Source: Haloarchaeobius salinus
GTDB lineage: Archaea; Halobacteriota; Halobacteria; Halobacteriales; Natrialbaceae
Length of the DNA stretch: 64,000 nt
Direction: 5' to 3'
Assembly: GCF_024464185.1 (NCBI RefSeq)
Contig: NZ_JANHAU010000001.1
Span: forward strand, 1-64,000
The notes under the pieces were generated by a model that saw only the letters and a list, made by a program, of their open reading frames with translations, had not been told where the DNA came from and ran no database searches. Below, piece by piece: positions 1 through 64,000 of this stretch (its first letter is position 1; each line of letters begins with the position of its first letter). The position numbers were made by a program, and so were the translations under genes.

Positions 1-50
1 TCCTTCGTCGGCTCTTGAGCCGAGCTATCCATCAGGTGGCAGAGTAGCCA
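1..50 (-). rRNA. 23S rRNA, 5' edge only
   Basis: Read on the minus strand, the first fifty bases match the start of haloarchaeal 23S rRNA (TGGCTACTCTGCC, then GGATAGCTCGGCT). The rest of the gene lies beyond the left edge. It follows 16S and tRNA-Ala in the standard haloarchaeal order. The exact mature 5' end (about 50) is inferred from the family. Confidence 0.85.
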
Positions 51-262
51 CGTTATATGGGACGTTCACTGTGACCCGGAATGGTCCAGTGGACGCCTGG
101 ATTGCGCGTACACACGGTGTCATAACGTGACCCAGGAGTGTAAGCTGGGTTACGTTCGACCCTTCCCACCCGCGCTTGCACGGGGTGGTGCATCGGTTCG
201 TTGTCCGGATTGTCGTATCGGTCTCCCACACTTAAGGGGAGCGATTCGCAACCCGGACGACA

Positions 263-334
263 TGGACCCACTGGGATTCGAACCCAGGGCATCCTCCTTG
301 CAAAGGAGGCACTCTACCACTGAGCTATGGGCCC
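263..334 (-). tRNA. tRNA-Ala (anticodon TGC)
   Basis: A complete 72-nt cloverleaf can be read on the minus strand: acceptor GGGCCCA pairing with TGGGTCC, a D arm beginning TAGCTCA, an anticodon arm CTCCTTTGCAAGGAG with anticodon TGC, and a T arm with GGTTCGAATCC. The 3' CCA is not encoded. The position between 16S and 23S is the usual one for the spacer tRNA of haloarchaeal rRNA operons, so it is co-transcribed with the rRNAs. Confidence 0.97.
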
Positions 335-354
335 ACCCCCTCTCGGGGGTCTGC

Positions 355-387
355 GTTAGCCTTGGTAGTTCAAAGGTGCTCGATCGG
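355..387 (-). other. pre-16S processing stem, 3' arm with bulge-helix-bulge
   Basis: This arm pairs with 2025-2057 on the far side of 16S. Bases 355-371 are fully complementary to 2041-2057 (17 bp). A 3-nt bulge AAA (372-374) follows, then a 4-bp helix GGTG/CACC (375-378 with 2037-2040), a 3-nt bulge CGT on the other strand (2034-2036), and 9 bp (379-387 with 2025-2033). This is the textbook archaeal bulge-helix-bulge cut by the splicing endonuclease to release pre-16S. Confidence 0.92.
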
Positions 388-452
388 GCAGGACGACGGC
401 TCGGGACTCGGACGCCAAAGGTGGGCCAGACGTATCGTCTGGTCCCGATCTG

Positions 453-1924
<1,472 letters not shown>

Positions 1925-2024
1925 GCTCCCGAGCGTAAGCTCGGGGGGCTTGGCGGGTACACCGTGTGAACGGTGTATCCATATCACATTGCGTGGTCCG
2001 AGTCCGGTGAGCCAATCGGCATGG

Positions 2025-2057
2025 CCGATCGAGCGTCACCGAACTACCAAGGCTAAC
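2025..2057 (-). other. pre-16S processing stem, 5' arm with bulge-helix-bulge
   Basis: This is the partner of 355-387. It contains CCGATCGAG, the bulge CGT, the helix strand CACC, and a 17-nt arm beginning GAACTACCAAGG. The geometry 17 bp - 3-nt bulge - 4 bp - 3-nt bulge - 9 bp fits the EndA substrate. Cleavage in both bulges and ligation would give the circular pre-16S intermediate known in archaea. Confidence 0.92.
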
Positions 2058-2132
2058 ATCAGATTCCATCGTGTACGGCGGACCGCAGGGGTGGAATCCT
2101 CATTTCCTTACGGACCTGAACGTTGTCGAGAA

Positions 2133-2150
2133 GCCCTATTAAACCCATCG
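2133..2150 (-). promoter_or_regulatory. rRNA operon promoter, nearest to 16S
   Basis: The minus strand reads CGATGGGTTTAATAGGGC. It resembles the haloarchaeal rRNA promoter type (CGACGG, then a TTTTATG-like box). Start of transcription would be near 2115, about 190 nt before 16S. Confidence 0.65.
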
Positions 2151-2255
2151 GAGTCGTTCTCCGAGGACGGCCCCTCGAACGTTGGTCCGTGACTGGGACA
2201 CGAGTTGAACGTGTCCCAAATCGCGTCGTCTTTCGCGTTCGTATCCGAATGCCCT

Positions 2256-2275
2256 GTAACGTATAAGGGCGTCGG
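2256..2275 (-). promoter_or_regulatory. rRNA operon promoter, second from 16S
   Basis: The minus strand reads CCGACGCCCTTATACGTTAC, with the CGACG upstream element and a TTATAC box of haloarchaeal rRNA promoters. It is one of four similar boxes in tandem. Confidence 0.75.
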
Positions 2276-2334
2276 TTCGTGCCAACGCCGACGACGATGT
2301 CGGCGGGCGGTTGCATTAGTATCGGAGACCTCGT

Positions 2335-2354
2335 GTAGTACATAAGGCCTTCGA
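2335..2354 (-). promoter_or_regulatory. rRNA operon promoter, third from 16S
   Basis: The minus strand reads TCGAAGGCCTTATGTACTAC, close to the known haloarchaeal rRNA promoter form TTCGACGG(N)TTTATGTAC. It lies 79 bp upstream of the previous box. Confidence 0.8.
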
Positions 2355-2469
2355 ACCGAGGCGAACCGTCGCCCGGAGAGCACCGGAGACGTTCCTGCCT
2401 CCGAGCCGGATCGCGGCCGGAGGGAGTGGCGCGTCGCGCCACGTCGTTTGCATTCTATCGAAGCGGGAT

Positions 2470-2489
2470 GACACACTTAAGGCCGTCGA
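2470..2489 (-). promoter_or_regulatory. rRNA operon promoter, farthest from 16S
   Basis: The minus strand reads TCGACGGCCTTAAGTGTGTC, with the CGACGG element followed by a TTAAGT box. It lies 135 bp upstream of the third box. The stretch from 2490 to 2714 beyond it shows no gene I can support. Confidence 0.78.
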
Positions 2490-2714
2490 ACCGCCGGCAG
2501 AGTGTGAACCACATGACGTGAGACTGCTTGTCGTACTCGTTGCGCGTCGCAGAACGATGTCGCGCGGGCGGAGGCCGACCGGTCATCCCTCGCGTGTGCG
2601 TCCGGTCTGGTCGGGATAGAACCGCGCACCTTCCACTCGACGCTCCGCTCACAAACGCCTTTCGAGCCTGCGGACTACTCGCTCACGATACGGACCAAAT
2701 AGGATGTATTTGTT

Positions 2715-2738
2715 TCACACGTGCGGACGCACGTGTGA
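2715..2738. repeat. perfect 11-bp inverted repeat (TCACACGTGCG, 2-nt spacer)
   Basis: TCACACGTGCG at 2715-2725 and CGCACGTGTGA at 2728-2738 are exact complements separated by GA. It lies 20 bp beyond the stop codon of the MC1 gene and upstream of the rRNA promoters. It could be a terminator hairpin for the MC1 transcript or a protein-binding palindrome. The sequence alone does not decide between these. Confidence 0.8.
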
Positions 2739-2757
2739 GTGAGGAAAGCGCGTCTGC

Positions 2758-3063
2758 TCAGTCCTCGAGGTGCTCGATACCCTTCTTCGAGACGTTCGCC
2801 TCCGTGATCTCCTCGGGCATCCAGTCGGGTTTGTCGTCGGGCGCGGTCTCGTTCCAGGCCCAGCCGTCGTAGATGTGTACCTTGTCGGTCCCTTTCTCGC
2901 GGAGCCGGATCTCGGTGCGATCCGCGTCGCCCTCGCTCGATGCGGGGTCGAGTCGGCGGGCGGCCTTCAGTGCGGCCTGCCGTGGGGTGTTGCCTGAGAA
3001 GACGCTCTCCTCACCACTGTCCTCGCGCAGCGCGAAGTTTCGCTTACCATCTTCACGTACCAT
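2758..3063 (-). CDS. MC1-family chromosomal architectural protein
   Basis: The 101-residue product matches the archaeal MC1 family across its length: an early KRNFALRED strand, PRQAALKAARRL helix, IRLREKGTDKVHIYDGW strand pair and WMPEEI near the end. MC1 is a small monomeric protein that bends and compacts DNA in haloarchaea and Methanosarcina. The ATG at 3063 is chosen because GGAGG (3071-3075) lies 7 nt upstream. A further ATG at 3102 falls inside the TATA box and is unlikely to be used. The gene is monocistronic and ends just before the inverted repeat at 2715. The haloarchaeal version is more acidic than methanogen MC1, as expected for a high-salt cytoplasm. Confidence 0.93.
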   Translation of the reverse strand: MVREDGKRNFALREDSGEESVFSGNTPRQAALKAARRLDPASSEGDADRTEIRLREKGTDKVHIYDGWAWNETAPDDKPDWMPEEITEANVSKKGIEHLED

Positions 3064-3070
3064 GATTGTC

Positions 3071-3112
3071 CCTCCATGCTCATTGAGCGCATGCCCCACC
3101 ATAAATATATCC
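3071..3112 (-). promoter_or_regulatory. promoter and ribosome-binding site of the MC1 gene
   Basis: The minus strand carries GGATATATTTATGG (3099-3112), a strong TATA box, and then GGAGG at 3071-3075, 7 nt before the ATG at 3063. This is one of the few clear Shine-Dalgarno sites in the window and it decides the start codon. Confidence 0.75.
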
Positions 3113-3139
3113 CAAAAAACGGGGGACGGCGACGATGTG

Positions 3140-3165
3140 TTTATATATAGCCCCCCGTTCGGGGG
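3140..3165. promoter_or_regulatory. TATA-like run followed by a GC hairpin
   Basis: TTTATATATA (3140-3149) is followed at once by CCCCCG-TT-CGGGGG (3152-3165), a tight 6-bp hairpin. It sits between the divergent MC1 and AbrB-like genes. It may be a distal promoter for the rightward genes, or a terminator-like hairpin read on either strand. Its role is not clear. Confidence 0.4.
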
Positions 3166-3255
3166 TCCATTCTGTCGCCCGAAGGCCCGATTTCCGCCGG
3201 TTTCACCCCGCCCAAACTCTCGCCCGCGGCGCTCTCGCCCGTCGAGACGTAGAAA

Positions 3256-3270
3256 ACACTTAAGTATATC
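3256..3270 (+). promoter_or_regulatory. promoter of the AbrB-like gene
   Basis: ACTTAAGTATATC is a TATA-type box centred about 38 bp before the ATG at 3302. The expected transcript start is near 3290, giving a short leader. Confidence 0.6.
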
Positions 3271-3301
3271 CTATGGCGAACACACGAGATAGACTACCGC
3301 G

Positions 3302-3499
3302 ATGGTACGGAAAAAGAAGTTGAGTCCGAGTGGTGCCAAAGACGAGAACGGCGAATACCACAACGTCCACATCAACCTCCACGAAGACGAGCTCGCAGTC
3401 GCGGGCATGGACATCGGCGACGAGGTGTTCGTTCGCGTGCGCGAGGACAAGATAATCATCCAGAAGGCGGACCAAGACGAAGTCGAACACGAGTTCTAA
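3302..3499 (+). CDS. small SpoVT/AbrB-like fold protein
   Basis: This is a 65-residue acidic protein with a basic N-terminus (MVRKKKLSPSG). Its core, DELAVAGMDIGDEVFVRVREDKIIIQKA, has the swapped-hairpin pattern of AbrB/MazE-like DNA-binding domains (hydrophobic, GD, then two beta strands). It precedes pyrD by 63 bp on the same strand and may share its transcript. Small AbrB-like proteins of this type are widespread in Halobacteria, and their targets are generally unknown. A DNA-binding regulatory role is inferred from the fold only. Confidence 0.8.
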   Translation: MVRKKKLSPSGAKDENGEYHNVHINLHEDELAVAGMDIGDEVFVRVREDKIIIQKADQDEVEHEF

Positions 3500-3562
3500 C
3501 GCCGTACCATCCCCCACGGCTGTTTCGAGAGATTTACCCGCAGCCGCGCCGCTTCCCGACAT

Positions 3563-4618
3563 ATGGACGCGTACGACGTCGCGAGACCGTTGCTGTTTCG
3601 TCTGGACGCCGAGACCGCCCACCGGACCGTCCACCGGGGGCTGTCCGCCGTTCAGGGGACGCCGCTAGAGCGTCTCCTCGCACGTCGCTACACCGTCGCA
3701 GACGACAGGCTCGCGGTCGACGCCTTCGGCCAGTCGTTCCCGAACCCGGTCGGCGTCGCCGCGGGCTTCGACAAGAACGCGGAGGTCCCGCGCGCGGTGG
3801 CCGCGCTGGGCTTCGGCCACGTCGAGGTCGGCGGCGTCACCGCCGAGGCCCAGCCCGGGAACCCGCGCCCGCGCCTGTTCCGCCTGCCGAGCGACCGCGC
3901 GATCATCAACCGCATGGGGCTGAACAACCAGGGTGCGGACCGCGTCGGCCGCCGCCTCCGCGAGTCCGATCTCCCGGACGTCCCCGTCGGCGTCAACCTC
4001 GCGAAGTCCGAGCACACGCCCACGGAGGAGGCACCCGCGGACTACCGCTACACCTACGAGCGCGTCGGTGACGCCGCGGACTTCTGTGTCGTCAACGTCT
4101 CCTGCCCGAACTCGGAGGGCTTCCGCGACCTCCAGAACCGCGACGAGATGGCCGCCATTCTCGGCGAACTCGTCGACGCCGGCGCGGACCCCCTCCTCGT
4201 GAAGCTCTCGCCGGACCTGCCCGAGCCCGCCGTCGAGACCGCGCTCGACCTCGTCGAGGAGTTCGGCCTCGACGGCGTCGTCGCCGCGAACACCACGACA
4301 GAGCGCCCTGACTCGCTCACACACCCGAACGCGAGCGAGACGGGCGGGCTCTCCGGTGCTCCCATCGAGGCGGACGCCACCGAGATGGTCCGCTTCGTCG
4401 CCGAGCGCGTGGACGTCCCCGTCGTCGGCGTCGGCGGCGTCGCCTCGGCCGAGGACGCCTACCGGAAGATCCGCGCCGGTGCCTCCCTCGTCCAACTCTA
4501 CACCGCACTGGTCTACGAGGGGCCGGGCCTCGCCCGCGACATCAACGAGGGCCTGCTCGCCCTGCTCGAACGCGACGGCTTCGACTCCGTCGAGGACGCC
4601 GTCGGTGCTGACCTCTAA
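3563..4618 (+). CDS. pyrD: dihydroorotate dehydrogenase (class 2, quinone-type)
   Basis: The 351-residue FMN enzyme oxidises dihydroorotate to orotate in pyrimidine synthesis. Class 2 features are clear: an N-terminal helical segment (about residues 1-45) for membrane and quinone contact, then GFDKNAE (68-74), INRMGLNNQG (115-124) and LQLY near the end. The active-site loop reads NVSCPN (178-183). Class 2 enzymes normally have Ser at the position of Cys181, and Cys is the base typical of class 1. The ATG lies 63 bp after the AbrB-like gene. Repeat copy A follows the stop codon. The family assignment is secure. Electron-acceptor preference is inferred from the architecture. Confidence 0.95.
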   Translation: MDAYDVARPLLFRLDAETAHRTVHRGLSAVQGTPLERLLARRYTVADDRLAVDAFGQSFPNPVGVAAGFDKNAEVPRAVAALGFGHVEVGGVTAEAQPGNPRPRLFRLPSDRAIINRMGLNNQGADRVGRRLRESDLPDVPVGVNLAKSEHTPTEEAPADYRYTYERVGDAADFCVVNVSCPNSEGFRDLQNRDEMAAILGELVDAGADPLLVKLSPDLPEPAVETALDLVEEFGLDGVVAANTTTERPDSLTHPNASETGGLSGAPIEADATEMVRFVAERVDVPVVGVGGVASAEDAYRKIRAGASLVQLYTALVYEGPGLARDINEGLLALLERDGFDSVEDAVGADL

Positions 4619-4649
4619 ACTAGCTTGCGTCGATTTCTGAGTTATCCAC

Positions 4650-4883
4650 GTGGCGCGCGACTGGCGAGACTGCGCGAGCGGTGCGCGGTTCGGAGTGAGC
4701 GCGAGCGAGCGAGAACCGCGACTGCGAACGGGGAGCCTGCGACCGAGCGAATCGGCTGGGGAGGCACGAGGTGCGGTTCGTCGCTGTCGGGTGTCCCCGT
4801 GAGCGAGCGAGCGGAAGCCAGCGAGACGACGGAGGAGTCTCGCGCGGTCCCGGGAGTCGAGCGAGCAGGGGCGTTCTGGCTGT
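4650..4883 (+). repeat. structured intergenic repeat, copy A (degenerate)
   Basis: This copy shares landmarks with copies B-E in the same order: GTGGCGCGCGACTGGCGA at the start, GGCTGGGGAGGCACGAGGTG in the middle and GGGGCGTTCTGGCTG at the end. It lacks the GACTGAAAGGGGC block, the AT-rich palindrome and a perfect variable stem, so it looks decayed. It fills the gap between the convergent pyrD and pheT genes. No gene is evident in 4619-4959. Confidence 0.7.
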
Positions 4884-4959
4884 CGTCGTCACCAGCCGTT
4901 CCCACAACCGAAACCAGACCATCGAACCAAACGACAGAAAACCCGACAAGAGATACGAG

Positions 4960-6723
4960 TTAGTTCAGCGCGTCGAGTTCGAACTCGAACGCGACGACGG
5001 GCAGTTCGAGGTCGTGTTCGACCAGCACTGCCGGATGGAGCTCCCCGACGACACCGACTTCCTCACCATCTATCACGACCGACGCCGTCCGGCCGTCGAT
5101 GAACGAGGGATGGTCAGTCGGCGGTGTTGCCAGCGTCACATCGAAGTCACGCGCGAGCGACTGCAGCACGGCCTTGGCGTCCTCGTAGGAGGCGTCGTGG
5201 CGGGCGAGCGCGCCGGCGACGGTGTGGCGCTCGGCGACGTAGGTGTCCTCGCCCGCGTCGTACTCGGCGGCGAAGCCGACCTCGGCGATGTCCTGCGGAT
5301 ACGAGCGGTGGGTGTTGTTCTCCAGCACCATCGCGAGCGACGGGAGCGCCCACGAGCGGACCATCGTGTAGTCCTCGCTGTAGGGTTCGGTGATGGTGAC
5401 GGGCTCGCCCGCGCCGACGCAGTCGTGCTCGTCGGGGTGGACGCGCATCCGCTCGTAGTTCTCTTCCTCGTTGGTCATGTGGAAGTTGAGCAGGTCGGTG
5501 AAGCCGAGGCCGACGAGCTGGTCGCGCACGGCGTCCTCCAGGTTGGAGCGGTCGTGGCGGCCGCCGACGGTGCCGACCTCGGGGTACTGGGGCTCCAGCT
5601 CGTTGAAGCCGTACGCGCGGCCCACGTCGTCGACGAGGTCGAGCGGGTGGAGCACGTCGACGCGGTACGGCGGGACGTCGACCGCGTAGGCGAGGGTCCC
5701 GTTGTCGGTTTCGTCCGTCGTCGCGTCGAGCCCCGAACGTTCGAGCAGGTCGACGACCTCGTCGGGGTCGAGGTTGACGCCGAGCAGTCCCTCGATGCGG
5801 TCGTGCGTGACGTGCTTCTCGCTGGTCGAGAGGTCCGGACGCACGAGGTCGACGCCGGGGTCGACGCGCTCGATGCTGTCGTCGCTGTAGACGGGGTCGT
5901 CGGGGTAGTCGACGGTGACCTCCTCGACGGTCGCGCCGCGGGCGTCGAGCGCGTAGCAGACGATGTTCAGCATCTTGTCGATGGTCCACTGGTCGGTGCC
6001 GGTCATCTCGACGAACAGGTCCCGCGAGTCGGTGCTGACCTCGGTCCGGCGGCCGTTGATGACCGGCGGGAACGAGAACAGCCCGATGTCGTCGTAGATG
6101 GCGGGGTAGCGTCCGTAGTCGGCGACGATGTCGGCGTACTCCCGCCCGGTCTGGTGCTCGGTCAGCACCTCGCCCGGGGTGAGCTCGCGGTCGCTGTCGA
6201 GCGGAACGAACGTGTCCCCGTCGGGCTCGACGCCGACGTACTGGATGCTGTTGCCGCCCTCGTCGCTGGCGAGCTTCCCCTTCAGCATCGTCAGGTCGTG
6301 GATACCGATGGCTCCCTTGACGCGCTTGCGCCCCATCGTCGCGTGGAGCTTCTCCTGCAGCTGGATGAGCGAGTCGAGCGCGGCGTCGTCGAGGCTCACG
6401 TTCCGGACGACCGCGCCGGTGACGAACGGCCGCTCGTCGGGCACCGACGAATCCACCTCGATGGTCCAGTCGGCGTCGTTCGTGTTCGGGACGTAGACGC
6501 CGCGGTCGTCGCCGTACTGGTAGCGCAGGCTGCGCGCGACGCCCTCGACGGAGAGCCGGTCGAGCCGGTCCGGTGCGAACTCGAGTTGGAACTCGCCGTC
6601 CTCGGTCTCGCCCTCGAACTCGAGCCCGAGGCCGAACAGGTCCCGCTTCAGCTCGTCGTCGTCCTTCTCGTCGTGGCCGGTGAGCCGGCGCAGCGCGTCG
6701 GGGTCGACGTCGACGACGGGCAT
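4960..6723 (-). CDS. pheT: phenylalanyl-tRNA synthetase, beta subunit
   Basis: The 587-residue product begins MPVVDVDPDALRRLTG, the usual start of archaeal PheT. It carries the B3/B4 tRNA-editing region (about 90-250, with VVRNVSLDDAALDSLIQLQEKLH), the B5 domain (about 280-350) and a C-terminal class II-like core that is catalytically inactive. With PheS it forms the (alpha-beta)2 enzyme charging tRNA-Phe. The ATG overlaps the pheS stop codon by one base (TGATG), so the two are translated from one message with coupling. The downstream region holds repeat copy A. Confidence 0.97.
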   Translation of the reverse strand: MPVVDVDPDALRRLTGHDEKDDDELKRDLFGLGLEFEGETEDGEFQLEFAPDRLDRLSVEGVARSLRYQYGDDRGVYVPNTNDADWTIEVDSSVPDERPFVTGAVVRNVSLDDAALDSLIQLQEKLHATMGRKRVKGAIGIHDLTMLKGKLASDEGGNSIQYVGVEPDGDTFVPLDSDRELTPGEVLTEHQTGREYADIVADYGRYPAIYDDIGLFSFPPVINGRRTEVSTDSRDLFVEMTGTDQWTIDKMLNIVCYALDARGATVEEVTVDYPDDPVYSDDSIERVDPGVDLVRPDLSTSEKHVTHDRIEGLLGVNLDPDEVVDLLERSGLDATTDETDNGTLAYAVDVPPYRVDVLHPLDLVDDVGRAYGFNELEPQYPEVGTVGGRHDRSNLEDAVRDQLVGLGFTDLLNFHMTNEEENYERMRVHPDEHDCVGAGEPVTITEPYSEDYTMVRSWALPSLAMVLENNTHRSYPQDIAEVGFAAEYDAGEDTYVAERHTVAGALARHDASYEDAKAVLQSLARDFDVTLATPPTDHPSFIDGRTASVVIDGEEVGVVGELHPAVLVEHDLELPVVAFEFELDALN

Positions 6724-8237
6724 CAGTGCACCACCTCCTCGGAACGCAGGAAGTCGAGGTCGACGAGCGTCCCGTGCACGTCGCGGATGTCCTCGAAGCC
6801 GTGGGTGAGCATCAGCAGGCGCTCCAGCGCGAGCCCCCAGGCCATCACGTCGCAGTCGACGCCGAGCGGGCGGAGCACCTCCTCGCGGAAGATGCCCGAG
6901 TTCCCGATCTCGACGATCTCGCCCGTCTCGGGGTGCTCGCCGAACAGCTCGAAGCTCGGCTCCGTGTACGGGTTGTAGTGGGGCTTGAACTCCAGGTCGG
7001 TGATGCCGAACTGCTCGTAGAACTCCGTGAACGTGCCCATCAGGTCCCGAACGGAGAGATCCTCGGCCATCACCCAGCCCTCGATCTGGAAGAACTCCAG
7101 CAGGTGGGTCGCGTCGAGCGTGTCGTTCCGGTACACCTTCTCCACCGAGAAGTACCGCTGCGGCGGCTCCAGCTCGCCCTGGGCGTGGCCCGACAGGTAG
7201 CGCATCGACAGCGAGGTGGTGTGTCCCCGCAGGTCCACGCCGCGGGCGACGTCCTCGGTCCACGGCGAGTGGTAGCCGTCGCCGTCCTCGCCGACGCCGT
7301 TCCGGTGGGCGTCCTCGACCCGCGCGACGAGGTCCTCGGGGAGGTCCTGCATCGGCGGCACGTCCAGGGCGAACTGGTCCCAGTGCGTCCGGGCCGGGTG
7401 GTCCTGGGGCATGAACAGGCAGTCGTTGATCCAGAACTCCGCGTCGGCGTGCGGGCCCTCCATCTCCGAAAAGCCCATCCCGACGAGGGTGTCCTTCACG
7501 CGGTCCGCGGTCTGGCGCAGGATGTGCTTCTTGCCGCCGTAGCGCGTCTCCGCGTCGGCCTCGACGTTGTACTCGGCGAACTCGACGTCCTGCCACTCGC
7601 CGCTGGTGAGCAGTTCGGGCGTGAGCTGGCCGACCGTCTCGGCCGCCTCGACGCCCTCCATCAGCGCCGTCACGCCCTCGTCGGTCAGCGTGACCAGGCG
7701 TTCCGTCGACTCCGAGACGGTGACGAGGTCGCGGCTCACCAGCTGCTCGCGCACCGATGCCTCGATATCGTCGGCGTCCACGCGCCCGTCGGCGAGCGCG
7801 GCCAGCACCGTCGCCTCCGCGTCCGCGTCGGGGTCGGCGTCCGGGTCGGCGGTCAGCTCGCCCGACTCGATGGCTCCGTACCCCTTCCGGGCGTAGTTCG
7901 CCAGCGCGATGTCGACCGCGCCGCCCTCGAGCCCCGAGGCCCCGATGACCTGCCCCATCGAGACCGACCCGTCGCCGGCCCCGGCCTCGACCGCGGCCCG
8001 GTACAGCCGGACCTCCGGCAGGCCCGACTCGACGTACGCCTCGCCCTCGTCGGTGAGTGCGACTCGCTCCTCGGTTCGCTCCTCGACCGTGAGGAGGCCT
8101 CTATCCTCCAGCTCGAACACCGCGCCGACGACCGTCTCGGGTTTCGCCCCGAGCTCGTCGGCCAGCGCGGACACCGACCTCGCGTCGGTGGCGCTCGCGG
8201 CTTCGAGCACCGAAACCTGTGTCCCTGGTAGTTGCAT
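6723..8237 (-). CDS. pheS: phenylalanyl-tRNA synthetase, alpha subunit
   Basis: The 504-residue catalytic subunit has an N-terminal winged-helix region (about 1-200, with residues such as LADELGAKPETVVGAVFELE) typical of archaeal and eukaryotic PheS. A class II aminoacyl-tRNA synthetase core follows. Motif 2 is visible as YFSVEKVYRND with HLLEFFQIEG after it, and motif 3 as GLALERLLML near the C-terminus. It is first in the pheS-pheT operon. A TATA-like GAATAGCTAACT lies about 30 bp upstream (8264-8275), which supports the ATG at 8237. Confidence 0.97.
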   Translation of the reverse strand: MQLPGTQVSVLEAASATDARSVSALADELGAKPETVVGAVFELEDRGLLTVEERTEERVALTDEGEAYVESGLPEVRLYRAAVEAGAGDGSVSMGQVIGASGLEGGAVDIALANYARKGYGAIESGELTADPDADPDADAEATVLAALADGRVDADDIEASVREQLVSRDLVTVSESTERLVTLTDEGVTALMEGVEAAETVGQLTPELLTSGEWQDVEFAEYNVEADAETRYGGKKHILRQTADRVKDTLVGMGFSEMEGPHADAEFWINDCLFMPQDHPARTHWDQFALDVPPMQDLPEDLVARVEDAHRNGVGEDGDGYHSPWTEDVARGVDLRGHTTSLSMRYLSGHAQGELEPPQRYFSVEKVYRNDTLDATHLLEFFQIEGWVMAEDLSVRDLMGTFTEFYEQFGITDLEFKPHYNPYTEPSFELFGEHPETGEIVEIGNSGIFREEVLRPLGVDCDVMAWGLALERLLMLTHGFEDIRDVHGTLVDLDFLRSEEVVH

Positions 8238-8527
8238 TGGTGGTGGATGCTCGCGTCTTGCAGTTAGCTATTCCGGACGAGCGCGCGATTTCGTCGGCCG
8301 TCGGCGAGTTGTTAGCCGATTGCCGAGTCCGCCGCGCTCACGCCGACGCAAAAAAGCCGAACCCCAGGGTGTCGCGACGACCGCGCTTGCCTGCGATACC
8401 TCGATGGCGGGATTCGGCTGCCATGGGAGTTCGTTTCTGTTAGTCGGGCAAAAGCCTTCGGTCAGCGTGTGAGTCCGTGTATGTGGGCCGTTCGTCGGAC
8501 AGGGGTTGGACTCTCTGATTCCGGCAA

Positions 8528-8817
8528 CAGCCAGAAAGCCCCGTCAGGCTACGCTCCCAGGACTCGCTGCGCTCCTCATTCTTGCGGTGCTTGCGTCGTC
8601 CGGGTCCGCGTAGCCTGCCGCCCCTTTCAATCCCGCCCGCACCGCGACCGCCCTCCATCCTCCCCAGCCTCCTGCGGTGCTCGCTGGCGCTGTGCTCCTC
8701 GTCCCTCGCACGAGCGTCTGCTCGCGGTCTCGCTTCGCTCGACACGCTCGCCAGACCGCGCGCCACCCGGTTGGTCGGTCGTCGATGGCGACCGTGGGTT
8801 TACAATATTTGTAAACC
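8528..8817 (-). repeat. structured intergenic repeat, copy B
   Basis: Read on the minus strand, it starts at the palindrome GGTTTACAAATATTGTAAACC (8797-8817; 21 bases, of which the outer arms are GGTTTACAA and TTGTAAACC). It continues with GGTGGCGCGCGGTCTGGCGA, reaches GGGATTGAAAGGGGC, and ends in GGGGCTTTCTGGCTG (8528-8542). The variable stem arms are 8543-8554 and 8608-8619, with ten perfect pairs (CAGGCTACGC/GCGTAGCCTG) plus a G-U and a G-C pair. It lies between pheS and the Orc gene, and nothing else is seen in 8238-8883. Confidence 0.85.
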
Positions 8818-8883
8818 TTTTCAGGTCACAGACAGCGCTGGCTACCGAACGCACCGACAAACCAGAAACACGGAAAACCGGAC

Positions 8884-10014
8884 CTACAGCCGGTCGAGCA
8901 CGGCTTCCCGGTCGTACTCGAGCGTCAGCTCCCGCGACCGGCCGCGACCCTCGACCTCGGCGTACTCCGTCTCGACGATGCCGAGGTCGTCGAGCTTGTT
9001 GACGATCTCCGAGTACCGCGTGTAGCCGAGCCCGGTGCGCTCGTGGAACGTCTCGTACACGTCGCCGGCGCGTTCGCCCTCGCACTCGGCGATGACCTCG
9101 ACGAGGGCGAGCTCGGACTCGCTCAGGCCCTCCAGCGAGCGCCGGAGGTGGACGTACTTCGACTTCTCGTAGGCGGCTTTGACGTCCTGCTCCTCGACCG
9201 TGCGGGCGGCGCGCATCTCGGCGTGGAGGCCGGCCCGTCGGAGCAGGTCGATGCCGACGCGGAGATCGCCCGTCTCGGCGGTGAACTCGGCGACGAGGTC
9301 GAGTATCGGTGCCGGGATCACGTCGTCCTGGAAGCCGCGTTTGACGCGCTCGCGGAGGATCTCGACGATTTCGCCCTCGTCGTACGGCGGGAAGTAGATG
9401 TCCTCGGGGCGGAAGACGGACTGCACGCGGGAGTCCAGTTCGTCCATCACGTCGAGGTTCGGGTCCGACGAGATGACGATGACGCCGATGCGCGCGCCGG
9501 AGTGCTCCTCGTGGGCCCGGAGCAGCGAGTACAGCGTGTCGGAGGCCTCGCTCTCGTAGAACAGGTAGTTCACGTCGTCGAGCGCGACGACGAGCACCTC
9601 GTCCTCGTCGACGAGACGCTCGGTCACCTGCGAGAACAGCTTCTTGAACGAGATGCCCGACGCGGGCGGCTCGTAGTCGAACATCCCCTCGAACAGCCGG
9701 GAGAACACCGAGTAGCGCGTCGCGTTCATCTGGCAGTTCACCCGGACGGTGCGCACGTCGCTGGTCTCGGCCTGGAGCTCCGAGAAGAGCTTCTGGACGG
9801 CCGTGGTCTTCCCGGTGCCGGGCGGCCCACGGACGACGGCGTTGAGGGGCCGGGACCCCCGGACTGCGGGACGGAGGACGTACTGCAGGCTCTGGGTCTG
9901 GGTCTCGCGGTGTTTGAACGTCTCGGGGACGTAGTCGATCTCGAACACCCGCTCGTTGCGGAAGACCGACTCGTCCCAGCCCAACATTCCCTCGTCTGGA
10001 GGGTCCTCAGCCAT
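8884..10014 (-). CDS. Orc1/Cdc6-type replication initiator
   Basis: The 376-residue AAA+ ATPase has Walker A GPPGTGKTT near the N-terminus, Walker B VVALDDVNYLFY, and a C-terminal winged-helix domain (SELALVEVIAECEGE, then GLGYTRYSEIVNKLDDLGI). Orc1/Cdc6 proteins bind origin repeats and load MCM. The ATG at 10014 is preferred over the in-frame GTG at 10026, because the box CTAAGTAC (about 10037-10044) places the transcript start at the ATG. Haloarchaea carry many Orc paralogues and only some fire origins. I see no origin-recognition-box repeats in the adjoining gaps, so this may be a non-origin paralogue. Confidence 0.93.
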   Translation of the reverse strand: MAEDPPDEGMLGWDESVFRNERVFEIDYVPETFKHRETQTQSLQYVLRPAVRGSRPLNAVVRGPPGTGKTTAVQKLFSELQAETSDVRTVRVNCQMNATRYSVFSRLFEGMFDYEPPASGISFKKLFSQVTERLVDEDEVLVVALDDVNYLFYESEASDTLYSLLRAHEEHSGARIGVIVISSDPNLDVMDELDSRVQSVFRPEDIYFPPYDEGEIVEILRERVKRGFQDDVIPAPILDLVAEFTAETGDLRVGIDLLRRAGLHAEMRAARTVEEQDVKAAYEKSKYVHLRRSLEGLSESELALVEVIAECEGERAGDVYETFHERTGLGYTRYSEIVNKLDDLGIVETEYAEVEGRGRSRELTLEYDREAVLDRL

Positions 10015-10112
10015 CACTTTCACCACGCTACGCCGAGTACTTAGTCCTTCGGCAGACTCGCGTCAGACGCACGAATTCGGCCGCGGCGGCTGACGTGGGG
10101 TCGTCGCCGTCG

Positions 10113-10274
10113 TCAGTGCATCTCCGTCATGTTGCTCTTGATATCGCCCTCGTTCATCGACATCCCGTGGACGTTCTGGGCGTGCTCCCTGACCATCGAG
10201 ACGATCTCGCCCTCGTCCTCGGAGCGTACTTCGAACGAACAGTCCGCCAGGCTACATTCGAATGCTTTCACCAT
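10113..10274 (-). CDS. DUF1059 small protein
   Basis: The 53-residue product MVKAFECSLADC... has the DUF1059 pattern: two cysteines near the N-terminus (CSLADC), a region of acidic residues, and VREHAQNVHGM near the middle. The function of the family is unknown. The Cys and His spacing hints at metal binding. The start at 10274 fits the family length, and the upstream extension to 10307 is unlike it. It is a single gene between the Orc and MutS-like genes. Confidence 0.85.
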   Translation of the reverse strand: MVKAFECSLADCSFEVRSEDEGEIVSMVREHAQNVHGMSMNEGDIKSNMTEMH

Positions 10275-10388
10275 GGACGGGAGGACGCGAGCCCGGCCCT
10301 TGGACATGTACCACCTAGCCGACCGGTAACGCGCGGTGACTCGGTGCGGGAGCCATAAGCCGGCGTTACCATCGTCACCGTGGCTCCC

Positions 10389-12362
10389 TTACTCGAACTT
10401 CTCCAGCAGCCGGTCGTAGAACGCGGCATCGGACTCGCCGGCGAGCTTCTCGACGATGAGCTCGGGCGTCGAGCGCGCGAGGTGGTCCTTCACGGGCGAG
10501 CGGTTCACGACGAGCTCGCCGTCGACCAGCCCGACGGCCTCGATGCCGTCGACGGTCACCTCGAAGTTCGCGGTCTCGCGTATCTCGCCGGCGAGGTGTG
10601 AGACGAACACCGCCGACGCGCCGTTCTCCTCGAGCGCCTCGAGGATGCCCGCGATGATCTTCGCCGACGCACCGGGCTCGGTGATGGACTCCAGCTCGTC
10701 GACGAGCACCAGCGAGTCCGCGCCGCCGCCGGCCACGTCGGCGAACTCCCGTACCGTGGACTCGAACGCGCCCGCATCCAGCGTTCCCTGTGTCTTCGCG
10801 TGGTAGTGCAGCGACGAGAACCGCTGGAGCCGCACCGAGTCCGCGGGCACGGGCAGGCCCATCTGCGCGAGGACGACGACGCTCGCCACGAGGTCGAGCG
10901 TCGACGTCTTCCCACCCGAGTTGACACCCGAGAGCAGTGCGACGCCGTCGATGCCGTAGTCCACCGGGTCGACCTCGTCGTGGGCCACGTCGAGCAGGAG
11001 CGACCGCCCGCCCTCGATGTCGATGCCCGAGCCGTCGAAGGTGGGGAGCGTGCAGTCGTAATCGGCCGCGAAGCGCGCGACCGCGAGCGCCACGTCGAGT
11101 TCGAGCGCCGCGCCCACGAGCGCCTCCGCGTCGGGACGTCGGTCCGCGAGCTCGTCGGCAAGCTCGCGCTTCAGCCGCGTCTCGCGGCGCTCCTTCGCCG
11201 CGTTCAGGTCCTCGCGAAGCCGCGAGACGACGGCCTCCTCGTGGTCGACGGGGTACGTCGGCTCGTCGCCGAACGCGCGCCGGGCGACCTCGGCCTCGCC
11301 CGTGTCGAGGTCGAGGCTCTCGACGAGGTGGTCCCGCGCCGCGTCGACCGCGTCGGCGTACTCGTCGGCGAGCTCCCGCGAGAGCAGCGAGTCGACCCCG
11401 GCCCCGCGCTCGACCAGCGAGAGCAGGTCCGCCCCCTCGATGGTCACGTCGCGCTCCTCGATGGCCTCCCGCAGCCGGTCGTTGGCGACGTTCTCGGCCA
11501 TGCCGACCGCCGCGTCGAGGTCGTCGAGTGCGGTCGCGAGCCGGTCGACCTCCGTGTCGCCCGCGATGCCGCCGTCCTCGGCCAGCCCCGAGAGCCCCCT
11601 CTCCAGGTCGTCGAGGTCGCAGGGCGCGTCCAGCCCCGCCGCGCGATGCACCGCGATGGCCGCCCGGATGCGGTCCCGGTTCGTCGCGAAGAACGCCAAT
11701 GCGCGCTCCGGGACGACCTCCACGGGGGTCGACAGCGCGTTCGGTTCGACCCGCACGTCGCCCTCGACCTCGACGCCGGCGAACGTCTCGTCGAGTGCGA
11801 CGACCGTCGAGTACCCGCGGGCGAGGTCCGCCAGCCCCCGCGCGTCGTCGACGACCTCGACCGGGAGTTCGGGGATCGCCTCCCGAGCCCGGGCGTACGT
11901 CTCGCCGTCGGTCGTCGCCAGACAGCGGTCCCGCACGGACACGTCGTGGGGCTCCCGGAGCGGTTCGACCCCCGCAAGCGCTTCGAGCACGTCGTCGCTC
12001 ACCTCGCGCTCCATCGCGCGCTCCGTGAACTCCCGTACCTCGTCGATGCGCGAGTGCGCCGCGCTCGGGTAGAACGTCTCCATCCGCTTGGCCCCGTAGT
12101 CGGTGACGGTTCGCGCTTTCAACTCGTCGAGCATCGCCCGGTACACCTCGCGGACGCGGTCCGTCGCGAGGAACCCCCCGGGGTCGTCGTGTTCGGTCCG
12201 GATGGCCGCCCGCGCGATGCGAGCGGCCCGCCCCTCGGAGACGCCCGGTGCACGCGAGAGCGTCGCCACGTCGCCTGCCCGCAGTGCCGCCTCGGGGTCG
12301 TCGAGTTCGGCCAGCGCGTCGGCCGTCTTCGCGCCGACGCCCGGTATCGCCGACAGTTCCAT
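10389..12362 (-). CDS. MutS-family ATPase with N-terminal helix-hairpin-helix
   Basis: The 657-residue protein starts with tandem helix-hairpin-helix motifs (IPGVGAKTADALAEL at 6-20, then APGVSEGRAARIA at 38-50). A long helical lever or clamp region follows (about 100-430), and then a MutS ATPase: Walker A GVNSGGKTS (479-487), a signature STV/REF region near 535, Walker B LVLVDELES (551-559) and FVSHL. The N-terminal mismatch-recognition domain of MutS1 is absent, so it resembles the archaeal MutS-like/MutS2 side of the family rather than classical mismatch repair. DNA junction binding is inferred from the HhH. It is monocistronic, with a TATA-like GCTTTTTCGCC about 30 bp upstream. Confidence 0.88.
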   Translation of the reverse strand: MELSAIPGVGAKTADALAELDDPEAALRAGDVATLSRAPGVSEGRAARIARAAIRTEHDDPGGFLATDRVREVYRAMLDELKARTVTDYGAKRMETFYPSAAHSRIDEVREFTERAMEREVSDDVLEALAGVEPLREPHDVSVRDRCLATTDGETYARAREAIPELPVEVVDDARGLADLARGYSTVVALDETFAGVEVEGDVRVEPNALSTPVEVVPERALAFFATNRDRIRAAIAVHRAAGLDAPCDLDDLERGLSGLAEDGGIAGDTEVDRLATALDDLDAAVGMAENVANDRLREAIEERDVTIEGADLLSLVERGAGVDSLLSRELADEYADAVDAARDHLVESLDLDTGEAEVARRAFGDEPTYPVDHEEAVVSRLREDLNAAKERRETRLKRELADELADRRPDAEALVGAALELDVALAVARFAADYDCTLPTFDGSGIDIEGGRSLLLDVAHDEVDPVDYGIDGVALLSGVNSGGKTSTLDLVASVVVLAQMGLPVPADSVRLQRFSSLHYHAKTQGTLDAGAFESTVREFADVAGGGADSLVLVDELESITEPGASAKIIAGILEALEENGASAVFVSHLAGEIRETANFEVTVDGIEAVGLVDGELVVNRSPVKDHLARSTPELIVEKLAGESDAAFYDRLLEKFE

Positions 12363-12457
12363 CGCGTTCCCCTATCCGGGGCTAGGCGAAAAAGCTCCCG
12401 ACCGGTGGGGAGACACCGGGACACAGACGTTTCACCCCTCAGCACGAACCCACACCC

Positions 12458-13009
12458 ATGCACGAGAACACGGTCCGCGAGGCGTTCCCGGAACTCGACG
12501 CCATCGCGGACGACGACCTCCGTACCGGCGTCGTCGACGCGTGGGCCACCGCGATGACGGACAACGGAGTGGAGGACCTCGCCGGGGTACCGTGGCTGCC
12601 GCCGGTCCAGCGCGACCTCGCTCTCGACGACGAGTCCCTCGTCGACCACGTCCGCGAGGTCACGGCCTGCGCGCTCGCCCTCGCGGAGACGCTCCTCGAC
12701 CACCGGCAGGTCGACATCTCGCTCGACACCGTCCTCGCGGGAGCGCTCGTCCACGACGTGAGCAAGCTCGCCGAGTTCGACGGGATGGACGCGACCGCGG
12801 TGTACGACCTGCTCGGGCACCCCTACTACGGCGTCCACCTCGTCGCGCGGGCCGGGCTGCCGGTCGAACTCGCCCACGTCGCCCTCTCGCACACCCACCG
12901 GACGACCGTCGAGCCGGCGACGCTCGAAGCGACCATCGTGGCCCACGCCGACGCCGTCGCGGCGGCGGCCATCCGCTCGCGTGCGACCGACGACCTGCGG
13001 ACGGTGTGA
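12458..13009 (+). CDS. HD-domain phosphohydrolase
   Basis: The 183-residue protein has the HD signature: LLDHRQVDISLDTVLAGALVHD with the metal-binding HD in LVHDVSKL, and later histidines in GHPYYGVHLV and LSHTHRTT. HD proteins hydrolyse phosphate esters such as nucleotides, and the substrate here cannot be told. It is divergent from the MutS-like gene, with 95 bp between the starts. The next gene follows 66 bp later on the same strand. Confidence 0.85.
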   Translation: MHENTVREAFPELDAIADDDLRTGVVDAWATAMTDNGVEDLAGVPWLPPVQRDLALDDESLVDHVREVTACALALAETLLDHRQVDISLDTVLAGALVHDVSKLAEFDGMDATAVYDLLGHPYYGVHLVARAGLPVELAHVALSHTHRTTVEPATLEATIVAHADAVAAAAIRSRATDDLRTV

Positions 13010-13075
13010 GACTGCCGTGCCCCGCCCACCCACACCTGCGGGACGGTTTTTGACTCGCCCCTGCTTTCTCGGGAC

Positions 13076-14161
13076 ATGACCGAAACCACGCACGACACCG
13101 ACGCCCTCGAATCCGTCCTCGCGGCCGAACTCGACGCTGACGTCACCGGCGTCGAGACGCTCTCGGACGGGCTCAACCTCGTGCTCGCCGTCTCGACACC
13201 GGCACAGGAGTACGTCGTTCGCCGACCGAACAAGCTCCGCGACCGGGCCTACATCAACGCGCTCCACGACGAGTACGGCGTGATGGAACGGCTCCACGAC
13301 ACGCCCCTACCGACGCCGGAGCCGGTGCTGTACTGCGACGACCCGTCGATACTGGACGGCGCGTTCTTCGTCATCCCACGCGTGCCGGGCGAAGTCGTCC
13401 CCCTCGGCTCGGACCTGCCCGAACGGTTCCGACATCCGGCGGCGAGACGACAGCTCGCCCACACGCTCGTCGACACCCTCGCAGACGTCCACGCGCTCGA
13501 CCCCGAGCAGTTCGAGGGCGTGTGCGACAGCCGAACCCCGCGCGAGCAGGTCCAGAACGGCCTCGACCGGCTCGACGAGGCCACGGCGGTGACCGGCCGC
13601 GAGTTCGCCCGGCTCCGGGCCCTCGGCGAGTGGCTCATCGGGAACGCGCCCGAAGACCCGGAGACGACGCTCGTCCACGGCGACTTCCGCCCCGGAAACA
13701 TCCTGTTCGCGGGCGAGGAGACGCCGGAGATAACCAGCGTCCTCGACTGGGAGGCCGCGCTCCTTGGCGACCCCCTGGTCGAGCTCGGCTACCTCCTGCT
13801 GCGCTGGGGCGACGCGGACGACCCGACACCGTCGCTCGACGGCATCGTGGAGCGCTACCCCGAGCACGAGCAGACGGTCGCACACCTCCGCGAGCAGAAC
13901 GAACGCGGGCTCGCGCCGTTCACGACCGACCCCGGAAGCCCGACCCGGCGGGAGCTGGTCGACCGGTACGAGGAGCGGACGGGTCGGACGTTCGAACACG
14001 AGCGGTTCTACCGGGTGCAGGCGGCGTTCTCGCTCGCGTCGGTCTGGGTGGATCTGCACCGCTACCGGGTCGAACACGACGAGGACTCCGATTTCGAGCC
14101 GTTCATCGACCACATGACGCTGCTCGCGGAGGGCGTCGTCGACGGCGAACGGCCGCTGTAG
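13076..14161 (+). CDS. aminoglycoside/choline-kinase-like phosphotransferase (APH family)
   Basis: The 361-residue protein has the protein-kinase-like fold of the APH family. The catalytic loop LVHGDFRPGNILF and the metal-binding VLDWEAALLGDPLVELGY are both present, and the N-terminal lobe has a YVVRRPNK lysine. Members phosphorylate small molecules. In archaea they are generic phosphotransferases, often with an acyl-CoA dehydrogenase, but no such gene lies nearby, so the substrate is unknown. A TATA-like GGTTTTTGACT sits about 35 bp before the ATG. Confidence 0.88.
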   Translation: MTETTHDTDALESVLAAELDADVTGVETLSDGLNLVLAVSTPAQEYVVRRPNKLRDRAYINALHDEYGVMERLHDTPLPTPEPVLYCDDPSILDGAFFVIPRVPGEVVPLGSDLPERFRHPAARRQLAHTLVDTLADVHALDPEQFEGVCDSRTPREQVQNGLDRLDEATAVTGREFARLRALGEWLIGNAPEDPETTLVHGDFRPGNILFAGEETPEITSVLDWEAALLGDPLVELGYLLLRWGDADDPTPSLDGIVERYPEHEQTVAHLREQNERGLAPFTTDPGSPTRRELVDRYEERTGRTFEHERFYRVQAAFSLASVWVDLHRYRVEHDEDSDFEPFIDHMTLLAEGVVDGERPL

Positions 14162-14181
14162 AAGAGTCGAACGCCCGAGAG

Positions 14182-16743
14182 TCAGACCGCGACGGTCGCG
14201 TTCGCGTCCGTCCCGTTCCAGCGCGCCGACCCCTCGGCCGGCCACTCGTCGTCGGTGCCCGCGAGTTCGTCGTGGTTCACCTCGTAGATGGTCACCTGGT
14301 CGTTCTCGAAGGCGACCGAGATGCCGTCGTGGTGGTGGAACTGACGGATGTCACCGCCGTACAGCTCGTTGGCGCGCGGCCCGACGTAGATGTACTGCAC
14401 GTCGTGCTCGCGGAGCGCGCTGGTCGCGTTCGCCCAGGTGCCGGTGTAGATGTCGTCGACCTGCTCCATCCGATGCAGGTAGGCCTCGCCGCCGCGGTAG
14501 TTGACCTGGTGGTCCCAGCCGAGGACGGTCGGGAGCCCGGTCAGCGTCGCCGCCGGCGTTATCCAGTCGTACTCGACGTAGATTCCCTCCGGGTCGTCGG
14601 GCACCGGCGTGTCGACGGGTTCGACGATGACGGGGCGGCCCTCCCGGTCGTCGAGCCAGTGGATGGCATCCATCTGGCTGGCCTTCCAGCGCTCGTGGGT
14701 GCCGACCCCGTCGATGGTCGCGGGCGCGCCGTCGTCGTAGGGCGCTTTCACCTCGTCGGCGAACGCCAGCGCGACGAACGGCGTGCTGGTGAGGACGACG
14801 GCGATGGCGAGGACGGCGACACCGAGGGTGGCGAGCGTCGACCGGGTACGAGAGCCGCCGTCGGTCGCCGTCGTCGTGTCCGCGTGGGTGTGCGGCCCGG
14901 CGTCGTCGGTGGGTGCCGACTCGGGGCTGTCGCTGTCCGTGGGCGACTCGCTGGCGAGGACGTCCCACGCCTCCGAGAGCACGAGCGCGGTGATACCGCC
15001 GGCACCGGCGGCGGCGAGCGTCCAGCCCTGCACCGCGACCTTCAGCGTGGTGTTCCAGCGCGGCAGGCTGTACGGCGCGACGCGGGCGTGTATCACCTCG
15101 AACGAGAGCAGGAGCCCGACGCCCGCGACGACGAGGACGGCCTCGAAGCCCACGCGGTCGGTGCGGACGAGCCACCACATCCCGAGGATGATGGGGCCGA
15201 CGACCGCGAACACCGCGAAGTCGACGACGTGGACGAGCACCGCGCCGATGGCGAGGAGACCGACCGCGCCGGCCAGCGAGGCCCAGCTCGGGAGCCCCTT
15301 CACTTCGGGCCAGCTGCGGTAGACGACGAAGCCGGCGAACAGCGCCATGATGCCGCCGTAGATGACGAGGAACGGCGCGAGCCCGGTTCTGGGTGGCAGG
15401 AAGCCGATGCCGTCGTTCGTCGGCACGTTCCCGAAGACGAGGAACGGGGAGGCGAGCGCGACGCCGAGGACGCCGACGAGCGCGGCGAACACGCCCGCGA
15501 GGACGACGCGCCATATTTCGGCCCCCAGGCGGCGAGCGAGCGGCGCGTCGCCGGTGGGACCCGGGTCGTAGTGGAGGCGCTCACCGAGCTCGCCGGGCAG
15601 CAGCGTCGCCGGGTGTGCGTCCGCGGCGGCCATCGCCAGCCACGCGAGCCCGACCGCGGACGGGAGCGACCAGGTGTTCATGAAGCCGAAGACGCCCGCG
15701 ATGAGCCCGATACCGCCGTAGACGAGCCCGAGCCGGCGAAGCCGGTGCTCGGCGGGCGTGAGGTAGTACGCCAGCGCGAGCGCGGCGGCGACGAGGATGT
15801 AGCCGTTCGCGAGCGCGTGGCCGTGCAGGTCGGACTTGATGAACGAGTAGAGCGGGAACTCCTGGAGCGTACCGGGGACGACGTAGCGGGTGAACCACCA
15901 GCCCCAGGGCTCGAGGTGGCCCATCTCCCCTATCGCCGCCCGCATCGCCCCGTCCATCGTGTCGATGCCGTCGTCGCCCATGAAGAACCGGCTGGCGATG
16001 AAGCCGAAGGCGGGCTGGCCGTACTCGACGGCGAGGTCGATGGGGAGCGCACCGAACACCAGCCGGACGAACGTCGTGAGCGCGCCCGCGACGGCGACGA
16101 AGAACACGCCGAACGTGCCGCCGAGGCGGTACGAGCGGTCGCGCAGCGACGTGACCGTCCCGACCAGCCCGTAGGCGGCGACGACGAGCATCGCGTAGAA
16201 CGCCGGGATACCGAGGTTGAACGCGTAACGGGCGGGCGTGTCGGTGAGCATCGCCATCATCGCGACCTGCATCTGGGTGCCGTAGTAGTACCGGAGCGGC
16301 TCGCCGGCGAACCAGAAGTCCTCGGGCGGGAGCGCACTCGCCCGGAGCAGCGACTTCACCAGCCCGAAGTGGAGGAACTGCTCGCCGCCGACGGGCGTGA
16401 TGCCGGCGTTGTACGCGCGGAACGTGGTCAGGAACAGGAACCCGAGCGCGAAGACGACGTAGCTGCCGGCGACGCCACGCCAGTCCGGCTCGACGCCACG
16501 GTAGACGGCGAGCCCGGAGGCCAGTACGACGACCGCGAGGCTGGCGAACACGGTGAGGGATCCGAACGTCGCCTGACCGAGCCAGAAGACGAGGAGGACG
16601 GTCGGGAGCAGTGCGGCGGGAATCGCGAACGCGGCCCCGCGTCGGGGGAACTGGCGGAACACCACCGCTGCCAGGGGGGCACCGACGACGGCGAGGGCGG
16701 CGAACACGAGGAGCCACTTCGCGACGATGAACACCTCGAACAT
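14182..16743 (-). CDS. DUF2298 multi-spanning membrane protein
   Basis: The product (853 residues from this start) consists of repeated hydrophobic segments separated by short loops and ends in a soluble C-terminal region. It has the features of the DUF2298 (Chlor_Arch_YYY) family: FWFAGEPLRYYYGTQMQVAMM, an aromatic motif SFIKSDLHGHALANGY and a late YVEYDWITPAATLTGLP. The family resembles membrane glycosyltransferases of the GT-C type, and its substrate is not known. The ATG at 16743 (MFEVFIV) is chosen because a TATA-like GGTTTACGCC lies about 30 bp upstream. The ATG at 16764 is too close to that box. It is convergent with the APH gene. Confidence 0.9.
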   Translation of the reverse strand: MFEVFIVAKWLLVFAALAVVGAPLAAVVFRQFPRRGAAFAIPAALLPTVLLVFWLGQATFGSLTVFASLAVVVLASGLAVYRGVEPDWRGVAGSYVVFALGFLFLTTFRAYNAGITPVGGEQFLHFGLVKSLLRASALPPEDFWFAGEPLRYYYGTQMQVAMMAMLTDTPARYAFNLGIPAFYAMLVVAAYGLVGTVTSLRDRSYRLGGTFGVFFVAVAGALTTFVRLVFGALPIDLAVEYGQPAFGFIASRFFMGDDGIDTMDGAMRAAIGEMGHLEPWGWWFTRYVVPGTLQEFPLYSFIKSDLHGHALANGYILVAAALALAYYLTPAEHRLRRLGLVYGGIGLIAGVFGFMNTWSLPSAVGLAWLAMAAADAHPATLLPGELGERLHYDPGPTGDAPLARRLGAEIWRVVLAGVFAALVGVLGVALASPFLVFGNVPTNDGIGFLPPRTGLAPFLVIYGGIMALFAGFVVYRSWPEVKGLPSWASLAGAVGLLAIGAVLVHVVDFAVFAVVGPIILGMWWLVRTDRVGFEAVLVVAGVGLLLSFEVIHARVAPYSLPRWNTTLKVAVQGWTLAAAGAGGITALVLSEAWDVLASESPTDSDSPESAPTDDAGPHTHADTTTATDGGSRTRSTLATLGVAVLAIAVVLTSTPFVALAFADEVKAPYDDGAPATIDGVGTHERWKASQMDAIHWLDDREGRPVIVEPVDTPVPDDPEGIYVEYDWITPAATLTGLPTVLGWDHQVNYRGGEAYLHRMEQVDDIYTGTWANATSALREHDVQYIYVGPRANELYGGDIRQFHHHDGISVAFENDQVTIYEVNHDELAGTDDEWPAEGSARWNGTDANATVAV

Positions 16744-16806
16744 ACGTACGAACCCACTGCCCATCCGGCGTAAACCTTCTGGAGTCCGCAGTCGGGTAGC
16801 CGGGTC

Positions 16807-17442
16807 CTACTCCCGGTAGCCGGTGTCGCCGTCGCAGACCACGACCGGGCCGTCGTCGGTCAGCCGCACCTCCGACACCGCACAGTTGCCCTGATCGTGC
16901 TCCGTGAGTGCGGTGACGAGGTCCTGTCCGCGGAGGTGGCCGAGCAGGACGTACAGCGGGCCGCCGTGGGTGACCACCGCGACCGTCCCACCGTCGGGAA
17001 CCCCGGCGACGAGCCGGGCCCACGCGTCCAGCACGCGTTCCCGTGCCGCGAGCAGCGACTCGCCCCCCTCGGGTTCGGTCCGTGCCGCCTCGACGCCGAC
17101 CTTGTGGACCGCGAACTCCGGGTGGCCCTCGAACAGCGCCTCGTAGGAGAGCCCCTGATACACCCCGAAGCTCCGCTCGCGCCAGCCGCGGTCGTAGTCG
17201 ACCGGACAGTCGACGCACCGGGCCACGTGCCGCGCCGTCTCGCGGGTCCGCCGGAGGTCCGAGGCGACCAGCCGGTCCACGTCGTAGCTGTCGGCGAGGT
17301 GGCCCCCCAGCCGTCGGGCCTGCTCGCGCCCCGCGTCGGTCAGCGAGGTCGGGGCCCAGCCCTGGATGCGTCGCTCGCGGTTCCACGTCGTCTCGCCGTG
17401 GCGTGCCAGCACCACCGTCGCGTCGTCGGCGACCGACTCCAT
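16807..17442 (-). CDS. histidine phosphatase (phosphoglycerate mutase-like)
   Basis: The 211-residue protein has the branch-1 histidine phosphatase signature VVLARHGETTWN near the N-terminus, the second RRTRETA arginine region, a WRERSFGVYQGLSYE acid region and the C-terminal catalytic VVTHGGPL. Members include cofactor-dependent phosphoglycerate mutases, alpha-ribazole phosphatases and broad phosphatases. Residues alone do not fix the substrate. The ATG at 17442 gives the family length. It follows the tatCo gene on the same strand by 53 bp and may be read through from it. Confidence 0.88.
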   Translation of the reverse strand: MESVADDATVVLARHGETTWNRERRIQGWAPTSLTDAGREQARRLGGHLADSYDVDRLVASDLRRTRETARHVARCVDCPVDYDRGWRERSFGVYQGLSYEALFEGHPEFAVHKVGVEAARTEPEGGESLLAARERVLDAWARLVAGVPDGGTVAVVTHGGPLYVLLGHLRGQDLVTALTEHDQGNCAVSEVRLTDDGPVVVCDGDTGYRE

Positions 17443-17495
17443 ACTGGATGGTGGTCCGGAGCGGAGAAGTGTGTACCGCCTCCAGTCGGACGGTC

Positions 17496-19187
17496 TCAGG
17501 CGTCGCCGTCGTCGCCCTCGCCGCTCCGCCAGCGTGCAACGAACAGCCCGATCTCGAAGAGGGCGACGAGCCCGACGACCAGCCCGCCGGCCTGGACCTC
17601 GGTCAGCGTCACCCGCTCGACGAGTTCGACCGCGCGCGGCTCCGGCGTGCCGAGGTAGCCGACGACGAGGGCACCCAGCCACACCGGGACACGGGCCGCC
17701 TGGACGAGGTCCCACACGCGCAGGCTCCCGACGTAGTTCTTGTTCACGAAGGCGGCCAGCTCGAACACGAACACGATGGCGGCCCCGAGCAGCAGCGCCG
17801 TGGCGTCACCGAGCCCGAGCGTCGCCAGCGCGTCGGTCACCGCGGGCGGGAGCTCGCCGTAGTAGCCCGTCGGGATGGGCCACGGGCCGAGCGCGTAGCC
17901 GACCAGCCCGGCCAGCACGTACACCTTCGGGCGGCTGTCACCGAGCTCCTCGGCCGTCGGCACCGGCGAGGTCTCCCGCGTCCACTTCAGCAGCAGCAGC
18001 GTCCCCTCGAACAGCCCGATCATCGACGCCGCGACGATGAAGGGCGCGACACCGGTCGGGTCCGGCGAGAACAGGAACGAGATACCCATGAACGCGCCCC
18101 AGAACAGCAGCCGGCGGTCCTGGAGCCACTGCCGGGTCGTGATGCCCATCATGATGGCGAGCATGATGAGCAGCGGGATCTGGAAGACGATGGCCTGGAA
18201 CGCCATCAGCGTGATGATGAGGTTGAACGTATCGGAGAGCGCGAACGCGATGTTCGCCGAGCCCTCGGTGTAGTAGAGGAAGTACTCGAACAACGCCGGC
18301 AGCACGAGGAAGTACGCGAACGCCATCCCCGCGACCGCGAGCACGAGGCTCACCGGGACCGAGGCGAGGTAGTAGCGGCGCTCCTTGGGGTAGAGCCCGG
18401 GACGCATGAACAGGTAGGACTCGTAGACGAACAGCGGGAGCGCGACGACGATACCCGCGAGGCTCGCCACCTTGATCTTCGTCAGGATGAACTCGAGCGG
18501 CGAGTACAGGTGCGGACGGGTGATCTCCGTGGTCGCCGGGAGCAGGTCGTACCACATCGTCGTGATGATCTGCTCGGACGCCGGGATGGCGAGCGCGCTC
18601 GCCGCCGCCGCAGCGAGCAGGACGACCCCGAGCCGGCGGACCATCTCCTCGATGTGGACCGCCAGCGGCAGTTCCTCGTCGTCCGGTGGTCCCCCGAACT
18701 CCTCGTCGTCGTCGAACGGGTCGCCCGGGTCGTCTGGCGTCGTCGGGTTCTCGCCGATGGCCTCGCTCGGCCTGGTCGCACCGGCGGCGTGGCCGACCGG
18801 CACCGATTCGCCGCCGTCGGCCTCGCTCGGGGGGCCGCCGTCCTGGTCGGCGTCTCCCGCCGGGGCAGGGTCGTGCGGCCCCATGTGGATGTCATCGCCG
18901 GTCGCGGGCGACTCGACGGGGACGTCCGCCGGCTCGTCTGGAACGTCCGCCGGCGCTCCGTCGGTCGTGTCGTCGCCCGTCTCGTCCGGGGCGTCGGCCT
19001 CGTCGGTCATGGCCTCGACCGCCCGGGCGGCTGCAGCTTCCACCGACTCCCCGGTCGTGTCTCCCGTGGAGTCCTCGGCGTCGTCGTCGACGGGCTCACC
19101 GGCGGGGTCGCCACCGGGGAGGTCCGGCTCGCGTGGCGGCTGCTCGTCGTCCTTCGAGAGCCCCGAGTCGTCCGGATCCTCCGGCAT
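17496..19187 (-). CDS. tatCo: TatC-family translocase subunit with acidic N-terminal extension (TatCo type)
   Basis: The 563-residue protein has an acidic, low-complexity N-terminal region of about 165 residues. A single TatC domain follows, starting LPLAVHIEEMVRRLGVVLL, with the conserved segment SPLEFILTKIKVASLAGIVVALP... and FxxR in LFMRPGLYPKERRY. Further hydrophobic segments lie at the C-terminus. TatC is the core receptor of the twin-arginine pathway, which exports most secreted proteins in haloarchaea. Halobacteria keep one single-domain and one duplicated TatC, and both are here, divergently arranged. A TATA-like GTCTATAAC lies about 30 bp upstream. Confidence 0.93.
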   Translation of the reverse strand: MPEDPDDSGLSKDDEQPPREPDLPGGDPAGEPVDDDAEDSTGDTTGESVEAAAARAVEAMTDEADAPDETGDDTTDGAPADVPDEPADVPVESPATGDDIHMGPHDPAPAGDADQDGGPPSEADGGESVPVGHAAGATRPSEAIGENPTTPDDPGDPFDDDEEFGGPPDDEELPLAVHIEEMVRRLGVVLLAAAAASALAIPASEQIITTMWYDLLPATTEITRPHLYSPLEFILTKIKVASLAGIVVALPLFVYESYLFMRPGLYPKERRYYLASVPVSLVLAVAGMAFAYFLVLPALFEYFLYYTEGSANIAFALSDTFNLIITLMAFQAIVFQIPLLIMLAIMMGITTRQWLQDRRLLFWGAFMGISFLFSPDPTGVAPFIVAASMIGLFEGTLLLLKWTRETSPVPTAEELGDSRPKVYVLAGLVGYALGPWPIPTGYYGELPPAVTDALATLGLGDATALLLGAAIVFVFELAAFVNKNYVGSLRVWDLVQAARVPVWLGALVVGYLGTPEPRAVELVERVTLTEVQAGGLVVGLVALFEIGLFVARWRSGEGDDGDA

Positions 19188-19291
19188 CTACCAGAGGTAG
19201 AAGCCGCGCGCGTTATAGACCTTTTCTTACCCCCGGCGGGGACTCGGAGAAGAAGATTGATGTGAGAGAGGTGGAAAGCTACCCGCAACGA

Positions 19292-21745
19292 ATGAGTTCC
19301 GTCATCGGTGAGGACACCGCCCGGACCATCAACAGCGGGCGGGAGACCGCCGGCGTGATGCTTCGTGCCCTCCAGAAGCATCTCCAGAAGGTGTTCATCG
19401 TGTTCCTCGTCGGGATGCTCGGGACCATCTACTCGCTTCGCCTGTTCATCTGGGAGTTCCTCCAGCAGAACACCCAGCAGCGGATGCCGCCCGAGATCGC
19501 CCTGCAGGTCGAGGTCATCGCCCGGACGCCGTTCGACGTCATCCTGCTCCAGTTCAAGATCGGGGTCGTCGTCGGCGCACTGCTCGCACTGCCGCTCCTG
19601 CTCTACTTCGCGAAGGACTCGCTGGCCCGGCGTGGCTTCCAGCCCGAGGTGCCGCTGTCGCGCTGGCAGATCGGCGGCATCGTCGGCGCGGTGTTCATCC
19701 TGTTCGTCCTCGGCATCATCTACGCGTACGTCGTCTTCTTCCCCTTCATGTTCGAGTTCCTGGCGACGAACGCGGTGAACGCGTCCATCAAGCCCAGCTA
19801 CGACATCACGATGTGGACCGAGTTCATCGTGTTCCTCACGTTCTCGTTCGGGCTCGCGGCGCAGCTACCACTGATGATGTCGTCGCTCTCCTACGTCGAG
19901 CTCGTCTCCTACGAGTTCTGGCGCGACAACTGGCGCTACGCGTTCCTCATCATCTTCGTCTTCGGCGCGCTGTTCTCCCCGCCGGACCCGTTCACGCAGA
20001 TCATGTGGGCCATCCCGCTCATCTCGCTGTACGTGCTGAGCCTTGGCTTCGCGAAGGTCGTCACGAACCTGAACCGGGCGGGCGGCTCCGGACCGAACGC
20101 CCCCGACCAGAGCCTGTTCAGGAGGCGGATGTACCAGCTCATCGCCATCGCCGTCGTCTCGGCGGCCGGCACCGCCACCTTCTTCGGTACCCGCGCGACC
20201 CGGGTCGTCTCCGAGCAGCTGTTCCCGGCCATCCCGTCGATGGTCCGGCCCGGCCCGCTCTACCCGACGAGCGACCCCGTCTCGCTGGTCGTCGTCGGGC
20301 TCCAGGGTGCGTTCGTCCTCGCCGGCTCGGTGCTGGTCATCTACACCCTCCACATGCTCCGCCAGCCGGTCGTCCCGAAGGGCGGCACCCGGCCGGGCGA
20401 CCCCACGGGCATCGACGTCGGCCAGCTCGACGCCGCCGGCGTCCAGGCGGCCCCGCCCGAGGTGTTCATGGAGATGAGCGAGGAGGAGGCCGTCGGCTAC
20501 GCCCGCGAGGCGATGGACGCCGACGAGCCCGACAAGGCCGAGGCCGTGCTGAACCGGTTCGACGAGGCCGAGGAAGCGCGGGAGGCGGAGGAGGCCGCCC
20601 AGGAGGAGCCGAAGTCCCTCGCCGACCCCACCAGCATGGGGATGGAGCGCAACAGTCACGAGAACCACGCCGAGGACGAGGCGGAGGAGGGTGGGTTCCT
20701 CTCGCGGACCACCGCCGGCGTGGTCGACCCGTTCACCGAGGACGAGACGACCGAGGAGGACATCGGCGGCTACTACTACGACGTGATGTTCATCTTCGAG
20801 TCGATCACCTCGAAGCTGTTCCGCGTCGTCGGCCTGTTCATGGTCGTCATGTTCGGCAGCTTCTACTGGCTGTACACGGGTGGCCTCGGCGACATCAAGC
20901 GGAACTTCATCAAGCGCATCCCGCCCGCCGTCCGTGGCGACCCCGCGGCCGTCGGCTTCGACACGGCGTTCGAGGCGGGCAAGCCGCTCATGGACGCGAT
21001 GACCGTCGCACCCGGCGTCCCGCAGGCCCCGTCGAGCGGCCCCGCGAACCCGGGTGCGGTCGCCAGCGGCCAGCCCTACTCGGAGATCGTCGCCAGCATG
21101 GGCGGTCCGAGCGAGGTCGGGCTCATCGTCGCGCTCCACCCCGTCGAGGCGCTCATCTTCGAGGTGAAGGTGAGCTTCCTGCTCGGCGTCGCCGCCGCGC
21201 TGCCGGTGTTCATGTACTACGCCTGGCCCGCGATGAAGGAACGGGGCATCGTCTCGACCGGCGAGAACTCGACGTTCCTCGTCTGGGGCGTCGCGCTGTT
21301 CGTCGGTTTCGTCATCGGGAGCGTGCTCGGGTACTTCATCGTCGCGCCGACCATCATCTCGTACCTGGTCGCCGACGCCATCCAGGCGGACATGGTCATC
21401 TCCTACCGCCTGAAGAGCTTCTTCTGGCTCATCTTCTTCACCACCCTCGGTATCGGCATCTTCATTGACATCATCGTCACGATGCTGCTGTTCCACTGGG
21501 GGAACATCGTGAAGTACCGGACGTTCCGTGAGTTCTGGCGGCCCATCGTCGTGAGCATCTTCCTCGCGGCGGCGCTGTTCTCGCCATCGGGCGTCCTGAC
21601 GATGCTGGTCCTCTCCATCCCCATCGCCATGGCGTACCTCCTCGGGCTCGGCCTGCTCAGCATCGCGACGATCCCCTGGCGGCTCCGAGGCGGCGGCGGT
21701 GGCGGCGGCGAGCCCGAGGAGCCGGCCGCGGAGGAGGCGGCCTGA
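19292..21745 (+). CDS. tatCt: tandem-duplicated TatC translocase subunit (TatCt type)
   Basis: The 817-residue protein contains two TatC domains. The first (about 25-275) has PPEIALQVEVIARTPFDVIL and FSFGLAAQLPLMM. The second (about 510-800) has HPVEALIFEVKVSFLLGVAA and similar transmembrane segments. They are joined by a charged linker rich in Glu and Ala (about 395-475). Such fused TatC proteins are peculiar to haloarchaea. The ATG at 19292 (MSSVIGEDTARTI) is preferred. The frame upstream is open only because of high GC. It shares the 104-bp gap with tatCo, so the pair may be co-regulated. Confidence 0.93.
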   Translation: MSSVIGEDTARTINSGRETAGVMLRALQKHLQKVFIVFLVGMLGTIYSLRLFIWEFLQQNTQQRMPPEIALQVEVIARTPFDVILLQFKIGVVVGALLALPLLLYFAKDSLARRGFQPEVPLSRWQIGGIVGAVFILFVLGIIYAYVVFFPFMFEFLATNAVNASIKPSYDITMWTEFIVFLTFSFGLAAQLPLMMSSLSYVELVSYEFWRDNWRYAFLIIFVFGALFSPPDPFTQIMWAIPLISLYVLSLGFAKVVTNLNRAGGSGPNAPDQSLFRRRMYQLIAIAVVSAAGTATFFGTRATRVVSEQLFPAIPSMVRPGPLYPTSDPVSLVVVGLQGAFVLAGSVLVIYTLHMLRQPVVPKGGTRPGDPTGIDVGQLDAAGVQAAPPEVFMEMSEEEAVGYAREAMDADEPDKAEAVLNRFDEAEEAREAEEAAQEEPKSLADPTSMGMERNSHENHAEDEAEEGGFLSRTTAGVVDPFTEDETTEEDIGGYYYDVMFIFESITSKLFRVVGLFMVVMFGSFYWLYTGGLGDIKRNFIKRIPPAVRGDPAAVGFDTAFEAGKPLMDAMTVAPGVPQAPSSGPANPGAVASGQPYSEIVASMGGPSEVGLIVALHPVEALIFEVKVSFLLGVAAALPVFMYYAWPAMKERGIVSTGENSTFLVWGVALFVGFVIGSVLGYFIVAPTIISYLVADAIQADMVISYRLKSFFWLIFFTTLGIGIFIDIIVTMLLFHWGNIVKYRTFREFWRPIVVSIFLAAALFSPSGVLTMLVLSIPIAMAYLLGLGLLSIATIPWRLRGGGGGGGEPEEPAAEEAA

Positions 21746-21857
21746 GCGGTACTCCCCCGTTCCGTACGACCCCGGCCCGAGCGGTGCGGTTCGAAGCGAC
21801 CTGTTGTCGTCCGGTACTCAACATATAAGTGTCCGATGGTGGTAGGTTGCCTGGTAC

Positions 21858-22727
21858 ATGCTACCACTTCAGTTGGGGCTCGACCTCGGGCAGTACGTCG
21901 CACCGATCATCAGCGCCATCACGACCGTCGTCATCTTCGTCGTGGTGTTCGTGGTCCTGTTCGTGCTCGGACGGGTCGTCGTGACCCGTGCGGTCGAGAA
22001 GAGCCTCCGGCAGCGTGGCTTCGAGGAGACGCTCGTCGGACTCGCCACGAGCGTGACGACCACCGTCGTCGCCGTCCTCGCCATCGCACTGGCCGCGACC
22101 GTCGCCGGCTTCGGCGTCGTCCTCGCGGCGTTCGCGACACTCGCCGGCGCGCTCGCGCTCGCGGTCGGCTTCGCCGCACAGGACCTCATCGCCAACTTCG
22201 TCGCTGGCGTGTTCATCCTGCAGGACGAGCCGTTCACGACCGGTGACTGGATCGAGTGGAACGGCAACGGCGGCGTCGTCCGCGAGATCGAGCTCCGGGT
22301 GACGAAGCTCGACACGTTCGACAACGAGCTGGTGACGGTCCCGAACAGCGAACTCGCCAACACGGCGGTCGTCAACAACGTGGCGAACGACGAGCGTCGG
22401 GTGTCCGTCGGCTTCGGCATCGGCTACGGCGACGACATCGAGGCGGCCCGCGAGGCCATCGTCGACGAGGCGTCGAAGATCGATGCCGCCTTCGACGACC
22501 CCGCGCCGTCGGCACCCGTCGTGGAGCTGGGCGACTCCGCCGTCGTGCTCTCGGGCCGGCTCTGGATCGACCCGCGCGAGGACAGCTACGGGGCGGTTCG
22601 GTCGGAGTTCCTCGAAGCTGTCAAGGAGCGCCTCGACGCCGAGGGTATCGACATGCCGTACCCGAACACGGAGCTCTCGGGCGACATCGAGGTCAGGAAC
22701 GTCGACGCGGGGGTCGCGGACGACTGA
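21858..22727 (+). CDS. MscS-family mechanosensitive channel
   Basis: The 289-residue membrane protein has three N-terminal transmembrane helices, including the pore helix with its Gly/Ala pattern (FGVVLAAFATLAGALALAVGFAAQDLIANFVAG). A beta domain follows (DEPFTTGDWIEW, then VTVPNSELANTAVVN) and an alpha/beta C-terminal domain. This is the MscS fold, which releases solutes when the membrane is stretched. A TATA box ACATATAAG at about 21820-21829 gives a short leader. It is downstream of tatCt by 112 bp, but the separate promoter suggests an independent unit. Confidence 0.95.
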   Translation: MLPLQLGLDLGQYVAPIISAITTVVIFVVVFVVLFVLGRVVVTRAVEKSLRQRGFEETLVGLATSVTTTVVAVLAIALAATVAGFGVVLAAFATLAGALALAVGFAAQDLIANFVAGVFILQDEPFTTGDWIEWNGNGGVVREIELRVTKLDTFDNELVTVPNSELANTAVVNNVANDERRVSVGFGIGYGDDIEAAREAIVDEASKIDAAFDDPAPSAPVVELGDSAVVLSGRLWIDPREDSYGAVRSEFLEAVKERLDAEGIDMPYPNTELSGDIEVRNVDAGVADD

Positions 22728-22787
22728 GCGCGGCCACCGTCGCCGACACCACCGGTATATTTACCACAGATACACCAACCACGGCGT

Positions 22788-22967
22788 ATGCCCAAGATCA
22801 GCGTCGAGATCCCACAGGAGCTGCTCGACGACCTCGACGACCACGTCGGCGAGGACGGCAAGTTCGTCAACCGCTCGGACGCCATCCGGTCGTCCATCCG
22901 GAAGAACCTGGACATCCTGGACGAGATCGACGCGCGACACGACCGACTGGAGGACGACGACGAGTAA
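22788..22967 (+). CDS. ribbon-helix-helix (CopG/NikR-type) small regulator
   Basis: The 59-residue product MPKISVEIPQELLDDLD... has the ribbon-helix-helix pattern: a beta strand (KISVEIP), helix A (QELLDDLDDHV), then SRSDAIRSSI-like residues (NRSDAIRSSIRKNL) in helix B. An acidic tail follows. Such proteins bind DNA as dimers through the paired strands. The adjacent mscS and rlmE genes are possible targets, but nothing in the sequence proves it. GGTATATTTACC (22754-22765) is a good TATA box about 28 bp before the ATG, so the transcript is near leaderless. Confidence 0.88.
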   Translation: MPKISVEIPQELLDDLDDHVGEDGKFVNRSDAIRSSIRKNLDILDEIDARHDRLEDDDE

Positions 22968-23005
22968 GGAGAAACGGCGAGGGGGACGTGACGAGAGGGG
23001 AGCGG

Positions 23006-23779
23006 CTACAGCGGCTCCGCGAAGCCGAACCGGGGCTTGACCTCGCGAACCTCGACCTCGACGGTCTCACCCTCGTCGGCACCGTCGACGAACAGCGTGA
23101 AGCCCTCGACCTTGGCGATGCCGTCGCCCTCGCTGCCGACGTCCTCGATGGTCACCTCGAGGGTGTCACCGGGGCGGACGGGCGCGGTCAGGCGGTGCTT
23201 GGCGACCAGGTACACCTCGGAGGACTCGTCACGCGACGCTTCGGGGGTCGTCGTCCGGACGTACTGGAACTCCGCCTCGATGTCCTCGCGAAGGTCGTCG
23301 AGGTCCTGGCCCTGGAACACCTTCACGGCGAAGTCGCCGCCGGTGTCGAGCACGTCCAGTGCGGTCTCGAACGCCTGCCGGGCGAGGTGCACGGAGCGGG
23401 CGTGGTCGAGCTGGTACTCGCCGGTCATGTTCGGGGCCATGTCCGAGAGCACCACGTCGACCTCGTTGCCGGCCGCCTCGCGGACCTGCTCCTTCGTCTC
23501 CTCGTCGGTCATGTCGCCGCGGATGGTCTCTATCCAGTCGTCGTACTCCTCGTCGAACGCCGTGATGCGCTGGAAGTCGACGCCGATGACCGTGCCGCGG
23601 GAGCCGACCTCCTCGGCAGCGACCTGCAGCCAGCCGCCCGGGGCGGCCCCGAGGTCGACGACCGTGTTTCCGGGGCCGAACAGTCCCTCCTTCCGGTCGA
23701 GCTGTTTGAGCTTGTACGCCGCCCGCGAGCGGTACCCCTCCTGTTTCGACTTGTTGTACCAGTGGTCCTTGCGCGCCAT
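23006..23779 (-). CDS. rlmE: 23S rRNA uridine 2'-O-methyltransferase (RlmE/FtsJ) with TRAM domain
   Basis: The 257-residue protein starts MARKDHWYNKSKQEGYRSRAAYKL, which holds the first catalytic Lys of the FtsJ K-D-K-E tetrad. VVDLGAAPGGWLQVA is the SAM-binding motif, VVLSDMAPNMTG supplies the Asp, and FAVKVFQG the second Lys. A TRAM RNA-binding domain occupies the C-terminus (about 195-257, with VTIEDVGSEGDGIAKVEGFTLFV). The enzyme methylates the A-loop uridine of 23S rRNA. The TRAM fusion is the normal archaeal form. It is convergent with the ribbon-helix-helix gene. Confidence 0.95.
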   Translation of the reverse strand: MARKDHWYNKSKQEGYRSRAAYKLKQLDRKEGLFGPGNTVVDLGAAPGGWLQVAAEEVGSRGTVIGVDFQRITAFDEEYDDWIETIRGDMTDEETKEQVREAAGNEVDVVLSDMAPNMTGEYQLDHARSVHLARQAFETALDVLDTGGDFAVKVFQGQDLDDLREDIEAEFQYVRTTTPEASRDESSEVYLVAKHRLTAPVRPGDTLEVTIEDVGSEGDGIAKVEGFTLFVDGADEGETVEVEVREVKPRFGFAEPL

Positions 23780-23852
23780 GGGTGGTCAGTTGCCGGTTGT
23801 AGCCCGCGAGCGCGGTTATGGGCTTCGTTCCGACCGTGTCGACGACGGGCCC

Positions 23853-24659
23853 TCACCGGCGCGCGATGCGCGGCGAGACGAAGTACTCCACCGAGCCCGC
23901 GCCGTCGGCGAACGCGTAACCGAGAACCAGCGGCTCCTCGGTGCCGAGTTCGAGCGTCACGGCGGTTCCCGAGGGGATCTCGCGGGTCACGTCGCGCAGG
24001 TAGTCGAGGCTGAACAGTGAGCACGCGTCGCCCGGCGAGATGTCGACGAGGTCGTCGGATTCGCGGCTGAGCGACACGTCGTCGGTGTCGCCCTCCGCAT
24101 CGACGTGGAACGTCTCGCTCTCGGAGTCCACGGCGAGCGCGAGGTGGTCCGAGACCATATCCGCCGCTGAAACCGCCCGGTCGAGCCCCGACTCGTCGAT
24201 GACGACCTCGGCCGGGGCGTCGTATGCGAGGTCCTCCCGAGGCGGGGACGAGCGGATGCTGTCTGGGTCGACGAGCGCGAGCGTGTACTCCAGCCCGTCG
24301 ACGTTGAGGTGCAGCCGGCGCGTCTCGGGGTCGAGGGCGAGGTCGACGAGGGCGTCCCGGTCGGCCATCGAGAGCACGTCGCCGAAGCGGTCGAGGTCCA
24401 CACCCAGAATCTCGCCGTCCGCGTCGTACGCCTCGAACGCCTCCCGGTCGACCGAGAGCCCGACGGCGGCGACGTTGGCGGGGTCGATGGCGGTTATCTC
24501 GACGCCATCGTCGCCGAACTGGATGCGGCACTCGTCGACGAGCGCGCCGACGAGCGAGACGGTCCGCCGAAGCGTCTCTGCCGGCGCGATGGCGTGCAGG
24601 CTGTCGGATGCCGGGTCGGCTGGCGGCTGGGCGGACTGTGGGGTTTCGCTGTCGGCCAT
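23853..24659 (-). CDS. second PCNA-like sliding clamp (paralogue)
   Basis: The 268-residue protein aligns along its whole length with the canonical PCNA encoded at 25423-26166; I estimate roughly half the residues are identical. Shared blocks include [51 protein letters not shown] and [11 protein letters not shown]. It has a Pro/Ala-rich N-terminal extension of about 22 residues that the canonical clamp lacks. Most haloarchaea have a single PCNA, so a paralogue beside it is notable. It could form heterotrimers with PCNA or a specialised clamp. Function is inferred from family only. It is divergent from the gene at 24772, with paired 25-bp repeats between them. Confidence 0.92.
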   Translation of the reverse strand: MADSETPQSAQPPADPASDSLHAIAPAETLRRTVSLVGALVDECRIQFGDDGVEITAIDPANVAAVGLSVDREAFEAYDADGEILGVDLDRFGDVLSMADRDALVDLALDPETRRLHLNVDGLEYTLALVDPDSIRSSPPREDLAYDAPAEVVIDESGLDRAVSAADMVSDHLALAVDSESETFHVDAEGDTDDVSLSRESDDLVDISPGDACSLFSLDYLRDVTREIPSGTAVTLELGTEEPLVLGYAFADGAGSVEYFVSPRIARR

Positions 24660-24706
24660 GGAGAGGAGCAGGAGCGGGAGCTCGTTAACCGTTTTGTGGG
24701 TCGACT

Positions 24707-24774
24707 AGTAGATAACTCGTAATGAGTTACGATTATATGTGTCGGGCATAGTGGATAACCCGTATCAAGTTATG
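24707..24774. promoter_or_regulatory. two 25-bp direct repeats around a TATA box (candidate operator pair)
   Basis: Copies at 24707-24731 and 24750-24774 match at 19 of 25 positions by eye, with a period of 43 bp. Both contain GATAACYCGT followed by AGTTA. The first copy also holds the inverted repeat TAACTC-N5-GAGTTA. A TATA-like GATTATATG lies between them at 24731-24739, and the second copy overlaps the ATG at 24772. The site sits between the divergent second PCNA gene and the small unknown gene, so it could govern both. Confidence 0.65.
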
Positions 24775-25338
24775 GCTGGCGACGACGACCGCGGCCGGGG
24801 CATCCTCAGCCCGGCCGACCGTGCGTACCTCCGTGGCGAGACGGAGCTCGGCAGCGTCCAGTCCGAGCGAAACACCCGGGCTCGCATCCGGGACCGGGTC
24901 CACGACGCGCTGTTCGACTTCGAGCTACTGGTCGAGGCGCTCGACGACCGCGACCGCGACCTCGTCGCCGAGCGGCTGGCCGACGGCGAGGGGACGGAGT
25001 CGTTCGACGGGCTCGTCGCCGCCGTCGCGTTCCTGTATCGCATCACCGAGGAGACGGGGCTCGACTTCGAGACGGTGCTCCGCGAGGGCGTCAACGTCGC
25101 GGAAGCGCCCGAGGGCAGGGCGGCGACGGTCGACCTCGAGCTGACGTTCCACGGGCTCACCGTCGAGGGGTTGCGGGCGAGGCTGGAACGCGGCGAGGAG
25201 CTCTCGCTCACCGAGCTCGCCGTGTTGCACGATAGCGACGCGGTCCGACCGGACGAGCTGGCGGCGTACTTCGGGGACGACGACCCGACCGGCGGCGTCG
25301 ACGACGGCCGCATCCAGTCGAAGGTGACGAACTTCTGA
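24772..25338 (+). CDS. haloarchaeal protein of unknown function between two PCNA genes
   Basis: This 188-residue acidic protein of mainly helical character begins MAGDDDRGRGILSPADRAYLRG and continues RNTRARIRDRVHDALFDFELL. That SPADRAYLRG...RARIRDR pattern recurs in haloarchaeal proteins with no assigned function. The last residues are QSKVTNF (182-188), which resembles the start of a PCNA-interacting (PIP) box, Q-x-x-h-x-x-F, at the extreme C-terminus where such boxes are common. The ATG at 24772 fits the TATA box at 24731. It is followed 84 bp later by PCNA. Binding to a PCNA is inference. Confidence 0.8.
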   Translation: MAGDDDRGRGILSPADRAYLRGETELGSVQSERNTRARIRDRVHDALFDFELLVEALDDRDRDLVAERLADGEGTESFDGLVAAVAFLYRITEETGLDFETVLREGVNVAEAPEGRAATVDLELTFHGLTVEGLRARLERGEELSLTELAVLHDSDAVRPDELAAYFGDDDPTGGVDDGRIQSKVTNF

Positions 25339-25422
25339 GCGCCGGGCGACCGGGCGATTCGCACGCGCTCGCGCGACCGAAAGGGTGTTTTTTTAGTGCC
25401 CGGTTTCGTAGCGTGATTCAAC

Positions 25423-26166
25423 ATGTTCAAGGCCATCGTGAGCGCCGAGACGCTCAAGACGACGCTCGACTCCGTGAGCGTCCTGGTGGACGAGTGCAAG
25501 GTCCACCTCGACGAAGACGGCATCGAGATACGCGCCGTCGACCCCGCCAACGTCGGCATGGTCGACCTGCGGCTCTCCGCCGAGGCGTTCGAGTCCTACG
25601 AGGCCGACGGCGGCATCATCGGCGTCAACCTCTCCCGCCTCGAGGACATCGCCGGGATGGCCGACGCCGGACAGCTCGTCGAGCTCGAACTCGACGAGGA
25701 GACGCGCAAGCTCCACATCCAGATCGACGGGCTGGAGTACACGCTCGCGCTCATCGACCCCGACAGCATCCGCCAGGAGCCCGACATCCCGGACCTGGAC
25801 CTCTCCGCCGAGGTCGTCATCGAGGGCAAGGACATCAACCGCGCCGTCAAGGCCTCCGACATGGTCTCGGACCACATCGCACTCGGCGTCGACGCCGGCG
25901 ACGAGCTGTTCTACGTCGACGCGGAGGGCGACACCGACGACGTCCACCTCGAACTCGACACCGAGGACCTCATCGACCTGCAGGCCGGCGATGCCCGCTC
26001 GCTGTTCAGCCTCGACTACCTGAAGGACATGAACAAGGCCATCCCCGCCGACGCCGAGGTCACCCTCGAGCTCGGCGAGGAGTTCCCCCTCAAGATCAAC
26101 TTCCCCATCGCCGAGGGACAGGGCTCGGTCCTGTTCGTGCTCGCACCGCGCATCCAGAGCGACTAG
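25423..26166 (+). CDS. pcn: PCNA, DNA polymerase sliding clamp
   Basis: The 247-residue protein starts [26 protein letters not shown], the usual haloarchaeal PCNA N-terminus. It has the two-domain clamp pattern, the interdomain region ([25 protein letters not shown]), and the acidic surface typical of halophilic PCNA. It encircles DNA as a trimer and tethers PolB/PolD, Fen1, ligase and RFC. The TATA-like GTTTTTTTAGTG (25386-25397) leaves a short leader. A paralogue lies divergently 760 bp upstream, with an unknown gene between. Confidence 0.97.
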
Positions 26167-26186
26167 CTCGCGGCTCTCGCTCTCTT

Positions 26187-26552
26187 CTACGCTCGCTCCC
26201 ACGCCGCGTGCCCGAGCGCCGCGGCCGGCAGGCAGACCAGCGACCCGAAGGTGAACACGACCGCGGCGAGTTCGACGAGCGCGACGGCGCTCACGGCGAC
26301 GACGACGGCGGTCAGCGAGCCGACCCCTAACGCGACGTTCACGTCACCACGTCCGAGCGCGATGCCGACGACGAACGCGTGGGCCGCCGCCAGCGTGGTC
26401 GCGGCCATCGCGAGCGCCAGCGTCACCTGTCCGGTGAACGTGAAGTAGGCCAGGAACGGGACGAGGACGGCGAGTGCGACCGGCCAGTGGGCCTCGGTCA
26501 CGCCCGCCACCACGTCTCGGTAGCCAGACCGGTGCCGCGACTCCTCTCCCAT
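26187..26552 (-). CDS. small integral membrane protein, unknown
   Basis: The 121-residue product begins MGEESRHRSGYRDVVAG and contains about four hydrophobic helices (VALAVLVPFLAYFTF, LALAMAATTLAAAHAFVVG, VALGVGSLTAVVVAVSAVALV, VVFTFGSLVCLPAAALG). I do not recognise a family. The gene is convergent with pcn (20 bp between stops). The ATG at 26552 is chosen because residues upstream of it in the open frame are low-complexity and unlike a membrane protein start. Confidence 0.7.
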   Translation of the reverse strand: MGEESRHRSGYRDVVAGVTEAHWPVALAVLVPFLAYFTFTGQVTLALAMAATTLAAAHAFVVGIALGRGDVNVALGVGSLTAVVVAVSAVALVELAAVVFTFGSLVCLPAAALGHAAWERA

Positions 26553-26821
26553 GGACCGGGGTTCGAGTCGCGTCGGCAAAAGGACAGCGTCGTCGTCCGG
26601 GACGGGCACGGAAGCGTCAGCGTGAACGAAGTAGGGCTCGGATAGCGAGAGCCGCAGTGGACCCCCCCGTCGCGACACGACCGGTCGGCGGCGTTCCGGA
26701 ACGGTTCACGAACCGTTTCCAGGGAACCTACACCTATGCCCTCGAACAGCGTATCTGGCGGTGATTCTCGACCGGGGGTTGGGGAGTCAGGGACCGTCAC
26801 CTCGCACGAGAAGCAACAGCT

Positions 26822-28123
26822 ATGGAAACACCAATCACACCCACAGACGACCGAGAGACGACAACCGGAATTTCGCGCCGCCGCGTGCTCCAGAGCACCG
26901 CACTGACGACCGGGGTCCTCGGTCTGGGACTGCCGCTGTCGAGCACGGCCGTGCTCGCGGACGAGCACACCGACGGGCGAATCGACACGTGTAACGCGAC
27001 GCTCGACATCGTGCTCGCGCTGGACTACTCCGGCTCCATCGGCTCCGCGCTCTGGGGCGACATCGAGTCCGGTGCCGAGAGCTTCGTCGACGTGCTGAAC
27101 GACGACAACCGGCTCGGGCTCGTCACCTTCGGCGACACCGGGAAGGCCTACGACTTCGGCACCGGCGAGTACCTGCTGCTCGCCCAGGACGGCGCGACCG
27201 ACAACCGGCCCGCGATGAAGGCCGCCATCCCCGGCACCGCACCGCCGAACGAGAACGGCACCCACATGGCCGCCGCGCTCGACCTCGCCGACGACATCCT
27301 CGACGGCCAGGGCCGCGACGGCAAGGAGGTCATCGTGCTCCTGACCGATGGCGAGCCGAACTACCAGAACGGCGTCGTCGGCGACGGCTCGAACCCGCCC
27401 GAGGACGAGGCAGACGGCACCGTCGGCGGCGTGACGGGCTACGTGCCCACCGCGACGACGGCGTTCGACCCCGAGGGCGACGGTGCGAACAGCTACACGT
27501 ACACCGGCGGCTCCGCCGGCACCGACGCCGTCATCACCGACGACGAGCGCGACGAGACCGAGGCGGTCGCCACGGCCGCGAAGGCCGACGGTACCCGCAT
27601 CATCGCGGTCGGAATCGGCAGCGGCGTCGACGACGACTACCTCCGGAACCGCATCGCCAGCGCGCCCGAGGACTACGTGCAGGTCGACGACTCCGCCCAG
27701 ATCGGCAGCGCGCTCCGCGAGCTCCTCACGGAGATCTGCGACGAGTGCACCGACTGCGAGGACGACGGCCTGCTCGCGAAGTACGAGTTCGAGGACGGCG
27801 AGTTCGTGCTCGAAACCGGTGACGCGAGCCTCGTCTCGTTCGTGGACGACACGGACAAGGACGGCGAGGAGAACGAACCCATGACCGCCACCTTCGGCAC
27901 CGAGTACTGCACGGTCTACGCCGTCGTCAAGGCCGGTCGCGGGCTCGAGGTGCAGGAGCTGGTCGCCGAGGACGGCCAGGTCACCGCGGAGTACATCGCA
28001 CCGCACGCCATCAGCTTCGTGGCGTTCTTCTGCACCGAAGACGCCGCGGAAGCGTTCGCCGAGAGCTTCCCGTCGAACCGGGGGAACGGCGGCCGTGGAC
28101 GCGGCCGTGGTCGGACCCGGTAA
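26822..28123 (+). CDS. Tat-exported von Willebrand factor A domain protein
   Basis: The 433-residue protein has a twin-arginine signal: ISRRRVLQSTALTTGVLGLGL at about 17-37, with likely cleavage after AVLA near 46. The VWA domain starts at about 60, and its metal-ion-dependent adhesion site DYSGS is at 68-72. A later VIVLLTDGEPNYQ and GTRIIAVGIG follow the fold. A cysteine pair CDECTDCED lies near 300, then a beta-rich tail ending in a Gly/Arg stretch. Surface VWA proteins mediate adhesion or metal-dependent binding. The ligand is unknown. It depends on the Tat system encoded at 17496-21745. Confidence 0.88.
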   Translation: METPITPTDDRETTTGISRRRVLQSTALTTGVLGLGLPLSSTAVLADEHTDGRIDTCNATLDIVLALDYSGSIGSALWGDIESGAESFVDVLNDDNRLGLVTFGDTGKAYDFGTGEYLLLAQDGATDNRPAMKAAIPGTAPPNENGTHMAAALDLADDILDGQGRDGKEVIVLLTDGEPNYQNGVVGDGSNPPEDEADGTVGGVTGYVPTATTAFDPEGDGANSYTYTGGSAGTDAVITDDERDETEAVATAAKADGTRIIAVGIGSGVDDDYLRNRIASAPEDYVQVDDSAQIGSALRELLTEICDECTDCEDDGLLAKYEFEDGEFVLETGDASLVSFVDDTDKDGEENEPMTATFGTEYCTVYAVVKAGRGLEVQELVAEDGQVTAEYIAPHAISFVAFFCTEDAAEAFAESFPSNRGNGGRGRGRGRTR

Positions 28124-28162
28124 CACCGCCGGAAAACAGCTGCCCGGACCGCTTTCGACACG

Positions 28163-28756
28163 TCACCGATACCGGTCGATGACCGCCTTCGCCTCGCGCG
28201 CCGCCTGCTTCCAGCCGTAGCCCGCCTCGTAGACGTGTCGCTTCGCCTCGACGAGCTCCTCCGGGGAGTCCTCGGCGAAGCCGCCGCGCTCCCACGTGCC
28301 CGTCTCGTGCAGCCACTCGATGACCTGCTCGCGGGTCTCCGGCCACGTCAGCCCGACCATCTCGTAGTACGCGACCAGCGCGAACACGCTGTTGTCGTGA
28401 CAGCCCGGCACCGAGCCGTACTCGTACACCGTCTTCACCGGCTCGTACTGCGGCGTCGTCAACAGCTCGCGGTACTCGTCGGGCGACCGCAGCTCCAGCC
28501 GGCCGTCGCGCTCCTCGACCCGCTGGACCGTCCGCAGGTGCTCCAGCGCCGCCTGCTGGAGGCTCCCCCAGTCCGCCGCGACCGACGGCAGCTCGTCCTC
28601 GTGTTTGACCCCGCCCGCCAGCGCCGCCAGCACGTCCGCGTACGCCTTCTCGACCGCGTGCCACTCGACGCCCGCGAACCGACACGCCGGGTCGTGGAGG
28701 TCGTTCGTCGACCGACAGTCCGGACAGGGATACTCGAAGTGGCGCGCCACGTCCAC
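28163..28756 (-). CDS. conserved haloarchaeal protein with N-terminal zinc-binding cluster
   Basis: The 197-residue acidic soluble protein starts with CPDC (11-14) and has His21 and Cys25, a likely zinc site. Three helical blocks follow, with YGSVPGCHDNSVFALVAYYEMVGLTWPETREQVIEWL in the middle and WKQAAREAKAVIDRYR at the end. I do not assign a function. The start codon is GTG at 28756, and a second in-frame GTG lies six bases further in. The gene is convergent with the VWA gene and faces repeat copy C. Confidence 0.75.
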   Translation of the reverse strand: MDVARHFEYPCPDCRSTNDLHDPACRFAGVEWHAVEKAYADVLAALAGGVKHEDELPSVAADWGSLQQAALEHLRTVQRVEERDGRLELRSPDEYRELLTTPQYEPVKTVYEYGSVPGCHDNSVFALVAYYEMVGLTWPETREQVIEWLHETGTWERGGFAEDSPEELVEAKRHVYEAGYGWKQAAREAKAVIDRYR

Positions 28757-28861
28757 AGTGAGGGGAGTGCTCGTCTAAGAGTGTACCGTTCCGTTATTGG
28801 TGTGGTTCGTTCGCGAGAGCAGTCCCGACAGAGAGATTGTCGCGGGACCCGAGCCCGATAC

Positions 28862-29073
28862 CGCCCAGAAAGCCCCGACGTGCTCGTCGGCTGCGACTCG
28901 CTGCGCTCCTCATTCTTGCGGTGCTTGCGTCGTCTCGCTCGACGAGCACGTCGCCCCTTTCAGTCCCGCCCGACGCGACCGCACCGCACCAGCCCTCCCC
29001 CTCGACAACCACGCGCCTAGCGGCGCGGGTTGTCTTGGCCGTGTGGCTGGTGACGGTGTCGTCGAACCATCCA
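28862..29073 (-). repeat. structured intergenic repeat, copy C
   Basis: Read on the minus strand from the palindrome at 29074-29097, it has its own 5' hairpin (GACAACC...GGTTGTC with CGCGCC/GGCGCG inside). Then come GGGACTGAAAGGGGC, the variable stem CGACGTGCTCGTCG/CGACGAGCACGTCG (28940-28953 with 28876-28889, 14 perfect pairs), the conserved loop GACGACGCAAGCACCGCA, and the end GGGGCTTTCTGG (28865-28876). The 5' half differs from the other copies but the core is shared. Confidence 0.88.
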
Positions 29074-29097
29074 AGGTTTACAAATATTGTAAGCTTT
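29074..29097. promoter_or_regulatory. AT-rich palindrome shared by divergent repeats C and D
   Basis: The sequence contains GGTTTACAAATATTGTAAGC, near-palindromic about an ATA centre (TTACAA/TTGTAA arms). Closely similar palindromes head copy B (8797-8817) and copy E (49002-49026). Its location at the left of each unit and between C and D fits a bidirectional promoter or a protein-binding site. Confidence 0.75.
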
Positions 29098-29391
29098 CCA
29101 CCGTGGCGCGCGGCAGGCGAGCGTGCCGAGCGGAGCGAGGCCGTGAGCCTTTCGCGCGAGGGACGAGGAGCGTGGTTCGAGAGAGCAAGCTCTCTCGTCA
29201 TCCCGAAAATCTCCGATTTTCGGGCGACAGCGCCAGCGAGCACCGCAGGAGGCTGGGGAGGTTCGAGGGCGGTTGCGGTGGGTGGGGCTGAAAGGGGCTG
29301 CCTGGTCGACGAACCCGGACGACGCAAGGACCGCAGGCACGAGGACCGCAGCGAGTCCCGGGAGTCGACCAGGTAGGGGCTTTCTGGCTGG
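29098..29391 (+). repeat. structured intergenic repeat, copy D
   Basis: From the shared palindrome it runs through GTGGCGCGCGGCAGGCGA, a small hairpin GCC-GA-GC-loop-GC-GA-GGC, a nested two-hairpin insert (29172-29226) and GGCTGGGGAGG. It then reaches GGGCTGAAAGGGGC. The variable stem is 29298-29310 with 29364-29376 (12 Watson-Crick pairs and one G-U), closing a loop with GACGACGCAAGGACCGCA. It ends GGGGCTTTCTGGCTG at 29376-29390. Together with copy C it fills the gap 28757-29494, where I see no gene. Confidence 0.88.
29172..29226 (+). repeat. nested two-hairpin insert in repeat copy D
   Basis: This 55-nt block begins GTGGTTCGAGAGAGC. Hairpin 1 is CGAGAGAGC/GCTCTCTCG, then TCATC, then hairpin 2 CCGAAAATC-tcc-GATTTTCGG. 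Copy E has the same block at 49257-49318 with the same hairpin 1 but a different, still self-complementary hairpin 2. It is absent from copies B and C. In both places it follows GAGGAsC and precedes ACAGCG. Confidence 0.82.
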
Positions 29392-29494
29392 TGCCATCGC
29401 CAGCAGTCGACACGGAATTACAGGAACCAACACCATGCGAGCACTAGCCTCATTCGGAGACTTTACACCTGCCCGAAGACACTAAACTGACAGA

Positions 29495-31333
29495 GTGGAC
29501 CCGTCGCGAATCTTCGAGGAGTTCCCCGCGCCCTCCTACCGTGGAGCCCAGGAGCAGGCGCTGAGCGACATCCAGGGGGCGTTCGACGCGGGCAACGAGG
29601 TCGTCCTCGTCCGCGCACCCACCGGGAGCGGCAAATCCCTCCTCGCGAGGGCGATCGCGGGCTGTGCGGAGAAGGTGGACGAGGTGGCACCGAGCGACGC
29701 GAGCGGGGCGTACTACACCACCCCGCAGGTGTCGCAGCTGGACGACGTGGCCGCGGACTCGCTGCTTTCCGACCTGAGCGTCATCCGGGGGAAGTCGAAC
29801 TACAACTGCATCCTCCCCGGGGAGCGGGACACGCCCGTGAACCGCGCACCGTGCGTCCGGGAGTCGGGCTACGACTGCTCGGTCCGCCATCGGTGTCCGT
29901 ACTTCTCGGACCGGGCCATCGCGTCGAACCGGGAGATCGCGGCGATGACGCTGGCCTACTTCATGCAGACGGCGGGTTCGGAGGTGTTCCGGAAGCGGGA
30001 CGTCGTGGTCGTCGACGAGGCGCACGGGCTGGCGGAGTGGGCGGAGATGTACGCGACCATCGAGCTGAGCCCGCAGACGCTGCCGAACTGGGACGATTTG
30101 CGAGTCCCGGAGGTGGACTCCCTCGATAGAGCTGTGGACTACGCCGACGCGCTGCTCGGGACGCTCAAACGGCGGAAGGACGAGCTCATCGGCAAGCCGG
30201 AGCTGTCGGCGGCGGAGGTGTCGCTGCGGGACCGGCTGCAGGAGCGCATCGGCGAGCTGGACTGGTTCGTGAGCGACTACCGCGACCCCGAGAGCGCGAC
30301 GGAGTGGCTGGTCGACCAGGACCCCGACGACGGCTCCAACGACGGCGACGGCGGGCCGCTGACCATCAAGCCGATGAACCCCGAGAAGTACCTGAAGCAC
30401 ACCGTCTGGGACCGGGGGAACCGCTTTGCCCTGCTGTCGGCGACCATCCTGAACAAGGAGGCGTTCTGCCGGCAGGTCGGGCTCCAGCCGGAGCGCACCG
30501 CCCTCGTCGACGTGGAGCACACGTTCCCCGTGGAGAACCGGCCGCTGTACGACGTGACCCAGGGGAAGATGACCTACGAGCACCGGGACGAGACGCTCCC
30601 GAAGGTCGCCCGTGTCGTCACCCGGGTGATGGCGCACCATCCCGACGAGAAGGGGCTCGTCCACTGCCACTCCTACGGCATCCAGGAGCGCCTCGCCGAC
30701 CTGCTCGCCGATTTCGGCGTCGGCGCGCGGGTCCGCACCCACTCGCGGGACGACCGCGACGGCGAGCTCGACAGCTGGAAGGCCACCGACGAACCCGAGG
30801 TGTTCCTCTCGGTGAAGATGGAGGAGGCGCTCGACCTGAAGGGCGACCTCTGTCGCTGGCAGGTGCTCTGCAAGGCCCCGTTCCTGAACACCGGCGACTC
30901 CCGCGTCGCCCACCGACTCGAACAGGGCCAGTGGGCGTGGTACTACCGCTCGGCGCTCCGGACGGTCATCCAGGCCTGCGGGCGGGTCGTCCGCGCGCCC
31001 GACGACTGGGGACACACCTACCTCGCGGACTCGAGCCTCGTGGACCTGTTCGACCGCGCCCGCTCCGACACGCCGCCGTGGTTCGCCGAACAGGTCACCC
31101 GGCTCTCCGAGCCCGACCTCCCCGCGTTCGACCCGAACGGCGCGCTCTCCGGCATGGACGGGGGGAGTGCCGCGGGCCGACGGTACCGGCGCGGGAGTGA
31201 GAGCAGCGGTGGCGACGGCGGCTCCAGCGGAAGCGACGGGGGGAGCGGCTACAGGAGGTCCCGCAGCAGCCGGAGCGGCCGCTCGGAGTCGTCGCGGTCA
31301 CCGATGGCCGACGTGTGGGACACCGACGGCTGA
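29495..31333 (+). CDS. XPD/Rad3-type superfamily 2 DNA helicase
   Basis: The 612-residue protein has Walker A APTGSGKS (41-48). Four cysteines at 105, 120, 128 and 134 are placed for the 4Fe-4S cluster of XPD-type helicases. The DEAH box is at 174-177 (VVVDEAHG). Later motifs include LLSATIL, VHCHSYG and QACGRVVRAPDDWG. XPD enzymes unwind DNA 5' to 3' in repair. The start is GTG at 29495, followed by DPSRIFEEFPAPSYRGAQ, the usual N-terminus. The last 60 residues are Ser/Gly/Arg-rich and probably disordered. Repeat copy D lies upstream. Confidence 0.93.
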   Translation: MDPSRIFEEFPAPSYRGAQEQALSDIQGAFDAGNEVVLVRAPTGSGKSLLARAIAGCAEKVDEVAPSDASGAYYTTPQVSQLDDVAADSLLSDLSVIRGKSNYNCILPGERDTPVNRAPCVRESGYDCSVRHRCPYFSDRAIASNREIAAMTLAYFMQTAGSEVFRKRDVVVVDEAHGLAEWAEMYATIELSPQTLPNWDDLRVPEVDSLDRAVDYADALLGTLKRRKDELIGKPELSAAEVSLRDRLQERIGELDWFVSDYRDPESATEWLVDQDPDDGSNDGDGGPLTIKPMNPEKYLKHTVWDRGNRFALLSATILNKEAFCRQVGLQPERTALVDVEHTFPVENRPLYDVTQGKMTYEHRDETLPKVARVVTRVMAHHPDEKGLVHCHSYGIQERLADLLADFGVGARVRTHSRDDRDGELDSWKATDEPEVFLSVKMEEALDLKGDLCRWQVLCKAPFLNTGDSRVAHRLEQGQWAWYYRSALRTVIQACGRVVRAPDDWGHTYLADSSLVDLFDRARSDTPPWFAEQVTRLSEPDLPAFDPNGALSGMDGGSAAGRRYRRGSESSGGDGGSSGSDGGSGYRRSRSSRSGRSESSRSPMADVWDTDG

Positions 31334-31363
31334 GCGTCCGGTCGACCGGTGTCGGGGTCCGGT

Positions 31364-31456
31364 TCAGAACGCCGCGAGGACGCCGACGACCGACGAGCCG
31401 ATCATCAACGCGACGAAGAATATCGCGATGATCTGCTGGCGGTTGAACTCGGGCAT
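31364..31456 (-). CDS. 30-residue single-helix membrane peptide
   Basis: The frame reads MPEFNRQQIIAIFFVALMIG and continues with Ser/Val/Gly/Leu/Ala residues ending AAF. It is one complete transmembrane helix with a short polar N-terminus. The open frame starts with ATG at 31456 and stops at 31364. Tiny single-span proteins like this occur widely in haloarchaeal genomes but are rarely annotated. Function is unknown. It lies convergent with the helicase gene. Confidence rests on the clean membrane profile only. Confidence 0.6.
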   Translation of the reverse strand: MPEFNRQQIIAIFFVALMIGSSVVGVLAAF

Positions 31457-31516
31457 ACCCCCGTGTTCTGTCTCCGACGGCATCAAACTCTCGGCTCCCG
31501 GCCGGTCCGTCGTGGG

Positions 31517-31762
31517 CTACTCGGTCGCCCGACCGACGACGTAGCCCAGCGTCAGCAACAGCCCGGTCCAGCGCACCGCCGTCGCGAGGAACCCGCCGAC
31601 CGGACGCCAGTATCGGAGGTCGTCGAGGACCGGGAACTGGCCGAACCCCTGGACGAACAGGAACCAGCTGAACCACGACGCAGCGAGCGTCGCGGCGACG
31701 AGTGCCGCGACCGGTGGGAGCAGGCGAGCGATCCAGCCGAAGTCGACGTCGGTGGAGGGCAT
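31517..31762 (-). CDS. small membrane protein, unknown
   Basis: The 81-residue product begins MPSTDVDFGWIARLLPPVAA. It has two strongly hydrophobic helices (LLPPVAALVAATLAASWFSWFLF and GFLATAVRWTGLLLTLGYVVG) separated by a short loop with FPVLDDLRYWRP. No family is recognised. The ATG at 31762 is chosen because the residues before it are unlike the rest. It is divergent from the FNT-USP gene, and 31763-31948 between them contains that gene's promoter. Confidence 0.7.
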   Translation of the reverse strand: MPSTDVDFGWIARLLPPVAALVAATLAASWFSWFLFVQGFGQFPVLDDLRYWRPVGGFLATAVRWTGLLLTLGYVVGRATE

Positions 31763-31948
31763 CGTTCGCAGTCCCGCGAGCCACGGCAAGTGTCTTCTCA
31801 TCACACGTGTCGATGGGCGACCCAAACGGGGAGAGCCCGCCACGTGTGCGGCTCGTCCTCCGGGACGTCGTCCGGCGAAGAGCCCGGACCCGATCCAGGC
31901 ACCCGCAGAGGGAGGTTTCTTAAATGGGCGGTGCGAAGGGCCGCCAAC

Positions 31949-33760
31949 TTGACACCGAACGAGGACCGGCAGTCCGACGCCGAGACCGAGGCCGTCCGCG
32001 AGGCGGTCGAGGAGTCGCGTAGCGGCGCACCAGCCGTCGGTTCGGTCGTCCGCGACCGGTTCACCGCCGACGAGATCTTCCAGCGCATCGTCGCGGCCGC
32101 CGACGAGGAGATCACGGCGGGGGCCCGCGAGCTGTACTTCAGCGCCCTCGCCGCCGGCTTCGCCATCACCATCACGACCCTGCTGTACGTGTCGATGACC
32201 GCATCGACCGGGGGCGACCCGATACTGAGCGCGCTGCTCTACCCGCTCGGGTTCATCTACATCATCATCGGCGGCTACCAGCTCTACACGGAGAACACGC
32301 TCCCACCGGTCGCGCTGACGCTCGAACGCCTCGCCAGCATCCCCGCGCTGTTGCGCAACTGGGTCGTCGTCCTCGCGGGCAACTTCACCGGCGGGACGCT
32401 GGGGGCGGCGGCGCTGGCCTACGGTGGTGTCCTCTCCGACGACGGCGCGACGGCCGCTCTCTCCATCGCCCAGAAGGGTATCCAGGCCAGCCCCGAGAGC
32501 CTGTTCGTGAAGGCCGCCTTCGCCGGCCTCATCGTCGCGGGCGTCGTCTGGGTGGAGTACGCCGCCCGGGACACCACCTCGCGGATACTCGTCGTCTACC
32601 TCGCCTTCCTCGCCATCCCGCTCGGCGGGCTGTACCACGTCGTCGTCTCCTACACCGAGATGCTCTACCTCGTCTTCCGCGACGACCTCGCGCTGTGGGT
32701 CGGGCTCACCGATTTCGTGATCCCGGTGCTGCTCGGCAACACCGTCGGCGGGGTCGTGCTGGTGACCATCGTCAACTACTTCCAGACGACGAAGTCCCGA
32801 CTCGAGTCCGCCCGGTTCGAGGGCGCGTCCCGACAGCTCTCGCTGCGCGAGTGGCTGTTCGGCGGCTTCGTCGGCCGGTCGTACGTCCCGCTCATCCACA
32901 GCACGACCGCCAGCGAGGGCCCCGTCGACTACCGCGTGCTCGTCCCGATCTCGAACCCGCGGACCGACTCCCGGCTCGTCGACCTGGCCTGCCGTATCGC
33001 CAGCGCCCACGAGAACGCCTCCGTCCACGTGGTCCACGTCGTGCAGGTTCCCGAGCGGCGCGCACGCGCCTACGACCGGACACAGCGGCGCCGCATCGTC
33101 TCCGAGTCGGACGCGCTCCTCGACGGCATGCGGGACCGCATCGGGGGGTACGACGTGATCTGTGAGACCTCGACGGTCGTCTCGCACCGGTCGTTCGACG
33201 AGATATTCGACATCGCCCGCCGGAAGGATGCCGACCTGACGCTGCTCGGCTGGGACGACCCCATCTGGCGGGCCGTCCGCACCGACCGGCCGTTGAGCGA
33301 ACTGACCCGGCAGCTCCCCTCGGACCTCCTCGTGCTGAACGAGCACGAGCTGGACGAGTCGCAGATACTGGTCCCGGTCGCGGACAGCCCCCACTCGGAG
33401 CTGAGCGGCGAGGTCGCCGCCGCGCTCCGGACGACCGTCGGGGCCGAGGTGACGCTGCTGCACGTCGTCGACGGGGCAGCGGAGCACGACGCCGGCGAGA
33501 CGTTCCTGACCGACTGGGCCACCGAGCACGGACTGGGCGACGCGGAGCTCGTCGTCGACGACTCCGGGGACGTCGAGGCGGCCATCGAACGCGAGGCCCA
33601 GGACAAGACAATGTTGCTGGCCGGCGCGACCGAGCACGGCCTCATCACGCGACTCGTCGCCGGGAGCCTCCGGCTCGAGGTGCTCGAAGAGCTGGACGCC
33701 TCGATACTGCTCGCCGAGCGCCCGGGCAAGCAGAGCCTGCTCGACCGGCTGTTCGGGTAG
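31949..33760 (+). CDS. formate/nitrite transporter (FNT) fused to universal stress protein domains
   Basis: The protein has about 603 residues. An FNT-family channel region spans about 45-300 with six membrane segments (YFSALAAGFAITITTLLYV at its start, LRNWVVVLAGNFTGGTLGA, VGLTDFVIPVLLGNTVGGVVLV). Two universal-stress-protein domains follow, one starting VDYRVLVPISNPRTDSRLVDLA and the other ESQILVPVADSPHSELSGE. FNT channels pass formate, nitrite or related monovalent anions. The soluble USP domains may sense nucleotides. The start is uncertain: TTG at 31949 fits the TATA-like TTTCTTAAAT (31916-31925), while GTG at 31931 is also in frame. Confidence 0.85.
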   Translation: MTPNEDRQSDAETEAVREAVEESRSGAPAVGSVVRDRFTADEIFQRIVAAADEEITAGARELYFSALAAGFAITITTLLYVSMTASTGGDPILSALLYPLGFIYIIIGGYQLYTENTLPPVALTLERLASIPALLRNWVVVLAGNFTGGTLGAAALAYGGVLSDDGATAALSIAQKGIQASPESLFVKAAFAGLIVAGVVWVEYAARDTTSRILVVYLAFLAIPLGGLYHVVVSYTEMLYLVFRDDLALWVGLTDFVIPVLLGNTVGGVVLVTIVNYFQTTKSRLESARFEGASRQLSLREWLFGGFVGRSYVPLIHSTTASEGPVDYRVLVPISNPRTDSRLVDLACRIASAHENASVHVVHVVQVPERRARAYDRTQRRRIVSESDALLDGMRDRIGGYDVICETSTVVSHRSFDEIFDIARRKDADLTLLGWDDPIWRAVRTDRPLSELTRQLPSDLLVLNEHELDESQILVPVADSPHSELSGEVAAALRTTVGAEVTLLHVVDGAAEHDAGETFLTDWATEHGLGDAELVVDDSGDVEAAIEREAQDKTMLLAGATEHGLITRLVAGSLRLEVLEELDASILLAERPGKQSLLDRLFG

Positions 33761-33771
33761 GTCGTCCCCGG

Positions 33772-34917
33772 CTACCCGACCCGCGCGTCGACGACGACGT
33801 GGACGACCCCCTCGCTGTGGCTCTTTACCTCCCGACGGTCGAGCACCGCCAGCGTTCGGTCGTGTCCGGCAGCGACCTCCGCCAGCCGCGCGACGGGGTG
33901 GCTCCACGGGTCGTCGGCGGGCTCGGTCGCGTGGACGTGGAGCGTGCCACCCGGGACGACCGCGTCGAACGCGGCGTCGAGGTAGCTCCGGTCGCCGTCG
34001 CCGTCCGGGTCGTCGCCGTCCGGACCGACTGGTGCCGGCTCGACGGCGTCGTAGTAGCCCATCACGACCCGGTCGGCCGTCGCCTCGACGTCGCGGCAGT
34101 CCCCGAGGACGAGCTCCATCCGGTCGAGGACCGCGTTGGTGGCGGCGTTCTCGCCGAGGTAGCGGAACGCGTCGGGGTTCTTCTCCACCGCCGTCACCGA
34201 CGCCCCGGCGCGGGCCATCGGGAGTGCGAAGTAGCCGATGCCGGCGAACATGTCGAGCACGCGCTCGCCCTCGTCGGTGACCTCGCCCATGCGGACGCGC
34301 TCTCCCTGGTTGCCCGGCGAGAACATCACCTTGGAGAGGTCCAGCCCGTACCGGGTCCCGTGCTCGACGTGGACCGTCTCGGTGTCGCCGAGGCCGGCCA
34401 CGACCCGGACGCTCGGCTCCCGGAGCTCGCCGTCGACGCCCTCGCGGGCGCAGACGGTGTCGGCCTCGCCGTGCAGTTCGAGCAGCGCCTCGCCGACGGC
34501 CTGCTCCTCGTCCCCGTCGAGGTCGGCGAGCGAGACGAGGACAACGGTGCCGACGACGGCCCACGACGACGGGGCGCGCTCGACGGCCTCGTCGTCCCAG
34601 CCGCGCTCGCGCAGGAGCGTCGCGAGGTCCGGCGCACGCGGCTCGGGGTCCGTCTGGCGGACGACGCGGCGGACGCCGGTCTCCGTCGGCGGCTCGGTCA
34701 CCGGCAGCGCGACCTGCTCCCCCGGCACCGGCTGGACCCGTCGGTCGTCGTCGTACACGCCTTCCTCGCGCAGACTGGCGATGGCGACCTCGGCGCGCTC
34801 CCTCGCGACGACGGCGGCGAGCGGGCCGTCGGCCGTGGCGTCCTCGACTTCGGGGAGGTGGTCCGTCTCCCGCCCGGTGTCCGTTCCGTCGGCGTCCGCG
34901 TCGTCCTCGCCCGTCAT
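33772..34917 (-). CDS. taw2: wybutosine-pathway transferase Taw2 (TYW2/Trm5-like)
   Basis: The 381-residue protein has a class I SAM-binding core: VLDMFAGIGYFALPMARAG, preceded by SKVMFSPGNQGERVRMGE. The GIGYF form and the FSxGNxxER motif match TYW2/Taw2, which transfers the aminocarboxypropyl group of SAM to a modified guanosine at position 37 of tRNA-Phe. The related Trm5 makes m1G37 and usually shows a different motif, but the two are easy to confuse. The acidic N-terminus of about 50 residues is variable. The gene follows nmd3 by 4 bp in the same operon. Confidence 0.85.
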   Translation of the reverse strand: MTGEDDADADGTDTGRETDHLPEVEDATADGPLAAVVARERAEVAIASLREEGVYDDDRRVQPVPGEQVALPVTEPPTETGVRRVVRQTDPEPRAPDLATLLRERGWDDEAVERAPSSWAVVGTVVLVSLADLDGDEEQAVGEALLELHGEADTVCAREGVDGELREPSVRVVAGLGDTETVHVEHGTRYGLDLSKVMFSPGNQGERVRMGEVTDEGERVLDMFAGIGYFALPMARAGASVTAVEKNPDAFRYLGENAATNAVLDRMELVLGDCRDVEATADRVVMGYYDAVEPAPVGPDGDDPDGDGDRSYLDAAFDAVVPGGTLHVHATEPADDPWSHPVARLAEVAAGHDRTLAVLDRREVKSHSEGVVHVVVDARVG

Positions 34918-34921
34918 CGCG

Positions 34922-36046
34922 TCACCACCAGTCGTCCTCGTCGTCCTCGGGCGGGAGGACGTGCAGGCCGGCGCGGCTCTTGAGCACGCGGACGGTGTCG
35001 CCGTCGTCCTCGAAGTAGTCCGGGCGGGCGATGGTCTTCGCCTGGTACGTCTCCGGGTCGAGCACCTGCACCGAGTGCTCGTCCTCGACGGCCACCAGCG
35101 AGGTCTCGACGCCGTCCTCGACGGTCCCGAGCTTGCGGGCGTCGGGGGCGTCGCCCTCCTCGTAGCTGGCCTCGTAGCGCTCGCCGGTCGTCACCCGCAC
35201 GCCCTTCAGGTTGCCGCGGACGCTGCTGACGAGCACCGGCCCCTCGTCGTCGTCCTCGAGTTCGATGATGTCACCCGGGCGGTACGGCGGGAGGCGCACG
35301 GCGTAGGTGACCCGGTACACCTCGTTGCCGTCCTCGTCCTCGGTGACGAGCGTCTCGTGGTCGGTCCAGGCCCCGCCGAACTCCTCGATCACCTTCGCGG
35401 CGATCTGCTTGCCGATGTTGTTCGTCGAGACCTTCACGTCGAGGCCGTCGTCGGTCTCGCCCATCTCCGTGACGAAGGCGTTGCGGTCGCCCGTCGCCTC
35501 CATCCGGTCGACGACCATGTTCGCGATCTCCTTCGCGCGCTCGATCTCCTCGCTGTCGGGCGTCCGGTCGACCGCTCGGACCTGCACGATGGAGGCGTAG
35601 TAGTCGCCGGCGATGCGGCCACACCGGGTGCAGGTCTGCCGGGCGATCCGGACGGGGACCGTCACCTCCGATTCGCGGTACTGGCCCCGGACGATACCCG
35701 AGAACAGGCAGTGCATCCGGATGGTGTTCTGGTCGATCTGCTCGGGCTGGACCTGCCACGACACGTCCTCGGCGTCGACGTGGACCGCGAGGGCCTCCGA
35801 GACCACCTCGACGGCCACGTCGGTGTAGTCCTCCGCACCCACGTCGACCCAGCGACGGCCCCGGAAGACGGCACCGCAGGTGGCACAGACGCGCACCTCG
35901 ATGCGCTCCGGTGCGTCGACGAGCTCGAACTGGTCGAAGTAGCAGTCGTCGCAGACGCCCACGTCGGACTTGCCCAGCGGGTCGCTGGCGGCCGCGTCGG
36001 ACATCGGCTCCCCGCAGCGGGGGCAAAAGGAGCGCTGGTCGGTCAT
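34922..36046 (-). CDS. nmd3: NMD3-family ribosome-associated protein
   Basis: The 374-residue protein has the NMD3 N-terminal zinc region with CPRC (8-11), CDDC (32-35) and CATC (about 54), and a second site CTRC (about 140). KVSTNNIGKQIAAKVIEEFGG, followed by VTYAVRLPPYRPGD, is characteristic. Eukaryotic NMD3 is the 60S export adaptor. In archaea, without a nucleus, it is thought to act in large-subunit assembly. A TATA-like GCTTTATAGG lies about 30 bp upstream at 36070-36079. It leads an operon with taw2, pairing ribosome and tRNA maturation. Confidence 0.93.
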   Translation of the reverse strand: MTDQRSFCPRCGEPMSDAAASDPLGKSDVGVCDDCYFDQFELVDAPERIEVRVCATCGAVFRGRRWVDVGAEDYTDVAVEVVSEALAVHVDAEDVSWQVQPEQIDQNTIRMHCLFSGIVRGQYRESEVTVPVRIARQTCTRCGRIAGDYYASIVQVRAVDRTPDSEEIERAKEIANMVVDRMEATGDRNAFVTEMGETDDGLDVKVSTNNIGKQIAAKVIEEFGGAWTDHETLVTEDEDGNEVYRVTYAVRLPPYRPGDIIELEDDDEGPVLVSSVRGNLKGVRVTTGERYEASYEEGDAPDARKLGTVEDGVETSLVAVEDEHSVQVLDPETYQAKTIARPDYFEDDGDTVRVLKSRAGLHVLPPEDDEDDWW

Positions 36047-36164
36047 TGCCGGCTCGTAGGCCGGTCTACCCTATAAAGCGCGGGATTCGGCGATGGGCGG
36101 ATGATTCCCATCCGGGTGACCGGTCAGGAGAACAGTAATCCAGCGGACAGTGCTACACGCCACC

Positions 36165-36542
36165 ATGGGTCTGAAACGCCTCGTTCCGCTGGTACTCCGG
36201 TACACGCTCGTTGGCGGTGTCCTCTGCACCACGCTGGTACTCGGCGGCGCGGCCGTCGTCCTCACGGCCATGGGGACCGGAAGCGTCGTCGACGCGGTTG
36301 CGAACGTCGCCCTCGTGTCCACGCTCGTCGGGTTCGGCGTCGGTGTACTGGCGTTCTCGACGAACAACAGCGGTATCGATACCGTCGAGGCAGGCATACA
36401 GGGTGGGTTCGACGTGACAGACCCAACCTCGTTCCGGGCGGACTCGGCGGGCCTGCCGGGCCGCCTCCAGCTCGGGTTCCTCCTGCTCGGCGCCGGTCTT
36501 TTCTCTGGTGGCCTCCTCGCCGTCGTGTTGACGCTCGGCTGA
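36165..36542 (+). CDS. small membrane protein, unknown
   Basis: The 125-residue product begins MGLKRLVPLVLRYTLVGG. It has three or four hydrophobic segments (YTLVGGVLCTTLVLGGAAVVL, VVDAVANVALVSTLVGFGVGVL, and a C-terminal LGFLLLGAGLFSGGLLAVVL) with a polar loop between. No family is assigned. ATG 36165 is preferred over 36150 because it lies at the expected distance from the TATA-like ACAGTAATCC. It is followed 48 bp later by htpX on the same strand. Confidence 0.72.
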   Translation: MGLKRLVPLVLRYTLVGGVLCTTLVLGGAAVVLTAMGTGSVVDAVANVALVSTLVGFGVGVLAFSTNNSGIDTVEAGIQGGFDVTDPTSFRADSAGLPGRLQLGFLLLGAGLFSGGLLAVVLTLG

Positions 36543-36590
36543 CCACCGGACGGCGACGAACTTTAGACCGCTCGACCCTTCCCTGCGAAC

Positions 36591-37469
36591 ATGCAATGGA
36601 AAGCGGACTGGGGGCTCCGGTTCCGAATGTTCGTCACGATGTTCCTGCTGACGGCGGTGTATCTGGTCTTCATCGGCGCACTGTCGGTGTACCTCGGGTT
36701 CGGGTTCACCGGCATCATCATGGTGTTCGCGCTGTTCTCCGGCGCGCAGTGGTTCTTCAGCGACAAGCTCACGCTGTGGAGCATGGGCGCGAAGGAGGTC
36801 AGCGAGGACGAGTACCCCGAGCTGCACGGGATGGTCCGCCGGCTCTCCCAGCAGGCGGACGTCCCCGTCCCGAAGGTCGCGGTCGTCGACTCGCAGGTGC
36901 CCAACGCGTTCGCGACCGGGCGCTCACAGAAGCACTCGGCCGTCGCCGTGACGACCGGCCTGATGCGGACGCTGAACGAAGAGGAGCTGGAGGGCGTCAT
37001 CGCCCACGAGCTCGCCCACGTGAAGAACCGCGACGTGATGGTGATGACGGTCGCGTCGTTCCTCTCGACCATCGCGTTCCTCGTCGTCCGCTTCGGCTTC
37101 TTCTTCGGCGGGGGCGGGCGGAACCGCAACGGCGGCGGCGTCTTCGTCGCCATCGCCGTCTCGCTGGTCGTCTGGATCATCTCCTACCTGCTCATCCGCG
37201 CGCTGTCGCGCTACCGGGAGTTCGCCGCCGACCGCGGTGCGGCGGTCATCACCGGCAAGCCCGCGGCGCTGGCGTCCGCGCTCGCCAGCATCTCCGGCGG
37301 GATGGAGCGGGCCCCGAAGGAGGACATGCGCGAGCAGGCCGAGATGAACGCGTTCTTCATCTTCCCGGTCAGCGGCGGCACCATCACCCGTCTGTTCAGC
37401 ACGCACCCCTCGATGGAACGCCGCATCGACCGGCTCCAGCAGCTCGAACGCGAGATGGAGGCGGCCTGA
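36591..37469 (+). CDS. htpX: HtpX membrane zinc metalloprotease (M48)
   Basis: The 292-residue protein has two N-terminal membrane helices, the zinc motif HELAH (139-143) within VIAHELAHVKNRDVMVMT, two more helices, and the third ligand Glu209 in YREFAADRGAAVITGKP. This is the M48 HtpX architecture, a cytoplasmic-facing protease in membrane protein quality control. The next gene starts 4 bp after its stop, and a PspAB-like gene follows, an association known for the phage-shock type membrane-stress module. Confidence 0.95.
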   Translation: MQWKADWGLRFRMFVTMFLLTAVYLVFIGALSVYLGFGFTGIIMVFALFSGAQWFFSDKLTLWSMGAKEVSEDEYPELHGMVRRLSQQADVPVPKVAVVDSQVPNAFATGRSQKHSAVAVTTGLMRTLNEEELEGVIAHELAHVKNRDVMVMTVASFLSTIAFLVVRFGFFFGGGGRNRNGGGVFVAIAVSLVVWIISYLLIRALSRYREFAADRGAAVITGKPAALASALASISGGMERAPKEDMREQAEMNAFFIFPVSGGTITRLFSTHPSMERRIDRLQQLEREMEAA

Positions 37470-37473
37470 ACCG

Positions 37474-37926
37474 ATGGACCGGGCGCGCGCCGGGGCGGCA
37501 CTGCTCGTCGTCGGCCTCCTCGTCGCGGCCCACCCCCTCTACCTCGGGCTGAACCCCGGCGACACGACCGTCGAGGTGGTCGCCGAGCCCGCGGACGGGG
37601 GCGTCGCCGAGGACGAGGTGACGAACGCCTCGGCCATCGACGACCCCGCCCGGACGACCCTGCGCGAGGCCGTCGACGGCGACCGGGCGACCCGGTGGCG
37701 CGGGGCCCAGAGCGCCGCCGTCGTCCCGCTCATCGAGGCCGACTACGTCCGCCTCGACGGCCGGGTGTACCACGTCCAGGTGTTCGCCACCCAGGGCCTG
37801 TTCGACCGCGTCGACACCGTCGTCTCGCCGCTGGTCGCGCTCGTCGGCGTCCTCGCCGCGCTCATCGGCGGCCGGACCATCTGGGACGTGGGCGCGACCG
37901 GCGGGGACGACCGGGCACCGCGATAG
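37474..37926 (+). CDS. membrane-anchored protein between htpX and pspAB
   Basis: The 150-residue protein has an N-terminal helix (AGAALLVVGLLVAAHPLYLGL), an external soluble region of about 80 residues rich in acidic residues and Val (TTVEVVAEPADGGVAEDEV), and a C-terminal helix (VSPLVALVGVLAALIGG). The sequence around ADYVRLDGRVYHVQV is beta-rich. It starts 4 bp after htpX, so it is in the same operon. No known domain is recognised. A role in the same membrane-stress unit is inferred from position only. Confidence 0.75.
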   Translation: MDRARAGAALLVVGLLVAAHPLYLGLNPGDTTVEVVAEPADGGVAEDEVTNASAIDDPARTTLREAVDGDRATRWRGAQSAAVVPLIEADYVRLDGRVYHVQVFATQGLFDRVDTVVSPLVALVGVLAALIGGRTIWDVGATGGDDRAPR

Positions 37927-37961
37927 GGAGGCCTAAGGCGGTTCCGCTCTTCTCGCCGGAC

Positions 37962-38567
37962 ATGGGGCTGTTCGATTCTATCCGCGAGATGCTCGGTACC
38001 CGCGCCGAGGCCGACGCCGCCCGCGACGCCGACCCCGAGGACCTGTTCGGGATGAGCACGGCGTACATCACGATGGCGACCGAGCTCGGCTACGACTCCA
38101 CCGGCGACGCCGCGCTCTGTTTCTCCGGCGTCGACAGCACGGACTTCGCCGATGCCGTCCGCGAGGTCGAGGACATCCTCGCGGCCGGCTCCGAGGAGAC
38201 GGGCACCGACTTCGACCTGCGCGAGGACGACCACGGCTACCAGTGGGTCGTCCTCCACGACGACGACCCCGAGGACCTCGTCACCAGCATCCACTTCGCC
38301 GCCGACACGTTCATCGAGCGCGACTACGGCTCCCGGCTGCTCGCCGCCGTCTTCGGCTTCGCCAACGACGACCGCACCGCCTACTGGATCTACTCGTTCC
38401 GCCGCGGTGCGTACTACCCGTTCGCGCCACGGGGCGGCCAGGAGCGCGACGACGCCGTCGAGTTCAAGCTGGAGAGCAACTTGGACGGCGAACTCGACAT
38501 CGAGACGGACAAGCAGTACTGGTACCCGCTGTGGCCGAGCAGTGGCGGGACCCATCCGTGGGAGTGA
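37962..38567 (+). CDS. pspAB: PspA-associated protein PspAB
   Basis: The 201-residue acidic protein starts MGLFDSIREMLGTRAEADAA. It continues through DLFGMSTAYITMATELGYDSTG, with ALCFSGVDSTDFADAVREVE, DDHGYQWVVL and FGFANDDRTAYWIYSFRRGAYYPF. This pattern is that of PspAB, a haloarchaeal and actinobacterial partner of PspA-type membrane-stress systems often found beside htpX. Its exact role is not known. No PspA gene is in the window. It follows the 150-residue membrane gene by 35 bp. Confidence 0.85.
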   Translation: MGLFDSIREMLGTRAEADAARDADPEDLFGMSTAYITMATELGYDSTGDAALCFSGVDSTDFADAVREVEDILAAGSEETGTDFDLREDDHGYQWVVLHDDDPEDLVTSIHFAADTFIERDYGSRLLAAVFGFANDDRTAYWIYSFRRGAYYPFAPRGGQERDDAVEFKLESNLDGELDIETDKQYWYPLWPSSGGTHPWE

Positions 38568-38661
38568 GACGCACCGGGTGACGGGTCACAGCTCTCGGCG
38601 GCCGTGACACCGACGGGACCCCGGACACTTTTTCCGCCTCGGTGTGTCACTCCACCCCACG

Positions 38662-39615
38662 ATGCGACACAACGCCCTCCACCCCACGAACCCGTGGCGC
38701 TACCTCGTCGCCCGCCTCACGGTCGCCGCACTCGGCTTGCTCACCGCGGCGAGCGTCTGCTTCGCCGCGTTCCGGCTCGGGCCGCTCGACCCCGCGGTCG
38801 TTATCACGATGGGCTTTCCGCCGGTCGAGGAGGTACGCGAGACGCTCCACATCACCGCACCCCTGGGTGCGGAGTACGCGCTGTACGTCGAGCGACTCCT
38901 CACGTTCGACCTCGGCAACGCGTGGGTGCTCGACCGTGGCCCGGCCGGCCCGCTCCTCGCCGACGCGCTTCCGAACACCGCGCTGGTCGCCGTCGGGGCG
39001 TTCTGCCTCGTCACCGTCGTCGCCGTTCCGGTCGGTCTCGCCGCGGGCCTGCGTGACGGTCGCCTCGGGGCGGCCGTCGAGAACGGCTCGGTCCTCGGTC
39101 GGAGCAGCTCGAACCTCATATCCGCTGTCCTCGCGGTGGCACTGCTCTGGCCCGGCGGGGAACCGGCGCGGCCCCCGGTGCTCGCGCTCACCACCGTCGT
39201 CGTCGCGTCCGCGCTGGTCGGCACCCGCATCAGGGCCGTCTCGCGCGCGGTGCGCGAGGCACGACGCGACGGACACGTCGACGCCGCCCGCGCGAAGGGG
39301 CTCTCCCGCCACACCGTCTTCTGGCGGCACCTCGCGCCCGTCGCGCTGCTGACCCACCTCCGGCGGGTCGCCGACGACGCGGCGTACCTCGTCGGTGCCG
39401 TGCTCGTCGTCGAGACCATCGTCCCGACACCGACCGACAGCCAGTACGCCGGCCTCGGCGAGTTGTTCTTCCAGGCGAGCATCCAGGGCGACTTCCCGCT
39501 CGCCGCGACGCTCCTCGTGCTGTTCGTGGCTGTCGTCGTCGCGGTCCGCCTGCTCGCCGACCTCACCCTCGCGCTGGTCGACCCGCGCGTCGGCCCGCGA
39601 GCCGGCCGTCGGTAG
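38662..39615 (+). CDS. DppB-like ABC transporter permease (first of tandem pair)
   Basis: The 317-residue membrane protein has an N-terminal helix, a periplasmic region, and the six-helix permease core of binding-protein-dependent transporters (dipeptide type). The coupling loop is readable: DAARAKGLSRHTVFWRHLAPVALL. The start at 38662 is set by alignment with its neighbour (both begin with LHPTNP and R-Y-L at the same place). It is closely related to the next gene. No ATPase or binding-protein gene is adjacent, so the partner subunits are encoded elsewhere. The transported substrate is unknown. Confidence 0.85.
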   Translation: MRHNALHPTNPWRYLVARLTVAALGLLTAASVCFAAFRLGPLDPAVVITMGFPPVEEVRETLHITAPLGAEYALYVERLLTFDLGNAWVLDRGPAGPLLADALPNTALVAVGAFCLVTVVAVPVGLAAGLRDGRLGAAVENGSVLGRSSSNLISAVLAVALLWPGGEPARPPVLALTTVVVASALVGTRIRAVSRAVREARRDGHVDAARAKGLSRHTVFWRHLAPVALLTHLRRVADDAAYLVGAVLVVETIVPTPTDSQYAGLGELFFQASIQGDFPLAATLLVLFVAVVVAVRLLADLTLALVDPRVGPRAGRR

Positions 39616-39630
39616 CCCGACCTTTTTGTC

Positions 39631-39650
39631 CGAGGACTGTGAGGTCCTCG
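39631..39650. promoter_or_regulatory. 7-bp inverted repeat before the second permease gene
   Basis: CGAGGAC-TGTGAG-GTCCTCG is a perfect 7-bp inverted repeat located between the TATA-like CCTTTTTGTCC and the ATG at 39655. This position suits a repressor operator or a leader hairpin. Confidence 0.6.
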
Positions 39651-39654
39651 CACG

Positions 39655-40596
39655 ATGCACCGCGACGCCCTCCACCCCACGAACCCGCGGCGCTACCTCG
39701 CCGCCCGCATCGCCGTCGCCGGGATGGGCCTCCTTACGGCCGTAAGCGTCTGCTTCGCGGCCACCCGGCTTGGCCCGGCCTCCCCTCTCGACGAGCTCGA
39801 CATCGGGCCCGTCAACAAACAGCCGATTGCCCAGCAGCTCGGCGTCGACGCCGACCCGGTCACGGGGTACCTGACCTACGTGGACCGGCTCCTCGTGCTC
39901 GACCCCGGGAAGCCGTTCTTCCTCGCGGAGGGCCCCGCGGAAGCGCTCCTCGTCGAGGCCGCCCCGAACACCGCGGTCGTCGTCGCCGGGGCGCTCGCCC
40001 TCGTCACCGTCGTCGCCGTGCCCGTCGGCCTCGTCGTCGGGACCCGCGACGGTCGTGTCGGTGCCGCCCTGGAGACCCTTCCCCTGTTCGGGCGGACGAC
40101 GCCGAACTTCCTCGTCGCGGCTCTCTTCGTTGCCGTCTTCGGGGGCGAAACACTCTCGGGCCGTGGCAGTCTGCTCGCGGTCGCCGCCGTAATCGCCGCA
40201 GGCACGCTCGTCGCCTCGCGGGTCAGGGCCGTCTCGCGTGCCGTTCGCAAGGCCCGACGGGATGGCCACGTCGACGCCGCCCGCGCGAAGGGGCTCTCCC
40301 GGCGGACGGTCTGTCTGCGCCACCTCGCACCCGTCGCGCTGCTGACGCACCTCCGGCGTGTCGCCGACGACGCGACCTACCTCGTCGGTGCCGTCGTCGT
40401 AATCGAGACCGTGCTCGCACCGTCGGACGGAGGCCTCGGCTTCCTGTTCCTCCGTGCGAGCACTCTCTGGGACTTCCCGCTCGCCGCGACGCTGGTGGTA
40501 CTGTTCACCGCGGCCGTCGTCGCCGTCCGCCTGCTCGGCGATCTCGCGCTCGCGCTGGTCGACCCGCGCGTCGGCCCGCGAGCCGACCACAACTGA
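39655..40596 (+). CDS. DppB-like ABC transporter permease (second of tandem pair)
   Basis: The 313-residue protein is a clear paralogue of the previous gene: LHPTNPRRYLAARIAVAGMGLLTA at the start, DGHVDAARAKGLSRRTVCLRHLAPVALLTHLRRVADDATYLVG in the core, and the same PRVGPRA end. The region after the first helix differs, notably LDELDIGPVNKQP. Two permeases of a peptide transporter normally are one DppB and one DppC. Here both are the same type, so this is a gene duplication rather than a normal B-C pair. A perfect inverted repeat lies just upstream. Confidence 0.85.
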   Translation: MHRDALHPTNPRRYLAARIAVAGMGLLTAVSVCFAATRLGPASPLDELDIGPVNKQPIAQQLGVDADPVTGYLTYVDRLLVLDPGKPFFLAEGPAEALLVEAAPNTAVVVAGALALVTVVAVPVGLVVGTRDGRVGAALETLPLFGRTTPNFLVAALFVAVFGGETLSGRGSLLAVAAVIAAGTLVASRVRAVSRAVRKARRDGHVDAARAKGLSRRTVCLRHLAPVALLTHLRRVADDATYLVGAVVVIETVLAPSDGGLGFLFLRASTLWDFPLAATLVVLFTAAVVAVRLLGDLALALVDPRVGPRADHN

Positions 40597-40724
40597 CCGT
40601 CTCGCCCCTTCTTCCGGTTTAATCCCTCGCCCCGCCAGCGGATCCACCCCGCCGCCACGTTCCACTTTCACTTTCACTTCCCTGTTTACGGGGCTTTATC
40701 ACCCATCGGGACTCACGGACTGGT

Positions 40725-41756
40725 ATGGCAGACGCAGACCTCGAGAAACTCCCCGGCGTGGGACCGGCAACGGCAGACAAGCTCCGCGACGCAGGCTTCG
40801 ACTCCTTCCAGGGCATCGCGGTCGCGGCCCCCTCCGAGCTATCGAACACGGCCGACGTCGGCGAGTCCAGCGCAGCGGACATCGTCCAGGCCGCCCGCGA
40901 GGAGGCCGACATCGGCGGCTTCGAGACCGGTTCGCAGGTGCTCGAACGACGCAACGAGATCGGCAAGCTCAGCTGGCAGATCGACGAGGTGGACGAGCTC
41001 CTCGGCGGCGGCATCGAGACCCAGTCCATCAGCGAGGTGTACGGCGAGTTCGGGGCCGGCAAGTCCCAGGTCACACACCAGCTCTCCGTGAACGTCCAGC
41101 TCCCGAAGGAGGTCGGTGGGCTGCGCGGCTCGGTCATCTTCATCGACTCCGAGGACACGTTCCGCCCGGAGCGCATCGACGACATGGTCCGTGGGCTCCC
41201 CGAGGAGGCCATCGAGGCCACCCTGGAGGACCGCGGCATCGAGGGGTCGCCCGACGACGAGGAGACGATGGACGAGCTCGTCGACGACTTCCTCGACAAG
41301 ACCCACGTCGCGAAGGGGTTCAACTCCAACCACCAGATGCTGCTCGCCGAGAAGGCACAGGAGCTCGCCGGCGAACACGAGGACGGCGAGTGGCCGGTCC
41401 GCCTGCTCTGTGTCGACTCGCTGACCGCCCACTTCCGCGCCGAGTACGTCGGCCGTGGCGAACTCGCCGAGCGCCAGCAGAAGCTCAACAAGCACCTCCA
41501 CGACCTCGACAAGGTCGGCAACCTGTTCAACTGCGCCGTGGTCGTGACGAACCAGGTCGCCTCGAACCCCGACTCGTTCTTCGGCGACCCGACCCAGCCC
41601 ATCGGTGGCAACATCCTCGGCCACAAGTCCACCTTCCGGATGTACCTCCGCAAGTCCAAGGGTGACAAGCGCATCGTCCGCCTCGTGGACGCGCCGAACC
41701 TCGCCGACGGCGAGGCCGTGATGCGCGTACAGGACGGCGGTCTCCGGCCCGAGTAA
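40725..41756 (+). CDS. radA: RadA recombinase
   Basis: The 343-residue protein begins [24 protein letters not shown], the helix-hairpin-helix DNA-binding domain of archaeal RadA. It has Walker [10 protein letters not shown] (107-115), [15 protein letters not shown], Walker [15 protein letters not shown] and the ssDNA loops with [20 protein letters not shown]. RadA forms the filament that pairs homologous DNA strands. No intein is present, as the reading is continuous. A TATA-like GGGGCTTTATCACC lies upstream near 40690-40702. Confidence 0.98.
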
Positions 41757-41808
41757 CGCGACCGACCCCGACGGTAGCTTTTCGACGCCTGCTCGCGTAC
41801 CGACTGGT

Positions 41809-42180
41809 ATGAACCCTCGACGCCTCCTCGTCGCGCTCGGCAGCGGCACGACCACGTTCCTGCTCGTCGGCGCGGCCATCCTCTCGGTGATCCCCGACAT
41901 CCCGGGCGGCATCATCGGGGTGTTCGGCGGGCTGTTCGCGGGGGTCGCCGCCGCCGTCGGCGTCTGGGTCGGCCTCGGCCGTGCGAGCGCCGTCGTCGAA
42001 CGCGTCGCGCTCGGCTACGCCGCCTTCGGATACGCCTTCCTCGGCATCTGGTTCCTGCGGTACGGTCACTTCCTCGACGGCGTCGGCTTCCAGGGCCAGT
42101 TCGTCGGCGGCGTCGTGCTCGCGGTGGCGGTTGTGGTCGTTGACTACTTCATGACGCCGCCGCAGAGCACTGCAGGGTAG
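41809..42180 (+). CDS. small membrane protein, unknown
   Basis: The 123-residue product begins MNPRRLLVALGSGTTTFLLVGAAIL. It has four hydrophobic helices, ending with VGGVVLAVAVVVVDYFM and a polar tail. Residues in IPDIPGGIIGVFGGLFAGVAA are Gly/Ala-rich. No known family is recognised. It lies 52 bp after radA on the same strand and might be read on that transcript. Similar small membrane genes follow radA in some haloarchaea, but I cannot confirm this here. Confidence 0.72.
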   Translation: MNPRRLLVALGSGTTTFLLVGAAILSVIPDIPGGIIGVFGGLFAGVAAAVGVWVGLGRASAVVERVALGYAAFGYAFLGIWFLRYGHFLDGVGFQGQFVGGVVLAVAVVVVDYFMTPPQSTAG

Positions 42181-42308
42181 CTGTCGGCGTCGACGGGAAG
42201 CCCGGCCTGGTCGTCCCGGCCCACGTGGCGAAGGCTGTTTCCCACAGTTTTGGAATTACACTGCAATACTATAGTCGGCGGCGGCGAAGTACCAACCGTG
42301 AAGACACC

Positions 42309-42707
42309 ATGAACGGCTACGCGATCGTCATCGCGACGGACGAGTTCGAGAAGATCACCGCCGCCAGCATCATCGGCTCCATCGCCGCGGCCTCGGACAT
42401 CCCGGTCGACGTGTTCGTGACGATGAACGGGCTGCGTCCGTTCGAACACGAGGTCGTCGAGACCCGCGACTTCACGACGGGACCGCTCGGGGAGGCGATG
42501 CTGACGAGCGAGGAGACGGAGGTTCCCCTGTTCACGGAGCAGTTCCGTGACGCCAGGGACATGGGCCCGATGAACCTCTACGCCTGCACGATGGCCATGG
42601 AGATGTGGGGCCGCGAGCTCGACGACTACGTCGACATCTTCGACGACGAGCTCGGCGTCTCAGGCTTCCTGACGAAGGCCGCCGACAAGCAGGTGATATT
42701 CGTCTGA
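42309..42707 (+). CDS. DsrE-family sulfur-relay protein
   Basis: The 132-residue protein MNGYAIVIATDEFEKITAASI... has the DsrE/DsrF-like fold: a Rossmann-like start, VDVFVTMNGLRPFE, and a conserved cysteine in NLYACTMAMEM (residue about 96-98). DsrE proteins carry or pass sulfane sulfur with TusA. A TATA-like AATACTATAG lies about 40 bp upstream. It is first in a likely operon with tusA, an SQR-like oxidoreductase and a DUF1641 gene. A role in sulfide or thiosulfate handling, or in tRNA thiolation, is inferred. Confidence 0.87.
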   Translation: MNGYAIVIATDEFEKITAASIIGSIAAASDIPVDVFVTMNGLRPFEHEVVETRDFTTGPLGEAMLTSEETEVPLFTEQFRDARDMGPMNLYACTMAMEMWGRELDDYVDIFDDELGVSGFLTKAADKQVIFV

Positions 42708-42773
42708 GGCCGACCGTCGGTCAGCGCACCGCCCACCGAACACAACGCTACCCAAACCACGAGACATCCAACA

Positions 42774-43013
42774 ATGAGCGAACAACTCACCGCCGACGTA
42801 ACGATCGATGCCCGCGGTGCCGGCTGCCCCGGCCCCCTGATGGACCTCATCGGGAAGGTCAAGAAGGCAGACAGCGGCACCGTCTTCGAACTGCAGACCT
42901 CCGACCGTGGCTCGGTCACGGACGTGCCCGAGTGGGTCGAGAAGGCCGGCCACGAGCTGCTGGAGACCGTCGAGCACGACGACTACTGGAGCATCTACGT
43001 CGAGAAGGCCTGA
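42774..43013 (+). CDS. tusA: TusA-family sulfurtransferase
   Basis: The 79-residue protein has the TusA signature with the catalytic cysteine at 18 in DARGAGCPGPLMDL, and the alpha/beta fold with VKKADSGTVFELQTSD. TusA accepts persulfide sulfur and delivers it to tRNA thiolation, molybdopterin or dissimilatory sulfur enzymes. Its place after DsrE and directly before the SQR-like gene (3 bp gap) points to sulfur oxidation rather than tRNA thiolation, although both remain possible. Confidence 0.92.
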   Translation: MSEQLTADVTIDARGAGCPGPLMDLIGKVKKADSGTVFELQTSDRGSVTDVPEWVEKAGHELLETVEHDDYWSIYVEKA

Positions 43014-43016
43014 CCC

Positions 43017-44159
43017 ATGACCCGGATCGTCATCGTCGGGGGCGGCACCGGCGGCACCGTACTGGCCAACCGGCTCGTCGAGGACCTCGACAGCGAGGTC
43101 GAAGCCGGCGAGGTCGAGGTGACGCTGGTCAACGACTCCCCCGACCACGTCTACAAGCCGACGTACCTGTACGTCCCGTTCGGGAAGAAGACCGTCGAGG
43201 ACGCGGTCCGCCCGCTCGCGGACCTCGTCGACCGGCGGGTCGACCTGGAGATCAACCGCGTCGTCGGCATCGACACCGACGCGAAGACCATCGAGCTGCA
43301 GGACGGCCGCGACAGGCTGTCGTACGACCATCTGGTGCTCGCGACCGGCGCGAAGCTGGTGCCCGACGAGGTACCGGGCCTCGTCGAGGGCGGCCACCAC
43401 TTCTACGGCCCCGATGGTGCCGAGGAACTCCGGGACGCGCTCGCGGAGTTCGAGGGCGGTCACCTCGTGCTCAGCGTCGTCGGCGTCCCGCACATGTGCC
43501 CGGCCGCACCGGTCGAGTTCACGCTCATGGCCGACGAGTGGTTCCGCCAGCGCGGCATCCGCGACGAGGTGGATATCACGTACACCTACCCCATCATGCG
43601 CCTGCACGGGCTCGAACCCGTCTCCGACTGGATGGAGCCCCGGTTCGCGGAGCGGGACATCCACACGGAGACCTTCTTCAACGCCGAGGAGGTCGACCCC
43701 GAAGCCGGCGTCATCAGGTCGATGGAGGGCGAGGAGCTCGACTACGACCTGCTCGTCGCCATCCCACCCCACGCGGGCGACGACCTCGTCACCGGCTCCG
43801 GCCTCGGCGACGACGGCTGGGTCGCCGTCGACAGACACACCCTCGAGGCCGAACACGCCGAGGACGTGTACGCCATGGGCGACGCCGCCGACGTGCCGAC
43901 CAGCAAGGCCGGCTCCGTCGCCCACTACGAGGCCGACGTCGTCGCGGACCGCATCGCCAGCGAGGTCCGCGGTCAGCTCCCGACGGCGACGTTCGACGGC
44001 AAGACCGTCTGCTTCATCGAGGCGGGCATGGACGAGGCGACCTTCGTCGAGTTCGACTACGAGCACACCCCCGAGCTGCGCGACGAGTCCCGGCCAGTCC
44101 ACTGGGCGAAGCTCGCGTACAACGAAACCTACTGGCTGACCGCCAGGGGGCTGCTCTGA
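43017..44159 (+). CDS. FAD-dependent oxidoreductase, sulfide:quinone reductase-like
   Basis: The 380-residue flavoprotein has GGGTGGTVLAN at the start (FAD), ATGAKLVPDEVPG, and the MGDAADVPTSKAGS C-terminal FAD motif. Only two cysteines are present, C161 (HMCPAAPVEF) and C332 (TVCFIEAG). These positions match the redox pair C160/C356 of sulfide:quinone oxidoreductase, while the third cysteine of canonical SQR is missing. The enzyme probably passes electrons from a sulfur compound to the quinone pool. Position between tusA and DUF1641 supports a sulfur role. Confidence 0.85.
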   Translation: MTRIVIVGGGTGGTVLANRLVEDLDSEVEAGEVEVTLVNDSPDHVYKPTYLYVPFGKKTVEDAVRPLADLVDRRVDLEINRVVGIDTDAKTIELQDGRDRLSYDHLVLATGAKLVPDEVPGLVEGGHHFYGPDGAEELRDALAEFEGGHLVLSVVGVPHMCPAAPVEFTLMADEWFRQRGIRDEVDITYTYPIMRLHGLEPVSDWMEPRFAERDIHTETFFNAEEVDPEAGVIRSMEGEELDYDLLVAIPPHAGDDLVTGSGLGDDGWVAVDRHTLEAEHAEDVYAMGDAADVPTSKAGSVAHYEADVVADRIASEVRGQLPTATFDGKTVCFIEAGMDEATFVEFDYEHTPELRDESRPVHWAKLAYNETYWLTARGLL

Positions 44160-44169
44160 GGTGACGACG

Positions 44170-44778
44170 ATGGCAGAATCCCCACAGGAGCTCGAGGCCG
44201 AGGAACTCACCGAGGCCATCGAACGGAACCCCGAGGCCGTCGCGGAGTTCGTCGCCCGGCTCGACCGGGTGAACGAGCTGCTCGACGTGCTCGAACTCGG
44301 GACGAGCGCGCTGGACGACGAGATGGTCACCCGCCTCGCCGGCACCGGCAGCACGCTCGCCGAGTCCGCCGACGCGATGGCGACGGACGAGACCGTCCAG
44401 CTCGCCGAGGCGGTCGGCCGCGACGGCGACGACCTCGCCGACGCCATGGCCACGGTCGCCGAACTCCAGCGCAACGGGACGCTCGACGACCTCGCCGCGC
44501 TGTCGGACCTGCTGGCGCTCGCGAACGGCGCGCTGGACGACGAGATGGTGATGCGCCTCGCCAGCACCAGCAGCGGGCTCGGCGAGCTCGCCGATACCGC
44601 CGCCGAGCCGGAGACCGTCCGTGGACTGGAGCGCATACTCGAGGCGGTCGGCGACGCCAGCGCCGAGGAGCCCGAGCCGGTCGGCGCGCTCGGGCTCGTG
44701 AAGGCGACCCGCGACCCCGAGGTGAAGGAGGGACTGGGCCATCTGGTCGCCATTGCCAGGGCCCTCGGCTCCGCGTGA
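44170..44778 (+). CDS. DUF1641 protein with an internal repeat
   Basis: The 202-residue acidic helical protein belongs to DUF1641, often encoded beside SQR-like or formate dehydrogenase-type genes. It has two internal repeats, ALDDEMVTRLAGTGSTLAES and ALDDEMVMRLASTSSGLGEL, each followed by a conserved DETVQ/PETVR. The ATG at 44170 is preferred because GAGGTGA lies 5 nt upstream, overlapping the stop codon of the SQR-like gene. The role is not known, but it likely acts with the oxidoreductase. Confidence 0.85.
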   Translation: MAESPQELEAEELTEAIERNPEAVAEFVARLDRVNELLDVLELGTSALDDEMVTRLAGTGSTLAESADAMATDETVQLAEAVGRDGDDLADAMATVAELQRNGTLDDLAALSDLLALANGALDDEMVMRLASTSSGLGELADTAAEPETVRGLERILEAVGDASAEEPEPVGALGLVKATRDPEVKEGLGHLVAIARALGSA

Positions 44779-44799
44779 GAACAGCCTCGTCCGCCCCGC

Positions 44800-45234
44800 T
44801 TACTCGTCCTCGGTGTCCTCTTCCGTCGTCGTCCGCTCCAGATCGAGCTCGCCGCGGTAGATGTCCGCACCGTCCTGTGCCACCTTCTCCGCGAGCACCG
44901 CACACTTCACGCGCATCGGGGAGATGTCGACCCCGAGCATGTCGATCACGTCGTCGCGGTCCATCTCGTCGAGCTCGTCGAGCGTCTTCCCGCGGACCTC
45001 CTGCGAGAACATGCTCGCGGCGGCCTGCGAGATGGCACAACCGTCGCCACGGAAGGCCGCGCCCGCGATGGTCTCACCGTCGTCCTCGAGCTTCACGTCG
45101 ATACGGATCTCGTCGCCGCACATCGGGTTCTCGCCGACGTGGGTGAACGTGGCGTCCTCGATCTCCCCGTAGTTCCGGGGGTTCTTGTAGTGGTCGAGGA
45201 TCTGCTGCCGGTACATGTCCGAGCCAGGTCCCAT
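44800..45234 (-). CDS. sufU: SufU/IscU-type Fe-S scaffold protein
   Basis: The 144-residue protein has MYRQQILDHYKNPRNYGEI at the start and the three scaffold cysteines at 39 (NPMCGDE), 66 (GDGCAISQA) and 111 (VKCAVLAEK). The Asp in CGD lies beside the first. The pattern fits the SufU/IscU family. It receives sulfur from SufS (encoded at 47639-48886 on the same strand). The C-terminus is acidic. It is convergent with the DUF1641 gene, 21 bp apart. Confidence 0.93.
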   Translation of the reverse strand: MGPGSDMYRQQILDHYKNPRNYGEIEDATFTHVGENPMCGDEIRIDVKLEDDGETIAGAAFRGDGCAISQAAASMFSQEVRGKTLDELDEMDRDDVIDMLGVDISPMRVKCAVLAEKVAQDGADIYRGELDLERTTTEEDTEDE

Positions 45235-45349
45235 TGTTATCCCGTGATAGGGGAGTTCGGTGGAAAAGGGTTCCGCAGCGGGGCAGGAGAGTCAAACGGG
45301 CCTTTGAGGTTGGGACACACACTTGTCCCGGTCCACCGTCTGAGGGCGT

Positions 45350-46909
45350 ATGGCACCCCACCCGACAGACGACCCCTCCGACCCCACCCGTGGTGTCTGC
45401 CGCCGTGGCGTCCTCACCGGACTGGCGGGGCTCGCCACCGCGGGCGTCACCGGGACGACCGTCACCGCGGCGCGACCGACAGCACAGGAGACGCCGCTCG
45501 AACCGACCGCGGAGCTCGCCATCGAGGGCGTCTGCGAGGCCGTCGTGAGCGAGGACGGCGAGACCGTCTTCGCGGCGACCCGCGACGGCTTCGCGACCGT
45601 CGACGTGAGCGACCCCGCGAACCCCGCACTGCTGTCCGAGGAACGTGGGCTGACCCACGACGGGCAGGGGCCCATGCAGCGAATCTACGACGTGAAGTAC
45701 GCCGACGACCGGCTCGTCGTCGCCGGCCCGAACGCGGGCGGGCGGAGCGAGCTCTCCGGGTTCTTCCTCTACGACGTGGAAGACCCCGCGAACCCCGAGC
45801 GGCTCGCGTTCCAGCCGACGAACCACGGCATCCACAACTGCTTCTTCGACGGTACGCACGCCTACCTCACCGGCAGCGGCGTGCCGAACGAGCCGACGAT
45901 GATCTACGACGTGACCGGCGACTCGCCGGAGCAGGTCGGCGAGTGGTCCGCCGTCCACGAGGACGAGGCGTGGCGGGACGCCGGTCGGAACTCCCTCTCC
46001 TGTCACGACGTGTACGTCCAGGACGACACGCTGTACGTCGCCTACTGGGACGCCGGCACCTGGGTCGTCGACGTGAGCGACCCCGCGAACCCGAGCGCGG
46101 TGGCGAAGCTCGGCGAGCACTCCGCCGAGTATCTCGCCGACGTCGGTGACGGCTTCACGTCCGAGTTCGTCGAACTGCCCGGCAACGCACACTACGTCCA
46201 GCCCAGCGCCGACGGCTCGGCGCTGTACGTCGGCAAGGAGGCCTGGGACCGCGAGGACACGCCCGAGCACGACGGCGGCCCAGGTGGCATCGAGCTCTGG
46301 TCGATGGGCGACGACCCCACCCGCGAGACCATCCTCGCACCGCCGCCGGACAACGACGGCGCGACCGCGCACAACTTCGGCGTCGACGGCGACCGGCTCT
46401 ACACCTCCTGGTACGGCGGCGGCGTCCGGGTGTACGACGTGGGCGACCCGACCGCACCGCGACTCCTCGGCGGCTGGCGCGCGGACGAGACGACGAGCTT
46501 CTGGACGGCCGAGCCCATCCACGAGGGGTTCGTCGGCGCGAGCTACCAGAACCCCGAGAACGGCCGCGAGGAGCGCCAGCAGGGGGTCGACGCGCGTCTG
46601 TTCGTGTTCCCCGAACCCGAGGGCGAGGGCGAGCCCGCGCCGACGATGGAGCCCCGGCCGGTGCCCGGTCAGGAACCGGGCGGCAACGCCGACACGCCGA
46701 CCACCCGCCCGCCGGATGCCGGCGGCGGCGAGGGCGGGACGGCAGGGACGACCGACGACGGTCCCGTCACGCCGGCCTCTCACACGCCGGGAACCACCAC
46801 CGACGCCAGCGACGACGGCGGCTCGCCCGGCTTCGGTGTCCTCGCGGCGCTCGCGGGCGTCGGCGCGGCCGCCGGGCTGGCGAGACGGCGACGGCGGGAA
46901 GCGGAGTAG
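45350..46909 (+). CDS. Tat-exported LVIVD-repeat beta-propeller protein with PGF-CTERM anchor
   Basis: The 519-residue protein starts with a twin-arginine signal: CRRGVLTGLAGLATAGVTG (17-35). It continues with LVIVD-type repeats (VDVSDPANPALL, then YDVEDPANPERLAF, VVDVSDPANPSAVAKLG), which form a propeller. A Pro/Gly/Thr-rich linker follows (about 440-495), and the C-terminus is SPGFGVLAALAGVGAAAGLA followed by RRR. That last motif is the PGF-CTERM signal used by archaeosortase A for lipid anchoring. The protein would be on the cell surface. The ligand or substrate is unknown. Confidence 0.88.
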   Translation: MAPHPTDDPSDPTRGVCRRGVLTGLAGLATAGVTGTTVTAARPTAQETPLEPTAELAIEGVCEAVVSEDGETVFAATRDGFATVDVSDPANPALLSEERGLTHDGQGPMQRIYDVKYADDRLVVAGPNAGGRSELSGFFLYDVEDPANPERLAFQPTNHGIHNCFFDGTHAYLTGSGVPNEPTMIYDVTGDSPEQVGEWSAVHEDEAWRDAGRNSLSCHDVYVQDDTLYVAYWDAGTWVVDVSDPANPSAVAKLGEHSAEYLADVGDGFTSEFVELPGNAHYVQPSADGSALYVGKEAWDREDTPEHDGGPGGIELWSMGDDPTRETILAPPPDNDGATAHNFGVDGDRLYTSWYGGGVRVYDVGDPTAPRLLGGWRADETTSFWTAEPIHEGFVGASYQNPENGREERQQGVDARLFVFPEPEGEGEPAPTMEPRPVPGQEPGGNADTPTTRPPDAGGGEGGTAGTTDDGPVTPASHTPGTTTDASDDGGSPGFGVLAALAGVGAAAGLARRRRREAE

Positions 46910-46939
46910 GCGCGGCAGGAGCCGCCGACGGCCGCGGTC

Positions 46940-47575
46940 TCAGTGCTCGCCGGCGACCTCGCGCTCGAAACGGTCGACGAACGTCTCGAGGAAGGCGTGG
47001 CGGTCGGCGGCCATCGTGCGGCCCGCATCTGTGTACATGCGGTCCTCGATGCGGAGCAGTTTCTTGTGGACGTGGTTGAACGACGTCTCCCCGGCCGGGG
47101 AGTCGTCCGCCTCGGGCGGCAGCTCGGGGTCGTGGAGGGTGTGCCCGTGCTCCCCGGCGTAGGCGAAGGTGCGGGCGAGCCCGACCGCGCCGATGGCGTC
47201 GAGGTTGTCCGCGTCGGAGAGCAGTTCCGCCTCGTAGCTCCGGGGCTCGACGTCGTTCGAGAAGCGGTGGGCGCGGATGCAGTGGGCGACGGCGTCGACG
47301 GTTCCGGCGGGGACGTCCTGCGCGTCGAGGATGCGCCGCGCCTCCGCCGCGCCCCACTCCGCGTGGTCGGCGATCTCGCCGTCTGCCTCGCGCTTCCGAC
47401 CGATGTCGTGGAGCCAGGCGGCGGCGAGCAGGGTCTCCTCGTCGACCGGGGCGTCGGTCCGGGCGGCGAGGGTCCGGGCGTTCTCGACCACGCGCTCGAC
47501 GTGGTGCCAGTCGTGGGTCGGGGCGAGCCCGCCGAAGTACGTCTCGGCGCGCTCGCGGAGGGCGGGGACGTCCAT
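46940..47575 (-). CDS. HD-domain phosphohydrolase
   Basis: The 211-residue protein has an HD-domain pattern: PTHDWHHVERVVENARTLA, then LLAAAWLHDIGRKREADGE with the paired HD, and ELLSDADNLDAIGAVGLARTFAY with the last Asp. The family (YedJ/YpgQ-like) hydrolyses phosphates such as nucleotides. The substrate is unknown. The ATG at 47575 is preferred, as a TATA-like CCGTTTTTGCC lies just upstream. It follows sufS on the same strand, with 63 bp between. Confidence 0.85.
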   Translation of the reverse strand: MDVPALRERAETYFGGLAPTHDWHHVERVVENARTLAARTDAPVDEETLLAAAWLHDIGRKREADGEIADHAEWGAAEARRILDAQDVPAGTVDAVAHCIRAHRFSNDVEPRSYEAELLSDADNLDAIGAVGLARTFAYAGEHGHTLHDPELPPEADDSPAGETSFNHVHKKLLRIEDRMYTDAGRTMAADRHAFLETFVDRFEREVAGEH

Positions 47576-47638
47576 GGCTTCGGGCACCGGTGCCAGTGGC
47601 AAAAACGGTCCGATGGCGGGGTGAAAGTGGTCCGGCGC

Positions 47639-48886
47639 TCAGGCGAACAGCTGCCGGGCGTCGTCGATGGCGTCGACGAGGGTGTCGATCTCGCTCTCGG
47701 TGTTGTAGATGTAGAACGACGCGCGGGCGGAGGCGGTGACGCCCAGCGTGTCGTGCAGCGGCTGGGTGCAGTGGTCGCCGGCGCGGATGGCGACGCCGTG
47801 GTCGTTGACGATGCTCGCGAGGTCGTGGGCGTGGACGCTCCCGACGTTGAACGCGACGAGGCCGCCCCGCCCCTGGTCCGGCGACGGGCCGTATATCTCC
47901 ACGTCGTCGAACTCCGAGAGACGCTCGTAGGCGTAGCGCGCGAGGCGCTCCTCGTGGCGCTGGACGCGTTCCATGCCGATGTCGTCGAGGTAGTCGATGG
48001 CCGCGTCGAGGCCGACCGCCTGCGCGATGAGCGGCGTGCCCGCCTCGAACTTCCACGGGAGGTCGTTCCACGTCGAGTCCTCGTAGGTGACCTTCCGTAT
48101 CATGTCGCCGCCGTAGAGGTACGGCTGCATGTCGTCGAGGATGGCCTCCTTCCCGTAGAGGACCCCGATACCGGTCGGCCCGGCCATCTTGTGCCCCGAG
48201 AAGGCGTAGAAGTCGGCGTCGATAGCCCCCACGTCGACCGGGCGGGTCGGCACCGCCTGCGCCCCGTCGATGAACGCGTAGGCGTCGTGCTCGTGGGCCA
48301 GGTCCGCCAGTTCCGCGACGGGGTTGACCGTCCCGAGGGTGTTCGAGACGTGGACCGCGCTGACCAGCTTCGTGTCGTCCGTGATGAGCTCGGCCGCGGC
48401 GTCCATGTCCAGCATGCCGTCCTCGTCGATGGGGATGAACTTCGCCTCCGCGCCGGTGCGCTTCGCGACCTGCTGCCAGGTGACCAGCGAGGCGTGGTGC
48501 TCCATCTCCGTGAGGACGACCTCGTCTCCGGGGCCCAGCTCCGCCATCCCCCACGCGTACGCGACCAGGTTCATCGCCTCCGTCGTGTTCTTCGTGAAGA
48601 CGACCTCCTCGCGCCCGTCCGCGCCGATGAACTCCGCGACGCGGTCGTGGGCCTCCTCGTACGCGATGGACGCCTCCTGGCTCAGCTGGTGGACGCCGCG
48701 GTGGACGTTCGCGTTGTAGCCGTAGTAGTAGTCGACGATGCTCTCGACGACCTGCTCCGGCGTCTGGCTCGTCGCCCCGTTGTCGAGGTAGACCAGCGGC
48801 ACGTCGTCGCCGACCGTCCGGTCGAGGATCGGGAAGTCCTCGCGGATCCGCTCGACGTCGAGTGGCTCGATGTCCTGCGTGCTCAT
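47639..48886 (-). CDS. sufS: cysteine desulfurase SufS
   Basis: The 415-residue PLP enzyme starts MSTQDIEPLDVERIREDFPIL. It shows VYLDNGATSQTP, EHHASLVTWQ, FIDGAQAVPT, the PLP lysine K233 in AFSGHKMAGPTG, and the catalytic C371 in RAGDHCTQPL, which matches the SufS class. It takes sulfur from cysteine and passes it to SufU. The ATG at 48886 is chosen, since the frame upstream of it is unlike the family. Repeat copy E begins 116 bp upstream. Confidence 0.96.
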   Translation of the reverse strand: MSTQDIEPLDVERIREDFPILDRTVGDDVPLVYLDNGATSQTPEQVVESIVDYYYGYNANVHRGVHQLSQEASIAYEEAHDRVAEFIGADGREEVVFTKNTTEAMNLVAYAWGMAELGPGDEVVLTEMEHHASLVTWQQVAKRTGAEAKFIPIDEDGMLDMDAAAELITDDTKLVSAVHVSNTLGTVNPVAELADLAHEHDAYAFIDGAQAVPTRPVDVGAIDADFYAFSGHKMAGPTGIGVLYGKEAILDDMQPYLYGGDMIRKVTYEDSTWNDLPWKFEAGTPLIAQAVGLDAAIDYLDDIGMERVQRHEERLARYAYERLSEFDDVEIYGPSPDQGRGGLVAFNVGSVHAHDLASIVNDHGVAIRAGDHCTQPLHDTLGVTASARASFYIYNTESEIDTLVDAIDDARQLFA

Positions 48887-49001
48887 TACGTTGATTTGGG
48901 TGCTCTGGACCCAACTGTCCTTCGGTCGCTTCGCGTTCTGCCCCTGTCTGTGACACGACTCGGTTCCGGTTCGGGCGCTCGTGGGTGTCGCCCGAACCGC
49001 C

Positions 49002-49366
49002 AAAGTTTATAATATTTGTAAACTTTGGTGGGCGGTAGCGAAGAATCAACCGGGTGGCGCGCGACTGGCGAACGTGCCGAGCCTTGCGAGGCCGTTCGCC
49101 GACGCTCGCGCGAGGGGCGAGAAGCGGAGGGAGCGCTAGCGACTGAGCATCGCAGTCGGTTGGGGAGGTACGAGGTGCGGTCGCGGTCGGGTGGGACTGA
49201 AAGGGGCGGCCGTCTCGACGACGGCAGACGACGAAAGGACCGCAGGTACGAGGACCGTGGTTCGAGAGAGCGAAGCTCTCTCGTCATCACGAAAGAGCGC
49301 GGAGCGCTCTTTCGAACGACAGCGAGTCTCCCGAGTCGAGACGGCCGGGGCTTTCTGGCTGTTTTC
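49002..49366 (+). repeat. structured intergenic repeat, copy E
   Basis: It starts with the palindrome AAAGTTTATAATATTTGTAA followed by ACTTT (49002-49026; arms AAAGTTTA/TAAACTTT). Then come GTGGCGCGCGACTGGCGA, a hairpin GCGAACG/CGTTCGC, and GGGACTGAAAGGGGC (49193-49207). The variable stem GGCCGTCTCGAC/GTCGAGACGGCC (49208-49219 with 49335-49346) is perfect. The end is GGGGCTTTCTGGCTGTTTT (49347-49365). A nested insert occupies 49257-49318. No gene is seen in 48887-49535. Confidence 0.9.
49257..49318 (+). repeat. nested two-hairpin insert in repeat copy E
   Basis: This 62-nt block begins GTGGTTCGAGAGAGC. Hairpin 1 is CGAGAGAGC-gaa-GCTCTCTCG, then TCATCA, then hairpin 2 CGAAAGAGCGC-gga-GCGCTCTTTCG. 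It matches the block in copy D (29172-29226) in design. Hairpin 2 differs in sequence but not in pairing. It interrupts the conserved loop GAGGACCGCAGCGAG of the parent repeat. Confidence 0.82.
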
Positions 49367-49391
49367 GGAGCTACCTGTTCTCGTCGATGGA

Positions 49392-49406
49392 GGGTCTTTC
49401 TGGCTG
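49392..49406 (+). repeat. second copy of the repeat tail after copy E
   Basis: GGGTCTTTCTGGCTG repeats the tail of copy E (GGGGCTTTCTGGCTG, 49347-49361) about 45 bp further on. It looks like a duplicated 3' end or the remnant of a neighbouring copy. Confidence 0.7.
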
Positions 49407-49535
49407 TTCGGGGTCGAGTCTGTTCCTACAGTTCACCCGACAGAAACGATTACAACGAACACTCGTCAGAACAGCCGAGACACACGAAAACTCCACTGCC
49501 GAAGTCTTAAACGCGTCCGCGTTCTACGCCGTTCC

Positions 49536-50093
49536 ATGCAGCAGCACGTGAAGATTCCGCAGGACCGCATCGGCGTGCTGATCGGCGAGGGCGGTGAGAC
49601 GATGCGACGGATCGAGAACCGGGCCGGTGTCAGGCTGGACATCGACTCGGAGAACGGCTCCGTCGCCATCGAGCAGGTGGGTGACCCCGTGGACGCGCTG
49701 AAGGCCCCCGACATCGTCCAGGCGATCGGCCGCGGCTTCCCCCCGGAGGACGCCCTGACGTTACTCGACGACGACATGCGGATGTTCGACCTCATCGACA
49801 TCGACGCGGCGGCGCGCAACAAGCGCGACCGCAAGCGAAAGAAGGGCCGGCTCATCGGCGAGGACGGCCGAACCAGGGAGCTGATGGAGGAGCTGACGGG
49901 CGCGAGCGTCGTCATCTACGGCTCGACGCTGGGCGTCATCGGCGGGCCGGAGCAGGTCCAGATCGTCCGCGAGGCCGCGGAGCGACTGCTCGACGGCGCA
50001 CCGCACGGCTCCGTCTACGCCTTCCTCGAACGGAAGCACAACGAGCTGAAGCGCAAGGGGATGGACTACCACCGGTACCCCGGTGGGACCTGA
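49536..50093 (+). CDS. KH-domain RNA-binding protein (Dim2/Pno1-like)
   Basis: The 185-residue protein has two KH-type regions: VKIPQDRIGVLIGEGGETMRRIENRAGVRLDI (first, with GEGG) and GRLIGEDGRTRELMEELTGASVVIYG (second). This is the two-KH design of archaeal Krr1/Pno1-like proteins, which bind small-subunit rRNA or its precursors. A TATA-like AGTCTTAAAC (49503-49512) puts the start at the ATG. It lies between repeat E and the thermosome gene. Confidence 0.92.
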   Translation: MQQHVKIPQDRIGVLIGEGGETMRRIENRAGVRLDIDSENGSVAIEQVGDPVDALKAPDIVQAIGRGFPPEDALTLLDDDMRMFDLIDIDAAARNKRDRKRKKGRLIGEDGRTRELMEELTGASVVIYGSTLGVIGGPEQVQIVREAAERLLDGAPHGSVYAFLERKHNELKRKGMDYHRYPGGT

Positions 50094-50168
50094 ACCGCGA
50101 CCGCCAGCCCTGCCGACGTTCTCTCGTCGCCCAGCCGCATCGGGAAGCGCCAGCGCCGTCCACGACGA

Positions 50169-50181
50169 GAGTATATAAACC
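50169..50181 (+). promoter_or_regulatory. TATA-like box, distal to the thermosome gene
   Basis: GAGTATATAAACC is a strong TATA box about 110 bp before the thermosome ATG. It may be a second promoter, or drive a short leader transcript. Confidence 0.55.
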
Positions 50182-50244
50182 ACAGCCCATGACAACAAAT
50201 AACAAGGACTATTGTGGCACTGTCCGGCGTTTTTCAGAACCGCC

Positions 50245-50257
50245 AACAAAACCTTTT
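50245..50257 (+). promoter_or_regulatory. proximal thermosome promoter
   Basis: ACCTTTTTATAGA is a TATA-type box about 35 bp before the ATG at 50289. It fits a haloarchaeal heat-shock style promoter of a thermosome gene. Confidence 0.7.
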
Positions 50258-50288
50258 TATAGAATGCCAATCAATCATTCGGACGACC

Positions 50289-51980
50289 ATGGCTCAGCAA
50301 ATGGGTAATCAGCCCCTCATCGTTCTCTCCGAGGACAGTCAGCGAACGTCCGGCAAGGACGCACAGTCGATGAACATCACGGCCGGAAAGGCCGTCGCCG
50401 AGTCCGTACGCACCACACTCGGCCCGAAAGGGATGGACAAGATGCTCGTCGACTCGACGGGCAGCGTCGTCGTCACGAACGACGGCGTGACCATCCTGAA
50501 GGAGATGGACATCGAGCACCCGGCGGCCAACATGATCGTCGAGGTCGCCCAGACCCAGGAGGACGAGGTCGGTGACGGCACCACCTCCGCCGTCGTCGTC
50601 TCCGGTGAGCTCCTGAAGAAGGCCGAGGACCTCCTCGAGCAGGACGTCCACGCGACGACCATCGCGAACGGCTACCGTCAGGCCGCAGAGAAGGCCAAGG
50701 AGCTCCTCGACGACGCCGCCATCGACGTCGACGAGGACGACCGCGAGTACCTCGAGCAGATCGCCGCGACGGCGATGACCGGCAAGGGTGCGGAGTCCTC
50801 CAAGGAGCTCCTCGCCGAGCTCGTCGTCGACGCCGTCCTCGCCGTCCAGGACGAGGAGGGAATCGACGCCGAGAACATCAAGATCGAGAAGATCGTCGGC
50901 GGCTCTGTCGACGACTCCGAGCTCGTGGACGGCGTCCTCCTCGACAAGGTCCGCGCACACGACAACATGCCGTTCTTCGTCGAGGACGCGAACGTCGCCG
51001 TCGTCGACGACGCACTCGAGGTCCGCGAGACCGAGATCGACGCCGAGGTCAACGTCACGGACCCCGACCAGCTCCAGCAGTTCCTCGACCAGGAGGAGAA
51101 GCAGCTCAAGGAGATGGTCGACACGCTCGTCGAGGCCGGCGCGGACGCCGTCTTCGTCGATGACGGCATCGACGACATGGCCCAGCACTACCTCGCACAG
51201 GAGGGCATCCTCGCGGTCCGTCGCGTGAAGGACTCCGACGCGAAGCGCATCGCCCGCGCGACCGGCGCTCGCGTCGTCGCCAACGTCGACGACGTCGAGG
51301 CCGACGACCTCGGCTTCGCCGGCCGCATCAGCCAGCAGGACGTCGGCGGCGACGAGCAGATCCTCATCGAGGACGTCGAGGACGCCAAGTCCGTCACGCT
51401 CCTCCTCCGCGGCGGCACCGAGCACGTCGTCGACGAGGTCGAGCGCGCCATCGACGACTCCCTCGGCGTGGTCCGCGCGACCATCGAGGACGGCACCGTC
51501 CTCCCCGGCGGCGGCGCACCCGAGGTCGAGATCGCACTCCAGCTCCGCGAATTCGCGGACTCCGTCGGCGGCCGCGAGCAGCTGGCCGTCGAGGCCTTCG
51601 CCGACGCGCTGGAGGTCATCCCGCGCACGCTCGCCGAGAACGCGGGTCTGGACTCCATCGACAGCCTCGTCGAACTCCGCTCCCGCCACGACGGCGGCGA
51701 GTACGCGGCCGGTCTCGACGCCTACTCCGGCGACGTCATCGACATGGAGGAGGAGGGCGTCGTCGAGCCGCTCCGCGTGAAGACCCAGGCCATCGAGAGC
51801 GCGACCGAGGCGGCCGTCATGCTCCTGCGCATCGACGACGTCATCGCCGCGGGCGACCTCTCCGGCGGTCAGGTCGACCCCGACGACGGCGGCGACGCCG
51901 GCGGCCCGCCCGCGGGCGGCATGGGCGGCGGCGGCATGGGCGGCATGGGCGGTATGGGCGGCATGGGCGGCGCGATGTGA
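50289..51980 (+). CDS. thermosome (group II chaperonin) subunit
   Basis: The 563-residue protein starts [26 protein letters not shown] and has the group II chaperonin signatures: [27 protein letters not shown], and the ATP motif [12 protein letters not shown]. The apical lid region lies at about 230-300. The C-terminus is rich in GGM repeats ([13 protein letters not shown]...), which project into the cavity. Haloarchaea carry several thermosome genes that form mixed rings. Which subunit this is cannot be told. It has two upstream TATA boxes. Confidence 0.97.
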
Positions 51981-52163
51981 AGCCCGTCTAGGCCACTCAC
52001 ACACCCAGTATCCGACCCTCGCACCGCCAGCTGATCGACGAACTTCTTTCGACGCCGACCCGAGAGCGACTGCCCCGTCCCGGCCCACGGTGACCGACCA
52101 CTCCCTCCCCTGCCCACCGTGGCCGAACGCAACCTCCCTGCTCGCAGTCGATGTGGACGTCTG

Positions 52164-52283
52164 CAGATCCGCGAGATTATGTCGACGAACCCGGTCACCG
52201 CCGACGAGGGGGCGTCGGTGTCGACCGCGGTCGAGCTGTCCCGGTGGCACGGGGGACGCGGGGCGGAGTGCGGCGACCAGTGA
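52164..52283 (+). pseudogene. CBS-domain gene remnant
   Basis: One frame reads QIREIMSTNPVTADEGASVS followed by TAVEL. This is the unmistakable start of a CBS domain. It continues only 15 residues to a stop codon at 52281, with no second half of the domain. No complete gene covers it. The region 51981-52353 between the thermosome and ornithine cyclodeaminase-like genes has no other supported gene. Confidence 0.6.
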
Positions 52284-52353
52284 ACGTCTCGTCGGTTTTC
52301 GCCGGTGGTCGGGTTCCGATTTAACTAAGTACGGCGATTCAGTACCGCCAGAC

Positions 52354-53346
52354 ATGCAGACACTCCTCCTGGGCAGCGAGGACGTCGACGAGAACGCGCA
52401 GATGCCGGACGTCATCGGCGCGGTCGAGGACGCGTTCGCGGCCTACGAGCACGGGAACGCACAGATGCCGGCGAAGTCGTACATCGACCTCCCGCAGTAC
52501 AACGGCGACTTCCGGTCGATGCCGGCGTACCTCAACGCCGAGACGTGGGACGCCGCGGGCATCAAGTGGGTGAACGTCCACCCCGACAACCCCGAGGACC
52601 ACGACCTCCCGACGGTGATGGGGACGATGATCTACTCCGACCCCGAGACCGCGTTCCCCCTCGCCATCATGGACGGCACCGAGCTGACGATGAAGCGCAC
52701 GGGTGCGGCCGCCGCCGTCGCCACCGACCACCTGGCCGTCGAGGACGCCACCAGCCTCGGCATCGTCGGCGCGGGCGTCCAGTCCTACACCCAGCTCGAC
52801 GCCATCGCCGAGGTCCGCCCCATCGAGGAGGTCGTCGTCAGCGACGTGCGCGACGAGGCAGTCCAGCGGTTCGTCGACCGCTACGACGACGAGTTCGACG
52901 TCCGCGGCGGCTCCATCAGCGAGGCCGGCCACTGCGACGTGCTCTCGACGGTGACTCCGGTCGAGGACCCGCTCGTCTCCGCCGACGACCTCGGCGAGCA
53001 CACCCACATCAACGCGATGGGTGCCGACGCCGAGGGCAAGCACGAGATCGGGGACGACGTGCTGCTCGCCGCGAAGCTCGTCATCGACGACTACAAGCAG
53101 TGCACCCACTCCGGCGAGATCAACGTCCCGTGGAGCCAGGGCGTCCTCGACGACGACGATATCTACGGTGAGATCGGCGAGATCGTCACCGGCGAGATCG
53201 CGGGCCGGACCGCAGACGACGGCGTCACCGTCTTCGACTCGACCGGGCTGGCCATCCAGGACGTCGCCACCGCCCACGTCGTCTTCGAGCACGCCGACGA
53301 GAACGACAACGGCACGCCGTTCGACCTCCTCGGGCTCGGGAACTGA
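52354..53346 (+). CDS. ornithine cyclodeaminase / alanine dehydrogenase family enzyme
   Basis: The 330-residue NAD(P)-binding enzyme begins MQTLLLGSEDVDENAQMPD. It shows ELTMKRTGAAAAVATDHLAV (substrate region with Lys/Arg), LGIVGAGVQSYTQLDAIAEV (Rossmann dinucleotide motif) and VFDSTGLAIQDVATA. Members make proline from ornithine or interconvert pyruvate and alanine. Archaeal forms include an alanine dehydrogenase, so the activity is undecided. The TATA-like TTTAACTAAGTA (52319-52330) supports a leaderless ATG at 52354. Confidence 0.9.
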   Translation: MQTLLLGSEDVDENAQMPDVIGAVEDAFAAYEHGNAQMPAKSYIDLPQYNGDFRSMPAYLNAETWDAAGIKWVNVHPDNPEDHDLPTVMGTMIYSDPETAFPLAIMDGTELTMKRTGAAAAVATDHLAVEDATSLGIVGAGVQSYTQLDAIAEVRPIEEVVVSDVRDEAVQRFVDRYDDEFDVRGGSISEAGHCDVLSTVTPVEDPLVSADDLGEHTHINAMGADAEGKHEIGDDVLLAAKLVIDDYKQCTHSGEINVPWSQGVLDDDDIYGEIGEIVTGEIAGRTADDGVTVFDSTGLAIQDVATAHVVFEHADENDNGTPFDLLGLGN

Positions 53347-53380
53347 TCCTCGACCACGTACTCCGGCTCCGGTTCCGCTG

Positions 53381-53758
53381 TTACGACTCCGCCGCGTACT
53401 CCTTCAGCGCCTCCAGTTCGACCGTATCGAGCACCGCCTCGTTCGTCGCCGACAGGTCGACCGGCGGCGCGACGCCCTCCTCCTTCGCCTCCAGCCACCG
53501 CCCCAGACAGAGACACCAGCGGTCCCCGGGATGGAGCCCGGGGAACTCCAGTTCCGGCCGCGGCGTCACGAGGTCGTTTCCCTGCTCGCGGCTGTACTCC
53601 AGGAACTCCTGCGTGACGACCGCACAGACCTCGTGCCGGCCGAGGTCCTCCTCGACGTGGCGACAGCAGCCGTCGCGCAGGTAGCCCGTCGGTGGGCTGG
53701 AACAGCAGGGTGAGAGCGCCTCGCCGAAGACGTTCCGGTCGCCGGAGTCGTCGCTCAT
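53381..53758 (-). CDS. DUF2237 protein
   Basis: The 125-residue protein has the DUF2237 signature NVFGEALSPCCSSPPTGYLRDGCC, with many cysteines, then VCAVVTQEFLEYSREQGNDLVTP and WCLCLGRWLEAKEEG. The family has unknown function and is found in haloarchaea and bacteria. Its cysteine pairs suggest metal binding. It follows leuS on the same strand by 62 bp and is convergent with the cyclodeaminase-like gene. Confidence 0.9.
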   Translation of the reverse strand: MSDDSGDRNVFGEALSPCCSSPPTGYLRDGCCRHVEEDLGRHEVCAVVTQEFLEYSREQGNDLVTPRPELEFPGLHPGDRWCLCLGRWLEAKEEGVAPPVDLSATNEAVLDTVELEALKEYAAES

Positions 53759-53820
53759 AGTCGGGTTTTCGGACCGCAGGAAGAAATGCCTGTTCGACGG
53801 CGACGGGAGCACGCCGTGGA

Positions 53821-56703
53821 CTACTCGATGTGGACGGCCGGGCGGAACGGAATCGCCTGCCCCGCCTTCCCGCCGGGGTCGTCGACGTCGTCGTCGTCCT
53901 CGCGGTAGAGCTCGACGGTGGCGTCGTACTCGCGTTCGAGCGCGTCCAGCGCCTCGGCGTAGACTGCCGCCTCGTCGAGGTCGGCGAGCGTCGAGAGCGT
54001 CCCGTCGTCGCGCTCGCGGACGAACGCGACGAGGTCCTGCACGAGGTCGTTGACCGCGTCGCCCCGCTCGCGGAGGTCGGGGTCGGACATGACCTGGCCC
54101 ATCACCGCACCCACGTCGGGGCCGGTGTCGACGACCTGTGCGAACACGTCGTGCTTCCAGTCGGCGGCGACGTACACCCGGACGACGTCCGGGTCGGTGT
54201 CGGTCACGTCGACGATGTCGCGAACGTCGTCGGTGAGGTCCGCGACCAGCGACTCCTCGACCTTGACCTGCGGGTCGACGAGCGCGTCGTCGACTTCGGG
54301 CCACGGGGCGTCCTCGGCGGGCTCGCCGGCGAGCTGCTCGTGGAGCTCGTTCGACATGTAGGGGACGAACGGCGCGAGCATCCGGAGGCGGGCCTCGAGC
54401 ACGGTCCGGAGGGTGCGCTGTGCGGCCTCGCGGTCGGTGTCGGTACGCCGGCGGTACCAGCGCAGGTTCTCCTGGAAGTCGTAGAAGGCGGCCTGACTGG
54501 CGGTCCGGGTCTCGAAGTTCTCCATCGCCTCGGTGACGGTCCCGATGGTGTCCTGCAGCTTCGAGAGCAGCCAGCGGTCGATGCGCTGGAGGTCGTCGAC
54601 GTCGCTCGCGTCGAGGGCGGGGGGCACGTCGCCGTCGCCGATGAGCTCCTCGGCGCGCCGCCAGAAGCGGTCGAGCTGGTCGCGCGTGCTCGTCACCTGG
54701 TCGGCGCGCCAGTCGAAGTCCTGCCACGGCTCCGCGGAGTTCATCAGGAAGAACCGGACGGTGTCCGCGCCGTAGCGGTCGATGGCCTCGCCGGGGAGGA
54801 CGACGTGGCCCTTCGAGGAGGACATCTTCTCGCCCTCCAGCAGACCCATGCCCATGACGGTGATGCCCTGGGGCCAGTTCGGCTGGTCGAACAGCTCGGC
54901 GTGGTGGAACAGGTAGAACGTCAGGTGGTTGTTCACCAGGTCGTTCGCCGAGCAGCGGTAGTCGACGGGGTACCAGTAGTCCCACTCCTCGCGCAGGGAG
55001 AGGGCGGTCTCGTCGGGGTCGTCGACGGCCTCGGCTCCATAGAACAGCGTGTCGAAGAACTCGCGGTCCATCGCCTCCGGGTCGACCTCGTCGATACGGT
55101 GGGCGATGGTGTAGTACGACATGTACAGCGTCGAGTCCGACAGCGGCTCGATGACGAAGTCCTGGTCCCACGGCAGGCGGGTGCCCAGCCCGTAGTTCCG
55201 GATGCAGGGCCACTCGTTGAGCCAGTCGATGGTGTGGTCGTACTGCTCGCGGGTGTTCTCCGGGATGGCGTCGAGGTTCGCGACCGCCTCGTGGGTCGTC
55301 TCCTTCCAGTCGGGGTCGTTGTAGCGGAGGAACCACGTGTCCTGCTTGGCGACCTCGACGTCGCCGCCGCAGCGACAGACGACCTCCTCGGAGAACTCCT
55401 GCATCGTGCCGAAGGCGGTGCCCAGGTAGGACTGCTTGAACTCGTCGCGCACGTCCTCGACGACGCCACCGGCGAACTCGCCGTACGCCTCGAGCAGCTC
55501 GCCCGAGTGGAACTCGGCGTTGTAGAGGTCCTGTGTCACCGCCTTCAGCTCGGGGTCCTCGGAGGAGTCGATGCCGGCGGACTCGACGGCGTCCTTCGCG
55601 GGGATGTCGCCGTAGCCCTCGATGGTGAGGATGGGGACCGGCTCGATCCCACGGACCTCGTCGGGGTCGATGCCGTACTCGGCCATGTCGTCGGCCGCTT
55701 CCTTCGCCTCCTGCAGCGCGAGGTAGTCGTCGGGCGAGTGCGCCGGGACGGACATCACGACGCCCGTCGCGTTGTCGGCGTCGACGAAGCCCGCGGGCAG
55801 GACGAGCACGTCGTCGCCGGTGACGGGGTTCGTGACGCGCTTGCCGACGAGGTCGGTGCCCGCGTACTCGTAGCGCACCTCGACATCGTGGCCCTGCAGG
55901 TCGAGCTTCTCGGCCGCGCTGGCGGAGACGAACCAGAACTCGCCGTCGACCTCCGCGACCACGTAGTCGGCCTCGGGGTCGACGAACGCGTTCGTCACGC
56001 CCCGGACCGTCTCCGGACGGAGCGTCGCCATCGGCGCGACGACCTCGGCCCCGTCGACCTCGGTCTCGAACTTGACCAGCGTGTACTCCTGGAACTCGGC
56101 CTCCTCGCCCTCCAGGATGTCGTGGGTCGTCACCGGCTGGTCCTCGTTCGTGCAGTACTTGACCGGGTGCAGGCCCTTCTCCAGCAGGCCGCGCTCCTTG
56201 AGCGTCTCGTACTGCCACGTGATGAACTTCGAGTAGCGCTCGTCGTTCGTCGTGAACTCGCGTCGCCAGTCGACGGAGATGCCCAGGCGCTTCATCCCCT
56301 TCTTGTAGTGCTCCTCGATGAAGTGCCGGGCGAAGCCCATCGGCGTCTCCAGGTCCTTCAGCGTCTCCTCGGGGACGTTGTACGTGTTCTGCAGGACGTC
56401 CATCTGCTCCGGCTCGCGCTTCTTCAGGCGCTCGACCGCGCCGATGATGGGCGTGCCGGTGACGTGCCAGGCGATGGGGAAGAGGACGTTGTCGCCCTGC
56501 TGTCGTCGGTAGCGTGCGTACACGTCCGGCACGGTGTACGTCCGGGCGTGGCCGATGTGCATCCCGCCGCTTGGGTACGGGTAGGGCACCGTGACGAACG
56601 TGGGGTCCTCGTCCGCGACGGCGTCGGGGTCCGCCTCGTAGCGCCCCTCGCTCCGCCAGCGGTCCCGCCACTCCGATTCGAGTGTCTGCGGGTCGTAGGT
56701 CAT
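53821..56703 (-). CDS. leuS: leucyl-tRNA synthetase
   Basis: The 960-residue class I synthetase begins MTYDPQTLESEWRDRWRSEG. It has the HIGH motif in GGMHIGHARTY, the CP1 editing domain (about 220-400) with TLRPETVRGVTN, and the KMSKS-type motif KMSSSKGHVV. The four cysteines at CRCGGDVE and nearby fit a zinc knuckle. The C-terminus has the archaeal-type anticodon-binding helices. The TATA-like CCTTTTAACGAC (56728-56739) gives a leaderless ATG. The gene is followed by DUF2237. Confidence 0.97.
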   Translation of the reverse strand: MTYDPQTLESEWRDRWRSEGRYEADPDAVADEDPTFVTVPYPYPSGGMHIGHARTYTVPDVYARYRRQQGDNVLFPIAWHVTGTPIIGAVERLKKREPEQMDVLQNTYNVPEETLKDLETPMGFARHFIEEHYKKGMKRLGISVDWRREFTTNDERYSKFITWQYETLKERGLLEKGLHPVKYCTNEDQPVTTHDILEGEEAEFQEYTLVKFETEVDGAEVVAPMATLRPETVRGVTNAFVDPEADYVVAEVDGEFWFVSASAAEKLDLQGHDVEVRYEYAGTDLVGKRVTNPVTGDDVLVLPAGFVDADNATGVVMSVPAHSPDDYLALQEAKEAADDMAEYGIDPDEVRGIEPVPILTIEGYGDIPAKDAVESAGIDSSEDPELKAVTQDLYNAEFHSGELLEAYGEFAGGVVEDVRDEFKQSYLGTAFGTMQEFSEEVVCRCGGDVEVAKQDTWFLRYNDPDWKETTHEAVANLDAIPENTREQYDHTIDWLNEWPCIRNYGLGTRLPWDQDFVIEPLSDSTLYMSYYTIAHRIDEVDPEAMDREFFDTLFYGAEAVDDPDETALSLREEWDYWYPVDYRCSANDLVNNHLTFYLFHHAELFDQPNWPQGITVMGMGLLEGEKMSSSKGHVVLPGEAIDRYGADTVRFFLMNSAEPWQDFDWRADQVTSTRDQLDRFWRRAEELIGDGDVPPALDASDVDDLQRIDRWLLSKLQDTIGTVTEAMENFETRTASQAAFYDFQENLRWYRRRTDTDREAAQRTLRTVLEARLRMLAPFVPYMSNELHEQLAGEPAEDAPWPEVDDALVDPQVKVEESLVADLTDDVRDIVDVTDTDPDVVRVYVAADWKHDVFAQVVDTGPDVGAVMGQVMSDPDLRERGDAVNDLVQDLVAFVRERDDGTLSTLADLDEAAVYAEALDALEREYDATVELYREDDDDVDDPGGKAGQAIPFRPAVHIE

Positions 56704-56846
56704 GGGAATCCGTTCATCCGGAGTCGTTAAAAGGACTCTCTTTCGACAGCAGCGAGGGCAGCCCCGTCACGGGGAACGACGTCGACGCGCTCACGATGAC
56801 GGCGAGTGCGGTGGCCGAAACGGTGCCGTCGCTCCCGGTGCGTCGC

Positions 56847-57251
56847 TCACTCGATATCGATCCGGTGGCCCTCGTCGGCCTCGGCCTTCGGCGCGGTGAC
56901 GGTGAGGGTGCCGTTCGAGTAGCTCGCGCCGATGGCCTCCTCGTCGACCGGCTCGGGGAGCCGGATGCTGCGGCTGACCGAGGACCGGCGCTCCTGGTGG
57001 ACGTAGTGGCCATCGTGCTCCTCCGCCGACTCCTCCTCGCGGCTCGCGTCGATGGTGATGGTGCCTTCGGAGAACGTCAGCTCGATGTCCTCGGTGTCGT
57101 AGCCGGGGACGTCCGCGACGATCTCGTACTCGTCGCCGTGGTCCCGCATGTCGACCGGCACCGATTCCAGCGTGGGCATGCCGCGCTGCTCGAACTGGCG
57201 GCCCATGCGGTCGAACATCTCCTCGAGTTCTTCGAACGGATTGCGTCGCAT
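56847..57251 (-). CDS. Hsp20 small heat-shock protein
   Basis: The 134-residue protein begins MRRNPFEELEEMFDRMGRQFE and has an alpha-crystallin domain (about 35-125): YEIVADVPGYDTEDIELTFSEGTITIDASREEE, then the typical ASYSNGTLTVTAPKAE (the GxLxxxxPK pattern). It forms oligomers that hold unfolded proteins. ATG 57251 is preferred over 57263, because the TATA-like GTGTTTAAG (57280-57288) places the transcript start near 57257. It lies between leuS and pheA on the same strand but has its own promoter. The stretch 57252-57422 shows nothing else. Confidence 0.93.
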   Translation of the reverse strand: MRRNPFEELEEMFDRMGRQFEQRGMPTLESVPVDMRDHGDEYEIVADVPGYDTEDIELTFSEGTITIDASREEESAEEHDGHYVHQERRSSVSRSIRLPEPVDEEAIGASYSNGTLTVTAPKAEADEGHRIDIE

Positions 57252-57422
57252 TGTATCCGACATATACGACGGGCGCACACTTAAACACCGCGTGTGGATG
57301 CGTAGCTCGGTGGACGAACAGGTGGACTGACCACCGGGCAGTGTGTCTCCGCACGGCCGCGAGACGCCGTCCGTCGATGCGCAGGCCACGCCGGGTGTGG
57401 TCCCGGCTTCCGATAAAAAGAG

Positions 57423-58229
57423 TCAGTCCAGCACGTGCTCGACATCGTACGACCCGAGCACGCGTACCCAGCCCGCACTCGCCAGCTCCTCCACGTCCTC
57501 CAGTGCGGCCTGCGTCCGCTCCTCGAACAGCCCGGCGTCGACGTCGACGTGGAAGGCGTAGTCACCGAGGCGCTCGCCGGACGGACGGGACTCGAGCCGT
57601 GAGAGGTTGATGTCGCGGTCGGCGAAGGGCTGGAGGAGTTCGAGCAGGAGCCCGGGGTAGTTCGCGCCGGGGTAGACGACGAGGGTTGTCTTCCCGCCGG
57701 CCTCGGCGCGGTCGGCGGGCGGTGCGACGACGAAGAAGCGGGTCGCGTTCGAGGTGCGGTCCTGGATGTCCTCGGCGAGCAGCGAGACGGTGTCGTCGGC
57801 GGTGCCGGGGTGGGCGATGGCCGCGACGGTGGCGTCCCCGCGGGCCCGTTCGACCCCGCGGGCGGTGCTCGCGACGGCCTCGCGCTCGACCTCGGGGTAG
57901 TGCTCGTCGAGGAAGCCGCGGCACTGCGCGAGCGCCTGCGGGTGGCTGGCGACGGTATCGAAGGCCTCACCCTGGGCGAGCAGCGCGTGCCGGATCGGCG
58001 TGACGACCTCGCGCGTGACGGCCACGTCGAACTCGGCGAGGGCGTCCAGCGTCTCCGTGACGCTGCCCTCGATGCTGTTCTCGATGGGGACGACACCGCG
58101 GTCGGCGTCACCCTCGGCGACGGCCTCGACGATGCTCGTCACGGACTCGCGGAACTCGACCCCGTCGGCGACGGCGCTGGCGGCGCGGTGCGAGTACGTC
58201 CCGGCGGGCCCGAGCGTGACGACTGTCAT
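57423..58229 (-). CDS. pheA: prephenate dehydratase
   Basis: The 268-residue enzyme starts MTVVTLGPAGTYSHRAASAVADG. It has GVVPIENSIEGSVTETLDALAE, the TRF catalytic motif in SNATRFFVVAPP, and a C-terminal ACT domain with the ESRP motif in LSRLESRPSGERLGDYAF. The enzyme converts prephenate to phenylpyruvate in phenylalanine synthesis, and the ACT domain binds Phe for feedback control. The ATG at 58229 matches the family start. Confidence 0.95.
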   Translation of the reverse strand: MTVVTLGPAGTYSHRAASAVADGVEFRESVTSIVEAVAEGDADRGVVPIENSIEGSVTETLDALAEFDVAVTREVVTPIRHALLAQGEAFDTVASHPQALAQCRGFLDEHYPEVEREAVASTARGVERARGDATVAAIAHPGTADDTVSLLAEDIQDRTSNATRFFVVAPPADRAEAGGKTTLVVYPGANYPGLLLELLQPFADRDINLSRLESRPSGERLGDYAFHVDVDAGLFEERTQAALEDVEELASAGWVRVLGSYDVEHVLD

Positions 58230-58280
58230 GGCTGGCCGTACAGCGCTGCCGGGCAAAAGGCCGTCGGGGCGACAGGGTGG

Positions 58281-58475
58281 TCAGCCCCGCTCGTCGGTCC
58301 CGGCCTCCGTGGCGTCGTCACCGGGGAAGTCCTCCTCGGCGAGCACCAGCCCGAGGGTGAGGAACACGATGCCGAGCGCGAGGCACGAGCCCCACAGCGC
58401 ACCGTCACCACCGACCGAGGCAGCGGCACCGATGGTCGTGAACATCACCCCGGTGACGAGGAACGCTGCCTGCAT
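58281..58475 (-). CDS. small membrane protein, unknown
   Basis: The 64-residue product begins MQAAFLVTGVMFTTIGAAASVGG and has two hydrophobic helices (AAFLVTGVMFTTIGAAASV, SCLALGIVFLTLGLVLA) with an acidic tail. No family is recognised. A TATA-like TATCTAATCC lies about 25 bp upstream. It precedes pheA on the same strand by 51 bp. Confidence 0.72.
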   Translation of the reverse strand: MQAAFLVTGVMFTTIGAAASVGGDGALWGSCLALGIVFLTLGLVLAEEDFPGDDATEAGTDERG

Positions 58476-58548
58476 GGTGCTAGCACGACACAGTGGATTA
58501 GATACGTACCGATGGCCCGCACACGACGGATAACGGAGCAGGCGGACG

Positions 58549-58716
58549 CTACGCCGGATGCACGACGACCTCGCAGTCGGGACACTCCGCGAGGAGCTGC
58601 GGCCAACCGTCGGCCGGCTCGTACACCGCGAGCAGTCGCCCGGGCGGAATCGACACCTCGCAGTCCGGACAGCGACCGAGGAACCGCCGCAGCGCCGTGC
58701 TGTCGCTCCCTCCCAT
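58549..58716 (-). CDS. small zinc-ribbon-like protein
   Basis: The 55-residue product begins MGGSDSTALRRFLGRCPDCEVSIPPG. It has two CPDC pairs, near residues 16-19 and 45-48, separated by PPGRLLAVYEPADGWPQLL. This spacing fits a zinc ribbon. Function is unknown. The ATG at 58716 is chosen, while an upstream ATG at 58743 would only add a non-conserved tail. Confidence 0.75.
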   Translation of the reverse strand: MGGSDSTALRRFLGRCPDCEVSIPPGRLLAVYEPADGWPQLLAECPDCEVVVHPA

Positions 58717-58821
58717 GCGACGGTGTTGGGACTGTTCGGGCATTGTTACGAGCCACCTATGCGACGGCGGGGACAGCCTACCGGAGCAAAACGTATCGGA
58801 GCCGTCCGTCGGTCCGGTCGT

Positions 58822-60288
58822 TCAGCGGTTCAGCGTGTGGATGGCGTGACCGAGCGCGTTCTCGGCGGCCTCCATCGTCGCCTCGGCGAGCGTCGGGTGC
58901 GTGTGGACCGTCGAGGCGACGTCCTCGAGCGTCGCACCCATCTCGATGGCGAGTCCGAGCTCGGCGACGAGCTCGCTGGCCTCCGGGCCGACGATCTGTG
59001 CGCCGAGCACGAAGCCACTCGGCTCGTCGGCGACGATGCGGACGAAGCCGTCGGTCTCGTTGGCGGTCATCGCACGGCCGCTGGCGTTGAACGGGAACTT
59101 GCCGGTGACCGGCTCGAAGCCCTGTTCCTCGGCCTCCGCCTCGGTCAGGCCGACGGTGCCGATCTCGGGCGAGGTGAACACCGCGGCGGGCATCGCCTGG
59201 TAGTCGATGGCCGAGGGCTCGCCGGCGATGACCTCGGCGGCGACCTGGCCCTCCGTGCTGGCCTTGTGTGCGAGCATCGGCTCGCCGGCGACGTCGCCGA
59301 CCGCGAAGATGTGGTCCTTCTCGGTGCGGGCGCGGTCGTCGGTCTGGATGAAGCCGTGCTCGTCCGTCTCGATGCCGGCGGCCTCGAGCTCCATCGTGTC
59401 GGTGACGGGCTGGCGGCCGACCGCGACGAGTACCTTGTCCGCGGAGAGCTCGAGGGGCTCCTGTTCGTCGTCCTCTTCGGCCTCGGCTGCCTCGCCACCG
59501 TCGGCGGCGGCGGGCGTGGCGGTGACGACGACCCCGTCGCCCGATTCCTCCCAGTCCTCGGCGGTGTAGCCGAAGTGGAACTCGACGCCGAGCTCCTCGG
59601 CGTGCTTGCGGACGACGCGACTCACGTCGTCCTCGTACGGTGGCAGCACGTCGTCGAGCATCTCGATGACGGTCACGTCGGTGCCGAGACGGGCGTAGAC
59701 CCCGGCGAGCTCCATGCCGATGTAGCCCGCGCCGACGACGACCAGCTCGTCCGGGACGGTCTGGAGGTCGAGCGCGCCCTCGGCGGAGATGACGTGCTCG
59801 CCGTCGAACTCGAAGCCCGGGATCTGGATGGGCCGCGAGCCGGTGGCGATGATGGCGTGCTCGAAGTCGATGGACTCGCTGCCCTGGCCCTCGCCGCCGT
59901 GGACGACGCGGACCGAGTTCTCGCCGGCGAACTCCGCGGTGCCCTCGACGAGGTTGACGCCGTTGGCCTTACAGAGCTTCTCGACGCCGCCGGTGAGCCC
60001 GTCGACGACCCCGTCCTTCCAGTTCATCATCTGCGAGAGGTCCACGGCGGGGTTCGCGTGGATGCCGAGGTCCTCCGCGTTGCCCGCGTCGTGGGCGAGC
60101 TTCGAGCCCGTGATGAGCGCCTTCGACGGGATGCAGCCCCGGTTGAGGCAGGCCCCGCCGTAGGCGTCGCGCTCGACGAGCGTCACGTCGAGGTCGAGCT
60201 GTCCGGCGCGGATGGCGGCCACGTAGCCCCCCGGACCCGCGCCGATGACCAGTACGTCCGTGCCAGTAGTGACGTCTCCGACGACCAT
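58822..60288 (-). CDS. lpdA: dihydrolipoyl dehydrogenase (E3)
   Basis: The 488-residue flavoprotein begins MVVGDVTTGTDVLVIGAGPGGYVAAI. It has the redox pair C47/C52 in GGACLNRGCIPSKAL, the NAD motif VVVGAGYIGMELAGVYAR, FAVGDVAGEP, and the C-terminal catalytic His in HTHPTLAEA. It reoxidises lipoyl groups of 2-oxoacid dehydrogenase complexes. An acidic insert (about residues 270-290, Glu/Ala-rich) is present. The TATA GGCTTTTTATGG (60309-60320) gives a leaderless ATG. The pdhC and pdhB genes lie just upstream, separated by a regulator. Confidence 0.96.
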   Translation of the reverse strand: MVVGDVTTGTDVLVIGAGPGGYVAAIRAGQLDLDVTLVERDAYGGACLNRGCIPSKALITGSKLAHDAGNAEDLGIHANPAVDLSQMMNWKDGVVDGLTGGVEKLCKANGVNLVEGTAEFAGENSVRVVHGGEGQGSESIDFEHAIIATGSRPIQIPGFEFDGEHVISAEGALDLQTVPDELVVVGAGYIGMELAGVYARLGTDVTVIEMLDDVLPPYEDDVSRVVRKHAEELGVEFHFGYTAEDWEESGDGVVVTATPAAADGGEAAEAEEDDEQEPLELSADKVLVAVGRQPVTDTMELEAAGIETDEHGFIQTDDRARTEKDHIFAVGDVAGEPMLAHKASTEGQVAAEVIAGEPSAIDYQAMPAAVFTSPEIGTVGLTEAEAEEQGFEPVTGKFPFNASGRAMTANETDGFVRIVADEPSGFVLGAQIVGPEASELVAELGLAIEMGATLEDVASTVHTHPTLAEATMEAAENALGHAIHTLNR

Positions 60289-60395
60289 ACTACAACACCC
60301 AACCAGCAGCCATAAAAAGCCGCAGGAATTGCCAGCGCCGGCAGTGCCCGGAGACGAAGCCGCGGTTCGGGCCGTCGCGTGTGGGCACGTGACAG

Positions 60396-61163
60396 TCACC
60401 CCAGCCGGTCCGCCCGCTCCCGACACGCCTCGAAGACGCCGCGAGCCCACGCGACCGCGTCCGGATCCTCGGTCGTCGCCATCGCCGTGACCGTCCCGCT
60501 CTCGCCGTCGTAACCGGGTATCACGAGGGTGTCGTCGTAGATGGCGACGTCGAGCGGTGGGTCCTCGACGAGGTAGGTCGCGGTCGTGCCCATCGCCATG
60601 AGCTCGCCGTGTCCATCGGCGTACTGGTCGAGGACGCCCTCGAACGCCGCCCGCGTGAGGACCCACTCGACCGCGACGCCGCTCCGGATGACCTCGTACG
60701 TCCGCTCCATCACCGTCGGCGACCCGAAGGTGGTCGTGACGCCGACCATCTCCCGGCTGGTGTCCGCGACGATGCCCGCGATCTCCTGATCGATGCGGTA
60801 CGGGGCCGACGGGTCCGCGGTGAGGACCGTCGCGTCGGTGAAGAGGTGGGTGTTCGAGACGAGTTCGGGGGCGTCGACCCGTGCAAGAACGGGTGCCAGC
60901 CTGCGCGCGCCGACCATCCCCTCCTCGAACGACTCGACGTGCGTGAGGACGGCACGGCCGAAGCCCGTGACCCGGTAGCCGTCAGCGCCGCGTGCCAGTA
61001 GCCCACGCTCGGTCAGCGCGTTCGTCGCCCGGTACGCCGTCGCCCGCGAGACCCCGGCACGTTCGGCGATGGTGGAACGGTCCGTCGGGCCGCCTCGACA
61101 GGCCGCGAGAACGGGTGCGCGTTGCAGCAGGGCGACGGCATCGACGACGGCATCCCGGTCCAT
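60396..61163 (-). CDS. winged-helix transcriptional regulator
   Basis: The 255-residue protein has an N-terminal winged helix-turn-helix (about 1-75): TDRSTIAERAGVSRATAYRATNALTERGLLARGADGYRVT. A longer C-terminal region follows with patterns seen in archaeal TrmB/FilR1-type regulators (TSREMVGVTTTFGSPTVMERTYE, VAIYDDTLVIPGYDGESG). The C-terminal region may bind a small ligand. It lies between lpdA and pdhC, with its own promoter (GGTTAACTC near 61187-61195). Twin palindromes upstream at 61204-61237 are likely its operator. Control of the oxoacid dehydrogenase genes is inferred. Confidence 0.8.
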   Translation of the reverse strand: MDRDAVVDAVALLQRAPVLAACRGGPTDRSTIAERAGVSRATAYRATNALTERGLLARGADGYRVTGFGRAVLTHVESFEEGMVGARRLAPVLARVDAPELVSNTHLFTDATVLTADPSAPYRIDQEIAGIVADTSREMVGVTTTFGSPTVMERTYEVIRSGVAVEWVLTRAAFEGVLDQYADGHGELMAMGTTATYLVEDPPLDVAIYDDTLVIPGYDGESGTVTAMATTEDPDAVAWARGVFEACRERADRLG

Positions 61164-61203
61164 GTAGTCGTATTCGAGGGGGGTGAGTTAACCGTTCGCA
61201 AAC

Positions 61204-61237
61204 TGAGACTGCGTCTCACGGGTGAGACGGCGTCTCA
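61204..61237. promoter_or_regulatory. twin palindromes upstream of the winged-helix regulator
   Basis: TGAGACTGCGTCTCA (61204-61218) and TGAGACGGCGTCTCA (61223-61237) are two near-identical 15-bp palindromes with 6-bp arms TGAGAC/GTCTCA. Their centres are 19 bp apart. They lie directly upstream of the TATA-like box of the minus-strand regulator. A second TATA-like CTATAACC at 61245 reads rightwards. Binding by the regulator itself is the simplest idea. Confidence 0.78.
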
Positions 61238-61331
61238 ACGGTGCCTATAACCCAGGGTCGTGCGTCCGTACAGTCGGGCAGACCGAATCGGGAAGACGGT
61301 TCGGGGGGACCGTCACGGTACTGCCGAGTGT

Positions 61332-61353
61332 GCGACCGTCGGGGGGCGGTCGC
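61332..61353. terminator. 7-bp hairpin downstream of pdhC
   Basis: GCGACCG-8 nt-CGGTCGC forms a perfect hairpin about 120 bp after the pdhC stop (minus strand). It could end the pdh message, but no T-run follows, so this is tentative. Outside this hairpin and the palindromes at 61204-61237, I see nothing else in 61238-61472. Confidence 0.35.
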
Positions 61354-61472
61354 CACGGGGGGACGGAGCGGTACACTCGACCGGAGCAGCCGCTTCCGTG
61401 CGACAGTTCTGACGCGAGTTTCCACCCCGAAAAGATGGGGCGAAAGACCGGAACGGTGACGTGGAACCCAGC

Positions 61473-63050
61473 CTACTCCAGCAGGAGCAGCTTCGGGTTC
61501 TCGAGGTACTTCTTGACCTCGTTGGTGAACTGCGCACCGTCGGCCCCGTCGATGACGCGGTGGTCGAACGCCAGCGACAGCGTCAGCACGTGGCGGATCT
61601 CGATGGAGTCCTCGCCGTTCTCGTCGGTGACGACGCGGGGCTTCTTCTTGATCTCGCCGAGCGCGAGGATGGCGGTCTCGGGGTAGTTGATGATCGGCGT
61701 GGCGTACTCGCCACCGATGCCGCCGATGTTCGTGATGGTGAACGTCCCGCCGCGCATCTCCTCCAGCGCGATGGAGCGCTCGCGGGCCTTCGAGACCAGC
61801 TCGTTCATCTCCGAGGAGAGCTGGAGCAGGCCCTTCCGGTCGGCCTGCTTGACCACGGGGACCATCAGGCCCACGTCGGTCGCGGTCGCGACGCCGATGT
61901 TGTAGTAGTTCTTCTTGACGATCTCCTCGTTCTCCTCGTCGAGCGAGGAGTTGACGACGGGGAACTCCTTCAGCGCCGCCACACACGCCTTCATCACGAA
62001 CGGCATGTACGTCAGCTTGATGTCCTTCTCGGCGGCGTGGGGCTTGAGCTCCTGGCGGGCCTCGACGAGCGCGGTCACGTCGACCTCGTCGTGGTGGGTG
62101 ACGTGCGGGGCGGTGTACTTCGACTCCGCCATCGCGTCGCCGATGGTCTTGCGCACGCCGCGGTAGGGCTCGCGGACCTCACGTTGCTGCGGCTCGCCCA
62201 GTGACTCGCCGGCGGCCATCGCCTGCGCGTCGGCCTGCTGGGCCTGCTGCTGGGCCTGGGCGTACTCGCGGACGGCCTCGGGCGTGACGAACGCCTCGCC
62301 GTCTTTCGTCTCGTCCGTCGGCACCGCGTTCAGGTCGACGCCCTCGTCCTCGGCGAGCTTGCGCGTCGCCGGGGCGGCCAGCGTCTTCTCGCGGTCCGCG
62401 GCCTCGACGCTCGACGGCGCGGCCGTCGTCGTCGTGCTCGCGGCCGCCTGGCCGCCGGCAGCGCCTGCGTCGGCGGACTCGCTCGCGGCGGCACCGTCGT
62501 CGCCTGTGGCGGTCGCCGGTTCGGGTTCCGCCTCGTCGCCACCCTCGGCGTGGGTGCGCACGTCGGCATCGGTGACGCGGCCCGAGGGGCCGGTGCCCTC
62601 GACCGCGCCGATGTCGACGCCGAGTTCGCGGGCGAGCTTCCGGGCGCTCGGCGGCGCGAACACGCGACCCGAGGGCGTCTCGACCTCCTCGGTGTCGCCG
62701 GCGGGTTCGGCGGCTTCGGGTTCGGCATCGGCTGCCTCGCCAGCGTCGCCCTCGGCGCTCTCCTCGCTCGCGCCGGAGCCGCTGGGCGTCGTGTCGTCGA
62801 GGTCGTCCTCGCCCTCGACGTTGTACACCATGATGACGTCGCCGACGGGCACCATCTCGCCCGCCTCGGCGAGCAGTTCCTTCACCGTGCCGTTGTACGG
62901 CGAGGGGACGTCGACGGCGGCCTTGTCGGTCTCGACCTTCGCGACCGGCTGGTCCTCCGTGACGGTGTCGCCGGGCTCGACGAGCCACTCCAGCAGCTCG
63001 CCCTCGGCGACGCCCTCGCCCACGTCGGGAAGCTTGAATTCCTTGGGCAT
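61473..63050 (-). CDS. pdhC: 2-oxoacid dehydrogenase E2 (dihydrolipoyl acyltransferase)
   Basis: The 525-residue protein has an N-terminal lipoyl domain with the modified lysine K43 in KVETDKAAVDVPS. It then has an acidic Ala/Glu linker, a peripheral subunit-binding domain (APPSARKLARELGVDIGAVEGTGPSGRV, about 130-160), a second shorter PSBD-like segment (APATRKLAEDEGVDLNAV), and the catalytic core with the active-site FDHRVIDGADGAQ. It transfers acyl groups to CoA. Substrate (pyruvate or branched-chain) cannot be told. The gene starts one base after the pdhB stop. Confidence 0.95.
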   Translation of the reverse strand: MPKEFKLPDVGEGVAEGELLEWLVEPGDTVTEDQPVAKVETDKAAVDVPSPYNGTVKELLAEAGEMVPVGDVIMVYNVEGEDDLDDTTPSGSGASEESAEGDAGEAADAEPEAAEPAGDTEEVETPSGRVFAPPSARKLARELGVDIGAVEGTGPSGRVTDADVRTHAEGGDEAEPEPATATGDDGAAASESADAGAAGGQAAASTTTTAAPSSVEAADREKTLAAPATRKLAEDEGVDLNAVPTDETKDGEAFVTPEAVREYAQAQQQAQQADAQAMAAGESLGEPQQREVREPYRGVRKTIGDAMAESKYTAPHVTHHDEVDVTALVEARQELKPHAAEKDIKLTYMPFVMKACVAALKEFPVVNSSLDEENEEIVKKNYYNIGVATATDVGLMVPVVKQADRKGLLQLSSEMNELVSKARERSIALEEMRGGTFTITNIGGIGGEYATPIINYPETAILALGEIKKKPRVVTDENGEDSIEIRHVLTLSLAFDHRVIDGADGAQFTNEVKKYLENPKLLLLE

Positions 63051-63051
63051 G

Positions 63052-64000
63052 TCAGAAGCTCACCGCGTCGCGGATACCCTTCTTGATGCGTGCGGGCTCC
63101 GGCAGGTAGTAGTCCTCGAGCGCGTACAGCGGGAACGGCGTGTCGAAGCCGGTGATGCGCTCGACCGGTGCCTCCTGGTACAGCAGCGCCTCCTCCTGGA
63201 TGATAGAGGCGATCTCGCCGCCGAGGCCGCCGGACTTCGGGGCCTCGTGGACGACCGCAGCGCGGCCGGTCTTCTTGAACGACTCGACGATGGTCTCCTC
63301 GTCGAGCGGCGAGATCGAACGGATGTCGACGACCTCGACGTCGATGCCGTCCTCCTCGGCGAGCTCCTCGGCGGCCTCCATCGTCGGCCGGGACATCGCA
63401 CCCCAGGTGAACACCGAGATGTCGGTGCCCTCGCGGCGCACGGCGGCCTCGCCGAGCGGGACCTCGTAGTCGTCGGTCGGGACCTCGTCGCGGAACGCGC
63501 GGTAGATGAGCTTCGGCTCGAGGAACACGACCGGGTCGGGGTCGCGGATGGCCGAGATGAGCATCCCCTTCGCGTCGTACGGCGTGCTCGGGATCTGCAC
63601 CTTGAGGCCCGGCTGGTGGGCGAACATCGCCTCCGTCGACTCGGAGTGGTGCTCCGGGGCGCGGATGCCGCCGCCGTACGGTGCGCGGACGACCATCGGA
63701 CACGTGAACCGGCCGCGGGAGCGCGTCCGGATGCGCGCCGCGTGGCTCACGATCTGGTCGAACGCGGGGTAGATGAAGCCCATGAACTGGATCTCGGGCA
63801 CGGGCTTCAGGCCGTAGGCGGCCATCCCGATGGCCGTGCCGACGATGCCGGACTCGGCCAGCGGCGTGTCGATGACGCGGTCCCCGCCGAACTCCTCGTA
63901 GAGTCCTTCGGTCGCGCGGAACACGCCGCCGTTCTTCCCGACGTCCTCGCCCATGACGAGCACGTCTTCGTCGTTCTTCATCTCGGTGTACAGCCCGTCG
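63052..64000 (-). CDS. pdhB: 2-oxoacid dehydrogenase E1 beta subunit (N-terminus beyond window)
   Basis: At least 315 residues of the E1 beta chain are visible. They begin at the edge with DGLYTEMKNDEDVLVMGEDVGKNGGVFRATEGL, followed by DTPLAESGIVGTAIGMAAYG. The TPP-binding and partner-contact motifs APYGGGIRAPEHHSES and VVDIRSISPLDEETI are clear. The ATG at 63981 is internal. The true start is a short way past the right edge. E1 alpha is expected upstream of it. It is coupled to pdhC. Confidence 0.95.
   Translation of the reverse strand, partial: DGLYTEMKNDEDVLVMGEDVGKNGGVFRATEGLYEEFGGDRVIDTPLAESGIVGTAIGMAAYGLKPVPEIQFMGFIYPAFDQIVSHAARIRTRSRGRFTCPMVVRAPYGGGIRAPEHHSESTEAMFAHQPGLKVQIPSTPYDAKGMLISAIRDPDPVVFLEPKLIYRAFRDEVPTDDYEVPLGEAAVRREGTDISVFTWGAMSRPTMEAAEELAEEDGIDVEVVDIRSISPLDEETIVESFKKTGRAAVVHEAPKSGGLGGEIASIIQEEALLYQEAPVERITGFDTPFPLYALEDYYLPEPARIKKGIRDAVSF

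Follow-up and report, generated by a model that had tools for sequence, protein, structure and literature searches.

Within a 64,000-nucleotide stretch of the Haloarchaeobius salinus genome (the window; its genome is G000), two copies of a repeat element, D (29103–29390) and E (49054–49361, both, like the inserts, hairpins, and target flanks below, on the forward strand), are each interrupted by a small block of two hairpins. A first-pass annotation of the window offered two readings of this block, a second-level element with a preferred target or a modular RNA domain, and the locus raises the question of which applies. We find that the D and E blocks are a real, recently moved DNA insert of two hairpins, and that most haloarchaea carry inserts of this kind.

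Both blocks are present as first described. Comparison with empty sites sets their limits at 29173–29227 (55 nt) in D and 49258–49319 (62 nt) in E, slightly different from the 29172–29226 and 49257–49318 given before; an initial headline range of 29172–29318 had combined the first position of D with the final digits from E. The two inserts share one order, in which TGGTTCG is followed by hairpin 1, the linker CGTCATC(A/C)CG, and hairpin 2; a short tail with CGA at its end closes the block. Hairpin 1, formed by CGAGAGAGC and GCTCTCTCG, is common to D (29178–29197, identified by sequence and present in the DNA centroid fold) and E (49263–49283), whereas hairpin 2 (29202–29224 in D, 49290–49314 in E) is unlike in sequence between the two with pairing intact in both. 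Sequence and folding thus bear out both halves of the original description. Insert E ends in imperfect 7-nt terminal inverted repeats, TGGTTCG and CGAACGA; insert D, whose hairpin 2 is of the CCCG-AAAATC type, has lost the right one. Folded as RNA or as DNA, both inserts reach z-scores of −3.2 to −4.1 against dinucleotide shuffles, and none of 200 shuffles folds as well. The 15-mer GTGGTTCGAGAGAGC that heads the insert has seven exact copies in the 3.85-Mb genome, as counted from pattern searches and fetched stretches, all within the parent repeat family, against none for the reversed control. Copies B and C of the window's genome lack the block, as noted earlier, and so does copy A.

The sister species G003, whose flanking genes are 92–93% identical to those of the window, carries the same parent copies with an uninterrupted GAGGAGCGCAGCG. 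Its orthologs of D and E read GAGGAGCGCAGCGCC and GAGGAGCGCAGCGAG, both free of the block. In the window, the left target flank of D, GAGGAGCG (29165–29172), is separated by 55 nt from CAGCGCC, and that of E, GAGGACCG (49250–49257), by 62 nt from CAGCGAG. Aligning filled with empty sites, the check proposed at the outset, reveals clean junctions at both loci and no duplication of the target at either. The alignment also sharpens the flanks, previously given as GAGGAsC and ACAGCG: the shared context holds, and its exact form is GAGGA(S)CG^CAGCG, with the insert placed between G and C. Over 127 modules, the consensus of the left flank is GAGGA(G/C)CG, a sequence that was not fixed by the search pattern. 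A third genome, species G002, has the block in copy C, which is empty in G000 and G003. At D, a gain is favored because both relatives that keep the parent there (G002 and G003) are without the block. At E, the parent is absent from G002 and G004 and kept only in G000 and G003, so the direction of change is not polarized; the E parent of G003 contains two other two-hairpin modules, at other places. The block is therefore neither an invariant part of all copies nor an old shared segment, the two alternatives to insertion that had been named in advance, and the empty orthologous sites together with the same site motif at D and E support a second-level element with a preferred target.

Under the competing reading, the block would serve as a functional arm in a structured RNA that the parent encodes, and likewise in omega-RNAs, and would come and go as expansion segments do. 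This reading draws its strength from the hosts. The main stem of the parent contains 25 G.T against 6 A.C mispairs on one strand, an excess that folding of this strand, whether as RNA or as single-stranded DNA, would lead one to expect, and most pairs of the 3′ domain covary; on this pattern, the parent resembles a single-strand structure. The block is located in loops or junctions of structured hosts (the structure model of the parent places the E site in an internal loop, adjacent to a helix that contains an A.A mismatch), its orientation within the D/E parent is constant in 83 of 84 scorable cases, and paired stems with unlike hairpins would suit correct folding. The block itself departs from this picture. 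Its stems have 8 G.T and 7 A.C mispairs, with no strand bias, and its triloops (GAA/TTC, TCC/GGA, and AAA/TTT) occur about equally often in both senses, so neither strand is marked as functional. Its presence differs between orthologous copies in sister species, it recurs in unrelated hosts, and at locus L311 its orientation relative to tnpB is opposite, which contradicts the consistent sense orientation relative to host RNA that would favor an RNA route. Single-strand structure thus suits the parent better than the block, for which we regard an RNA domain as unlikely. We also considered and rejected an archaeal bulge-helix-bulge intron, which would have a 4-bp helix between 3-nt bulges at both ends: reading the junctions by eye gave only three of the four central pairs at D and E and no canonical motif at L294.

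The parent repeat has several features of its own. Strongly covarying in its 3′ domain (e.g., 29285–29390) and with strand-biased G.T pairs, it is without an Rfam match; searches of the window and ten loci at curated and relaxed thresholds returned only rRNA (archaeal 16S) and tRNA. Among 121 genomes of the family, 80 contain the exact core motif of the parent. The block and the parent are both present in named haloarchaea, and a literature search retrieved no paper that describes a haloarchaeal repeat with the end motif of the parent. An AT-rich palindrome, GTTTACAANNNTTGTAAAC, lies at 29076–29094 just upstream of parent D (as GTTTACAAATATTGTAAGC), at 49005–49023 upstream of parent E (as GTTTATAATATTTGTAAAC), neither assigned to a strand, and at 8798–8816. 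Judging by coordinates, roughly 16 of its ~22 places genome-wide are just upstream of parent copies, and it may serve the parent as an operator or promoter. Parent copies also occur as inverted pairs, divergent and separated by a few hundred bases, at 28862–29390 in the window, at C2:843289–843744 and C2:165789–166198 elsewhere in G000, and, in G002 and G003, at the locus orthologous to D. The 3′ end motif GGGGCTTTCTGG is doubled at 49347–49406, an arrangement with exactly 45 nt spacing found at six places in the genome. One parent-like stretch near a tnpB on a plasmid contig was taken as coincidence.

Insertion extends to hosts unrelated to the D/E parent. Three filled/empty pairs come from plasmid elements that have IS605-type ends; in two of these the insert lies downstream of tnpB. 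Each of the three inserts measures 60 nt, sits at G^C, and has no target duplication, adding support from unrelated hosts for a second-level element. In Natrarchaeobaculum (L291), the block lies 3′ of the TnpB coding end, a site that is empty in Halostagnicola, Halorubrum, and Haloarcula (L296–L298). In Natrinema (L294), it occupies the hairpin loop GGCTGTG-TGG^CACAGCC, empty in L299 and L300, where TnpB is annotated just upstream. The Haladaptatus block (L293) is contained in a 400-nt element whose relatives L301 and L302 are empty. A version with other stems occupies the L291 site in Halovenus (L303), where a further two-hairpin module lies 5′ of the block in the same region downstream of TnpB. 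At four more loci (L305, L306, L310, and L311), adjacent to tnpB or elsewhere, the block interrupts the hairpin CGGGGTCAAG^CCCCGAG, the empty form of which we infer. A second host type, built on a TTTTGC...GCAAAA hairpin, has the block at CG^CAGCGC (L147, L224, L252, L258, and L313). Targeting of a hairpin loop was directly apparent in only a few hosts; in the others, the insert falls at an internal loop or a junction within a predicted structure. From their position next to tnpB and from IS605 end sequences, the plasmid hosts are putative omega-RNA regions. In nearly all plasmid records inspected, the block carries no annotated features. Searches of phages gave no match to the block, and the one match on a viral contig, with its hairpins unpaired, was dismissed as chance.

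These hosts bear on whether the block could have arisen once inside the parent and spread solely by recombination between its copies. Modules of several families do recur at the same parent positions, and L065 (G000) and L115 (G003) share a second-family module with near-identical flanks. However, insertions in hosts without homology to the parent already contradict such an origin, and the two parent positions at D and E have only a short motif in common. We consider gene conversion as the sole route highly improbable; alongside insertion, conversion between parent copies may add to the spread of the block within a genome.

Other module families, exemplified by GGTCACGAGACGC...GGGGACG and GTTCTCCGCGA...GAGTCTCGCCAG, are likewise cleanly present or absent between orthologous parents (L069/L115, L014/L113, L012/L116, and L007/L093). 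Copy A (4713–4845) holds fragments of three such families, distinct from the D/E block. In L003 and L007, an extra two-hairpin unit lies within the linker of the block, giving a nested four-hairpin form of about 107 nt, and L125 (G003) has another two-hairpin unit at the same linker point. Nesting therefore reaches a third level.

Of 155 haloarchaeal genomes sampled, 127 match the 5′ half of the block, as do 53 of 60 genera, against a single genome matched by the control; a few of the matches listed are plainly coding sequence that does not pair, so the genome count is slightly high. Across 127 modules from many genera, the stem sequences vary widely and 97% of their pairs are Watson–Crick. 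The two hairpins of one module avoid being alike: no module of the 127 has the same stem class in both, where 22 were expected, and cross-complementarity of at least 6 bp was found in 2 of 108 distinct pairs, against 22 expected and a lowest value of 11 in 500 shuffles, which take no account of relatedness. Individual stems are found in the first and second position alike, an observation that speaks against simple descent as the cause of this unlikeness. Alike hairpins may instead mispair, or be lost via recombination between repeats, such that unlike ones would be kept.

Taken together, the block is probably a transposase-free small mobile element of haloarchaea, inserted without target duplication at G^C in palindrome-rich elements. 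Its two-hairpin form spans 55–66 bp in clean filled/empty pairs. The proposed element would comprise two hairpins and a conserved linker, usually with imperfect inverted repeats of 7 nt at its ends, T(G/C)GTTCG...CGAAC(G/C)A. It would enter its palindrome-rich hosts at their loops or junctions, between a G and a C, with SCG^CAG as the probable preferred site in the D/E parent. Inverted repeats, clean sites, and stems free of strand bias point to movement at the DNA level, presumably by an enzyme provided in trans; what is recognized as the target may be an extruded or single-stranded hairpin loop. Our preferred but unproven candidates for the mover are a single-strand transposase (Y1/HUH, IS200/IS605-type) or an IS110/IS1111-type recombinase. 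No linked transposase was found: the only Y1 gene detected in the genome, on contig C7, is flanked by IS605-type ends that are unlike the module. A link of the block or the parent to the genome's TnpA/TnpB elements was likewise rejected, the ends being unrelated.

The block ranks among the shortest mobile DNA units seen and is near-universal in haloarchaea. Its precise filled and empty sites render movement directly testable, and its stems, free to change in sequence yet still paired and still unlike each other, provide a natural record of hairpin evolution. Because the block lands in putative guide-RNA regions of TnpB nucleases, it may shape or disable them. A bolder proposal, which we hold only tentatively and think doubtful as a whole, is that of a pan-haloarchaeal class of hairpin pairs whose insertion would depend on recognition of hairpin loops in non-coding RNA genes and in other mobile elements, and which would time and again have rewired the omega-RNA regions of TnpB, with the two hairpins barred from cross-pairing and moved by new machinery.

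Several described systems resemble the block in part. Circular omega-RNAs have been reported in haloarchaea (PMC12558985), so host RNAs of that kind are expressed and processed, as observed in hosts other than those analyzed here. REPINs, or REP doublets, with their RAYT (Y1) transposases (PMC3116915) are like the block in being short, double-hairpin, intergenic, and presumably moved in trans. In contrast to REPINs, the block is without a GTAG or CGTC tag, has no partner Y1 that we could find, does not conserve its stem sequences, and inserts at G^C inside other palindromic elements. PATEs and IS605-type ends (PMC3119063) have subterminal palindromes and cause no target duplication, and the hosts of the block include IS605-type elements. 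Unlike a PATE, however, the block is the guest, not the host, and has short inverted repeats with no similarity to IS605 ends, a comparison of terminal repeats that covered the IS605-type elements of its own genome.

The closest counterpart is SMR-A of Haloquadratum walsbyi, described by Dyall-Smith and colleagues as ~110 bp long, with inverted repeats and no target duplication (PMC3119063); we found no paper on SMRs beyond Haloquadratum in the literature searched. SMR-A elements (HqIRS42, HqIRS43, and HqIRS55) are inserted in palindromes of IS605-type transposons and PATEs, and their mobilization was called 'enigmatic' (PMC3119063). Like SMR-A, the block is non-coding and inserts without target duplication, both at D and E and in three other hosts; SMR-A prefers near-terminal palindromes, and the block is met in hairpins and 3′ regions of IS605/TnpB elements. 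SMR-A has prominent terminal inverted repeats unrelated to known transposons; the block has imperfect 7-nt repeats at E, of which D retains the left, and their comparison with transposons covered the IS605-type elements of its own genome. These likenesses, together with the nested L003/L007 form, near 110 bp in length, would place the block within the described SMR-A families. Yet the two-hairpin form is far shorter, at 55 and 62 nt here, and SMR members are commonly >95% identical within a type, whereas the stems of the block differ freely. The block also has two explicit hairpins and a conserved linker, spans most of the sampled genera, and uses the D/E parent as an additional host. Membership in the described families is possible, although we think it improbable. 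Half as long and not sequence-conserved, the block, set against SMR-A as described, is better viewed as a new variant of the SMR-A kind.
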